Shown piece after piece: positions 1 through 42,351 of a stretch of 42,351 bases of DNA. The stretch comes from Desulfuromonadales bacterium (GTDB lineage Bacteria > Desulfobacterota > Desulfuromonadia > Desulfuromonadales > BM103): assembly GCA_027065695.1 (NCBI GenBank), contig JAMONP010000029.1, positions 1 through 42,351 on the forward strand, read 5' to 3'. Position 1 is the first letter of the stretch. The number at the start of each line of letters is the position of its first letter. The position numbers were made by a program, and so were the translations under genes. The notes beneath the pieces were generated by a model. The model was not told where the DNA came from. It did no database searches and saw only the letters and a program-made list of their open reading frames with translations.

Positions 1-39
1 TTTTGGTTGCTGTCAAGGCGTGCTGATGAAGGCCTAGCG

Positions 40-66
40 TGCGTTAAGCCAAAGAGGCGCAACGCA
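40..66. other. Small hairpin at window edge
   Basis: TGCGTT at 40-45 pairs with AACGCA at 61-66, and GCC/GGC pair inside around an AAAGA loop. No T-tract follows on either strand, so it is not a convincing terminator. I see no gene in 1-118. Confidence 0.3.
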
Positions 67-118
67 GACAGCGGGCAAAAGGGCCATAATTAAAGGATAG
101 GATTAGCCGCACGGGACA

Positions 119-280
119 CTAGGTCAAAGGTCTCCCATAGGGGCCACCCTCCTGTAATGTCACAACAGGCACGGACGAAATGAGGTTGCCGTGGTACATG
201 TTTGCCGTCTTGACACATCCTCCAGACAGGATCAACAGGCAGATAAAACTCAGATAGATGGTTTTTACTTTAACAGACAT
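119..280 (-). CDS. Very small putative lipoprotein (53 aa)
   Basis: A 53-residue reading frame starts at an ATG preceded by GGAG 9 nt upstream. The N-terminus is a basic start (MSVKVK), a hydrophobic run (residues 8-18) and a Cys at 22 in the context LSGGC, which resembles a lipobox although the residue at -3 is Ser rather than Leu. The remaining 31 residues contain no motif I recognise. An extended -10 promoter lies upstream, between this gene and the pur operon terminator, which supports real expression. It may be a complete small lipoprotein or the N-terminal stub of a longer one broken after residue 53; the other frames downstream gave no clear continuation. Function unknown. Confidence 0.45.
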   Translation of the reverse strand: MSVKVKTIYLSFICLLILSGGCVKTANMYHGNLISSVPVVTLQEGGPYGRPLT

Positions 281-309
281 AAGTAGAGCTCCATTCATAA
301 GATGCGATC

Positions 310-318
310 ATTATAACA
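310..318 (-). promoter_or_regulatory. Extended -10 promoter for the small lipoprotein
   Basis: On the minus strand the sequence TGTTATAAT is a perfect extended -10 element (TG-n-TATAAT), 30 nt before the lipoprotein ATG. No good -35 is visible; that region falls in the terminator palindrome upstream, as is tolerable for extended -10 promoters. Confidence 0.55.
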
Positions 319-319
319 G

Positions 320-350
320 AAAACAGGGGATGCGATATCGCATCCCCTGT
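320..350 (-). terminator. Rho-independent terminator of the pur/pyrE operon
   Basis: Positions 323-350 form a perfect 28-nt palindrome (14-bp arms). On the minus strand it runs into TTTT. It lies about 50 nt after the pyrE stop codon and ends the purB-purL-purQ-purF-pyrE transcript. Confidence 0.8.
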
Positions 351-397
351 CTTCTTCTAGTAACATTATGAGGAAATATTAGCAACCTGTCGGTCGC

Positions 398-955
398 TTA
401 CTTGACGACCTCAGTCCTGGTAAAAACTGACTTGAGAATCTGACCCTGGCCCTCAATATTTTCACGGGCACCTTCTTCGCGATCAACCAGAGTAATGACA
501 CCCAGAACTACCAGACCCTCCTGCTGGGCACGATCAACAGCCTTCATCGATGATCCTCCAGTGGTCGTGACATCCTCAACGACCACAACCCGTGAGCCTG
601 GTGGCAGATTTTTGCGTCCTTCCAACCACTGCCCGGTACCGTGCCCTTTCGGCTCTTTACGAATAATGAAAGCGTGGACCGGTTGCCCTTCAAGACCAGC
701 AGCAATCGAGGTTGCCGTGGCAATCGGATCAGCCCCCATAGTCAGACCGCCAACACCATGAATCGGGCCGTCAAATGTCTTCACGATATCCCAGAAAGCC
801 TTACCGACCAGCAGACCACCTGTTGCGTGCAGAGCTGTTTGCTTGCCATCAAAATAAAAGTTACTCTTGCGCCCTGAAGCAAGAGTAACTTCACGCTCCT
901 CGTAAGACAACTCGCGCACAATCTTCATTAATTCATTACGTTCCTGTACTGTCAT
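398..955 (-). CDS. pyrE: Orotate phosphoribosyltransferase
   Basis: PyrE transfers the phosphoribosyl group of PRPP to orotate, giving OMP, the fifth step of UMP synthesis. The 185-aa length is usual for the family. The PRPP-binding motif VVVVEDVTTTGGSS is at about residues 123-136, and the KPKGHGTG-like flexible catalytic loop appears as KEPKGHGTGQWLEG before it. The start is supported by GAGGAG 6 nt upstream of the ATG. It is the last gene of a minus-strand operon with purB, purL, purQ and purF, so purine and pyrimidine synthesis are transcribed together here; both pathways consume PRPP. The terminator at 320-350 follows. Identification is secure. Confidence 0.95.
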   Translation of the reverse strand: MTVQERNELMKIVRELSYEEREVTLASGRKSNFYFDGKQTALHATGGLLVGKAFWDIVKTFDGPIHGVGGLTMGADPIATATSIAAGLEGQPVHAFIIRKEPKGHGTGQWLEGRKNLPPGSRVVVVEDVTTTGGSSMKAVDRAQQEGLVVLGVITLVDREEGARENIEGQGQILKSVFTRTEVVK

Positions 956-1024
956 ATATATCTCCTCAATAACTTTCCGAATAAAATTCTCTATAAGTTG
1001 TTTTTCGCATTCCTCGTCCCACCA

Positions 1025-2434
1025 TTAAAAAAGCCCCAACTGACTATCAGCCTTCAAGCGTGGGAATTTAACCGGATAACAACCACTGAAACAGGCATCG
1101 CAGAAACAACCTTTAGCTAAGCCACCGGGCGCACCGGCCGACGAAAGCATTCCTTCCTGGCTCAGATAACCGAGGCTGTCTGCGGTAATGTAACGACTGA
1201 TCTCATCGACCGTATGTGACGAAGATATCAGCTCTTTGCGTGAAGGGGTGTCAATGCCATAGTAACAAGGAAAACTGGTAGGTGGGCTGGAGATACGCAT
1301 ATGCACCTCACGGGCACCGGCATTGCGAATCATTTTGACAATCTTACGGGCCGTAGTGCCGCGCACTATGGAGTCGTCTACGACAATAACACGTTTGCCC
1401 TCAATCACCTCTCGGACCGGATTGAGCTTGATTTTAACACCGAAGTGACGAATCGACTGCTGTGGTTCGATAAAGGTTCGTCCGACATAGTGATTGCGGA
1501 TCAAACCTAATTCAAATGGGATACCAGACTCTTCGGCATAGCCGATAGTCGCAGGAACCCCTGAATCCGGCACAGCAATGACAACGTCAGCTTCAACCAT
1601 GTGCTCTCGGGCCAGCTGACGGCCGAGTTCCTTACGTACCTTGTAAACCTGTTCACCGAATATGGTACTGTCCGGACGGGCAAAATAGACAAATTCGAAG
1701 ATACAGGATGATGGTGCGGTTTCCTTGAAAGGTTTATAGGATTTCAAACCATGCTTGTCGATCACGATCATTTCGCCTGGTTCCACCTCACGGATGAATT
1801 CAGCTTCAATCAGATCAAAGGCACAGGTTTCTGAGGCAATCACATAGCCCTCATTGAGCTTGCCTAGCGCCAGCGGTCGAAAACCGTTTGGGTCGCGTAC
1901 GGCAACCATTCTGGTTTCAGTCAGGAAAACAATACTGTATGCACCCTTGACTGCCATCATCGACTCAGCAACACGGTCTGCCAGCAAATCGCTTTGCGAT
2001 TTTGCCAGGAGGTGGATCAGGACTTCTGTATCTGATGTTGTGGAAAAGATCGAACCGGTATGTTCCAGGTTGTTGCGGATCTCCTGGGCGTTTACCAGGT
2101 TGCCGTTATGAGCGACAGCAATGCTGCCGCGAGCATAATCAACCATGATTGGCTGGACATTCTTTAAATCACTACTACCCGCCGTTGAGTAACGTACATG
2201 GCCGACGGCGTTACGACCAGGGAGTCCATCAAAGGTCTCGTCACGCCTGAAAACATCGGAAACCAAGCCCATGCCACGATACGCCCGCAGGCTCTTGCCG
2301 TCACCAGCAACAATGCCGCAACTTTCCTGCCCTCGATGTTGCAAAGCATAAAGTCCGAGATAGGTCAAATTGGCGGCCTCCGGATGGCCAAAAACACCGA
2401 AGACACCGCATTCATCCTGAAACTTATCATGCAT
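1025..2434 (-). CDS. purF: Amidophosphoribosyltransferase
   Basis: PurF makes 5-phosphoribosylamine from PRPP and glutamine, the committed step of purine synthesis. The 469-aa protein has an N-terminal class II glutamine amidotransferase domain whose nucleophile is Cys9 (DECGVFG), so an 8-residue propeptide is presumably removed. The C-terminal phosphoribosyltransferase domain carries the PRPP loop [14 protein letters not shown]. Cysteines near the end (PCYYG, and the cluster [11 protein letters not shown]) match the Bacillus-type form, which binds an oxygen-sensitive [4Fe-4S] cluster, fitting an anaerobe. GGAG lies 13 nt upstream of the ATG, a rather long spacing. It sits between purQ and pyrE in the operon. 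Confidence 0.96.
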
Positions 2435-2508
2435 AATTTTATAAGTTCTCCGCAGCTGAACAATCAGCCTTTAAGATGTTTGGTTCAAGCTTTTTCGCAC
2501 TACATTCT

Positions 2509-3339
2509 TTAAAGCAGACTCTCACGAATATACTCAACTGCATTGTTATACAAGAGTAATCCCATACCATCTTCTGGAAGTTCAGGTTCACGGGTCCAGC
2601 GCGGATGATGCGTCCGGTGGAGGTAGGCCTCAGGATGCGGCATCAGGCCAAAGAGTCGTCCGGTTTCATCACAGACCCCGGCGATAGCCGCCACAGAACC
2701 ATTCGGGTTCAGGGGATATTCCATAACCGGAGACTGATACTCCGCACTGCTATACTTTACCACTGCCAGGTGCTTCGCTTCGATCTCCTGCAACACAAGA
2801 TCGCTCTCTACAACAAACTTACCTTCACCATGGCGAACAGGCAGATAGATACCATCAAGGCCTCGGGTAAAGATACAAGGTGATTCTGAGTCAACCTTGA
2901 GATAGCACCAACGATCTTCAAAACGGCCACCATCGTTAAAAGTCAGCGTTGCCGATTGCTTGCGATAATCACCACCAAGAGCTGGCAACAGACCCATTTT
3001 GGTCATCAATTGGAAACCGTTGCATACCCCCATAATCAGTTTGCCGTCGGCAATAAAACGCTGGAGCTGATCACTCAGGGTTTCGGTACTGTCCTTGACT
3101 ACAGCATGGCACAGACGATTAGCCCCGGCCTTAGCACTGCCGAGATCATCTCCATCAAGAAACCCACCAGCCAGGTTGAGAAAATGATAATCATCAAGCC
3201 GCACCCTCCCGGAAAGAAGCTCAGCGACATGCACTATATCAACTACCTCGGCACCGGCCAGTCGACAGGCATTGGCTACTTCACGCTCACAGTTAGTTCC
3301 GTTACCGGAAATGACAACTGCCCGTACTTGCTTCGCCAT
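2509..3339 (-). CDS. purQ: FGAM synthase, glutaminase subunit
   Basis: PurQ hydrolyses glutamine and passes ammonia to PurL for the fourth step of purine synthesis. The 276-aa protein is a class I glutamine amidotransferase: nucleophile Cys in GVCNGFQLM and the catalytic His/Glu in MPHPEAYLHRTHHP. I chose the ATG at 3339 because it is 2 nt after the purL stop and has GGGAG at good distance; an in-frame upstream extension of 10 residues would run into purL without a ribosome site. At 276 aa it is longer than the roughly 225-aa Bacillus PurQ. The purL-purQ spacing suggests translational coupling, which matches their 1:1 complex. Confidence 0.94.
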   Translation of the reverse strand: MAKQVRAVVISGNGTNCEREVANACRLAGAEVVDIVHVAELLSGRVRLDDYHFLNLAGGFLDGDDLGSAKAGANRLCHAVVKDSTETLSDQLQRFIADGKLIMGVCNGFQLMTKMGLLPALGGDYRKQSATLTFNDGGRFEDRWCYLKVDSESPCIFTRGLDGIYLPVRHGEGKFVVESDLVLQEIEAKHLAVVKYSSAEYQSPVMEYPLNPNGSVAAIAGVCDETGRLFGLMPHPEAYLHRTHHPRWTREPELPEDGMGLLLYNNAVEYIRESLL

Positions 3340-3341
3340 AA

Positions 3342-6323
3342 TTACATCTCCCGTAGCGGGCTCTGCCACGCTTCCTTGAGATCATCAATTGTGCTGTGTA
3401 CCATAACCTTACTCTGCAACCCAATGATCTTCAGATATTCGTCGCCGGAGACCAGGCCGATGCAGGCACACACCTGATCGCTAAAAAGGTCTTCAAAACG
3501 CTTCTGGTTGCCTGGTTTGATTGTCACCAACAAGCGACTGGCAGATTCACTATACAAAAGTTTGTCTTCACGCATAGCAACATCGGTCGGGACCTTGCCA
3601 AGATCGACTTCCAAACCAAAGCCGCCTGCGAAAGCCGTTTCTGCCATGGCCACGCCCAAGCCGCCATCTGAAAGGTCGTGACAGGAGGCTAGCAAGCCCT
3701 CCTCTTGGGCCTTATTGACTGTACGATAACGCTGCAGTGCATTTTTCGCGTCAACCTTTGGTACATTACGACCTATCTTTTCGTGTATGGCGTAATATTC
3801 AGAACCACCAAGCTCATCGTGGGTAGATCCCAGCAGATAAACGAGATCACCGGGTGCCTTGGCATCCATGGTGACCGCCTTGCGCAAATCATTAATTTTA
3901 CCAATCACCGAGAAGAGCACGGTCGGTGGGATTGAGATCTTGGTGTCGCCGACCATATAGTCGTTTTTCATCGAATCCTTACCGGAGATCAGCGGCACGC
4001 CGAAGGCAAGACAGTAATTGTAAAGAGCCTGATTGGCCCGCACCAGCTGCGCAGCCTTGTATTCGCCGTCCGGGGTCTTCTCGCTGGCGACAGGATCACA
4101 CCAGCAGAAATTGTCAAGACCGGCCACGTGGTCGATATTGCCGCCCACAGACACATAGTTACGCAGACCTTCATCAATCGCATTAGCCATCATGTGGTAA
4201 GTATCGATATCACTGTAGCTCGGGCAGATACCATGCGCGACCACAACACCTTCAAAAGAATCAAAGAGGGGCCGCATAACAGCAGCATCGGAGGGGCCAT
4301 CATTGGTGACACCGACCAACGGCTTGATCACCGTTCCAGCTTGAACTTCATGATCATAACGACGAACGACTGATTCCTTGGAGCAGATATCAAGTCGGCC
4401 GAGCATTTGCCGTAGTGTGGCATCCATATCGGATGGCTGGGGGAAATCCGGTTCCTGATGTGTAGGAGGTATCCAGCGAGCCGACAACACCATCTGCGGG
4501 ACCCCATCGTGAATGAACTCCATCGGCAGGTAGGTGGCAGTCTCCCCCTGGTAAAGACAGTGAAAGTAACCGGAGTCGGTAAATTGGCCAAGGTCCGTGA
4601 TTTCGACACCCATTTCGGCGGCCAGGGTTGAGAATTCAGTCAACTTCTCAGGCGGCACGGCCATGGTCATGCGCTCCTGAGCTTCCGAGATCAAAATCTC
4701 CCAGGGCTGCAGGCCACTGTATTTTAGCGGGGCACGGTCAAGGTGCATCTCAAAGCCGCCGGTATCTTCCGACATCTCACCAACAGATGACGACAGACCA
4801 CCTGCGCCATTATCGGTAATCGCATTGTAGAGACCACGATCACGGGCGATGATCAGGAAATCGAACATTCGTCTCTGCGTAATCGGGTCGCCGATCTGCA
4901 CAGCCGTGACCGGTGAACCTTCATGGAGCTCCTCCGACGAGAAGGTCGCCCCGTGGATGCCGTCCTTGCCGACGCGCCCGCCAGCCATGACGATGCGGTC
5001 GCCAACCACGGCTTTTTTCTCATGGCACGGTTTGCCATTGAGCATTCGCGGCATGATCGCCCCGGTTCCACAGTAAACCAGCGGCTTACCGGCAAATCGC
5101 TCATCAAAAACCAGCGAGCCGTTGACAGTGGGAATACCACTTTTGTTGCCGCCGTGCTCAACTCCTTCAACAACACCCTCAAAAATTCGGCGGGGATGCA
5201 GCAAACGTGGCGGCAAAGGCTTATCGTAGAAAGGTGAAGCAAAGCAGAAAACATCGGTATTAAACATCAGGCGAGCCCCCATACCGGTACCGAAAGGATC
5301 ACGATTACAGCCAACGATGCCAGTCAAGGCTCCGCCGTAAGGGTCAAGTGCACTCGGTGAGTTATGGGTTTCTACCTTAAAGACCAAACTCCAGTCATCA
5401 TTAAACCTGATAACACCGGCATTGTCCTTGAAAACCGACAGGCAGATATCTTCATCACCCTTGGCTTTGCGAACATCTGCCGTGACCTGCATGATACAGC
5501 TTTTAAAAAGCGAGTTAATGACTTCTTTCTGTCCTTGATCGTCTTCGTATTCAATAAGTGCAGAGAAAATCTTGTGCTTGCAGTGCTCGCTCCAGGTCTG
5601 GGCCAGAGCTTCCAGCTCAGCGTCGGTAGGCATGGCACCGAGGCCGACCTGTTTGCGGGCGGCAAGCACTTTCTCCTGGCGGAAGAAGAGCTGGATCGCC
5701 TTCATCTCCTCAAGGTTCAAAGCGAGCATTCCCTGGCGACTAATCTGCATCAGCTCATCATCGGAGATCTCCAGATCGACAGGACAAATCTCCGGTTTGG
5801 TGCTGCTGGTCACTTTAGGAACTGTAACCGAAACCCCTTGAATACTGTCAAAATCGGCCCTGGCAACGATATCCCAACGTTGAATCAGGCCATTACCGAG
5901 AAAATCACGAGCGATGCGTTCGGCATCGTCAACCGAGATATCACCGGAGAGGAGATATTGCACCGAGGTATAGACACCTTCCTCCGCAGCAAAGTCACGG
6001 CCGGTCTGATACTGGATTGCTTCACGTGCTGTCCTGCCGACGTTATCGGTGACACCAGGTCGATAGCCAACCTCAACCAGCACATCGAAATCATCGGCAA
6101 GCGGCTGATTGATAGCGTAGTCCTGAATGATCGGATCACTGAACGGTCCGGCAGCAGCCGTAGCAACTTCCTCTTCAGATAGTTGCGCATCAACGGTATA
6201 GACATCGAGAGTACGAACCGCTCGCAGTTCAATGCCAAGATGTTCACGAATCTCACGACGCACCCGCTCACCACGAGCATCGCGAACATTATCTTTAAGA
6301 CCGACTACTATTCGCCAAGCCAT
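3342..6323 (-). CDS. purL: FGAM synthase, PurS-PurS-PurL fusion
   Basis: This subunit converts FGAR to FGAM with ATP and ammonia supplied by PurQ. The 993-aa length is between the small PurL (about 740 aa) and the large fused enzyme (about 1300 aa). Residues 1-75 and 78-155 look like two successive PurS-type domains (IVVGLKDNVRDARGERV and VLVEVGYRPGVTDNVGRTA begin each). The two AIRS-like halves of PurL follow from about residue 188, with motifs AQTWSEHCKHKIF, KVETHNSPSALDPYGG and HDLSDGGLGVAMAE. PurS normally bridges PurL and PurQ as a separate dimer; here it seems to be supplied in cis as a tandem pair. AAGGAG lies 5 nt before the ATG. The separate purQ gene follows immediately. Confidence 0.93.
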   Translation of the reverse strand: MAWRIVVGLKDNVRDARGERVRREIREHLGIELRAVRTLDVYTVDAQLSEEEVATAAAGPFSDPIIQDYAINQPLADDFDVLVEVGYRPGVTDNVGRTAREAIQYQTGRDFAAEEGVYTSVQYLLSGDISVDDAERIARDFLGNGLIQRWDIVARADFDSIQGVSVTVPKVTSSTKPEICPVDLEISDDELMQISRQGMLALNLEEMKAIQLFFRQEKVLAARKQVGLGAMPTDAELEALAQTWSEHCKHKIFSALIEYEDDQGQKEVINSLFKSCIMQVTADVRKAKGDEDICLSVFKDNAGVIRFNDDWSLVFKVETHNSPSALDPYGGALTGIVGCNRDPFGTGMGARLMFNTDVFCFASPFYDKPLPPRLLHPRRIFEGVVEGVEHGGNKSGIPTVNGSLVFDERFAGKPLVYCGTGAIMPRMLNGKPCHEKKAVVGDRIVMAGGRVGKDGIHGATFSSEELHEGSPVTAVQIGDPITQRRMFDFLIIARDRGLYNAITDNGAGGLSSSVGEMSEDTGGFEMHLDRAPLKYSGLQPWEILISEAQERMTMAVPPEKLTEFSTLAAEMGVEITDLGQFTDSGYFHCLYQGETATYLPMEFIHDGVPQMVLSARWIPPTHQEPDFPQPSDMDATLRQMLGRLDICSKESVVRRYDHEVQAGTVIKPLVGVTNDGPSDAAVMRPLFDSFEGVVVAHGICPSYSDIDTYHMMANAIDEGLRNYVSVGGNIDHVAGLDNFCWCDPVASEKTPDGEYKAAQLVRANQALYNYCLAFGVPLISGKDSMKNDYMVGDTKISIPPTVLFSVIGKINDLRKAVTMDAKAPGDLVYLLGSTHDELGGSEYYAIHEKIGRNVPKVDAKNALQRYRTVNKAQEEGLLASCHDLSDGGLGVAMAETAFAGGFGLEVDLGKVPTDVAMREDKLLYSESASRLLVTIKPGNQKRFEDLFSDQVCACIGLVSGDEYLKIIGLQSKVMVHSTIDDLKEAWQSPLREM

Positions 6324-6363
6324 GAAAACTCCTTAAACTACCCAAACAAAATATTTTGAATAT

Positions 6364-6494
6364 TTAACCACGAAGAGCGCGAAGCACACTAAGGAACCTC
6401 GAATAAACAACAAATCATGGCTAAAGCAAAATCCATAAACTTTACCCCAAAAGCCTTAGGGTTTTCTTAGTGTCCTTCGTTCCCTTCGTGGTTA
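6364..6494. repeat. Dispersed palindromic repeat, family A, copy 1
   Basis: The ends are inverted: TTAACCACGAAG at 6364-6375 against CTTCGTGGTTAA at 6483-6494. Tandem-like CGAAG/CTTCG words extend inward on both sides. The centre (CCCCAAAAGCCTTAGGGTTTTCTTA) matches the centre of copy 2 at 7846-7944. It fills most of the purB-purL gap and is probably transcribed with the operon as a long hairpin. Confidence 0.75.
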
Positions 6495-6497
6495 AAG

Positions 6498-7793
6498 TTA
6501 CCCCCCAAACACCCGCTTAAAAATCGTATCTACATGCTTCAAGTGGTAATCAAGATCGAAAGATTCACGAATTTTCTCCTCTCCTAAAGCCTCAACTACG
6601 GCCGCATCGGCAAGCAATTCCTCTTGAAAATCCTTACCCTCATCCCAGACCTTCATAGCGTTACGCTGCACCATGCGGTAAGCCTCTTCTCGTGAGACGC
6701 CAGCCTGGGTCAGGTCGAGAAGAATTTTTTGTGAGAAGACCAGGCCACGCATCTGGTTGAGATTTCTCAGCATGTTATCCGGGTAAACCACCAGGTTTTT
6801 GATCAATCCGTTCAAGCGGCGTAGCGAGAAATCGAGAGCGACTGTAGCATCAGGGCCGATATAGCGTTCCACCGAGGAGTGTGAAATATCACGCTCATGC
6901 CAGAGGGCAATATTTTCCATGGCCGGCATTGCAAAGGAACGAATGTAACGGGCCTGGCCGGTCAGATTTTCGGAAAGAATCGGATTACGCTTGTGCGGCA
7001 TGGCCGAGGAACCTTTCTGGCCTTTACTGAAGAATTCCTCAACCTCAAGAACTTCGGTCCGCTGCAAGTGACGAATCTCTACAGCGATTCGCTCCAGGGA
7101 GGATGCAGTAATAGCAAGGGCGCAGAAGAATTCGGCGTGACGATCACGCGGTATAACCTGGGTCGAAACCGGCTCGGGACGCAGACCGAGTTTCTCACAC
7201 ACATATTCCTCGACAACCGGATCAATGTTGGCAAAAGTGCCGACTGCGCCAGAAAGGGCTCCGGTAGCGATACTTTCCCTTGCAGCCTTAAGACGTCTCC
7301 GATTGCGGGTCATCTCGGCATACCAGGACGCCAGTTTCAGGCCAAAGGTAACCGGCTCGGCATGAATACCATGTGAACGACCGATACAGACAGTATCTTT
7401 ATGCTCGAGAGCACGTGCTTTTGTTGATTCAAGCACCATGTCCAGATCAGCCAACAGTTCATCTGCAGACTGGACCAGTTGCACCGAAAAACAGGTATCC
7501 AGGACGTCGGAAGAGGTCATCCCCTGATGAATGAAACGAGCCTCGGGACCGACATATTCAGCCACAGAGGTCAAAAAAGCGATAACATCATGCTTGACCT
7601 CAGCTTCGATGGCATCAATTCGAGCGATATCGAAATCACCCTTTTCACGAATAACCTGCACGGCCTCTGTAGGTATAACACCAAGCTCGGCCTGCTTTTC
7701 ACAAGCAAGTGTTTCAATTTCAAGCCAGATGCGGAAGCGATTTTCCGGCTCCCATATTTGCGCCATTTCTGGCCGCGTGTAACGTGGAATCAT
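6498..7793 (-). CDS. purB: Adenylosuccinate lyase
   Basis: PurB splits fumarate from SAICAR and from adenylosuccinate, acting both in IMP synthesis and in the IMP-to-AMP branch. The 431-aa protein belongs to the fumarase/aspartase superfamily; the signature loop SSAMPHKRNPILSENL holds the catalytic Ser, and TSSDVLDTC and GRSHGIHAEPVTFG are the other active-site segments. GAGGAG lies 8 nt upstream of the ATG. It is the first gene of the operon purB-purL-purQ-purF-pyrE and is flanked on both sides by copies of repeat family A. No convincing sigma-70 promoter could be picked out upstream, where the repeat fills the space. Confidence 0.95.
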   Translation of the reverse strand: MIPRYTRPEMAQIWEPENRFRIWLEIETLACEKQAELGVIPTEAVQVIREKGDFDIARIDAIEAEVKHDVIAFLTSVAEYVGPEARFIHQGMTSSDVLDTCFSVQLVQSADELLADLDMVLESTKARALEHKDTVCIGRSHGIHAEPVTFGLKLASWYAEMTRNRRRLKAARESIATGALSGAVGTFANIDPVVEEYVCEKLGLRPEPVSTQVIPRDRHAEFFCALAITASSLERIAVEIRHLQRTEVLEVEEFFSKGQKGSSAMPHKRNPILSENLTGQARYIRSFAMPAMENIALWHERDISHSSVERYIGPDATVALDFSLRRLNGLIKNLVVYPDNMLRNLNQMRGLVFSQKILLDLTQAGVSREEAYRMVQRNAMKVWDEGKDFQEELLADAAVVEALGEEKIRESFDLDYHLKHVDTIFKRVFGG

Positions 7794-7845
7794 TCGCCAA
7801 TCTCCTCAAATTTATTAAGTCACGATAGCTGTTGCGAAGAGTTGT

Positions 7846-7944
7846 TCACCACGAAGCACACGAAGAACACAGAGTAAACATTCAAGAAAGGTTTTCCCAA
7901 AAAGCCCTAAAAGGTTTCTTCGTGCCTTTCGTGTCCTTCGTGGT
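7846..7944. repeat. Dispersed palindromic repeat, family A, copy 2
   Basis: Inverted ends CACCACGAAG (from 7847) and CTTCGTGGT (to 7944), with internal CGAAG/TTCGTG words and a centre homologous to copy 1. It lies between purB and the metallo-hydrolase gene, upstream of the pur operon. Confidence 0.72.
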
Positions 7945-7990
7945 AATACAGCAATTCAAGCTTACAACCTTACAACCATAGGGACAGTCC

Positions 7991-8758
7991 CTAAGCCGCC
8001 CACATCGTTGGTAGATTCTGTCGTCCGATAAGCACTTCTGGCGCACAGACGTTCTGTTTGTTCAACACATGGTTAACCGCGTCCAGAGCCAGTTTCGGAC
8101 GATTGTTGGTCTCACTCAGATGACCGAGAAAAACCGTTTCCAAACCTTCCCAAAGCAAGTTTTGCAATAAAGAACCACCCGCAATATTGGAGAGATGCCC
8201 ATGATTACCGCGAACACGCTGTTTCAAAAACCAGGGATAGGGACCATCACGCAACATCTCTTCATCGTGATTGGTTTCAAGTACCAGAGCACGACATTCC
8301 CGCAGGCACTCCACCACCAAACGAGTCGCAACACCGAGATCGGTAGCGACCCCTATTTTGCCCTGCTCTCCCGAGAGCGTAAATCCAACCGGTGCCAGGG
8401 AATCGTGCGTGATTGCAAAAGGCCTGATGGTCAGGTCGTTCACAATAAAATCTTCACCATCGGCAAACTCATGCACACACTCAGACTTGCCGACATCCGG
8501 CAACTTTCGAGCCAGATCGGTTTGCAGGTAGACCGAGAGACCAAGTTGACGAACCAGTGGACCGAGACCACGCACATGATCAGTATGCTCATGCGTAATC
8601 AGCAAAGCATTGAGACTCTCTGCCTCAACCCCGATCGACGCAAGTCGCTTGCGTAATTCTCGTGCCGAGATACCGGCATCAACCAGCAGTCGCGTCTGGC
8701 CTGATTCAACCAGAAGGGAATTACCTTTACTGCCACTTGCCAGCAGGCAGATTCTCAT
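7991..8758 (-). CDS. MBL-fold metallo-hydrolase, YycJ/WalJ-like
   Basis: This 255-aa protein is a metallo-beta-lactamase-fold hydrolase. The metal-binding motif THEHTDH (His56, His58, Asp60, His61) is intact, followed by later conserved His residues (TNHDEEML, RGNHGHLSN, LGHLSETNN). The N-terminus MRICLLASGSKGNS is typical of the YycJ/WalJ group, whose members have been linked to DNA repair or cell-wall control as putative exonucleases. The exact substrate cannot be told from sequence. It lies 114 bp downstream of a histidine kinase gene on the same strand; the Firmicute walJ gene is also clustered with a PAS-containing kinase (walK), though the orthology here is uncertain. A small palindrome AGGGACAGTCCCT overlaps its stop codon. 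Confidence 0.85.
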   Translation of the reverse strand: MRICLLASGSKGNSLLVESGQTRLLVDAGISARELRKRLASIGVEAESLNALLITHEHTDHVRGLGPLVRQLGLSVYLQTDLARKLPDVGKSECVHEFADGEDFIVNDLTIRPFAITHDSLAPVGFTLSGEQGKIGVATDLGVATRLVVECLRECRALVLETNHDEEMLRDGPYPWFLKQRVRGNHGHLSNIAGGSLLQNLLWEGLETVFLGHLSETNNRPKLALDAVNHVLNKQNVCAPEVLIGRQNLPTMWAA

Positions 8759-8872
8759 ATTTGATCCATATAATGATTTATTGCGAGTATATTCTTAATT
8801 GTAAATCTGGACGGATACATATCGCAAGAGAGCGAATGATGCAAGCGTGAATTGTCGCTGTTTCTTGTCAAG

Positions 8873-10909
8873 TCAGGCATAGGGATTGATGGCGGGGAGC
8901 AGGATGTAAAAAGTGCACCCAGGCATGGTCTTGGGATCATGACCTGGACTTTCTACCCAGACCGTACCACCGTGCAGATCAACAATACCCTTCACAATAG
9001 TCAATCCGAGCCCAGTTCCACGACTTTTAAAGGCCACATTGCCAGTGGAATGCTCTTCAACATCGCCAATTTCGTAAAACTTATCAAAGACTGCCTCCTG
9101 CTCCGATTCGGCAATACCGATACCTTTATCACAGACAGCAATCTCAACATAAGGCACCGGTTCCTCACTAAGTGCACAGGCTCCGTCTATGCCGTCAGTT
9201 GCAAATTTTTCCGGCTTTCGCGGGTGGTAAACCAGCTTTGTCTGAATGATGATATACCCTTTATCCGGAGTAAACTTGATGGCGTTGCCAAGAACATTAC
9301 CAATCGCCTGAATCATACGCTCGACGTCACACTTGACGAGCGGCAGATCCTTTGCCAACTCCAGACTTAAAATCTGCTCACGCTGCTGAATGAAGTCCTC
9401 AGCCTTGTCCACAGCACGCTGCACAAGGACATTTACGTCTACATCCTGACTGACAAGATCTATAGTCTGTCCGTCAATCAGAGAGACATCAACCATATCA
9501 CGGACAATCACGGAAAGACGGTCACCAGCCCGAGAGATATGCCGGATCAGGTCGAGGGTATCATCATCAAACGGCTCTTCGCGATCCGCCATAAGCAATT
9601 CCACATAGCCCAAAATAATTGTCAAAGGTGTTTTCAGCTCATGCGAGGCCAATCCGAGGAATGAATTCTTCATCTGGTTAAGCCTCTCCATCTCACTGGC
9701 CGTACGCTCCAGGTTTTTCCGTACTTCCTCTTCCCGGGTAGCGTCACGTATAATAATCTGTACCAATCTCCCATCTTTACCAACAATGACTGACGTCGTC
9801 GCCCGACCCAGCAGGACACGCTGATCCGACTCACGCCAGAACCTGATTTCCGTCTCATTCGATTGCCCGGGTTGGACGGTCTGATGCCGTTCAAATTGAC
9901 GTTCCACGTCACGACATTTAATTCTCTCTAAAAAGGAGAAATAATTACTTTGCTCCATCTTCGTCTTGGGCTGGCCGAAGAAGCGTTCCGCAGCCTTGTT
10001 GGCAATAACCAGGGTGTCATTATCATCACAAACCAGGATTGCATCACTAGCATCATCTAACAGCGAACGATACATCTCCCGGCTGCGTCCAAGCTCTGAG
10101 CTGAGATCTCCGAGATTTTCGTAAGAGTTCTGCAGTTCGAGGTTGGTTTGTTCCAATTCCTGGTAATTTTGGCTCAATTCCTCTTCACGATCATGCAGAG
10201 AGTTGGCCATATTGGTTAAAGTCTCTCCCAACATAACCAGTTCCCGGGTACGCAATACGGGGGCCTTGGCATCAAACTCCCCTGCCGCAAGGTTCTCTGC
10301 CATGCCACAGAGTCGGCGTATAGGCAAGACCAGATCATAGCGGAAGAAGATTACGATCATGGCAAAAACAACGACAAATGCAGCAGCGAGAACCAGGATT
10401 GTCGAACCGAGATGGTCCATGATCAACTGATGGAGCACTTCATCCCGGAAACCTATACGAACCCGCCCGGCGACCTTGTCGTCAAAATCGTAGATAGGAG
10501 CGGCATAGTCATAGAGCTTGCCCATCTCAGTTGATTCAAGAATGGAGACATCAGGAGAAAGGTTACCGACATACTTGACGTTGGCTGTTTCTGGATAATT
10601 TGTGTCGCTGTGATAAAGGATGAGACCGGAGGAATTTTCAATCAAACAGTAAGATATTTCCGGGTCATTTTGAACTATCTCCTGACAACGCTCTGAAATA
10701 CCGTCAATCTCGTCCAGAGGCAGACCCAGGTTGACGACCGCCTCAACTTGTGATTTCAACGCAATGGTAAAAGTCTGAGCCCGTTGCAGGATACCGTCAC
10801 GATAGCTGCGCCGGAAACTTTCAATATTGAAACCGGTATTAACCGCAATGGTGAGAGTCAGCGCCAGCAAGCTGAAGATCAGAATGCGTCTTTCGAGAGA
10901 ATTTTTCAT
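8873..10909 (-). CDS. Membrane PAS sensor histidine kinase
   Basis: A 678-aa two-component sensor. Order of domains (numbering from the alternative ATG at 10936): TM helix about 17-36, an extracytoplasmic sensing region of about 150 residues, TM about 180-200, HAMP about 203-255, a coiled coil rich in Glu/Gln, a PAS domain about 290-400, then the HisKA box SHELKTPLTI with the phospho-acceptor His432. The ATPase follows with N box NVLGNAIKF, G1 DKGIGIA and G2 GTGLGLTIV. I prefer the start at 10909 (MKNSLERRIL), because the upstream ATG has AAGG directly abutting it with no spacing; neither has a good ribosome site. No response regulator gene is adjacent, so the partner and signal are unknown. 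Confidence 0.9.
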   Translation of the reverse strand: MKNSLERRILIFSLLALTLTIAVNTGFNIESFRRSYRDGILQRAQTFTIALKSQVEAVVNLGLPLDEIDGISERCQEIVQNDPEISYCLIENSSGLILYHSDTNYPETANVKYVGNLSPDVSILESTEMGKLYDYAAPIYDFDDKVAGRVRIGFRDEVLHQLIMDHLGSTILVLAAAFVVVFAMIVIFFRYDLVLPIRRLCGMAENLAAGEFDAKAPVLRTRELVMLGETLTNMANSLHDREEELSQNYQELEQTNLELQNSYENLGDLSSELGRSREMYRSLLDDASDAILVCDDNDTLVIANKAAERFFGQPKTKMEQSNYFSFLERIKCRDVERQFERHQTVQPGQSNETEIRFWRESDQRVLLGRATTSVIVGKDGRLVQIIIRDATREEEVRKNLERTASEMERLNQMKNSFLGLASHELKTPLTIILGYVELLMADREEPFDDDTLDLIRHISRAGDRLSVIVRDMVDVSLIDGQTIDLVSQDVDVNVLVQRAVDKAEDFIQQREQILSLELAKDLPLVKCDVERMIQAIGNVLGNAIKFTPDKGYIIIQTKLVYHPRKPEKFATDGIDGACALSEEPVPYVEIAVCDKGIGIAESEQEAVFDKFYEIGDVEEHSTGNVAFKSRGTGLGLTIVKGIVDLHGGTVWVESPGHDPKTMPGCTFYILLPAINPYA

Positions 10910-11063
10910 GCTCTTATGGGAAAGTTCCCCGGACATCCTTAAAATATGCAGGATACAAGTGTCACGATCAGTGCACGTCGAAGCTCAATAAAGATCGACA
11001 ATTTCTATCATAAATACATACAACAGGGCAACCCGCATTGTCATGAAAAACCATTAAAAACGG

Positions 11064-11092
11064 TTGACCACCAGAGGTTGATTCGATATCAT
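11064..11092 (+). promoter_or_regulatory. Promoter upstream of gap
   Basis: TTGACC (11064-11069), a 17-bp spacer, then TATCAT (11087-11092). Transcription would begin near 11099 and run through the leader hairpin at 11111-11146 before gap. Confidence 0.6.
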
Positions 11093-11110
11093 CACTTAGT
11101 TGAACTTTTC

Positions 11111-11146
11111 TGCCTGAGCGCCTTTCCGTCAGGCATCTTTCTTTTT
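11111..11146 (+). terminator. Terminator-like hairpin in the gap leader (possible attenuator)
   Basis: A perfect 7-bp stem (TGCCTGA at 11111-11117 with TCAGGCA at 11129-11135) is followed by a T-rich tract ending in TTTTTT. It is only about 12 nt after the predicted start site and 72 nt before the gap ATG. No gene upstream on this strand needs a terminator. A second inverted repeat (GCAGCC near 11159, GGCTGC near 11200) ends next to the gap ribosome site GGGGAGG. Confidence 0.6.
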
Positions 11147-11217
11147 TAACCACGTTGGCAGCCTGTCGGCTCATCAATGAATGAGGTCAATAAACTGGCT
11201 GCGGGGAGGACGAGTAC

Positions 11218-12219
11218 ATGTCGGTAAAAATCGCCATTAATGGCTTTGGCCGCATCGGTAGGAATGTGCTGCGTGCAGCACGGAACACTTCAGCTTTCGA
11301 AATTGTTGCCATCAACGATCTCACCAGCCCGCAGACTCTCGCCCACCTGCTCAAATACGATTCAATTCACGGTATTTTCGGCGCAGATATCTCTACCACT
11401 GATGACGGACTTAAGGTTGATGGTAAATTGATCAAGGTCTTCAGCGAGCGTGATCCTGCAGCCCTTCCCTGGAAAAAGCTTGGCATTGACATCGTTATTG
11501 AATCGACAGGTTTTTTTACCAACGGTAAAGATGCTGGCAAGCATATTCAGGCCGGTGCCAGCAAGGTTATTATCAGCGCTCCCGGCAAAGATGTCGATTT
11601 AACCGTCTGCATGGGCGTCAATGACAAACTCTATGATGCAAGCCAGCACAACATCGTTTCAAATGCATCCTGTACTACCAACTGTCTGGCCCCGGTCGCC
11701 AAGGTACTCCTGGAAAACTTCGGTATCGTTAAGGGCTTGATGACTACAGTTCACGCCTACACAAACGATCAGAGTATCCTCGACCTACCACACAAAGACA
11801 TGCGCCGCGCTCGTGCCGCAGCCCTTTCGATGATTCCGACCACCACCGGTGCGGCCAAGGCTGTTGCACTGGTCCTGCCGGAACTGCAGGGTAAACTTGA
11901 TGGCCTGGCAGTTCGTGTACCGACTCCAAATGTCTCTCTGATTGATCTGGTTGTCGAAACCGAAAAGGCAACAACCATTGAGGAAGTCAATTTAGCCATG
12001 AAAGCCGCCGCTGACGGACCTCTGCAAGGGATTCTTGCTTACTGTGAGGAGCCACTGGTTTCCTGTGACTTCAACGGTAACCCGGTCTCTTCCACTGTTG
12101 ATGCTGCAACTACCACTGTGATAGGTGGTAATATGGTCAAGGTGATGAGCTGGTATGACAATGAATGGGGCTATTCAAACCGCATTGTTGATCTGGTTAA
12201 ACTCATGACCGAAGCTTAA
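11218..12219 (+). CDS. gap: Glyceraldehyde-3-phosphate dehydrogenase
   Basis: GAPDH oxidises and phosphorylates glyceraldehyde-3-phosphate with NAD to 1,3-bisphosphoglycerate, and works in reverse in gluconeogenesis. The 333-aa protein shows the Rossmann start [14 protein letters not shown], Asp34 (AINDLTS), which favours NAD over NADP, and the active-site motif SNASCTTNC with catalytic Cys152; the partner His is in [17 protein letters not shown] precedes the ATG. It leads the cluster gap-pgk-tpiA on the plus strand. The leader holds an intrinsic-terminator-like hairpin, so transcription may be attenuated. Confidence 0.97.
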
Positions 12220-12223
12220 CATT

Positions 12224-12254
12224 AAGGGGGCAGGTTGCTAACCTGCCCCCCCTT
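12224..12254 (+). other. Stable hairpin between gap and pgk
   Basis: AAGGGGGCAGGTT pairs with AACCTG plus a C-run and TT around a GCT loop. No U-tract follows, so it is more likely an mRNA processing or stability element, or a leaky terminator, that could set gap expression apart from pgk. Confidence 0.5.
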
Positions 12255-12394
12255 AATATGCATAATCAGTCATCAAGGGGATAAATGGGGGATGACCTGC
12301 TATACTCACATCAAGCTGTCTCCTGTTATCCCATTACAGAAAATCTCCTGCCAACACCCAAATTGCATCTAACAGCCTTAACAAAGGTAAGTAA

Positions 12395-13585
12395 ATGTTA
12401 AAAAAACTCTCTATTAGAGATATTGAAATCCAGGACAAACGGGTCTTCTGCCGGGTAGATTTCAACGTACCACTAGATGATAATAACCAAGTCTCAGACG
12501 ATACACGCGTCAAGGCATCAATGCCAACAATCCGCCATATTATCAATAACGGCGGACGCCTGATTCTTGCATCCCACCTCGGTCGGCCCAAAAATGGTCC
12601 AGAAGCCAAGTTCAGCCTAACTTCGGTGGCACCGTGTCTGTCTCAATATCTGGGCAAACCAGTCAAAATGGCTCCGGACTGTATCGGTCCCGACGTCACG
12701 CGAATGGTCAATCAGATGCATGCCGGTGATGTTCTCCTGCTGGAGAATGTGCGTTTCCATGCCGGTGAAACCAGTAATGATCCGGAGTTTGCCAAAGTCC
12801 TGGCTGCAAATGCCGACATTTACGTCAACAACGCCTTCGGCACAGCTCATCGTGCCCATGCCTCTACCGAAGGTGTCACTCACTACCTGCAGCCTGCTGT
12901 TGCTGGCTTCCTGCTCGAAAAGGAAATTAAATATCTTGGCCAAGCTCTTGCCTATCCGGACCATCCCTTCGTGGCAATTATTGGCGGTGCCAAGGTCAGC
13001 GACAAGATCGCCGTCATCGAAAGTCTCATAGAAAAGGTCGACACCTTGATCATTGGTGGCGGCATGGCCTATACTTTCCTGCGTGCCAAGGGTCGCCCGG
13101 TCGGAAAATCATTGGTCGAAGAAGATCGGATCGATCTGGCTAAAAAGCTTCTACAGAAAGCCGCCGACAAAGGTTTAACCCTGCTGTTACCGCAGGACCA
13201 TGTGGTTGCTGCAGAGTTCAGTCCAAATGCCAAACACATGGTCTGTAACGACGCCAATTTCCCTGATGACTGGATGGCGTTGGATATAGGACCGGCCACT
13301 ATTGCCACTTATACGGGTGCTTTGCATAACGCTCGTATGGTCGTCTGGAACGGACCTATGGGCGTTTTCGAATTTGATGCCTTTGCTCATGGCACTATGG
13401 CAATTGCAGAAACCCTGGCAAAATCGAAGGCCCGTACAATTGTCGGAGGTGGTGACTCTGTTGCAGCAGTCAAGAAAGCCGGTGTCGAATCGAAGATGAC
13501 ACATATTTCCACCGGTGGCGGTGCTTCTTTAGAATTTCTGGAAGGGAAAACACTCCCCGGCATTGCTGCCTTGACAGATGCTTGA
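12395..13585 (+). CDS. pgk: Phosphoglycerate kinase
   Basis: Pgk transfers phosphate between 1,3-bisphosphoglycerate and ADP. The 396-aa length is standard. The family signature RVFCRVDFNVPLDD is at residues 16-29; ILASHLGRPKNG, the substrate-binding SHLGRP segment, follows; and the nucleotide-binding C-terminal half contains AIIGGAKVSDKI and TIVGGGDSVAAV. AAAGG lies upstream of the ATG. It is separated from gap by 175 bp containing a strong hairpin and a weak extended -10-like sequence (TGCTATACT near 12299), so it may also be transcribed on its own. tpiA follows after 57 bp. Confidence 0.97.
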   Translation: MLKKLSIRDIEIQDKRVFCRVDFNVPLDDNNQVSDDTRVKASMPTIRHIINNGGRLILASHLGRPKNGPEAKFSLTSVAPCLSQYLGKPVKMAPDCIGPDVTRMVNQMHAGDVLLLENVRFHAGETSNDPEFAKVLAANADIYVNNAFGTAHRAHASTEGVTHYLQPAVAGFLLEKEIKYLGQALAYPDHPFVAIIGGAKVSDKIAVIESLIEKVDTLIIGGGMAYTFLRAKGRPVGKSLVEEDRIDLAKKLLQKAADKGLTLLLPQDHVVAAEFSPNAKHMVCNDANFPDDWMALDIGPATIATYTGALHNARMVVWNGPMGVFEFDAFAHGTMAIAETLAKSKARTIVGGGDSVAAVKKAGVESKMTHISTGGGASLEFLEGKTLPGIAALTDA

Positions 13586-13642
13586 ATCTGATACCTGGGG
13601 CCGGGAACTGAGTGATTCACAAAAACAACTTAGGAGTAAAAA

Positions 13643-14407
13643 ATGCGCAAACCTATGATCGCCGGTAACTGGAAGCTTCACAAGACCCTGCAAGAAGCAT
13701 CCGACCTGATCTCTGGTCTCATTCCAAATGTAGCCGACAACCGCAACGTGGAAATCGTTGTGGCGCCGGTCTATACATCCCTGGGCAAAGTCGCTGAAGC
13801 TATCTCTGGCAGCAACATCAAACTGGCAGCCCAGAACTGCTACCCGGAACCACAGGGTGCCTTTACCGGTGAGGTCTCACCGCTTCTGCTGAAAGATGTC
13901 GGCTGTCAGTATGTTATTATCGGTCATTCCGAGCGACGCCAACTATTCGGTGAAAGCAACAAGCTGATCAACAGTAAAGCCCATGCGCTCGCCGATGTCG
14001 GTCTCGGCATAATTTTCTGTATCGGCGAAACTCTGGAAGAGCGGGAAACTGAGCAGACATTTGATGTCCTACGTCGACAAGTTCGTTTAGGCCTGAAAAA
14101 CCTCCGTGAGGATCAAATGAAGAGCCTCGTGGTTGCTTACGAACCGGTCTGGGCTATAGGTACCGGCAAAACAGCCAGCGATGAACAAGCACAAGAAGCC
14201 CATGCCTTTATCCGTGCACTGTTGACTGAACTTTATGATAAAGAAACGGCCAAGGCCACGCGCATCCTTTACGGTGGCAGTGTCAAGCCTGGAAACGTTG
14301 ACAGCTTAATGAGCCAACCCGACGTTGACGGTGCTCTGGTTGGCGGTGCCAGCCTCAAGGCAGATGATTTTGCCAGGATTGTTAACTTCCAGGCCCAGGA
14401 CAGTTAA
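13643..14407 (+). CDS. tpiA: Triose-phosphate isomerase
   Basis: TpiA interconverts dihydroxyacetone phosphate and glyceraldehyde-3-phosphate. In the 254-aa protein the catalytic residues are all present: Asn9 and Lys11 in AGNWKLH, His95 in IIGHSERRQ and Glu167 in AYEPVWAIGTG; the phosphate-binding YGGSVKPGN and GALVGGASLK loops follow. TAGGAG precedes the ATG. It is third in the gap-pgk-tpiA glycolytic cluster, with secG 150 bp downstream. Confidence 0.97.
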   Translation: MRKPMIAGNWKLHKTLQEASDLISGLIPNVADNRNVEIVVAPVYTSLGKVAEAISGSNIKLAAQNCYPEPQGAFTGEVSPLLLKDVGCQYVIIGHSERRQLFGESNKLINSKAHALADVGLGIIFCIGETLEERETEQTFDVLRRQVRLGLKNLREDQMKSLVVAYEPVWAIGTGKTASDEQAQEAHAFIRALLTELYDKETAKATRILYGGSVKPGNVDSLMSQPDVDGALVGGASLKADDFARIVNFQAQDS

Positions 14408-14557
14408 TTTTCAACCTAAACTCAACCCTTATTGTCGAGCAGGCTCCTGAGCACGTTATGTATTTTTTGTATTTGCACAATTCGAGCTTTTCTCGTAAAA
14501 ATTAATATGTTAAAGTGCGTGTTTCAAAATCACATTATCGTTACTTAAGGGGACAAC

Positions 14558-14893
14558 ATGAACTTCATACTCTTGACCATACACATAATAGGCTGTCTGG
14601 CACTGATCGGCATCGTCCTGATCCAGGGCGGCAAAGGAGCCGAAGTTGGCGCAGCCTTCGGAGCTGGTGCCAGCAATACAATTTTTGGCGCATCCGGCGG
14701 TCAGTCTTTCATTAGCAAGATGACCACAGGTGTTGCCGTGATCTTCATGCTGACCAGCCTGACACTTGCCATGTTCTGGGGCACGCCTGGTTCTTCGAGT
14801 GTCATGCCTGAGCAGGTCGCACCGGCATCTGCACCAGCTTCCACACCTGCCCAGAACACTCCTCCGGCAGCACCAGCTGGGGACACAAAATAA
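14558..14893 (+). CDS. secG: Preprotein translocase subunit SecG
   Basis: SecG is the small non-essential subunit of the SecYEG channel in the inner membrane. The 111-aa protein has two membrane helices, about residues 2-22 and 50-72. Between them is the family motif IQGGKGAEVGAAFG, followed by the GASNTIFGASGG segment. The C-terminal tail is rich in Pro and Ala and is probably disordered. AAGGGG lies upstream of the ATG. A possible weak promoter (TTGCAC, 17 bp, TAAAAA) is in the tpiA-secG gap. A tRNA-Leu gene follows, an order also seen in other Desulfuromonadales. Confidence 0.93.
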   Translation: MNFILLTIHIIGCLALIGIVLIQGGKGAEVGAAFGAGASNTIFGASGGQSFISKMTTGVAVIFMLTSLTLAMFWGTPGSSSVMPEQVAPASAPASTPAQNTPPAAPAGDTK

Positions 14894-14945
14894 CGCGTCA
14901 ATTTTATTGACAGCAACGCATCATATCAGTATAAATACATCGCTT

Positions 14946-15032
14946 GCCGAAGTGGTGGAACTGGTAGACACGCCGTCTTGAGGGGGCGGTGACTTAACAG
15001 TCGTGCGAGTTCGAGTCTCGCCTTCGGCACCA
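14946..15032 (+). tRNA. tRNA-Leu (GAG)
   Basis: An 87-nt class II tRNA. The acceptor stem GCCGAAG pairs with CTTCGGC, the anticodon arm is CCGTC-TTGAGGG-GGCGG giving anticodon GAG (reads CUC/CUU), a long variable arm follows, and the T-loop TTCGAGT is standard. CCA is encoded at 15030-15032. Confidence 0.96.
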
Positions 15033-15042
15033 TGTAAATAAT

Positions 15043-15080
15043 AAGGGCTGCAATCAATAGGATTGCAGCCCTTTTATTTT
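15043..15080 (+). terminator. Rho-independent terminator after tRNA-Leu
   Basis: A perfect 13-bp stem (AAGGGCTGCAATC / GATTGCAGCCCTT) around a 5-nt loop, followed by TTATTTTAT. It ends the gap-secG-tRNA-Leu side transcripts. Confidence 0.9.
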
Positions 15081-15214
15081 ATCTGCTGAACATCTTGAAA
15101 TCAGGTGGACCAAGCGAGGTGATTATTACAACCGAGAAAATGGGTTGCCCCATTCGGCAGAGCTCCCAGCATATCTTGCTATCAACACTATACCTCATCC
15201 AGCGTCACAGATTT

Positions 15215-15631
15215 CTAGGATTCCCCACCCTCTGCCTTACAGCGTTTTACCACATCCTTGAGCCAGGCAATCTCGTCTGGCGCGAACTGTTTATTGTAAT
15301 CGGTGCCAATATTCATCGCCCAGTGGAGTTCCGCAGTGGTCATTTCTGCAAGTAAATGCCCCGGCAACCTCTGGCTGGGGACTTCTTCATCGGCCCAGTT
15401 GTTGAGTCGTTGCTGCTCGTCAAAAAAGATCAGGTAATCGATACTATCAGCAACAATAATCAACGGGACCTCAGTCTTCTTTTTAGCACTTTTGCCATCA
15501 GTACTGACCAGCTCTTCAATGGTGGGAACAAAGAAGATTGAGTTGAGGAATAAATCATAAAACCCTGACTGTGCTTTATGGTCATCTGGGTTGGCGCGCA
15601 AAGCTTCCAGAGCTTGGTCGAGTTCTGTCAT
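15215..15631 (-). CDS. SseB-family domain protein
   Basis: A 138-aa soluble protein. The start MTELDQALEALRANP at 15631 has AAGGA 7 nt upstream; an in-frame extension of 50 residues overlaps the aminotransferase and reads as antisense-like sequence. The segment LNSIFFVPTIE, then VPLIIVADSIDYLIFFDEQ and the later LAEMTTAELHWAMNIGT, resemble the SseB N-terminal domain, named after an enhancer of serine sensitivity in enterobacteria and of unknown mechanism. It follows the aminotransferase gene by 37 bp and is probably co-transcribed. The family call is moderate; no catalytic residues can be named. Confidence 0.65.
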   Translation of the reverse strand: MTELDQALEALRANPDDHKAQSGFYDLFLNSIFFVPTIEELVSTDGKSAKKKTEVPLIIVADSIDYLIFFDEQQRLNNWADEEVPSQRLPGHLLAEMTTAELHWAMNIGTDYNKQFAPDEIAWLKDVVKRCKAEGGES

Positions 15632-15668
15632 GTAAGATCCTTTATTTGTAAGAGGTAAAAGAGGCCGC

Positions 15669-16841
15669 TCAATCAGCAGCAACCTCGACAAAACGTTGTA
15701 CAGCAGCAGCAATGTTCTCTTCATGAATATTGCCGAAAGCCAAGCGCAGATAACCTTCAAGTCCAGGACCAAAAGCTTCACCAGGCAAGCAAAGCACGTG
15801 CGCCTGTTCTACCAGGCGACGAGCGGCCTCACGCCCAGAGAGGTGTATCCAGGGATGCTTAACCCATGCAAAGAAGCTGCCGCTGGCAACCAGTTGAAAG
15901 CGGTCTACAGACTGACTGAAGAGTTTCTGGAAGCAATCATGGCGACGCTGCATTATAACAGCATTGCCTGCTACCCACTCATCGAGGTGTTCGCAGCCGA
16001 ACCGTATTGCCTGCTGAGTAATGCGCGGCTGGCAGACCACCATGGAATCCTGAACCTTAAGCGCTTGATGAATTACCTCCGAACCAGCCACCAGGGCCCC
16101 AGCACGATATCCGGTCAGAGCAAAGGTTTTACCAAAGGATGCGATATGCACAAAATGCTGCTGCCAGTCAGATTCTGCAAAGAGCGCGTGTGGTGGGGTT
16201 CCAGGTGATAGAAAAGCATTGTAGGTTTCATCAACAATCATGGCAATGTCATGCTGCCGGGCCAGGTCGTAGATTTGCCACAATACCTCTGGCGAGATAA
16301 CAGCGCCGGTTGGGTTGCTTGGTGAAACCAACAAGATGGCTCGAGTACGTGTTGTGATGCGTTCTGCAATGGCAGAGACATCAGGATGACCGGCAGTGTT
16401 TTCGATAAAAGGTGCCCAGACGCATTTGATGCCGAGCACCTGTAGCGCCATAGGGTGATCAAAATAAGCAGGCAGTTGGACAATAACCTCATCACCCGCC
16501 TGGCAAAGCGTCATGATCGCTAACCAGAAAGCCTGACTGGCGCCGATGGTCAGGCAGATCTGATCCGATAGCGGACCAGATCCATAACGGCGACCATACC
16601 AGTCACTGACCGCTGCACGGACCTCAGGTAAGCCCTCATCCGGGCTGTAACGCGAGGTCATCGGATCATCGAGCAGGCGACGTAGATGATCAAGCATTGC
16701 CGGTGCCGGTGCGTAGTCAGGAACCGCCTGGCAGAGATCGACCAATGGCCGCGCCGTATTAGTTTCAAGGCCGACCAGCCACGACTTAACTTCAGTAATC
16801 GGCGGAAACTGTACGGATTCAATGTGGGGGGAGAATTTCAT
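15669..16841 (-). CDS. Class I/II PLP aminotransferase
   Basis: A 390-aa fold-type I aminotransferase. The cofactor pocket is visible: GASQAFWLA for the phosphate, SPSNPTGAVI with its Asn, VDETYNAFL with the Asp that binds the pyridine nitrogen, and IASFGKTFALTGYRAG with the Schiff-base Lys and following Arg. The C-terminal YLRLAFGN holds the substrate carboxylate Arg. The substrate cannot be fixed from sequence; aspartate/aromatic-type enzymes are the nearest style. I start it at 16841 (MKFSPHIESV); an upstream in-frame start would lie inside the tRNA-Pro terminator. Ribosome site is poor. It probably forms an operon with the SseB-like gene. Confidence 0.88.
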   Translation of the reverse strand: MKFSPHIESVQFPPITEVKSWLVGLETNTARPLVDLCQAVPDYAPAPAMLDHLRRLLDDPMTSRYSPDEGLPEVRAAVSDWYGRRYGSGPLSDQICLTIGASQAFWLAIMTLCQAGDEVIVQLPAYFDHPMALQVLGIKCVWAPFIENTAGHPDVSAIAERITTRTRAILLVSPSNPTGAVISPEVLWQIYDLARQHDIAMIVDETYNAFLSPGTPPHALFAESDWQQHFVHIASFGKTFALTGYRAGALVAGSEVIHQALKVQDSMVVCQPRITQQAIRFGCEHLDEWVAGNAVIMQRRHDCFQKLFSQSVDRFQLVASGSFFAWVKHPWIHLSGREAARRLVEQAHVLCLPGEAFGPGLEGYLRLAFGNIHEENIAAAVQRFVEVAAD

Positions 16842-16858
16842 CGGTGGAATTATTACAT

Positions 16859-16893
16859 AAAAAAACGGAGCAGACCATTGATGATCCACTCCG
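16859..16893 (-). terminator. Terminator of tRNA-Pro
   Basis: On the minus strand CGGAG pairs with CTCCG, with a second paired segment GATC/GGTC inside, followed by seven T. It lies directly between tRNA-Pro and the aminotransferase start. Confidence 0.8.
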
Positions 16894-16902
16894 CTTTAAA
16901 TT

Positions 16903-16979
16903 TGGTCGGGCTGAGAGGATTTGAACCTCCGACACCTTGACCCCCAGTCAAGTGCGCTACCAGACTGCGCTACAGCCCG
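16903..16979 (-). tRNA. tRNA-Pro (GGG)
   Basis: A 77-nt tRNA on the minus strand. Acceptor CGGGCTG pairs with CAGCCCG, D-arm TAGCGCAGTCTGGTAGCGCA, anticodon arm CTTGA-CTGGGGG-TCAAG (anticodon GGG, reads CCC/CCU), T-arm GGAGGTTCAAATCCTC. CCA is encoded. It has its own promoter and terminator. Confidence 0.96.
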
Positions 16980-16989
16980 ACGGACTCGA

Positions 16990-17018
16990 ATTATTGTTTA
17001 AATGCACCCTTTTGTCAA
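16990..17018 (-). promoter_or_regulatory. Promoter of tRNA-Pro
   Basis: On the minus strand a consensus TTGACA (17013-17018), 17-bp spacer and AATAAT (16990-16995). The tRNA starts about 10 nt after the -10 element. Confidence 0.85.
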
Positions 17019-17101
17019 GCACTATTCATGCCCACAATAAGCCCATAATATCTCTTATATAACAGTAACTTAAGTGGCTTGACAATATTTATTTATTTAT
17101 C

Positions 17102-18022
17102 TCATTGGTGATTGTTATGCAGGGAAAGAAGGAGCCCTTCCAGGATACCGAAATCACTGACCGTCAAATAATCCGTACTCATTTGATGCATCTGAAAGAG
17201 GATGATCTCAAGGCCTGGCATAATAAGATCGCCACGACCAACTTCCATACCTGGCAACTTTTCGCGTTCGGACAAACTCAAAGGTGTCAGTATGGTTTGC
17301 CAATGACGCAAATGCGACAATGGTATGGAGTAGTTGTTTACCTGGCGCCAGTCATACTCTGTCATGCGCATATCCAGAGCCGCCAAGGTTGTTACTGTGC
17401 CAGCGGTGGCAACCAGATGCAGGTCATCAAGGACCAGACCGACAGACTTACAGACACTGTAGAGCTCAACATTCAGTGCTGTAAGAGCCTCTGCTATGAC
17501 ACTTTGACGCATTAATGGCGACGTATATTCTTCGGTAAGACGTACGACGCCAAGTGGAATACTTCTCGACCAGAGCACCTTTTGACCTGAGCAAAGCACA
17601 AACTCAGTACTGCCACCACCAATATCGACAATCAATGCATGGGGAGGCATTGGTTCAAGCACGCTGAGAACGCCACTTACCATATATTCAGCTTCGACCT
17701 TTCCTGAAATAATTTCCAGGGGCAGTTGCGTAAATTGCCTGACTTCACAAGCGAAATGCTCGCCATTGACTGCCTGGCGAAATGCGGCAGTGCCGACCAC
17801 CCTGACCTGCTTAACTTCAGCTTGTAGACAAGTTTTGGCAAGCTCTTGAAAAGCAAAAAGGGTCCGTTCCTTTGCTTCAAGAGACAGGCCCTCTTTCTGA
17901 GTAAAATCACCGGCAAGACGTGATATGCGACGAAGGTAAAACTTCGGCAGAACCTTACCGTTATTAACTCTACCGACCAGCAGACGAAGCGTGTTGCTGC
18001 CAGCGTCAATTGCAGCCAGCAC
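17102..18022 (-). CDS. Ppx/GppA-family phosphatase
   Basis: A 306-aa protein of the ASKHA fold, related to exopolyphosphatase (Ppx) and guanosine pentaphosphatase (GppA). AAIDAGSNTLRLLVG at the N-terminus and VDIGGGSTEFVLCSG near residue 140 are the two phosphate-binding loops; VATAGTVTTLAALD is the third conserved block. It has only the catalytic core and lacks the long C-terminal region of E. coli Ppx and GppA (about 500 aa). The start is GTG, sharing its G with the TAG stop of the upstream Na/Pi transporter gene, so the two are translationally coupled. A joint role in phosphate or polyphosphate balance is a sensible inference. Confidence 0.88.
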   Translation of the reverse strand: MLAAIDAGSNTLRLLVGRVNNGKVLPKFYLRRISRLAGDFTQKEGLSLEAKERTLFAFQELAKTCLQAEVKQVRVVGTAAFRQAVNGEHFACEVRQFTQLPLEIISGKVEAEYMVSGVLSVLEPMPPHALIVDIGGGSTEFVLCSGQKVLWSRSIPLGVVRLTEEYTSPLMRQSVIAEALTALNVELYSVCKSVGLVLDDLHLVATAGTVTTLAALDMRMTEYDWRQVNNYSIPLSHLRHWQTILTPLSLSEREKLPGMEVGRGDLIMPGLEIILFQMHQMSTDYLTVSDFGILEGLLLSLHNNHQ

Positions 18023-19713
18023 TATTTTTTACCGACAACGGCTTTAGCGAAGTTGTAAGTGTGATCACCAATTTTTTCAAAGTTATGCAACATGTCGATG
18101 AAAATAAGGCCTGAATTTACCGTACACTCACCAGTATTAAGGCGTCTGATATGGTTGTTGCGTAATTTCTCTTCGAGGTCATCGATAGCATCCTCTAGCC
18201 GGTGCGCTTCGTCAAAAACACCGGTGTTTTTTTCCTCAAGAGCGTTAACGATTACAGCAAGGAAATTTCTGGTCAATTCCGAGATTTCGGCGATCTCATT
18301 CAATGCCACATCAGAGAAAACAATTTTCTGATCAAGCTTGCGCTGACTTAAAGTCCAGAGATTTTCACAGTGATCACCGACACGTTCAATGTCGTTAACC
18401 ATATGCATCATGGAAGCAACCTCTTTAGAGGTTTCCTCAGTAATTGATTGTTGCGACAAGGCTACCAGGAAGTCGGTGATCTCTTTCTGCAGGACATCCG
18501 TGAGATCTTCTTTCTTCTCCAGACCAGGAATTCTTTTTAAATTGTTATCCTGCAAGAAGTCGAGAGTGTCAATGACCATTTCCTGAGCAATTCGAGCCAT
18601 GCGCCGGGTTTCTGAGCGCGCCTGAGCAAGGGCAATCGGTGGTGTATTCAGAACCCTGTTATCAAGATATTTAAGGTGAAACTCCACTTCCTCATCACTC
18701 CCTCTGATGACCAGAGTACTCAACTTGGCCAACAAGCCGACCAGTGGCAGGAAGATGATTGTATTAATGATGTTGAACATGGTGTGGGTATTGGCAATAT
18801 GCCGGGCAATAAACGGCTTATCGCCAATAGAACCGCCCATACGGGCAACCTGGTCCTGCGTTTGTATGACAAAGTCCGCATCTCCGGGTGTTATAGAAGA
18901 AACGAACTGAAGGAAATACGGGAAAAAGACCAGCATGTAACAAACACCGATCGAATTAAAGAGAAAATGCGCTAGAGCTGTGCGCCGTGCAGCCAGGTTG
19001 GTGCCAATCGCTGCTAGATTGGCAGTGATGGTCGTACCGATATTTTCACCGAGGATCAGGGCAATACTTGCTTCAAAGGACAGGATGCCACTGGTCGCCA
19101 GGGCAAGGGTAATACCAATTGTTGCGCTACTGCTCTGGACGATCATAGTCAGAACGGCACCAATCAGTATGCCGAGCAAATGGTTGTCGCCAACGAGCAT
19201 GAAGAGTTGGCGAAATTCCTCACTCGTCTTCAATGGGTCGAAGGCGTTCTTCATGACGGTGAGACCGAAGAAGAGCAGACCGAAACCGAGTAGAATTTCG
19301 CCAATATAACTCCACTTCTTATTTTTGGAAAAAAGCTTAAAACCTACACCAATACCGATCGCAGGCAAGGCATACTTGGTCACTTTAAAGGCAATCAATT
19401 GAGCGGTTACCGTCGTGCCGATATTCGCACCCAAAATGACGCCGATCGCCTGTACCAGAGACATTAGTCCGGCGTTGACAAAACCAACCACCATGACTGT
19501 CGTCGCACTTGATGATTGAATAATCATCGTAACCGCAACTCCGACCAAGGTGCCGACGAAGCGGTTATTGGTCAGCGCTCCAAGGATTTTGCGCATCCGG
19601 CTGCCAGCAATCTTTTGTAGACCCTCCGACATGATTTTCATGCCAAAGAGAAAAAGCCCAAGACCACCCAACACACCGAAGATAAGTTGTTGGTTCATCA
19701 ACACTTGCAGCAT
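18022..19713 (-). CDS. Na/Pi cotransporter with PhoU-like tail
   Basis: A 563-aa inner-membrane sodium-phosphate cotransporter of the NptA/PNaS family. Two inverted copies of the family repeat with the QSSSATT/QSSSATI motif are clear (MIIQSSSATTVMVVGF near residue 65, MIVQSSSATIGITLAL near 190), each with GANIGTT or GENIGTT nearby. After about nine hydrophobic segments, the C-terminal 200 residues form a charged helical PhoU-like domain (MHMVNDIERVGDHCENL and DMLHNFEKIGDHTYN). AAGGGG precedes the ATG. It overlaps the Ppx/GppA gene by one base. No Pho box could be recognised upstream. Confidence 0.92.
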   Translation of the reverse strand: MLQVLMNQQLIFGVLGGLGLFLFGMKIMSEGLQKIAGSRMRKILGALTNNRFVGTLVGVAVTMIIQSSSATTVMVVGFVNAGLMSLVQAIGVILGANIGTTVTAQLIAFKVTKYALPAIGIGVGFKLFSKNKKWSYIGEILLGFGLLFFGLTVMKNAFDPLKTSEEFRQLFMLVGDNHLLGILIGAVLTMIVQSSSATIGITLALATSGILSFEASIALILGENIGTTITANLAAIGTNLAARRTALAHFLFNSIGVCYMLVFFPYFLQFVSSITPGDADFVIQTQDQVARMGGSIGDKPFIARHIANTHTMFNIINTIIFLPLVGLLAKLSTLVIRGSDEEVEFHLKYLDNRVLNTPPIALAQARSETRRMARIAQEMVIDTLDFLQDNNLKRIPGLEKKEDLTDVLQKEITDFLVALSQQSITEETSKEVASMMHMVNDIERVGDHCENLWTLSQRKLDQKIVFSDVALNEIAEISELTRNFLAVIVNALEEKNTGVFDEAHRLEDAIDDLEEKLRNNHIRRLNTGECTVNSGLIFIDMLHNFEKIGDHTYNFAKAVVGKK

Positions 19714-19798
19714 TATTGACCCCTTAAAAAGGAATTAATAGTTTGTAAAAAGTCCCCCAAAGTCCCCTGCGACGGTGGCGAATATACAGTAATAAATT

Positions 19799-20461
19799 TT
19801 ATTTTTCAATTGCAAAGGAGAAAGTTGCTAATGGGTCACCAGAAGTTTTAGTATCAGGAAAAACCAAGAGTTCTGCAGAGTCAGTCCTCTCCAGATCAGC
19901 AATAAAATAGACAACTCCGGCAGCGATAGATCTCTTCAAAACTGGCTCTTCTGTCAAGGCACGGGTAAAAATGTCCTGAGGATGATATTCAGCGTAAAAA
20001 GGCAGTGAACTGGAGAAGGTATCTGACTGTGTAACCCTCGCTTGATCATCAAGATAATAATAACCAACATACGGGTAAGGGATCAGATAAACTGTGTCTT
20101 TACTGACAATTTCCCTGACTCGCTCCGGAGTAATCGAGCGATACTGGCGATTGCTGCCATCCTTGAGAAGAAAAGCTTGTGACGGGAATGAAACCTGTTT
20201 ATCGGTACGATTATCTATAGTTATGTGAAATGAAGTGATATTGTCGACCAGCTGATAGGGAGCCACACTCAACTGATCAAGCTTGACAGTAAAGGCAACT
20301 CCATCACGGATTTCGGTGATTGATTTTTCATCAGGATTGATTGTGCCGGTAGGAGTGGCGACCGGTGCAACCTTGACGCTGCAGGACGAGCAGAGGAAAA
20401 GGGCGAAAGAGAGAAGCAAAACAGCAAGAAAGTGTTTCTTCCACATGGTTTTTTTCCGCAT
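19799..20461 (-). CDS. Putative lipoprotein
   Basis: A 220-aa exported protein. A basic start (MRKKTMWKK), a hydrophobic stretch and the lipobox-like LCSSC near residue 27 predict lipidation. The mature part is beta-rich, with TSFHITIDNRTDKQVSFPSQ looking like an immunoglobulin-like or DUF-type domain that binds or scaffolds; I do not recognise the family. The ATG at 20461 shares one base with the TGA of the cNMP-binding gene (TGATG), implying coupled translation; a TTG three bases upstream and a later ATG (MWKKHF) are alternatives. It sits between that gene and the Na/Pi transporter. Confidence 0.75.
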   Translation of the reverse strand: MRKKTMWKKHFLAVLLLSFALFLCSSCSVKVAPVATPTGTINPDEKSITEIRDGVAFTVKLDQLSVAPYQLVDNITSFHITIDNRTDKQVSFPSQAFLLKDGSNRQYRSITPERVREIVSKDTVYLIPYPYVGYYYLDDQARVTQSDTFSSSLPFYAEYHPQDIFTRALTEEPVLKRSIAAGVVYFIADLERTDSAELLVFPDTKTSGDPLATFSFAIEK

Positions 20462-20937
20462 CAAGTTTTCTGCATCGACCAGATCAGCATGTCGCGGTAT
20501 TCCTCATTCGCCTCACGTACACGCTTGCTGAACACCTTCACAATATTTTTGACCAACTTAAAGGCCAAGGCGACATCGTTTTGACAGAGTTGCTCCAAAT
20601 CTTTCTTATTGAGACTGATCAGTTCCGCATCTTCCGCAACTCGGGCTGTTGCAGAGCGTGGCAGACCATCAATGACAGCCATTTCGCCAAAAATATCTTC
20701 CGGACCAAGAACAACCAGAGTCTTCTCGTCACCCTCTGCAAACATTTTGGAAATACGGATCGTCCCTTTCTTGACCAGAAAAAGTGATTCACCCGGCATG
20801 TTCTCAATAAACACCGTAGTGCCTTCACTCATCTCTCGCATCTCACAAAAACCGGCAAACGTGCTCAGCTCCTCAGCAGAAAAGTCCTGAAGCATGAGAC
20901 TGCTTTTTATGTCGGCAAAGTCTTCTGAATTAACCAT
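20461..20937 (-). CDS. Stand-alone cyclic-nucleotide-binding domain protein
   Basis: A 158-aa CRP/CAP-type cNMP-binding domain. The beta-roll is visible (GTTVFIENMPGESLFLVKKGTIRIS), and the phosphate-binding cassette appears as IFGEMAVIDGLPRSATARVAED, which retains Gly-Glu and Arg-Ser. No helix-turn-helix follows; after the C helix there are only about 30 residues, so it is not a transcription factor by itself and more likely regulates a partner protein or is an orphan sensor. It overlaps the lipoprotein gene by one base, suggesting the two work together at the envelope. The ligand is unknown. Confidence 0.85.
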   Translation of the reverse strand: MVNSEDFADIKSSLMLQDFSAEELSTFAGFCEMREMSEGTTVFIENMPGESLFLVKKGTIRISKMFAEGDEKTLVVLGPEDIFGEMAVIDGLPRSATARVAEDAELISLNKKDLEQLCQNDVALAFKLVKNIVKVFSKRVREANEEYRDMLIWSMQKT

Positions 20938-21030
20938 AGCGGGAAAATCTTTCTTTGTTTCAGTAATAATTAAATGAAATCAATGCCGAAATCATAACAC
21001 AATTAAAAAGCAAGAGAGGGACTATTGCGT

Positions 21031-21966
21031 TTAATAATCCAAGTTAGCCTGAGTAACAGTTCCGGAAGGTACGAGTTTAGTACCGATTTTTTCCATGATG
21101 GCTTGTTCGATCATGAGAGCATCTATGACCGGGGTCTCAACCGGTATAACCTGAGTCACCCCTGGAGAGTTCTCCGCATCAGAGCTCTTCTTCCACTGAC
21201 TGTAACCATGCTTCAGTTCACTATCATCAGTTGCCTTCAACTGACTTACCTTCGGCGAGAAGGCAGGATCGACACTTTTACGCCATTGGCTGTAGCCATG
21301 ATCAAGACCAGCATCATCAACCTTGTCATTCGTCAGGCTTAAGCCCGGGACTGCTTCCTGCTCAATTGTTTCAAACCTATCTACAAAACCCCTGTTTTTG
21401 TCAGCGATCTTTCTTCTGATTGCCTGGTCAACACGATATGAGTCGATTTCCTGATTTTCAGGAGTAATTACGGTTACGCCGGGCTTAAGGCTTTGGCTCG
21501 AGCTGTTTTTATCTTTGACTATCTTGATTCTCTGCATCACAACCGGTTTGCGATATGAAGCAATCTCTACACGACGATCTTTACTGGGATCGTTAGAGCT
21601 GGCGCGCATATCGCCATACCCGGTCAGGGTAACTTCAGCAGGTAGTCCTTTGCCTTCAATCAGGTCAGCAACAGATCGAGCTCGGAAAAAAGACAAGATA
21701 AAGTTCCTCTCCTGGTCCCCTTCCTGGCTCGAAAAGCCCTCGACGCGAATCATGCGGCCATTCTTCTGTAATTCCCGAAGTTTACTGACAGTATCAAAAA
21801 GATGTTTACGCTCATTATTGCTTAAATTTTCATCGTTGGATTGAAAGTAAAGAGTGGCAACAACCTCCCGACTTTTTATAAACGTATCAAAATCAGAACC
21901 AGTCGTGCTGAAAGCAGGCGAAGAGCTGACACATATGAGCGTTACAATAATAACTAGAAATCGCAC
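21031..21966 (-). CDS. OmpA-family periplasmic protein with internal repeats
   Basis: A 311-aa secreted protein with a GTG start preceded by GAGGGG. A signal peptide ends around SSSPAFST. Residues about 35-135 form an OmpA-type peptidoglycan-associated domain (ATLYFQSNDENLS ... VEGFSSQEG ... VTLTGYGDMRASSNDPSKDRRVEI). After that come repeats: two copies of a 30-residue unit around HGYSQW[RK]KS (His223 and His253), and two copies of an IDxxx[VI][DE]QAI motif at residues 174 and 281. The latter is also near the end of the upstream OmpA-family protein, 16 bp away. The function of the repeats is unknown. Confidence 0.8.
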   Translation of the reverse strand: MRFLVIIVTLICVSSSPAFSTTGSDFDTFIKSREVVATLYFQSNDENLSNNERKHLFDTVSKLRELQKNGRMIRVEGFSSQEGDQERNFILSFFRARSVADLIEGKGLPAEVTLTGYGDMRASSNDPSKDRRVEIASYRKPVVMQRIKIVKDKNSSSQSLKPGVTVITPENQEIDSYRVDQAIRRKIADKNRGFVDRFETIEQEAVPGLSLTNDKVDDAGLDHGYSQWRKSVDPAFSPKVSQLKATDDSELKHGYSQWKKSSDAENSPGVTQVIPVETPVIDALMIEQAIMEKIGTKLVPSGTVTQANLDY

Positions 21967-21982
21967 AATTCACCCCTCATTG

Positions 21983-23644
21983 CTAATGTATTCCGTTACC
22001 TTTTTTCTGTATTTTGTCAATCTGACTGAACGCACCCACCGGCCTTGCTGTTTCAGCACCGGTTTTTTCTATAATGGCCTGGTCAATTGCAATCGGATCA
22101 ATAATTGGGCCCTGCTGCAGCAAGTCTCTATTTTTACTATATTTTTCTGTATCTATCTTATTTGCAGGGGCATCAAGCATTACATTCTCGTAGCCTTCCG
22201 GCACCAGAACAAGAAATTCTACACGACGATTATGAGCACGACCTTCATCGGTGGTATTGTCGTCAATAGGTTGGCTTTCACCGTAACCCTTGACAAAAAT
22301 TCTAGCAGGATCGAATCCAGCACGCAGCACCATGTGAGTAGCAGCAGCAACAGCACGTTTGAACGAAAGGACCTGATTATATGATTCAGAGCCAACATTG
22401 TCAGTGTGACCTTCAATGCTGATAATGAAGTACTTGTCTTCCTTGCGGAGTTCCTCAGCTACCAGAGAAATGGACTTACGTCCTTCCTCGGAAAGGTCCC
22501 ATTGATTAAAGGAAAAGGACGCATCCGGGAAACGAAAGCGACGACGAATTTTGGCAACAAATGGCTGTTCCGTAAGTGTTGTTCTCTCGACAGAAGTATG
22601 GGTTTCCATTGGACCTATCGGTGAGACCTCCAATTCACGAACCTCGGGAGTTCTGAGCCGATCAACCGGGTTAATGATAATGGCCTCGCCTGGATCAGTA
22701 ATAGGAACTTCCAAATGGCTTGTTGGCGAATCGGCAACATCAACTCTGCCAATCAGGGGCGTCAGTATTCTGATTTTACTGCGCTTGACCGGCTTAGGCG
22801 GTTCATCAATCAAGGCATCAGGTTCGACCAGTTTGGGAACGGGTCGATTAAAAGTGCCAACCCCTTGACATGTAGTCAGTCCAAAAAGAATGCGCCAGTC
22901 AGGACTTGCATCAGAGAGACCTGCAGAGGCCCCAAGATTCATTGTCAAGTGAGGAGTCACAAAATACTGGAAACCAACGGTGACCTCAGTTGGAGCACCA
23001 AGGTCGGAAACTTTTTCAGTCTCGTAAGAAATCTCAGAGATCAAACGTAGGCGAGTTGCAAGGGAGTATTCAACACCACCACCCAAGAGGAGCTGATCGT
23101 CATAATCCACGTTATTGGGGGATTCATTGATAGCGTAACCGACATTGGCATGAAAGCCGAAAGACTCCCGTTTAATGCTGGCGATGAAGCGGCTGATATA
23201 ATTTGTGAGTCCATCGAAATCGGCATCATCAGAGATCGAATGGCGGGCTTGTACGCCAACGGCCAGGCGAAAGTTATCCGAGCGTTTGCCATATACACGG
23301 AACTTAAAGCCAGCATTGGCAAAACCGCGGCCACTGCTGTCTTCATCGCCGTTGAAAAGAAGGTTTGGGTAGGAGCCGTAAACTTCTATGAAGGTACCAA
23401 GACCCATGGTGATCGTCGCAGGAATAATCACGCTTGAATCACCCGAAAGGTCTGAACCGTTATAAACCCCATCGGAACAGTTAGCCCAGAGACCAACACA
23501 GATATTACCTTCGTTAAGGGTTTGAGCTGTTGGCTGCGAAAGCATTCCCGTGTCACCAAACTGGGTGGATGTCGCCTGTGCCACAGGAATGGATAGTAAG
23601 GATAAGAAAAAGAGGCAACAGAGAAAAGATGAAAAACGGAGCAT
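21983..23644 (-). CDS. OmpA-family outer-membrane protein with beta-barrel
   Basis: A 553-aa protein. The start at 23644 (MLRFSSFLCCLFFL) gives a typical signal peptide ending at VAQA; an upstream in-frame start would overlap the carbonic anhydrase-like gene and bury the signal. The first 250 residues have alternating, aromatic-rich strands typical of an outer-membrane barrel. A Pro-rich linker follows, then an OmpA peptidoglycan-binding domain (FSFNQWDLSEEG, SIEGHTDNVGSESYN, VKGYGESQPIDDN, AHNRRVEFLV). The last 40 residues contain the IDPIAIDQAIIEK motif shared with the next protein. AAGGA lies 13 nt upstream. It is likely a surface anchor linking outer membrane and cell wall. Confidence 0.85.
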   Translation of the reverse strand: MLRFSSFLCCLFFLSLLSIPVAQATSTQFGDTGMLSQPTAQTLNEGNICVGLWANCSDGVYNGSDLSGDSSVIIPATITMGLGTFIEVYGSYPNLLFNGDEDSSGRGFANAGFKFRVYGKRSDNFRLAVGVQARHSISDDADFDGLTNYISRFIASIKRESFGFHANVGYAINESPNNVDYDDQLLLGGGVEYSLATRLRLISEISYETEKVSDLGAPTEVTVGFQYFVTPHLTMNLGASAGLSDASPDWRILFGLTTCQGVGTFNRPVPKLVEPDALIDEPPKPVKRSKIRILTPLIGRVDVADSPTSHLEVPITDPGEAIIINPVDRLRTPEVRELEVSPIGPMETHTSVERTTLTEQPFVAKIRRRFRFPDASFSFNQWDLSEEGRKSISLVAEELRKEDKYFIISIEGHTDNVGSESYNQVLSFKRAVAAATHMVLRAGFDPARIFVKGYGESQPIDDNTTDEGRAHNRRVEFLVLVPEGYENVMLDAPANKIDTEKYSKNRDLLQQGPIIDPIAIDQAIIEKTGAETARPVGAFSQIDKIQKKGNGIH

Positions 23645-23709
23645 AAACCGTGAAGAGTCCTTAACGGAGGAATGTTTTTTTGTTTTTCTACCACTGCAGA
23701 ACGACAAAA

Positions 23710-24234
23710 TCAATCAATCCTTTTTACGGGGTTCCGATATTCTGCCTGGTACTGAACGTAGCTATCGGCAATAGAACGCATCTTGCAGCGTTCGTCTTCC
23801 GTAAGGAGTCTTTTCACCCTGGCAGGGCTCCCCATAACCAGGGAATGTGGCGGTACTTGTGTACCAGGTGCGACAACAGAGCCAGCAGCAACCAGTGATG
23901 AAGTACCAATGACAGCACCATCAAGCACTATAGCCCCAATGCCAATGAGGCTTCTATCGTGCACAGTGCAACCATGAAGGGTCGCGTTGTGGCCAACAGT
24001 GATATCGTCACCAAGGACAGTCGGGTGCGTGTCACGAGTTACGTGTACAACAGTGCCATCCTGAATGTTGGTTCGTTTGCCTATGCGAATGAAGTTAACA
24101 TCACCTCGAACGACGACATTAAACCAGAGACTCGAGCCCTCACCTACCTGAACATCGCCGATGACACAGGCGCTGGACGAAATAAATACTGAGGCATCCA
24201 GTTTTGGTGTAAGCCCTTTATATTCAAGTATCAT
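23710..24234 (-). CDS. Gamma-carbonic anhydrase-like hexapeptide protein
   Basis: A 174-aa left-handed beta-helix protein of the YrdA/PaaY/CaiE group. Hexapeptide repeats run through residues 20-145 (ACVIGDVQVGEGSSLWFNVVV and onward). The zinc-binding histidines are conserved in VVHVTRD and VGHNATLHG. Family members are trimeric and some show carbonic anhydrase activity, but many have unknown substrates. It lies 66 bp upstream of the OmpA-like gene on the same strand; a functional link is not evident. Ribosome site is weak. Confidence 0.88.
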   Translation of the reverse strand: MILEYKGLTPKLDASVFISSSACVIGDVQVGEGSSLWFNVVVRGDVNFIRIGKRTNIQDGTVVHVTRDTHPTVLGDDITVGHNATLHGCTVHDRSLIGIGAIVLDGAVIGTSSLVAAGSVVAPGTQVPPHSLVMGSPARVKRLLTEDERCKMRSIADSYVQYQAEYRNPVKRID

Positions 24235-24402
24235 AGGAACTCAAGTACCATGAATCAACAAATATCCCGAGAATTCTACACAAAGAGTCACACCTCTATT
24301 ACTATCAATTATCGTGCCATCAACAGCACATTGAGACAGAAACAGCAAACCATCAAAAAACCATTTATTTCCGTATGGTTGCACATATTTTAAATAGCGG
24401 TG

Positions 24403-24434
24403 AATCACGAAGAGAAATACAGAACACATTAAGG
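24403..24434. repeat. Degenerate half of repeat family A
   Basis: AATCACGAAGAG followed by AACACATTAAGG resembles the left end of the copies at 6364 and 7846. No matching right end was found, and 24235-24402 holds no convincing gene. Confidence 0.35.
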
Positions 24435-24464
24435 CCGGGAAAACACTGGGCGTTTCCCGGCCTT
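24431..24464 (-). terminator. Strong hairpin downstream of ihfB-like gene
   Basis: Perfect 12-bp arms (AAGGCCGGGAAA / TTTCCCGGCCTT) around a 10-nt loop, 44 nt after the stop codon. The T-tract is weak, so it may end or protect the mRNA. Confidence 0.6.
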
Positions 24465-24507
24465 AATGCTGTTATAACACTGAATTTATACTGGCCGAAC
24501 TCTCTGA

Positions 24508-24783
24508 CTAGCTGTTAACCTTGTCTCGCAACTCCTTGCCAACCTTGAAGAAAGGCAGCTTTTTGGGCCTGACCTGAATAACTTCGCCAGTCTTTGGGTT
24601 ACGTCCCATATAAGCCTGATACTCTTTAACGACAAAACTGCCAAAGCCCCTGATTTCAATGCGCCCACCAGATGTCAAGGTATCTGACATGGAGTCAAAG
24701 ACAATATTGACAATTTCCTCTGCTTTTTTGTAGGTGAGACTATTACGGGCGGCCAGGGATTCCACTAATTCAGATTTATTCAT
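24508..24783 (-). CDS. ihfB: Integration host factor beta / HU-family DNA-bending protein
   Basis: A 91-aa DNABII protein. It has the N-terminal helical dimerisation part (MNKSELVESLAARN), GRIEIRGFGSFVV and the arm with YMGRNPKTGEVIQV, whose Pro intercalates into DNA; KLPFFKVGKELRDKVN is the C-terminal helix. The C-terminal GKELRDKVN resembles IHF-beta more than HU, but HU cannot be excluded. The start at 24783 is set by GGAGG 5 nt upstream. It is monocistronic, with its own promoter and terminator. Confidence 0.85.
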   Translation of the reverse strand: MNKSELVESLAARNSLTYKKAEEIVNIVFDSMSDTLTSGGRIEIRGFGSFVVKEYQAYMGRNPKTGEVIQVRPKKLPFFKVGKELRDKVNS

Positions 24784-24855
24784 GTATACCTCCAAGCACA
24801 AAACTTATTGCCTGATCAGATACGATACCTAATCACAGGAACTCGGTAAGCTACA

Positions 24856-24886
24856 TTTATACTACTGTGCCATTATGGTGTGTCAA
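24856..24886 (-). promoter_or_regulatory. Promoter of the ihfB-like gene
   Basis: Minus-strand TTGACA (24881-24886) with TATAAA (24856-24861) at 19-bp spacing, slightly long. About 75 nt before the ATG. Confidence 0.5.
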
Positions 24887-24940
24887 GCCCATCAACCAGT
24901 ATTTTCAGCGAGTTGTACTAGATTACATCTCTGTATGAGG

Positions 24941-25507
24941 TCAGATCGTCGTGAAAGGAGAGAGCGTCCAGATGATTCGCGCGTCTTCATCGCCGATATT
25001 ATCCCAACGATGTGGCAAGTGAGATTTAAAGGAAAGACTGTCGCCGACAGCGAGGGAATACTCCTCTCCTGCTATGGTAACTTTGAGTTGGCCTTCAACA
25101 ATAACAATCAACTCATCGCCTGGGTGGTGCATATGTTTGTAACCACTGGTTCCACCTTTTGGGACAGTACAGAGAAACGACATAAACTGCGGATCACGTA
25201 AACCAGATGTGAACGACTCAGTATGCATATTGTCCTCATCGTCATAAACGGTAGTGTCACGTTGGCCCGGCGATGAGAGGACAATTTCATGAGTAGCAGA
25301 AACTTCTTCAACAAAATAATTAATGCTCTTATCAAAGACATTAGCGAGTTTCATTAATATTTCAACTGAAGGTATCGTCAACCCACGCTCAACTCTGGAT
25401 ATCATATTTGAGGAGACTTCAGATTGTTCTGCCAACGCCTGAATTGTCAAATCACCTTTAAGGCGTATTGACTTAAGCTTTTTGCCAACTATTTTCTTCA
25501 GTTTCAT
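24941..25507 (-). CDS. XRE-cupin transcriptional regulator 1
   Basis: A 188-aa regulator: N-terminal XRE helix-turn-helix (LTIQALAEQSEVSSNMISRVERG, about residues 20-42) and a C-terminal cupin beta-barrel about 105-180 (HHPGDELIVIVEGQLKV, GDSLSFKSHLPHRWDN). The cupin probably binds a small ligand or metal. It is a clear paralogue of the next gene upstream, about half identical in the HTH part, with a copy of repeat family B between them. AAGAG lies 9 nt upstream of the ATG. The targets are unknown; bioBD is nearby but separated by the second copy. Confidence 0.88.
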   Translation of the reverse strand: MKLKKIVGKKLKSIRLKGDLTIQALAEQSEVSSNMISRVERGLTIPSVEILMKLANVFDKSINYFVEEVSATHEIVLSSPGQRDTTVYDDEDNMHTESFTSGLRDPQFMSFLCTVPKGGTSGYKHMHHPGDELIVIVEGQLKVTIAGEEYSLAVGDSLSFKSHLPHRWDNIGDEDARIIWTLSPFTTI

Positions 25508-25550
25508 AGCATATTCTCTTATGATATTAATATTTCAGTAACTATTCAGT

Positions 25551-25653
25551 ACAATCTGAGTCATTTACAAAAATGTCTGTCATCCCCGAATGATTCTGTC
25601 GGGGATTCATGGTTTTAAAGACTGGATTCCTGATTACACCCTCGGGAATGACA
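25551..25653. repeat. Dispersed repeat family B, copy 1
   Basis: Core 25578-25653: begins TGTCATCCCCGAATGATTC and ends CACCCTCGGGAATGACA, so the ends are inverted. Similarity to copy 3 (37085-37186) extends outward to the CACAATCTGA word at 25551. Confidence 0.8.
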
Positions 25654-25663
25654 ATCTTATCAA

Positions 25664-26227
25664 CTAATTAAGATTGGGTGCTGGAGAAACAACCCAAAGG
25701 ACGTGCGTTTTTCCCAGGTGAAGGTTACGCCAACGATGGGGTAAAGAAGCTTTAAAAACAATGGAATCCCCCTTTACCAATTCGTATGATTCGCCCTCAA
25801 TCACGAATTCCAGCGAACCTTCGAGGATAAGCGCAAATTCCTCACCGGTATGCACCATGCCACCATCTCCACTACTGCAATTTTCTTCGATGGTATCAAA
25901 GAAGACCGTAAAATTGGGGTCGTGAATACCTTGCGTTAAACTGACGATCTGATGTTTGTCTTCAAAGAAAAAAACCGGTTCGCCCTGCCCTTTTTTGGTA
26001 TGGATAATAGCTGAGCCCTTATCGGCTTCCTCGACAAAATAGTTAATGCTCATACCAAAAGCATTGGCAATCTTGACCATTATTTCAACAGAAGGAGTAG
26101 TGAGGCCACGTTCTATTCTGGAGATCATATTTGAAGATACACTGGAACTCTCTGCAAGTTCCTGAATTGTCATATCATTACGTAACCTTGTAGCTTTTAG
26201 TTTTTTCCCTATTAGTTTTCTCACCAT
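25664..26227 (-). CDS. XRE-cupin transcriptional regulator 2
   Basis: A 187-aa paralogue of the preceding regulator. HTH: MTIQELAESSSVSSNMISRIE; cupin: GEEFALILEGSLEFVIEG then KASLPHRWRNL. I prefer the start at 26227 (MVRKLIGKKLK), which has GGAG 9 nt upstream and aligns with the paralogue's start; an ATG five codons earlier (26242) also has a weak AGGG site. It is transcribed away from bioB, sharing a divergent intergenic region of about 200 bp, so it may regulate itself there. A role in bioBD control is possible but the biotin operator candidate points to BirA instead. Confidence 0.87.
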   Translation of the reverse strand: MVRKLIGKKLKATRLRNDMTIQELAESSSVSSNMISRIERGLTTPSVEIMVKIANAFGMSINYFVEEADKGSAIIHTKKGQGEPVFFFEDKHQIVSLTQGIHDPNFTVFFDTIEENCSSGDGGMVHTGEEFALILEGSLEFVIEGESYELVKGDSIVFKASLPHRWRNLHLGKTHVLWVVSPAPNLN

Positions 26228-26332
26228 GTTTTTTCGCTCCATCGTGCCCTAAAATGAAATACCGTTCTATCACTCGGGTGAAGGAGTGTCAACGAAACAT
26301 GCTACACAAATAACATAAATAGTAAAAGCGGT

Positions 26333-26365
26333 ATCGTCAACCATAGATCATGCCGGGTTGACAAT
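26333..26365 (+). promoter_or_regulatory. Candidate BirA (biotin) operator
   Basis: ATCGTCAACC (26333-26342) and GGTTGACAAT (26356-26365) form an inverted repeat with 13 bp between, resembling the known biotin operator TTGTAAACC-N14-16-GGTTTACAA. The right half overlaps the -35 box of the bioB promoter. The spacer is slightly shorter than usual. Confidence 0.6.
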
Positions 26366-26386
26366 TGCCACACCATCACAGATAAT
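26358..26386 (+). promoter_or_regulatory. bioB promoter
   Basis: Consensus TTGACA (26358-26363), 17-bp spacer, GATAAT (26381-26386), 45 nt before the bioB ATG. It overlaps the biotin operator candidate, so repressor binding would block polymerase. Confidence 0.75.
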
Positions 26387-26431
26387 CCGACTACCAAACT
26401 AACTACAGAGAATAACAATTCAGGAGTTTTT

Positions 26432-27421
26432 ATGAAACATTGGCAGGATATTGAGCAGCTTGTCGACCAAGTCATTACAGGTCAGCCACCGACTCACACT
26501 CAGGGTGTAAACATACTCCGATCCAGGGGCGCTGAATACACATCCTACTTGGCAGGAGCTCACCACCTTAAAGAACGAGCATTTGGTGACATCGTCCAAC
26601 TCTGTTCGATAATTAATGCCAAATCAGGCCGTTGCCAGGAGAATTGCGCCTTCTGTGCGCAATCAGCACATCATCAATCATCACCACCGACTTACCCTTT
26701 AAAATCTCGCGATGAGCTCATTGCCGGGGCTCAGCAGGCACAAGATGAAGGATCACATTGTTATGGAATCGTAACAAGCGGGACTCAGCCCGAGGCTGGC
26801 GAGGAATTCGACACCATTCTTTCTGCCATTTGTGAAATCCGTGAGCGTTTTGATGTTGAACCCTCTGCTTCATTGGGGCTGTTAACAGATGATCTGGCAC
26901 AGTCCCTGGCTGATGCTGGCTGCGTCACTTACCATCACAATCTGGAAACTGCTCGCTCCTTCTTCCCGAAAATCTGTACAACCCACGATTATGAAGAAGA
27001 TGTCAAAACTGTAAAACTCGCCAAGGCAGCAGGAATGAAAGTCTGTTGTGGAGGCATATTAGGGTTGGGAGAATCAGACGAGCAACGGGTCGAATTAGCA
27101 GAGACACTACGTCAACTGGATGTTGATTCTGTCCCTCTGAATTTCCTTAACCCTATTCAGGGAACGCCACTGGAGAACCATCAGTCTGTGTCCCCTATGG
27201 ACTGTGTTCGTGCCATCACTATGTTTCGCTATTTTCTGCCGAATAAACCAATCAGTATCTGCGGTGGACGAGAAACCAACTTGCGCGAACTGCAATCATG
27301 GATCTTCATGGCTGGAGCCAGTGGAACCATGATTGGCAACTACCTGACAACATCCGGTCGCGACCGAAACGTTGATATGCAGATGTTTGCAGATATCGAG
27401 GTAAAAACAGATGGCTGTTAA
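26432..27421 (+). CDS. bioB: Biotin synthase
   Basis: BioB is a radical SAM enzyme that inserts sulfur into dethiobiotin. The 329-aa protein has the cluster motif Cys68-x3-Cys72-x2-Cys75 (GRCQENCAFCAQSAHH) for the SAM-bound [4Fe-4S]; the residues for the sulfur-donating second cluster lie in TYHHNLET and the Cys-rich KVCCGGILG. NFLNPIQGTPL and ISICGGRE are other family blocks. CAGGAG precedes the ATG. It overlaps bioD by 11 nt and has a promoter with a candidate BirA operator. bioF, bioA and bioC are not in this window. Confidence 0.96.
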   Translation: MKHWQDIEQLVDQVITGQPPTHTQGVNILRSRGAEYTSYLAGAHHLKERAFGDIVQLCSIINAKSGRCQENCAFCAQSAHHQSSPPTYPLKSRDELIAGAQQAQDEGSHCYGIVTSGTQPEAGEEFDTILSAICEIRERFDVEPSASLGLLTDDLAQSLADAGCVTYHHNLETARSFFPKICTTHDYEEDVKTVKLAKAAGMKVCCGGILGLGESDEQRVELAETLRQLDVDSVPLNFLNPIQGTPLENHQSVSPMDCVRAITMFRYFLPNKPISICGGRETNLRELQSWIFMAGASGTMIGNYLTTSGRDRNVDMQMFADIEVKTDGC

Positions 27422-28157
27422 GAAGATACCCGTAAAAAAACGCTGTCCAGCCATATTTGTGACAGGAACAGATACCGGTGTCGGCAAAACTCTAGTTGCC
27501 GCTGCCCTGGCGCGCCACTTCTCTTTGCAGGGGTTGAAAGTCGGCGTTATGAAGCCAATTGAAACAGGTGTGAAAAACCCGGACGAACTGGGTGTCGACG
27601 CGACTCTGCTCCGCTGGGCGGCCAGATCGACCGATGCGAATGACCTCATTTCACCATATCGGTTCTCTCGACCAGTAGCACCATGCCAGGCGGCAACAGC
27701 TGCAAAGGAACAAATTGCTGGTGATAAAATTGTCGAGGCCTATCATGCCTTGAGACACGACAAGGATCTTGTGTTTATCGAAGGCGCTGGAGGCCTGATG
27801 GTTCCCATTCGTGGAGGATACATCATGGCCGACCTTGCCAGACAATTGGAGGTACCGCTTCTGATTGTCACCCACCCGCGACTCGGCACCCTGAACCACA
27901 CAACCCTGACAACCTTTGCCGCACGCGCCATGGATTTAGAACTCTGTGGTTTCATAGTCAATCAAATGCCCGAAAATCCAGGTGAAGTGGAGAAGGAAAC
28001 TCCTCACCTGCTCGCTTCACTAGCTTCTGCAGATTTGTTGGGAGTTCTGCCGGAGGTCGTTGGCTCAGAACAAGAGAAAGTTAAAACTCTTGCTGATGAG
28101 ATTGGTAAATTGCCAGCGTACCAGTGGTTGCTAGGTGGGCTTGGAATACAGCCATAA
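27411..28157 (+). CDS. bioD: Dethiobiotin synthetase
   Basis: BioD closes the ureido ring of dethiobiotin from 7,8-diaminopelargonate, carbonate and ATP. The 248-aa protein has the P-loop GTDTGVGKT at residues 19-27, MKPIETGV with the substrate-binding Lys and Thr, and FIEGAGGLMVPI. The start overlaps the end of bioB, with GAGG 9 nt upstream, so the pair are translationally coupled. A terminator follows at once. Confidence 0.94.
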   Translation: MAVKKIPVKKRCPAIFVTGTDTGVGKTLVAAALARHFSLQGLKVGVMKPIETGVKNPDELGVDATLLRWAARSTDANDLISPYRFSRPVAPCQAATAAKEQIAGDKIVEAYHALRHDKDLVFIEGAGGLMVPIRGGYIMADLARQLEVPLLIVTHPRLGTLNHTTLTTFAARAMDLELCGFIVNQMPENPGEVEKETPHLLASLASADLLGVLPEVVGSEQEKVKTLADEIGKLPAYQWLLGGLGIQP

Positions 28158-28163
28158 TTTTGC

Positions 28164-28205
28164 AAAAAAAACCGGGAGTAGCCCTTGTGGACTCTCCCGT
28201 TTTTT
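28164..28205. terminator. Bidirectional terminator after bioD
   Basis: CGGGAG/CTCCCG stem preceded by a run of A and followed by TTTTTT, so it works on both strands; it could serve bioD and, with repeat B copy 2, the converging protease gene. Confidence 0.8.
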
Positions 28206-28230
28206 GACATTATTCAGCACTATAAAATAC

Positions 28231-28305
28231 TGTCATTCCCGAGGGTGTAATCGGGAATCCAGACCTTAAAGCATGGATCACCGATAGAATCATTCGGGGA
28301 TGACA
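28231..28305. repeat. Dispersed repeat family B, copy 2 (inverted)
   Basis: Begins TGTCATTCCCGAGGGTG and ends CATTCGGGGATGACA; the reverse complement matches copies 1 and 3. It lies between the convergent bioD and protease genes. Confidence 0.8.
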
Positions 28306-28315
28306 GAGGGTTCTT

Positions 28316-30469
28316 TTACTCGCGCCCTTTGCCAGTAACTTCTGTCTGTTGCGCGGCCAGATCGACAAGAATAGCCATCGATTCCTTGGCATAGACATCT
28401 TTAAGCACACCTTCAATCAGCTTTTCTGTAGGATCCTCTTGTTCATCAGATTCTTCTGCCTTTGCCTCATCAGACCCTGCTTCTTTTTTGTCATCTGTCA
28501 AGTCATGTGGGCTGGGACTCATACCCTGTAAATCTTCCCTTTCCTGCACAACATCATTGAGCAACAGTGACTGACGCGTATTTTTAATGCGTTCGCGCAT
28601 GGCTTCGGCCACTCGTTCAATTTCAATAAAATCCTCATTCTTGGCAACTCTAACCTGGCTTTTAGCATTCAGGCTAGCAAGATCAATAGGTGGCCACTTC
28701 ATATGTTTCACTGCTGCGATGCCATCCCAAGGGAGACTGTAATCCAGATAACGCTCCCCATATTCACTATAGCGACTGCGATCCGGCAAAACAATATCGG
28801 GAACAACCCCACGGTATTGAGTTGAATCGCCACTGACACGATAAAACTTCTGAGTCGTCATCTTCAGGGCACCAAGAGGCATATACTGGCGCATATTTCT
28901 TAAAGTTAAGCTCTTGTCCAGATCCATAATAACCTGTACGGTCCCCTTGCCATGAGTGTGCTCATTACCAACAATAACTGCCCGGCCATAGTCCTGAAGA
29001 GCACCGGCAACAATCTCTGAGGCTGAAGCACTGAAGCTATTTACCAGCACAACCATTGGGCCATGATAAGCGATTTTCTTATTATAGCTGTAGAGCACCT
29101 TAGCCTCACCAGCACCGTTACGAACCTGAACGACAGGGCCTTCACCCAGAAAGAGTCCGGCAATACCGACGGCGTCTGTCAAAGCACCGCCGCCATTATT
29201 ACGCAAGTCCAAGATCAACCCAGTCATAGCCTTTTCGTCAAAGGCCTTGATGGCCGCGTTGACATCATCTGTCGAATTGCGCCCTTTCCCACCATTGCGG
29301 GTCGTTTCAAAATCTCTATAAAAGCTCGGAATCTTGATATATCCGTAGCGATTGCCAGACTGTGGATCAGTTACCATGGCTGACTTGACGAAAGACTCCT
29401 CGATGATCACAACGTCACGTACTATCGGTATGACAAATGACTTAAGGCCAAGCCGCCGAACAGTCAAACGGACCTCTGTACCCTTTTTGCCGCGAATCAG
29501 AGCGACAGCATCACGCAGACGCATATCAGTTACGTCGACAGGCTCTTCCTTGCCTTGTGCAACAGAGAGGATGATATCGTCGGCATGCAACTGACCTTGC
29601 CGATCTGCTGCACTACCAGGGATGATCTTGACAATTTTAATGTGGCCATCTTCCTCACGCAGAGTTGCACCGATACCCTCCAGAGACCCACGCATGCTGA
29701 TATCAAAATCCTCCTTGGACTGGGGCGGCATATAAGTCGTGTGGGGGTCGAAAGAGCGGGCAAATGCGTTCAGGTAACGATTATAGTGATCTCTGAGGGT
29801 TTCTTTTTTCAGACGCTCAAAATATTGATGATACTGCTTACGAACTTTATCGCGAGCCTCAATTTCCAGCTCTTTTTTCTGCTCAGCAGAGACCTTAAGC
29901 GGATCCTCAATGTCGGCATCTTCAATAAGATTCAGATAGCGGTTTAAAATGCGATACTTTAGGTCGAGACGCCAGCGTTCAGCAAGGGCTTCTTCCGTTT
30001 TGCAAAAGGTCAGCTTCTCTGGATCCGTTTCAAAATCTTCGACAACATCAAATGCAAACGGAGACTCCAGTATTTTCTCAACCAGTATCTCGGCGCGAGC
30101 GACGCCATTGCTAAGCAGGCGGTAAGCCAGCGGTGCAAGAATCACACGGCCACTCTTCACTTCATCATCAATGCGATCTTCGAAAATCTTCAGCTGGTCG
30201 ACTTCAGCAGCAAGCAGCAGTCGTTTCTGATAGTCCAACTGCTTGAGGTACAGGTGGAAAGCGGCGCGGGAAAGCTTATCATCAATAGGCTTGCCACTAA
30301 AATGATTCTCAACCTGGCGTTTTAAAACATAAGTAAGGAGACGTGTACGGTTCTGATCAGTCTCGTCTGGCGTTGTTGCAGTCATTGGGGCAGGGATGAC
30401 GAACCAACCAACCACCAGCAAGGTTACACAGACAAGAAGAGCACGAAACCAACGTTTATTTATCGACAT
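28316..30469 (-). CDS. prc: Tail-specific carboxy-terminal processing protease
   Basis: A 717-aa periplasmic protease of the Prc/Tsp type, degrading proteins by their C-terminus and processing envelope proteins such as FtsI or lipoproteins. A signal anchor is at residues 8-30. A long helical N-terminal domain follows, then a PDZ domain about 250-330 (GSLEGIGATLREEDG, SAADRQGQLHADDIILSV). The S41 catalytic site is intact: Ser482 in SFSASASEI and Lys508 in HGKGTVQ. The C-terminal part resembles the DUF3340 extension, ending in a charged, Asp/Glu-rich segment. The 717-aa length is close to E. coli Prc (682). Its transcript converges on bioD. Confidence 0.93.
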   Translation of the reverse strand: MSINKRWFRALLVCVTLLVVGWFVIPAPMTATTPDETDQNRTRLLTYVLKRQVENHFSGKPIDDKLSRAAFHLYLKQLDYQKRLLLAAEVDQLKIFEDRIDDEVKSGRVILAPLAYRLLSNGVARAEILVEKILESPFAFDVVEDFETDPEKLTFCKTEEALAERWRLDLKYRILNRYLNLIEDADIEDPLKVSAEQKKELEIEARDKVRKQYHQYFERLKKETLRDHYNRYLNAFARSFDPHTTYMPPQSKEDFDISMRGSLEGIGATLREEDGHIKIVKIIPGSAADRQGQLHADDIILSVAQGKEEPVDVTDMRLRDAVALIRGKKGTEVRLTVRRLGLKSFVIPIVRDVVIIEESFVKSAMVTDPQSGNRYGYIKIPSFYRDFETTRNGGKGRNSTDDVNAAIKAFDEKAMTGLILDLRNNGGGALTDAVGIAGLFLGEGPVVQVRNGAGEAKVLYSYNKKIAYHGPMVVLVNSFSASASEIVAGALQDYGRAVIVGNEHTHGKGTVQVIMDLDKSLTLRNMRQYMPLGALKMTTQKFYRVSGDSTQYRGVVPDIVLPDRSRYSEYGERYLDYSLPWDGIAAVKHMKWPPIDLASLNAKSQVRVAKNEDFIEIERVAEAMRERIKNTRQSLLLNDVVQEREDLQGMSPSPHDLTDDKKEAGSDEAKAEESDEQEDPTEKLIEGVLKDVYAKESMAILVDLAAQQTEVTGKGRE

Positions 30470-30673
30470 TTACCATCCACCTTCTCAATTTTAACAAAAC
30501 TGATATATTGACCCAGATCTTATATAGGTTTTTTTGTATTTTTACAATGTACTTCATATTTATACTTTGTGGCAATCATCTTGGACCGAAGTGGACTGAA
30601 AGGAAAAGGGCTTTACAAAAAACCGACAAATTGTGGTATGCTTGTGTGAAAATCAAACAGAATGAGGAGAGCC

Positions 30674-30862
30674 ATGCTGATTCGCGTTATGTACAGTGAC
30701 GGTAGATTCGACATGATTAAGCCGAACATGCTTGACAACCTTCTCGACAAGCAGCGTGTTACCAGTTTCAAGCGGTCATCAGGATGGGCTGTCGTAGGAC
30801 GGGATCCGATTCGCAGTTCAGGTCGTTCCAACTATCACGGCACAGAAAGACGCTTGGTATAG
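30674..30862 (+). CDS. Small conserved-looking hypothetical protein (62 aa)
   Basis: I choose MLIRVMYSDG at 30674, with GAGGAG 4 nt upstream; an ATG four codons earlier has no ribosome site. It has MVKP-like FDMIKPNMLDNLLDKQRV, then SFKRSSGWAVVGRDPIR, and a basic tail SNYHGTERR. Short proteins ending in a YxGxERR motif occur in Geobacter relatives as I recall, with no assigned function. A weak promoter (TTTACA ... TGGTATGCT) may precede it. No membrane segment. Predicted to be soluble and basic. Confidence 0.65.
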   Translation: MLIRVMYSDGRFDMIKPNMLDNLLDKQRVTSFKRSSGWAVVGRDPIRSSGRSNYHGTERRLV

Positions 30863-30891
30863 AATTGGGCGGCTAAAGTTCTATTGGACTA

Positions 30892-33800
30892 TTAGTCCGC
30901 TGGCAGCAAATCAGTCTGTTCAATCCAGCCATCAAACATCGGAAAATAAAGTGCTGCGCGGATGGAACGATTCGCGTCCAACTGCCCAAAGAGAGCTGCA
31001 TAGAGTTGTAACTGCTGCCGGTAACGCTCTGCCTCCCCACTCATAAACTCATCTAGCTCCTCTCCAGGTATTGGTCTGCTGGTTTTATAATCTACAATCC
31101 AGCGGATGCCAACAGGATCAACAAAGGTCCGGTCTATAATCGCACGAACCGAATGTCCTGCAACCATGCCGTTGAGAGCCAATTCGCTGGCTGCCTCCTG
31201 GTGACAGCCCAATAACCATCTGCCTCTTTCACTCGTTGTAGCGTTGATGAGGCAAGTCAAAACCATCGAGGCACAGACTTCTATCCTGGCAAGCGGCACA
31301 CCACTGATATTCAATTGAGCTTTAAAGTTATCAACCTGCCCTTTGATGGTAGCTTGCGGCCAACAATCCAGACCATCAGAAGAGATTCTGTCCAGCCATA
31401 AATGGACCAGAGTACCGATAACCCTGCCTTCTTCTGTTTGGCGAGACTTGACCGTCTCATCCAGGTAATGCCCGCCTTCTGAAGCATGTCGAACTATATT
31501 TTCCTTAACAACTAAGGTTCCTGCCAGTTGCGGCGGCAGCCATTCCAGTGGTAAACGCTTCAATTTTAACACTTGCGCTTCGTTCTCGGTTTGGTCTGTT
31601 ACGACAACAGTATTTTCCAAAAACGCACTGCTACAGGCAGGCCAGGCGACCGACAAAAGAGACCCGGACAGTGGCACTAACTCACTATCTTTATTGAACT
31701 TTGCATGTCCCAGGAGATGCAGTTGTGATTTTGCTCTGGTAACAGCAACATATAAAAGTCGCAGGGTTTCAAGATCGTCTTTTTCTTGCAATATATGACC
31801 GATTGCCTGATAGGTCGGTTCTGGCTGATCACTCAATAAGGGTGGTATCGGTGCCAGCAGAAGTTCGTAGTCGGGGTGTTCCAGCCAACGCAGCAAGGCG
31901 CGTTCGCGACTCCTGATGCCACGGCCAAGTCCAGGCAGGATAACGGTGTCGAACTCCAGACCTTTGGCTTTATGAATTGTCATCAACTGCAACTCCGGGC
32001 CTGCCTGAGGGTCAGGAGCAGCGTAAAGCCCGGCAAGCAGCCTTTCCAGGGTTTCTAAAGGCTCTTCACTATCAAACTTTTCAAGCAGTGCAAAGACCTG
32101 ATTGACGTCCAGTAAATCTGTCTCGTCGATACAGGCCGGACCGTTCAGAGCCAGCCAGGCGGACTCGACCAGTCGGCGCATACTCAAGCGCCCCCTGTTC
32201 TTCATGGCACGTTCGAGTACAGGTATGATGCGATCCAGTCGCTGCCTGCCATCCTGGCTGATCTGATCAAACATCTCTACCTGGTCTGCGGGTTGAGTTA
32301 ACAATTCCCAGACGGTGGCCCGACTATCTTTGCCACAAAGCTTCGTGAGGTCATCCAAAGTCAAACCGCACCAGGGTGCCCTGAGTACAGAAAGCCAGGC
32401 AACCCGATCTGCAGGATGCTGCAGGGCGCGTGTCAAAGAGAGAATATCCTGAACAACAGGGCAATCAATCAAAGGGTCAATGTCCTGTGCCTGAAAGTGA
32501 ATACCCGTCTTTTTTAAAACATTGACGATTGCGGCAAGATGGCTTCTGGAACGCACCAGGATGGCAACGGTTCCAGCAGCATTGTGCTCTCTTGCCTGCT
32601 GAACCAGCTTAAGAACTTCTTCTGCTTCAGCACTATCCTGTCTATCGACAAAGCCTTGGATGGTTACAGAGGGCCCACTTATGCTTTGATTGGATGAAGG
32701 GGCCGGGGGATCAAAGGCCATGGCTGGCGCGAAGCGCACAGCTCCACGAACTTCGTCCTCATCAACAGGGAAAAGATCACTGAAAGTATTATTAACCCAG
32801 TCGACAAGATTTTTCCGGGAGCGAAAGTTTGTACTCAGAGTAATGCGCTCCATCGGCAGACCATCCAGACCACGTTGACAGACTCGCAGAAACAGGCCAA
32901 CCTCTGCCTCACGAAAGCGGTAAATCGATTGCATCGGATCACCGACAACAAAGAGTGTACGGCCATCACCTGGCACCCAACCGGCAGTCAAACAACGTAA
33001 CAAATCATATTGAGCATAAGAGGTATCCTGAAATTCATCGACCAGGATGTGACGAATACGGCTATCTAACTGCAAAAGGAGATCTTCAGGTGCCGAGACA
33101 GAGCCAAGCGCGGCATGCGCGGCACCGGCAATTTCGATAAAGTCGACCTGCCCCTGCTGACGGAAAAGAGCCTGTAGTTCCACCACCGCCAACGGCAGCA
33201 GTTCAATCAAGGCTTCGAGAACATACCATTGCTCTTCAGCGTAACTGATTGCGGGCAATTGACGCACAGCCAGTAAGGCCTTTGTAATGACGCTATCTTC
33301 TCGGAACTGTTCCAGAAGACTTAAGGCACGAGACTTCATTTCTTGTGCAATGGGAGTCTTTTCAGCTGGGAAGCCAAGGGTTTTATTGACACTTTTTCTC
33401 ACCCCCCCAGCTGCCGTAAAAACCAGCTGTGCCAAAGCCTGCCACTGTTGCATTGAACCAGGATCTTCTTTTTCACGCATCAGGACAGCAAACGGGTGAT
33501 CTGGCTGATCATCCACCAGATTACTTGCGGCAAAGAGAGCCAGCTCTCTGAGTTCACAACAGGTATCACTGCCGAGAGTGTCATGAGCCTGCTGCAAACA
33601 GGATAAAACATAGAGTTGTAAGCCGGACTCCAGAACCTGCCGTGGTTCAATGTTACCCCGATGTGATTCTATGTTACGCTGGGCCATGAGATGACGTAGC
33701 CATTGATCCCGCTTGCTGAGCATAGCCACAAGCAGGTCGCGCAACAGCGTGAGACGGTTATCCAGATGAGCCAGCAGCCGCTCAATAGCGTCCTGCCCGG

Positions 33801-34311
33801 CACCACCTCTGTCAAGCCTGGCCAGTAATGATTCAGCGGCCAGAAGATATAAGTCAGCGGGATCATCTGTCACCTTGGGTTGGCCACCAAAACGTGCCAA
33901 CCAGGGCATTCTACGCGTCAAAAAAGCACAGAAGCTATCGATTGTCATCAACTGCAAACGGTTTGGATTCTGTAAAAGACACCAGCCTTTTTCCTGATCT
34001 CTAGCAAGAACAGCGCGGGCTCTTTGCCAGGTCTCGACTGCATGTGGTTCATCCGGAGGCAGCTCGTCGCAGGCCCGCTCCATGGCCTGCAGCAGTCTCA
34101 GCTTCATCTCACCAGCAGCTTTGCGGGTAAAGGTGATCGAGAGAATTTCCTCCGGAGACTCGGCAACCGCCAGCAGCGCCAGGATGCGTTGAATCAGGAG
34201 TTCTGTCTTACCGGAACCTGCCGGGGCCTGAACGATACAGGAGCGGCTTATATCGACAGCTTTCTGTCGTTCCTGCCAATCTGGTGGTTGCAAGGCCTGC
34301 AGCTTAATCAT
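30892..34311 (-). CDS. AddA/RecB-like UvrD helicase-nuclease
   Basis: A 1139-aa SF1 helicase with a C-terminal PD-(D/E)xK nuclease, like AddA, the motor half of the AddAB double-strand-break enzyme. Motif I APAGSGKTELL, motif II ILVDEFQDTSYAQYD, QxxYRF in MQSIYRFREAE, motif IV-V TIHKAKGLEFD and motif VI YVAVTRAKSQL are intact. The nuclease shows RAIIDRTF, RWIVDYKTS and QLQLYAAL. I start it at 34311 (MIKLQALQPP), overlapping the end of the AddB-like gene by 8 nt. Together they probably process broken DNA ends; Chi recognition cannot be judged here. Confidence 0.9.
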   Translation of the reverse strand: MIKLQALQPPDWQERQKAVDISRSCIVQAPAGSGKTELLIQRILALLAVAESPEEILSITFTRKAAGEMKLRLLQAMERACDELPPDEPHAVETWQRARAVLARDQEKGWCLLQNPNRLQLMTIDSFCAFLTRRMPWLARFGGQPKVTDDPADLYLLAAESLLARLDRGGAGQDAIERLLAHLDNRLTLLRDLLVAMLSKRDQWLRHLMAQRNIESHRGNIEPRQVLESGLQLYVLSCLQQAHDTLGSDTCCELRELALFAASNLVDDQPDHPFAVLMREKEDPGSMQQWQALAQLVFTAAGGVRKSVNKTLGFPAEKTPIAQEMKSRALSLLEQFREDSVITKALLAVRQLPAISYAEEQWYVLEALIELLPLAVVELQALFRQQGQVDFIEIAGAAHAALGSVSAPEDLLLQLDSRIRHILVDEFQDTSYAQYDLLRCLTAGWVPGDGRTLFVVGDPMQSIYRFREAEVGLFLRVCQRGLDGLPMERITLSTNFRSRKNLVDWVNNTFSDLFPVDEDEVRGAVRFAPAMAFDPPAPSSNQSISGPSVTIQGFVDRQDSAEAEEVLKLVQQAREHNAAGTVAILVRSRSHLAAIVNVLKKTGIHFQAQDIDPLIDCPVVQDILSLTRALQHPADRVAWLSVLRAPWCGLTLDDLTKLCGKDSRATVWELLTQPADQVEMFDQISQDGRQRLDRIIPVLERAMKNRGRLSMRRLVESAWLALNGPACIDETDLLDVNQVFALLEKFDSEEPLETLERLLAGLYAAPDPQAGPELQLMTIHKAKGLEFDTVILPGLGRGIRSRERALLRWLEHPDYELLLAPIPPLLSDQPEPTYQAIGHILQEKDDLETLRLLYVAVTRAKSQLHLLGHAKFNKDSELVPLSGSLLSVAWPACSSAFLENTVVVTDQTENEAQVLKLKRLPLEWLPPQLAGTLVVKENIVRHASEGGHYLDETVKSRQTEEGRVIGTLVHLWLDRISSDGLDCWPQATIKGQVDNFKAQLNISGVPLARIEVCASMVLTCLINATTSERGRWLLGCHQEAASELALNGMVAGHSVRAIIDRTFVDPVGIRWIVDYKTSRPIPGEELDEFMSGEAERYRQQLQLYAALFGQLDANRSIRAALYFPMFDGWIEQTDLLPAD

Positions 34312-36982
34312 TAGCCTTCTCCTGCACAGCCACACTCTGCTTGAGAATGCGGCAAAAACCTTTTAAATCGCAGTACTTACAGGCGAGCTCAAGATCAACC
34401 GGGTCAACTGCTGCATCACCACGGGCAAAGGCATCTCCCAGGCAAGGCAGAGTTTTTTCCCAATGCTGTAAGATATCTTCAAAGCCAACCCAGCCCTTCT
34501 CTTCAAGCCGTGCTTCAAGTGCGCGTGGTTTTGCTCCCGACCAGGACTCATCTTTACGTGACAGGCCCTTGAATCCGCTTTCTTTCTCTTTACTGCGCAC
34601 CGCGGCGAACATCACGGCCCCCACCTTCTTTTTTGGCAAACCGAGGCAGTATATAGGTAGCTGCGGTTCAGTAATTCGATCATCCAACCATTGCAGAGGG
34701 TCCGGGCGCCCAGTCTTGTAGTCGATAATGGCGCAAGTTCCATCGTCCAGTTCGTCAATTCGGTCAATTCTGGTGCGGATCAGCAGATTGCCAATCTTGA
34801 TCTGATGGCTCTGCTCAGATTCCATGACCCGAAAAGGACCGCGACATCGTTCAAACTCAAGCCACTGTCTCGTCAAAGAGATTAAACGTTGGCGCTCAAT
34901 TTCTCGTTGCCGCGCAGGCAGATCATAACGTCTCTCTTTTTCGAGCCGATCCAAGGCACGATCAACAGCTGCATACAGATGTTGATCAAGTGTCGACTCA
35001 TCTAAAGACAGCAGAGTTTGCTGATCACCAACATTGGCCCAGAACAGTTCAAGAACCGTATGTGCGAGAGTCCCGCGTGACATATTGTCAATACCGATAT
35101 CCGGGACATCCAGGCGCTCTGCCCTGAGGCGGTGATGAGCAAAAGCGCGGAACGGACATAGGGCCTGATCCTTGATGATTCCTGTACCGCCGGTAAATGG
35201 CTTACGAGAGGAAATCGATGGCCCATGATCGTCAGTTGTTTCTTCAAGATCTGGCCGACCTTGCCAGAGAACTCCTGCCGGAGCACATGATTCGGCCAGA
35301 GCGGGCCTGCCCTCTTGAATGTTCGTAATAAACGGGCTGGGACTATGCCTGGCGCCTTTATCCTGAACAGGCCAGCTGAGCACAATATCAGGCGCTGCCG
35401 AGAAAAGACGTGTTGCAACCTGTTCAGCAAAACGATATTCACGCTCTGCATCTGAACGTTTCATACCATGACGCCGCTGAACGGGCAGTGGGATAAAAGG
35501 GTTGGGACTGGCAGGCTTTGGCATGGCGGCATCGTGCAGGCCAAGTATCCAGAGATAATCAAAGTTCAAACCGCTTGATTCAAGTTCACCCAGAACCTGA
35601 ACAGGGGCATCGCCTCCTTCCGGCTGGAACTCCAGGGTGCTGATCATACGCATGAGGATCTTTACCGCCTCAGAACGATCAATAGGTGATGAAACTCCAT
35701 CCAGGCTGGCAAGCTCGCCAAGAGACGATTTAAAATGCTGTACAGCCTGATATTCGCGACTTGACAAACCACGGTTTCCAGGCCATTTGAGCTTGTGGAG
35801 AAAGTTTGCAAAATGTTCTGCCCAGAACCCCGGCAGATGTTTGCCTGATTTACGCAGATCAGCGCTAATTACTCCGACAATATCAATAAAATCGGGAATA
35901 GGAATCGAACGTTCCCTGGATAGCTTTTCAAGGGTTTTCTGCAGACGCGACAGTGGCCAGTCAAACCGTCTGGAGCGACGTAATTCGCGGTCAATTTGCG
36001 CCCGCTTGGAGCCCTCTTCAACATATTTGCCGAGATAAGGCGTACGTAAAAGCCCGCTGATCTCATCATGATCAACCTGCATGCCAAGTCGCAACATACG
36101 CAGGGCGGCATGAATCACTCCTTCCCTGCCCAGATCGCGACCAAGGGAAAGGTTGAATATTTGCGGTACCTCATCACCGGCAAGCAAGGCAGCAGGGTCA
36201 AGCTCTGCAGTTAATATCTGTTCAACCAGAGGCTGATAAACTTCCAATTGCGGCACAACTACACCAATCTTTGCTGTGGGATTTTCGTTGAGGAGACCTC
36301 TTATCCAGCGAGCACACTGGCTGACTTCATCGGCAGGGTCATCTGCTGCGAAACGTTGTCGACTAACATTCCGACACGGCTCAGGATGCCAATGCTCGAT
36401 CTCTGAGCCATGTAGTGTCATGACATTGTTTAAATGCAGCAGATCAGGGGTGATCTCATCGAAACCGGCAAAAATAATTTTTTCAGGCAGGCACAAGCGC
36501 TTTTCAGTAATGGCTTTTGACAATAACCAGGGAATCTCAACAGAATCGTGCCAGTTGTTTTCTGCAGACTGGACCTGCCATTGCTTACGCCAACGGAGAA
36601 ACGCTTCGTGGTCTTCGGCGGCTTCGTCAAGTCCGAATTCAGCAGAATATCTGACTAGCAACTGATGCGCCTGCAAAGCACGCCTGGCCGTCTGTGGAAC
36701 TTGCAGAAGATGGTTACCGGAACGTTCAACATCGGACTCAATGATCAATGTCCATATGTGTTCAAGCTGGGCTTTGTTCAGAAAAACAGGCATTCCAGGA
36801 ATCTGCCACTGGCAACGGGACAGCCAAGCAGACAGGCTCAGGATGTCGGGACGTAACCAGGCAGTAAGTCCTTGCTGCTGCTGATGCAGATCGTACTGTT
36901 GCGACAGGTAACGCGACAGGCGATCATTGACCGTCAGAATAAGACAGCCTTCTTCAGCTGCCTTATATAGTCCTTCATCCAT
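34304..36982 (-). CDS. AddB-like PD-(D/E)xK nuclease (TIGR03623 type)
   Basis: An 892-aa protein resembling the TIGR03623 'probable DNA repair protein' family, which is related to AddB. The N-terminal part is a degenerate helicase-like region. The nuclease domain is bracketed by four cysteines that normally hold a [4Fe-4S] staple: one in ALCPFRAFAHH, three in ACKYCDLKGFC. Between them are the catalytic RIDRIDEL, AIIDYKTGRP and QLPIYCLG. The start at 36982 (MDEGLYKAAEEG) has AGGA 8 nt upstream and lies within the left 67-bp direct repeat. It forms an overlapping pair with the AddA-like gene. Its original upstream neighbour was probably vanZ. Confidence 0.88.
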   Translation of the reverse strand: MDEGLYKAAEEGCLILTVNDRLSRYLSQQYDLHQQQQGLTAWLRPDILSLSAWLSRCQWQIPGMPVFLNKAQLEHIWTLIIESDVERSGNHLLQVPQTARRALQAHQLLVRYSAEFGLDEAAEDHEAFLRWRKQWQVQSAENNWHDSVEIPWLLSKAITEKRLCLPEKIIFAGFDEITPDLLHLNNVMTLHGSEIEHWHPEPCRNVSRQRFAADDPADEVSQCARWIRGLLNENPTAKIGVVVPQLEVYQPLVEQILTAELDPAALLAGDEVPQIFNLSLGRDLGREGVIHAALRMLRLGMQVDHDEISGLLRTPYLGKYVEEGSKRAQIDRELRRSRRFDWPLSRLQKTLEKLSRERSIPIPDFIDIVGVISADLRKSGKHLPGFWAEHFANFLHKLKWPGNRGLSSREYQAVQHFKSSLGELASLDGVSSPIDRSEAVKILMRMISTLEFQPEGGDAPVQVLGELESSGLNFDYLWILGLHDAAMPKPASPNPFIPLPVQRRHGMKRSDAEREYRFAEQVATRLFSAAPDIVLSWPVQDKGARHSPSPFITNIQEGRPALAESCAPAGVLWQGRPDLEETTDDHGPSISSRKPFTGGTGIIKDQALCPFRAFAHHRLRAERLDVPDIGIDNMSRGTLAHTVLELFWANVGDQQTLLSLDESTLDQHLYAAVDRALDRLEKERRYDLPARQREIERQRLISLTRQWLEFERCRGPFRVMESEQSHQIKIGNLLIRTRIDRIDELDDGTCAIIDYKTGRPDPLQWLDDRITEPQLPIYCLGLPKKKVGAVMFAAVRSKEKESGFKGLSRKDESWSGAKPRALEARLEEKGWVGFEDILQHWEKTLPCLGDAFARGDAAVDPVDLELACKYCDLKGFCRILKQSVAVQEKAND

Positions 36983-37043
36983 GTTTTTTGTCCTGATGTT
37001 CATGATATTGGCAGACTACAAACACTATCTGACGGAATATGAC
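36977..37043. repeat. Left 67-bp direct repeat (vanZ 3'-end relic)
   Basis: Identical to 41492-41558 except at one base (T versus C in TTTTTTG[T/C]CCTG). In this copy the vanZ reading would end with TGA inside ATGGATGA, overlapping the AddB-like ATG. No vanZ sequence is found upstream of it. Confidence 0.9.
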
Positions 37044-37053
37044 ACATGCGATC

Positions 37054-37083
37054 AATATAAAATCATGTTAAGGTCTCTGTTAA
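37054..37083 (-). promoter_or_regulatory. Outward promoter driving the AddB/AddA-like operon
   Basis: Minus-strand TTAACA (37078-37083), 18-bp spacer, TATATT (37054-37059). It lies just inside the island beside the left repeat and points at the AddB-like gene, about 70 nt away. It could replace the lost vanZ-linked promoter. Confidence 0.5.
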
Positions 37084-37084
37084 G

Positions 37085-37186
37085 CACAATCTGAACCATT
37101 GACAAAATGACTGTCATCCCCGAATGGTTTTATCGGGGATCCATGTTCTAAGCTTTGGATTCCAAATAGAACCCTCGGCAATGATA
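37085..37186. repeat. Dispersed repeat family B, copy 3
   Basis: Core 37112-37186: TGTCATCCCCGAATGGTTT at one end, AACCCTCGGCAATGATA at the other. Outward similarity to copy 1 reaches CACAATCTGA at 37085. It sits at the 3' end of the cas cassette and may act as a terminator. Confidence 0.75.
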
Positions 37187-37220
37187 GCCATATTATAAGG
37201 CTGAATAGCAAACATTCAAA

Positions 37221-38405
37221 CTATCCAAGCAATTCCCCATTTAACCAACGAGGTAAAACAGCCTCAAGCTGTTGAAGCTGGCGTCCACAGACAACGCTGA
37301 CATCATTATCACGACAACGTTTTCGGTCTTCTTTTCGCATATCACGGTAACTGACCAACAAGGCGCGTCCATAAGTTCCCCCCATCAGATCACGCAAATT
37401 GTCCAATTTATAAACGACATCATCACCTTTTGCATGACCGCCTTGCAGATTGGCTGTTTTGCACTCGACGATATGTAAGCGGTTGGCGTAGGTGCAAGCG
37501 ACATCCAGTTCATTACTTGTACCCGCTTTGTTTTCAACCCTTATGCCGATGGCTGCATCCCTGACCTTTTTCTTGCGACGCAACTCTTCGATCAGGCTGT
37601 AGACATACTGTTCCAGCCAACCACCTTGAACCAGCCTGCGTGAATCTTCACCGGCAAAGCCTAAACGATTGTCCGTAACGGATAGATGATCAGCCTGCTG
37701 AAACAGTTCCAGCAAGGCAACGAAGTGCGTATCTCTCAACAAAGAGTTCTTGATAGTACACCAAAGGTGATTTTTCGCTTCCCCGGCCAGATAATTCAGG
37801 CTCGCCAAAGATCTCTGCCATTGTTCAATGTCGGAGACAAGGGCTTGATAAAGCTGTCTGTTTTTCGCTTGCAACATCGGCCTGGCAACAGCAACCACCT
37901 TGTAACCGTAACACTTCAGACAAGTTTCAACTTTCAGCAAGTCAGGTAAAGGCACAGATTTTTGTGGCTTCGAAAGTGAGACCATAGCGCCATTTTCTGA
38001 ATCGACATAGAATACCGGCAAGTCGAAATCGCGAAAAACGCCAAAAGCCCCGAGAGCCATCACCTTGGTGCCACCAGTAGCATTCAAAGCCAGTCTGTGA
38101 TCAGAATATGCTGTGATAACATGCAGTACCGATTCACGGATATCCTCAATCCGGTAGGCGCGAACTGACCATAGTGACACACGACAGCCGGCATCATGCA
38201 GCAATGCTTTAAGTCTTTCTGCTTCTTTAGCCATCTTCGGCGTAACCAGGAGAACGACCTCACGCGGCCTGATCGCCACATCGAGAACAGGCAGTAAGTT
38301 GGGCAGCAATTGATGCGACACCAGACAGATATGAACCTCAGCACGGCAAACATCAATATCGCTCCGTTCCTGAAGAGTTTTCTGGTTGTCGGACAAATTG
38401 CTCAC
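37221..38405 (-). CDS. CARF-domain PD-(D/E)xK nuclease, Card1/Can2 (DUF1887) type
   Basis: A 394-aa protein of the DUF1887 family. The N-terminal CARF domain has REVVLLVTPKM and the ligand-loop motif NATGGTK at residues 108-114, which in relatives binds cyclic oligoadenylate made by Cas10. The C-terminal nuclease has EQYVYSLI, NELDVAC (Asp301) and HIVECKT (Glu314, Lys316), all catalytic residues of the fold. Relatives (Card1, Can2) nick DNA and cleave RNA once activated. Start is GTG at 38405, 1 nt after the preceding stop. No Cas10 is in the window, so the signal would have to come from elsewhere in the genome. Confidence 0.87.
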   Translation of the reverse strand: MSNLSDNQKTLQERSDIDVCRAEVHICLVSHQLLPNLLPVLDVAIRPREVVLLVTPKMAKEAERLKALLHDAGCRVSLWSVRAYRIEDIRESVLHVITAYSDHRLALNATGGTKVMALGAFGVFRDFDLPVFYVDSENGAMVSLSKPQKSVPLPDLLKVETCLKCYGYKVVAVARPMLQAKNRQLYQALVSDIEQWQRSLASLNYLAGEAKNHLWCTIKNSLLRDTHFVALLELFQQADHLSVTDNRLGFAGEDSRRLVQGGWLEQYVYSLIEELRRKKKVRDAAIGIRVENKAGTSNELDVACTYANRLHIVECKTANLQGGHAKGDDVVYKLDNLRDLMGGTYGRALLVSYRDMRKEDRKRCRDNDVSVVCGRQLQQLEAVLPRWLNGELLG

Positions 38406-38406
38406 A

Positions 38407-38637
38407 TCAAATCTCCGTCCCAGTCAAGCAGGGGAAACTGAGGCAGATTATCTTCAGATCATGATCCTGTGGTGAGAATGTCAAAGCCGGTTCAATCTGC
38501 TGGCGAACTACAGAGCGAGAACCTCGCGAACAAAAGTAGACGATGTATTCAGGTTGTTGGGAGTTCAGACTATGGATAACCGGCTGTGGTGAACCACCAA
38601 CAGAAACAATCAGGAGCTTTTTTGTTGAATCAGGCAT
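38407..38637 (-). CDS. Short CARF-like protein (76 aa), fragment or minimal sensor
   Basis: I start at 38637 (MPDSTKKLLIVSVGG), with GGAGG 4 nt upstream; a start at 38652 overlapping the cas2 stop is possible. The opening KKLLIVSVGGSPQPVIHSL and EYIVYFCSRGSRSVV resemble the N-terminus of CRISPR-associated CARF proteins of the TIGR02710 type, which usually have several hundred residues and an effector domain. Here it stops after 76 residues, and the next gene starts 1 nt after the stop. Whether it is a degenerate remnant or a real half-CARF protein working with the nuclease is not known. Confidence 0.55.
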   Translation of the reverse strand: MPDSTKKLLIVSVGGSPQPVIHSLNSQQPEYIVYFCSRGSRSVVRQQIEPALTFSPQDHDLKIICLSFPCLTGTEI

Positions 38638-38648
38638 AGAACCTCCGG

Positions 38649-38927
38649 TCATAATATTGCAAAAGGTCTGGTCTCGCAGTGATTGACATTCATCCCAATG
38701 GCCAGCCAGCTTTCGTCACACTGTTTACACAAAGGGAAAAACTTTACGCCATCTTCAGACCACTCCAACTGTGCCTCAATCCGATGACGCATTTCTTTAA
38801 AACGCACCGGGGTCATTTCGACCTCAAACACCGACAGCTGCAGGCGCAGTCCATAATCTTTCATGACCTTAGCAACCCGATAGAGACGACGAGGGTCTGC
38901 TATATCATAAGCAACCAACATTTTCAT
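38649..38927 (-). CDS. cas2: CRISPR adaptation protein Cas2, second copy
   Basis: A 92-aa Cas2: ferredoxin-fold start MKMLVAYDIADPRRLYRV with the conserved Asp in YDI, YGLRLQLSVFEVEM, and LCKQCDES near the C-terminus. The start shares a base with the TGA of the other cas2 (TGATG). It is only distantly like its neighbour. Cas2 dimers bridge two Cas1 dimers for spacer integration; two Cas2 types in one operon suggest a heteromeric complex or two alternative complexes. Confidence 0.88.
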   Translation of the reverse strand: MKMLVAYDIADPRRLYRVAKVMKDYGLRLQLSVFEVEMTPVRFKEMRHRIEAQLEWSEDGVKFFPLCKQCDESWLAIGMNVNHCETRPFAIL

Positions 38928-39202
38928 CAGCACACCAGATACTCAAGAGTGGTCACTTTAAGACCTTGACCAGAGACAACCACCTTGTTCTGACAGCGGT
39001 TACAAATTCGATAAATCAACAGGGAATCAGTATCAGGATCAATACAGCTGCCCGCCATTCTGGCAATCACAGCCAAGGCATCCAGGTCGACTTCGCATTC
39101 AAAAATCGATTTCTGCGTGTTTAAGCCATACTCCTTGAGAAAACGATGGAATTTTGCTCTTTGTCGGTTCGATGAAATATCGTAACTGATAATGGCAAGC
39201 AT
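38927..39202 (-). CDS. cas2: CRISPR adaptation protein Cas2, first copy
   Basis: A 91-aa Cas2: MLAIISYDISSNRQRAKFHR, then YGLNTQKSIFECEVD, and ICNRCQNKVVV near the end. Asp8 of YDI is conserved. It starts 5 nt after the cas1 stop and overlaps the second cas2 by one base, so the four or five genes form one tightly packed operon. Confidence 0.9.
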   Translation of the reverse strand: MLAIISYDISSNRQRAKFHRFLKEYGLNTQKSIFECEVDLDALAVIARMAGSCIDPDTDSLLIYRICNRCQNKVVVSGQGLKVTTLEYLVC

Positions 39203-39207
39203 AACTT

Positions 39208-40383
39208 TTATTTCAACAAAAGGGGATGATATTCTGCGAGTTCACCAGCAATGACTCTGCGGTATAGACGCGCCTGATAAACCAGAGATTCACCGTAAGT
39301 CATCCTTTTTTCTGCCATTGGATGAAAGAATTCTTTCTGTAATTTTTTCTCAAAAGCTGTCAGCACTCGTTTAAACGCAGCGGAAGTCAAACGCACCGGG
39401 TATTTGGAAAGGTCACTGGAATCTGTTGGTTGTGTTAAAACCTGCTGTGACGGCAGGTCAAACATATCTTCAGCATCAGAGTTGCTGATCCGACCGAGCG
39501 GATCACTGACAACTTCATCGAGAATATCTACCACAGGTTTGCTCCTGGTATCCTTTTCATCATCCCCAGCATTGTCATCTTCTTTGATATCTATCTGGAA
39601 ATCACCCTGTTTAAGGCTTTTTAAATTAAATAGCGATAAAGTCAGGCTGTCGGCAAGGATAGTTCGAAATTCTTCGACCAGGTCAAGCGGTAAAGCATGG
39701 CGGCCATAATCAAGACGATGCAGAACGCCAGGGTAAGGATCAAGACCTGCCATACGCACTGCGGCATAGACGCGATTAATCAGCAGCGTGTAAAGCAGCG
39801 ACAAAACCGAGTTGACCGGATCAGTTGGTGGTCGCCGAACTCTGCGGGAAAAGCCAAAATCATTATCCAGCCCCATACGAAAACCGGTAAAATATGCCGA
39901 TGTGGCACTACCCTCAAGGCCCATCAGTGCTGCGGTATTCTCAGCTTCTGGCAGTTTATGCAGACAATTTTTCAACTGAGCAAGACAAGGATCAATTTTT
40001 CGTTGTTTCCGCGTTCTTCTGATCCGCTGCAGAATAGTCTGCATATTCAGCAGTTTGCCACGCACAATCTGTTGCGCCAAGCAGAGGCAGAATTTTTGAT
40101 CAGCAACCATCTGAAATTGTTTCTGGCGCAGGAAGACATTTTTCGGCTCGACTGTGGCAAAACGACCAACGTAGCGGCCATCCAGTCGCAGAAAAACTGT
40201 ATCAATCTGTTCTTTAAGTAAAAAAGAGCGGGCCGAAGCGGTCAATTCTATCCGGCCACAGATCACCAACTGTTCGAGCTTGTAGGTAAACAAGGTATGA
40301 TGCGTAGCGCCGTCCTTTTTAACCAGAAGGTGCCGCCCTTCTTTAACGATTTTAGATCCTTGGGTTGTCACATAAACAATCAT
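39208..40383 (-). CDS. cas1: CRISPR integrase Cas1 with an acidic insertion
   Basis: A 391-aa Cas1. The metal-binding residues are present: Glu157 in LEGSATSAYF, His222 in GVLHRLDYGRHALPLD and Asp234 in LPLDLVEEF. The N-terminal beta domain starts MIVYVTTQGSKIV. Compared with the usual 300-340 aa there is a roughly 70-residue insertion, rich in Asp and Glu, in the C-terminal helical domain after KQGDFQI and before YPVRLTSAAFKRVL. The start at 40383 follows GGAGG; an upstream in-frame start would pre-empt that site. A consensus-like promoter lies 20-50 bp upstream. Confidence 0.92.
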   Translation of the reverse strand: MIVYVTTQGSKIVKEGRHLLVKKDGATHHTLFTYKLEQLVICGRIELTASARSFLLKEQIDTVFLRLDGRYVGRFATVEPKNVFLRQKQFQMVADQKFCLCLAQQIVRGKLLNMQTILQRIRRTRKQRKIDPCLAQLKNCLHKLPEAENTAALMGLEGSATSAYFTGFRMGLDNDFGFSRRVRRPPTDPVNSVLSLLYTLLINRVYAAVRMAGLDPYPGVLHRLDYGRHALPLDLVEEFRTILADSLTLSLFNLKSLKQGDFQIDIKEDDNAGDDEKDTRSKPVVDILDEVVSDPLGRISNSDAEDMFDLPSQQVLTQPTDSSDLSKYPVRLTSAAFKRVLTAFEKKLQKEFFHPMAEKRMTYGESLVYQARLYRRVIAGELAEYHPLLLK

Positions 40384-40406
40384 CAAATCCTCCGTTATTT
40401 TCGGCA

Positions 40407-40435
40407 ATTATCGGAGTTATGCTTGTTTATGACAA
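40407..40435 (-). promoter_or_regulatory. Promoter of the cas1 operon
   Basis: Minus-strand TTGTCA (40430-40435), 17-bp spacer, GATAAT (40407-40412). A CTTGT/ACAAG inverted repeat with a 5-nt loop overlaps the -35 element and might bind a regulator. Apart from this and the vapBC promoter, 40384-40609 has nothing; no CRISPR-like repeats are seen. Confidence 0.65.
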
Positions 40436-40546
40436 GATCAGCAATGTTGCTGTTTTGTAAGCCGTGACGCAACTATTCAGCTTGCAATTAAAGAACGACA
40501 GTCCCAAGAATCTAATCGGAATCTAACCCTCAATCGCCCCTTTCTC

Positions 40547-40587
40547 TTGTAAAAACCGCCACACAGCTATATACTCAACCTATATAC
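40547..40587 (+). promoter_or_regulatory. vapBC promoter with direct-repeat operator
   Basis: TTGTAA (40547-40552), 17-bp spacer, TATACT (40570-40575). CTATATAC occurs twice, at 40567-40574 and 40580-40587; the first overlaps the -10. Such repeats fit autoregulation by the VapBC complex. Confidence 0.6.
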
Positions 40588-40609
40588 ATGAAGCAAAAGG
40601 AGGTTCCTT

Positions 40610-40843
40610 ATGGATACTGGGTCAGTTTTTGTCAACAATCGAACTCAAGCGGTACGCCTGCCAGCAAAAACCCGTTTTCCTGATAATGTAAAAAAGGTTG
40701 TCGTACGCGTTTTAGGAAAAGATCGGGTACTTTCCCCTGTGGAAAATGTTTGGGATAGCTTTTTCCTCTCCAATGAACGCGTCAGTGATGATTTCATGGC
40801 CGAGCGCGCTTCTCAGGATCAACAGGAAAGGGAAGCGTTCTAA
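40610..40843 (+). CDS. vapB: VapB antitoxin
   Basis: A 77-aa antitoxin. The AbrB/MazE-like DNA-binding part is seen in GSVFVNNRTQAVRLPAKTRF, and the C-terminal acidic tail (DDFMAERASQDQQEREAF) would wrap around the toxin. AAGGAGG precedes the ATG, and its stop overlaps the vapC start. It represses its own promoter in most family members. Confidence 0.87.
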   Translation: MDTGSVFVNNRTQAVRLPAKTRFPDNVKKVVVRVLGKDRVLSPVENVWDSFFLSNERVSDDFMAERASQDQQEREAF

Positions 40844-41250
40844 TGTTGAAGTACATGCTCGACACCAATATTGTTATCTATGTGATCAAACGCCGTCCGA
40901 CTGAGGTCTTGGAAGTCTTTAACCGGCACGCCGCTCAGATGTGTATCAGTTCAATCACCTTTGCCGAACTCATTCACGGCGCAGAAAAAAGTGCCTGGTT
41001 GGAACATAACCTGCGTCAAGTTGAGGATTTTATTTCTCGATTAGAGGTATTGGACTATGGCACGAAAGCGGCTTCGCATTATGGCGAAATCCGTGCTGAT
41101 ATGGAACGCAAGGGCACACCTATCGGAGTCAATGATCTTCATATTGCCGGACATGCCAGAAGCGAAGGATTGATTATGGTGACCAACAACCTCAGGGAAT
41201 TTAAGAGAGTCAAAGGTTTGCGCCTGGAGAACTGGGTGAGTCAGCTTTAG
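40843..41250 (+). CDS. vapC: VapC toxin, PIN-domain RNase
   Basis: A 135-aa PIN-domain nuclease. Acidic catalytic residues are intact: Asp7 (MLDTNIVIY), Glu42 (ITFAELIHG) and Asp98 (GVNDLHIAGHA); TNNLREFKRVKGL is the typical C-terminal block. Most VapC of this type cut initiator tRNA-fMet. It is intact with its antitoxin and, being inside the putative island, could stabilise it by post-segregational killing. Confidence 0.9.
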   Translation: MLKYMLDTNIVIYVIKRRPTEVLEVFNRHAAQMCISSITFAELIHGAEKSAWLEHNLRQVEDFISRLEVLDYGTKAASHYGEIRADMERKGTPIGVNDLHIAGHARSEGLIMVTNNLREFKRVKGLRLENWVSQL

Positions 41251-41344
41251 GCATTTCCATTCATTTCTCTTCAGCAAAGGCAATTAAAAGAATGTCCCGG
41301 CAACCAAAGTAAAGGTTGAGCGGAACAGAATGGTAAGCGATGAA

Positions 41345-41489
41345 TAACTTACATAAGTTACCGGCGTCCCGCATGAACAGCCACAATTATATGCCCCCAC
41401 ATTTAGCAACAACACCATCACCGAATCAAGAAAACCACTCAGGTTAATCGTCAGAAGAAGATCCAATCATCTGACGAACATGGCGTCCC
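41345..41489. repeat. Palindrome and repeated GGCGTCCC words at the island end
   Basis: TAACTTA/TAAGTTA with a 2-nt loop is at 41345-41360. GGCGTCCC occurs at 41363-41370 and again at 41482-41489, 2 nt before the right direct repeat. The arrangement recalls REP-type elements linked to Y1 (RAYT) transposases, but no transposase is present. The rest of 41251-41489 has no supported gene. Confidence 0.35.
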
Positions 41490-41927
41490 TTATCCATGTT
41501 TTTTGCCCTGATGTTCATGATATTGGCAGACTACAAACACTATCTGACGGAATATGACGCAGGCAAGAAAAACACCCACAGCATCAGCAAACAGATCCCA
41601 CCATTCAGCAGTCCGTCCCGTTTGCATCAAAAACTGCATAACTTCAAGCAAGGCACCGAAACAAACTGCCGCCAAACCTGCATATAAGCATATTTTACCT
41701 GGGCTAAGAGACAGTGAGAGCAAGTATTGCGCAATCAGGAGAGTCAATAGAGCGTAAGCACCAGCATGTAGCAATTTGTCCCATCCCAAAATACCGGGGA
41801 GTTGTGGTGGAGATGAGGTTAATGATAACCATAGGATAGCAACAGCCCATACAAGAGGAGCGAACAATCGCATGATCTTTTTGGCGGTATTTGAATTTGA
41901 AACTTTGAGGTTGTCTTTAGTTGTCAT
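41490..41927 (-). CDS. VanZ-family membrane protein
   Basis: A 145-aa protein with three or four membrane helices and the VanZ-type motif WDKLLHAGAYALLTLLIA, followed by GALLEVMQFLMQTGRTAEWWDLFADAVGV. The true VanZ gives low-level teicoplanin resistance; most relatives have unknown roles. Its last 22 residues are encoded by the right 67-bp repeat, and the stop is TAA formed at the island junction, where the left copy would use TGA. The ribosome site is poor. A probable transposase gene points away on the plus strand just upstream. Confidence 0.82.
   Translation of the reverse strand: MTTKDNLKVSNSNTAKKIMRLFAPLVWAVAILWLSLTSSPPQLPGILGWDKLLHAGAYALLTLLIAQYLLSLSLSPGKICLYAGLAAVCFGALLEVMQFLMQTGRTAEWWDLFADAVGVFLACVIFRQIVFVVCQYHEHQGKKHG
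41492..41558. repeat. Right 67-bp direct repeat (3' end of vanZ)
   Basis: Counterpart of 36977-37043, same orientation, one mismatch. It encodes the end of the VanZ protein. Confidence 0.9.
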
Positions 41928-41948
41928 GATGACGGACAGATTACTCTA

Positions 41949-42351
41949 ATTTGCCACTTAAACAAAGGTTCATCCATAAAACAACAAACGGTACCTTGTC
42001 TTGAGACACCCCTGTTTCGGGAGGAGATCTTGCACAATCTGCCGGTGGAGAAATTGTTTTCTCTCTATAGCGAGTTGCATGGTCGGCCGACCAAGGAACT
42101 CACCACCATGCTCGGGATTGTTTTGCTCCAGCAGATGGAAGACCTGACTGACGAAGCGACGATCCGGCAGTTTGCCTTCAATATCGAGTGGCATTATGCC
42201 CTCAATGTGACCGACCCTTCGGACGTCAATGCCTATGTGTCTATCCACACCCTCCGGACGATGCGGGAGCAGGTTGGTGAACTGGGTCTTGCGCAGTCGC
42301 TCTTTGAGAATGTTACCGAAGCTCTGGTCGAAAGGAACGATGTCCGATCTT
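41949..42351 (+). CDS. Transposase, IS1182/DUF772 type, 5' end uncertain, cut by window end
   Basis: The frame reads PCLETPLFREEILHNLPVEK, then SELHGRPTKELTTMLGI, QQMEDLTDEATIRQFAFNI and WHYALNVTDPSDVNAYVSI. This is the N-terminal DUF772-like domain of IS1182-family transposases, which precedes the DDE domain. No ATG, GTG or TTG occurs in frame upstream of the conserved part until the antisense of vanZ; an ATT at 41949 is the nearest candidate. The element may therefore be truncated at its 5' end, or use a rare start. It continues beyond the window. Confidence 0.7.
   Translation, partial: MCHLNKGSSIKQQTVPCLETPLFREEILHNLPVEKLFSLYSELHGRPTKELTTMLGIVLLQQMEDLTDEATIRQFAFNIEWHYALNVTDPSDVNAYVSIHTLRTMREQVGELGLAQSLFENVTEALVERNDVRS

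Follow-up and report, generated by a model that had tools for sequence, protein, structure and literature searches.

One cas1 gene followed by two cas2 genes of different sequence raises the question of whether a CRISPR integrase can be built with two kinds of Cas2. Such an arrangement had been predicted at positions 38649–39202 of a 42,351-nucleotide stretch of DNA from a Desulfuromonadales bacterium; this whole stretch is referred to here as the window. The canonical integrase consists of four Cas1 and two Cas2 monomers, as described in the available text of PMC9048733. The window resembles this canonical system in that cas1 adjoins cas2 and both Cas2 proteins have the Cas2 fold and the aspartate of the YDI motif, but it differs in having two unlike cas2 genes for a single cas1.

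Two Cas2 genes beside one cas1

The genes of the module and its downstream neighbours, all on the minus strand, are as follows.

39208–40407, minus strand: cas1, 399 amino acids (PF01867, E = 1.2e-81)
38927–39202, minus strand: cas2A, 91 amino acids (PF09827, E = 1.6e-20)
38649–38933, minus strand: cas2B (PF09827, E = 3.9e-20)
38407–38652, minus strand: stump of a CARF-HEPN (csm6/csx1) gene, 81 amino acids (PADLOC profile match, E = 4.3e-11)
37221–38405, minus strand: Card1/Can2-like gene encoding a CARF domain and an endonuclease, 394 amino acids

The original prediction of two dissimilar cas2 genes in tandem was confirmed, and two full Cas2 proteins are encoded directly after one cas1. Both score far above the curated cut-offs, with 73.5 (Cas2A) and 72.2 bits (Cas2B) for PF09827 (cut-off 23.8) and 54.2 and 46.1 bits for TIGR01573 (cut-off 24.5). 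The motifs that had been pointed out are indeed present, namely YDI in both proteins, YGLNTQKSIFE and YGLRLQLSVFE, and the CxxC motifs CNRC and CKQC; that the copies are otherwise different also holds, with an identity of 20–21%. Across 34 aligned pairs, no A or B protein has lost the aspartate of YDI or either cysteine of CxxC (34 of 34 in each case). The window's two proteins also retain the columns that are invariant in A and B alike (YDI, G, S, F, D, CxxC, G), and a degenerate second copy was on this ground rejected as far as the Cas2 core is concerned. The C-terminal columns of the window's Cas2B differ from those of the rest of the B family.

AlphaFold2 single-chain models, built from input alignments of seven sequences, have the Cas2 fold in both cases, with a mean pLDDT of 83.2 for Cas2A and 81.3 for Cas2B, and the best Foldseek matches of both models are solved Cas2 proteins. 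Approximately the last 20 residues are uncertain in both models, as could be anticipated for strands that pair between the subunits of a dimer. Profiles, single-chain models and core residues thus all identify both copies as Cas2, and the absence of the Cas2 fold from one copy, which would have spoken against the original prediction, was not observed. Scores far above the Pfam cut-off, the Cas2 fold and the recurrence of the ordered pair described below together indicate that the tandem is not due to chance.

On the minus strand the junction of the two genes reads TGC TGATG AAA, so that the stop codon of cas2A and the ATG of cas2B share one base. The one-base overlap that had been proposed holds if cas2B starts at this ATG (position 38927, 92 amino acids); from the GTG at 38933 the protein would have 94 amino acids. 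Downstream, the Card1/Can2-like protein matches PF09002 (E = 1.4e-29) and PF23400 (E = 1.2e-13) in Pfam and CARF_PDDEXK (E = 6.3e-106) in PADLOC. The best PADLOC match of the 81-amino-acid ORF covers positions 1–45 only of a 401-position CARF-HEPN profile, and the ORF is therefore read as a csm6/csx1 stump; Pfam and NCBIfam searches with it gave no match. In one relative (L071), a Csm6 gene encoding 417 amino acids lies just upstream of cas1.

Recurrence of the pair and its type III setting

Duplicate cas2 genes beside one cas1 had been called uncommon, and this was not borne out. Of 395 genomes sampled from the window's phylum, 198 have a PF09827 match, and when the positions of matches from searches with A and B alignments were joined, at least 44 tandem pairs were counted in at least 43 of the 395 genomes. 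This census used the A-alignment matches and 112 of approximately 155 listed B-alignment matches, the omitted ones being taken for single Cas2 proteins of other subtypes. The window's genome is counted, as is a degenerate pair in G432 (L051); left out are G165, where the pair is split by a contig end, and G259, G302 and G414, where A and B lie apart. On reading the ORFs, a cas1 match followed by two cas2 genes was seen in 43 loci, made up of 25 that include the window and L006, eight (L056–L063) and a further ten (L118–L127). In two loci (L046 and L122) cas1 is visible only as a piece, of 123 and 167 amino acids, respectively, and in L064 the cas2 pair is present with no cas1 match in the stretch examined. 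Two irregular ORFs were also observed: in L051 (1755–2090, G432) part of the middle of Cas1 continues into a Cas2A that lacks the first strand, which gives the degenerate pair, and in L049 (2–1207) an apparent primase-polymerase end is joined to the middle of a Cas1 lacking its N terminus, which looks like a fusion or an assembly fault.

When the genome_contigs set was scanned with Cas1 of the window, a single locus, L006, was retrieved from a Syntrophales MAG, and in it a Csm6 HEPN gene, cas1, cas2A and cas2B follow one another in this order. Compared with the window, Cas1 of L006 is 52% identical, Cas2A 46% and Cas2B 47%. Both Cas1 proteins keep E165, H230, D242 and E245, which we take to be the active-site residues, and the window's Cas1 has a C-terminal extension common to many of its tandem-cas2 relatives.

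Spread of the pair via viruses or plasmids was considered and found no support: no pair was seen in the viral-contig loci retrieved or among the plasmid matches listed. In the viral_contigs set no relative of the window's Cas1 or Cas2B was found, and wider Cas2 alignments gave three viral loci with one Cas2 match each. Cas2A and Cas2B of L034 match 56 and 100 of 72,556 plasmid records, respectively, all with less than 60% identity. Among the matches listed (56 of 56 for A and 60 of 100 for B) there was no adjacent cas2 pair, and where positions were compared the two queries had met one and the same gene.

The carriers of the pair are mostly type III, and the flanks tested are type III-A. A match to the Cas10 family PF22335 was found in 31 of the 34 carriers searched; this family also matches in the E. 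coli control, and therefore we rely only on the 29 of 34 with E < 1e-20, the weak matches in G434 (5.5e-6) and G313 (1.8e-6) being probably not Cas10. As compared by eye, a strong Cas10 match lies on the contig of the pair and within approximately 13 kb of it in 24 of the 34. The three carriers with no PF22335 match are the window's genome (G000), G243 and G219, the last two of which are 81 and 82% complete. Like type III-A (Csm) systems, pair-carrying relatives have Csm1, Csm3, Csm4 or Csm5 together with Csm6 or Card1, and the window keeps its Card1-like gene and the csm6 stump. According to NCBIfam these are Csm3, Csm4 and Csm5 in L071, Csm1 in L072, Csm5 in L073, Csm3 and Csm5 in L074 and Csm5 in L075, and Pfam identifies a Csm1 domain in L022; Csm6 adjoins cas1 in L071 and L073 and Card1 does so in L072. 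Repeats ending in GGGATTGCGAC or its complement were found in seven of the nine flanks examined (L022–L024 and L070–L075), the L070 flank having a different repeat and the L024 flank none that was found.

There is also a likeness to CAPP modules, in that seven tandem-cas2 relatives (L021, L022, L023, L024, L070, L074 and L075) encode a CAPP-like primase-polymerase with TPR directly upstream of cas1. In L023 this gene is split over two ORFs, and the L075 protein scores above the cut-off set by NCBIfam for CAPP type A1. Unlike CAPP modules, the window's cas1 has no adjoining primase-polymerase ORF, as judged from the ORFs and Pfam, and L006 and L071–L073 also have the pair with no such gene among the neighbours seen. 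In the text of PMC8211822 that is available, the CAPP protein binds Cas1 directly and Cas2 indirectly, and two Cas2 proteins are not mentioned for the CAPP system.

A few published reports touch on two cas2 genes. In Desulfococcus multivorans a second cas2 lies in one CRISPR region, approximately 13 locus tags from the first cluster (PMC5109826), Methylacidiphilum strain V4 has two Cas2 proteins with no position given in the accessible part of the paper (PMC6688271), and elsewhere two cas2 genes are counted per replicon or genome (PMC4406477, PMC11525543); the gene in PMC6371046 is, in the part available, a broken cas2 and not a pair. An adjacent pair of unlike cas2 genes is not described in the accessible portions of PMC9048733, PMC4406477, PMC6688271, PMC8211822, PMC10415136, PMC5109826, PMC6753606, PMC11525543, PMC6371046, PMC13203232 or PMC12231136, and our literature search, whose scope mostly excluded subscription papers, found no description of one. 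Within the literature accessible to this search, the unlike cas2 pair represents a variant of the Cas1–Cas2 adaptation module for which no prior description was found, and the type III adaptation modules that it distinguishes as a group were likewise not found described.

Lineages of Cas2A and Cas2B and a possible heterodimer

Profiles for A and B were built from 25 pairs, later rebuilt from 34, and applied to pairs that had not been used to build them. In nine of nine such pairs (L056–L064) the A profile gave the higher score for the first gene and the B profile for the second, narrowly so for the first gene of L062–L064. With the rebuilt profiles the order was assigned correctly in seven of ten further loci; the misses are L120, L123 and L124, and these three, which are all the misses among the 19 test pairs, have an RT-Cas1.

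The phylogeny of both Cas2 proteins, which had been proposed as a check, was read unrooted, with support given as SH-aLRT/UFBoot. In a tree of 103 Cas2 sequences, A and B each form a clade within the window's group of 19 loci (100/100 for A and 87.9/98 for B), and the trees of Cas2A, Cas2B and Cas1 agree in this group. An unrooted tree of the 25 pairs placed all A in one clade (78.4/94) but not all B, and the 103-sequence tree recovered neither an all-A nor an all-B clade. That all A share one origin, and likewise all B, was not supported by the latter tree, and clades are claimed within groups only. A recent local duplication was rejected, given the identity of 20–21% and the grouping of each copy with its counterparts from other genomes. 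Distance matrices correlate with r = 0.92 for A and B, 0.96 for A and Cas1 and 0.92 for B and Cas1 (n = 23). When Cas1 is allowed for, the partial correlation of A and B is 0.39 (p = 0.015) in the window's group (n = 19) and 0.52 (p = 0.002) with the window left out (n = 18), where the p values serve as a guide only because tree distances are not independent.

Cas2A and Cas2B are old, distinct and co-inherited beside one cas1, and this is what a heteromeric Cas1–Cas2A–Cas2B integrase would predict. The reading that we favour, with a probability of roughly 50%, is that cas1–cas2A–cas2B is a type III-A adaptation module with two old and unlike Cas2 proteins, whose integrase would use a Cas2A–Cas2B heterodimer; the heterodimer, its asymmetry and its use are all inferred. 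One Cas2A and one Cas2B would pair to form the centre of the integrase and would link two Cas1 dimers, which would give the Cas2A–Cas2B complex two different sides. Correct spacer direction by a symmetric Cas1–Cas2 complex is often credited to outside factors. Two different sides could tell the leader side of the repeat from the spacer side, and one of them could be the docking site for a partner, for instance a primase-polymerase or reverse transcriptase. Given the primase-polymerase neighbours and the RT fusions, we speculate that two unlike Cas2 proteins might hold a copying enzyme at one side of the complex. The recurrence of the pair makes it testable whether asymmetry is built into an integrase, and many natural A–B pairs are available for reconstitution.

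Co-inheritance is, however, also expected of two homodimers encoded in one operon, which counts against inferring a heterodimer from it. Other points against the favoured reading are the lack of all-A and all-B clades in the 103-sequence tree, the three RT-Cas1 loci that break the A/B rule, the loci in which A and B lie apart or only one Cas2 is found, and the missing Cas10 and RAMPs in the window's own genome. According to this second explanation, Cas1 would associate with either a Cas2A dimer or a Cas2B dimer, and the resulting integrases would differ in substrate, for example in which prespacers they accept or which array they serve. That the Cas2 core is preserved in both paralogues would be consistent with homodimers, as would the two identical Cas2 subunits of the known complexes (PMC9048733, in its available text) and the strong self-association of Cas2 from a CAPP system that has a single cas2 (PMC8211822, likewise). 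The fixed gene order, the near-constant pairing and the A–B correlation adjusted for Cas1 nevertheless fit one complex somewhat better, and we regard two separate homodimers as unlikely.

It has also to be considered that the two proteins might divide the labour, one Cas2 serving as the bridge and the other doing something else, for instance acting as a nuclease or regulator, or as an adaptor that links the neighbouring primase-polymerase. The mean net charge is +2.4 for A and −1.4 for B (n = 34), with ranges of −4 to 8 and −6 to 7 that overlap, and in the 34 pairs A and B conserve different columns, chiefly in the first helix and the strand that follows. These differences would suit a division of labour; they also fit unlike partners in a heterodimer, without proving anything. 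In L070 (G259), a B-like gene precedes both the primase-polymerase gene and cas1, with A after cas1, and this position of B, apart from cas1 and A, points in the same direction as the charge. On the other hand, the core is the same in both Cas2 proteins, Pfam searches gave no domain gained or lost in either, and the window, L006 and L071–L073 manage with pairs in their primase-polymerase-free neighbourhoods; a division of labour therefore seems improbable, even more so than two homodimers. A and B also lie apart in G302 and G414, which belong to the family of G259, and in G361 one B-like Cas2 was observed (L129, 6396–6923) with no cas1 in the 13 kb read.

Three loci from two genomes combine RT-Cas1 with tandem cas2 genes (L120, 223–2830; L123, 2980–5565; L124, 2090–4061), and in these the RT domain is fused to Cas1, being cut by the contig end in L124. 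The pair as such is a likeness between the window and RT-Cas1 modules, but the window's Cas1 has no RT domain according to Pfam, and A and B of the RT type group together (71.5/74 in the 103-sequence tree). The RT-Cas1 cas2 pairs may perhaps have come from a separate duplication. The second Cas2 of the RT-Cas1 loci was observed to lack the CxxC motif. A wider proposal would be that an obligate Cas2A–Cas2B heterodimer defines a class of type III adaptation modules whose integrases have chemically different ends, used for polarity or for placing a copying enzyme, and that the class arose from more than one cas2 duplication, in the main and the RT-Cas1 groups; we put this forward tentatively and consider it less probable than the favoured reading for the window's module. 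Against a heterodimer rule, L065–L069 manage with one Cas2. These loci were observed to encode a Cas1 of 349 amino acids and a single Cas2 for which the A and B profiles give similar scores, and the loci may represent the state before duplication.

The module in the genome of the window

The genome of the window (G000) comprises 3.39 Mb in 108 contigs and is 99.95% complete. The tandem pair is its sole PF09827 match, and ten other genomes of the same genus have no match to this family. Unlike a type III-A (Csm) locus, the module has neither a Cas10 (no PF22335 match in G000) nor RAMP subunits (no PF03787 match in G000, with control matches in four of 14 genomes) to go with it, and the array type of its relatives was not found: tandem repeats were absent from the window, and no paired GGATTGCGAC repeat ends were detected in G000 in a genome-wide search that covered this repeat type.

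Between vanZ and addB, 4.4 kb of DNA containing the cas module and a VapBC-like pair is flanked by a direct repeat.

36970–37049, strand not assigned: left copy of the 80-bp direct repeat, at the start of addB
41485–41564, strand not assigned: right copy of the 80-bp direct repeat, at the 3′ end of vanZ

The two copies are identical at 75 of 80 positions, the right one supplying the end of vanZ and the left one the start of addB, and they resemble the ends of an integrated element; no recombinase gene was found between them. In four of five loci from the same genus (L080, L081, L083 and L084) vanZ adjoins or overlaps addB, which represents the empty site, and in the fifth (L082) no separate vanZ ORF was seen. 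Given this empty site in relatives and the flanking repeat, the module looks like an insertion, and it looks like one that lost its effector or never brought one.

We therefore have to consider that the window's copy no longer functions and is what remains of an inserted type III locus, an explanation that is compatible with the heterodimer reading of the module and that we regard as fairly probable. It is consistent with the lack of RAMPs and Cas10 in a nearly complete assembly, with the results of the repeat searches and with the reduction of csm6 to 81 amino acids. The distances of the window's proteins to the group also exceed those of the members among themselves, for Cas2B (2.03 versus 1.26) and for Cas1 (2.06 versus 1.50). 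Against a relic, cas1, both cas2 genes and the Card1-like gene are open, the presumed catalytic residues of Cas1 are kept, the genome-wide search concerned one repeat type only and an isolated Cas6 match is present on another contig. On balance, the module looks orphaned in this genome, judging from its gene content, and its activity there is doubtful; with no effector and probably no array, it is probably idle or decaying.

The isolated Cas6-family gene lies on contig C21 (L117, 7430–8434), where it has ordinary neighbours and no repeats were found. A further CRISPR locus of the same genome, on contig C61 (L025, 76000–86155), is type I-E-like, with its own cas1 and a Cas2 of the family PF09707, and has at least 22 repeats near the contig end. 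The VapBC-like pair next to the window's module (40610–41250, plus strand) consists of a PIN-domain protein (E = 6.7e-20) preceded by a weak match to a MazE-like antitoxin (E = 0.016).
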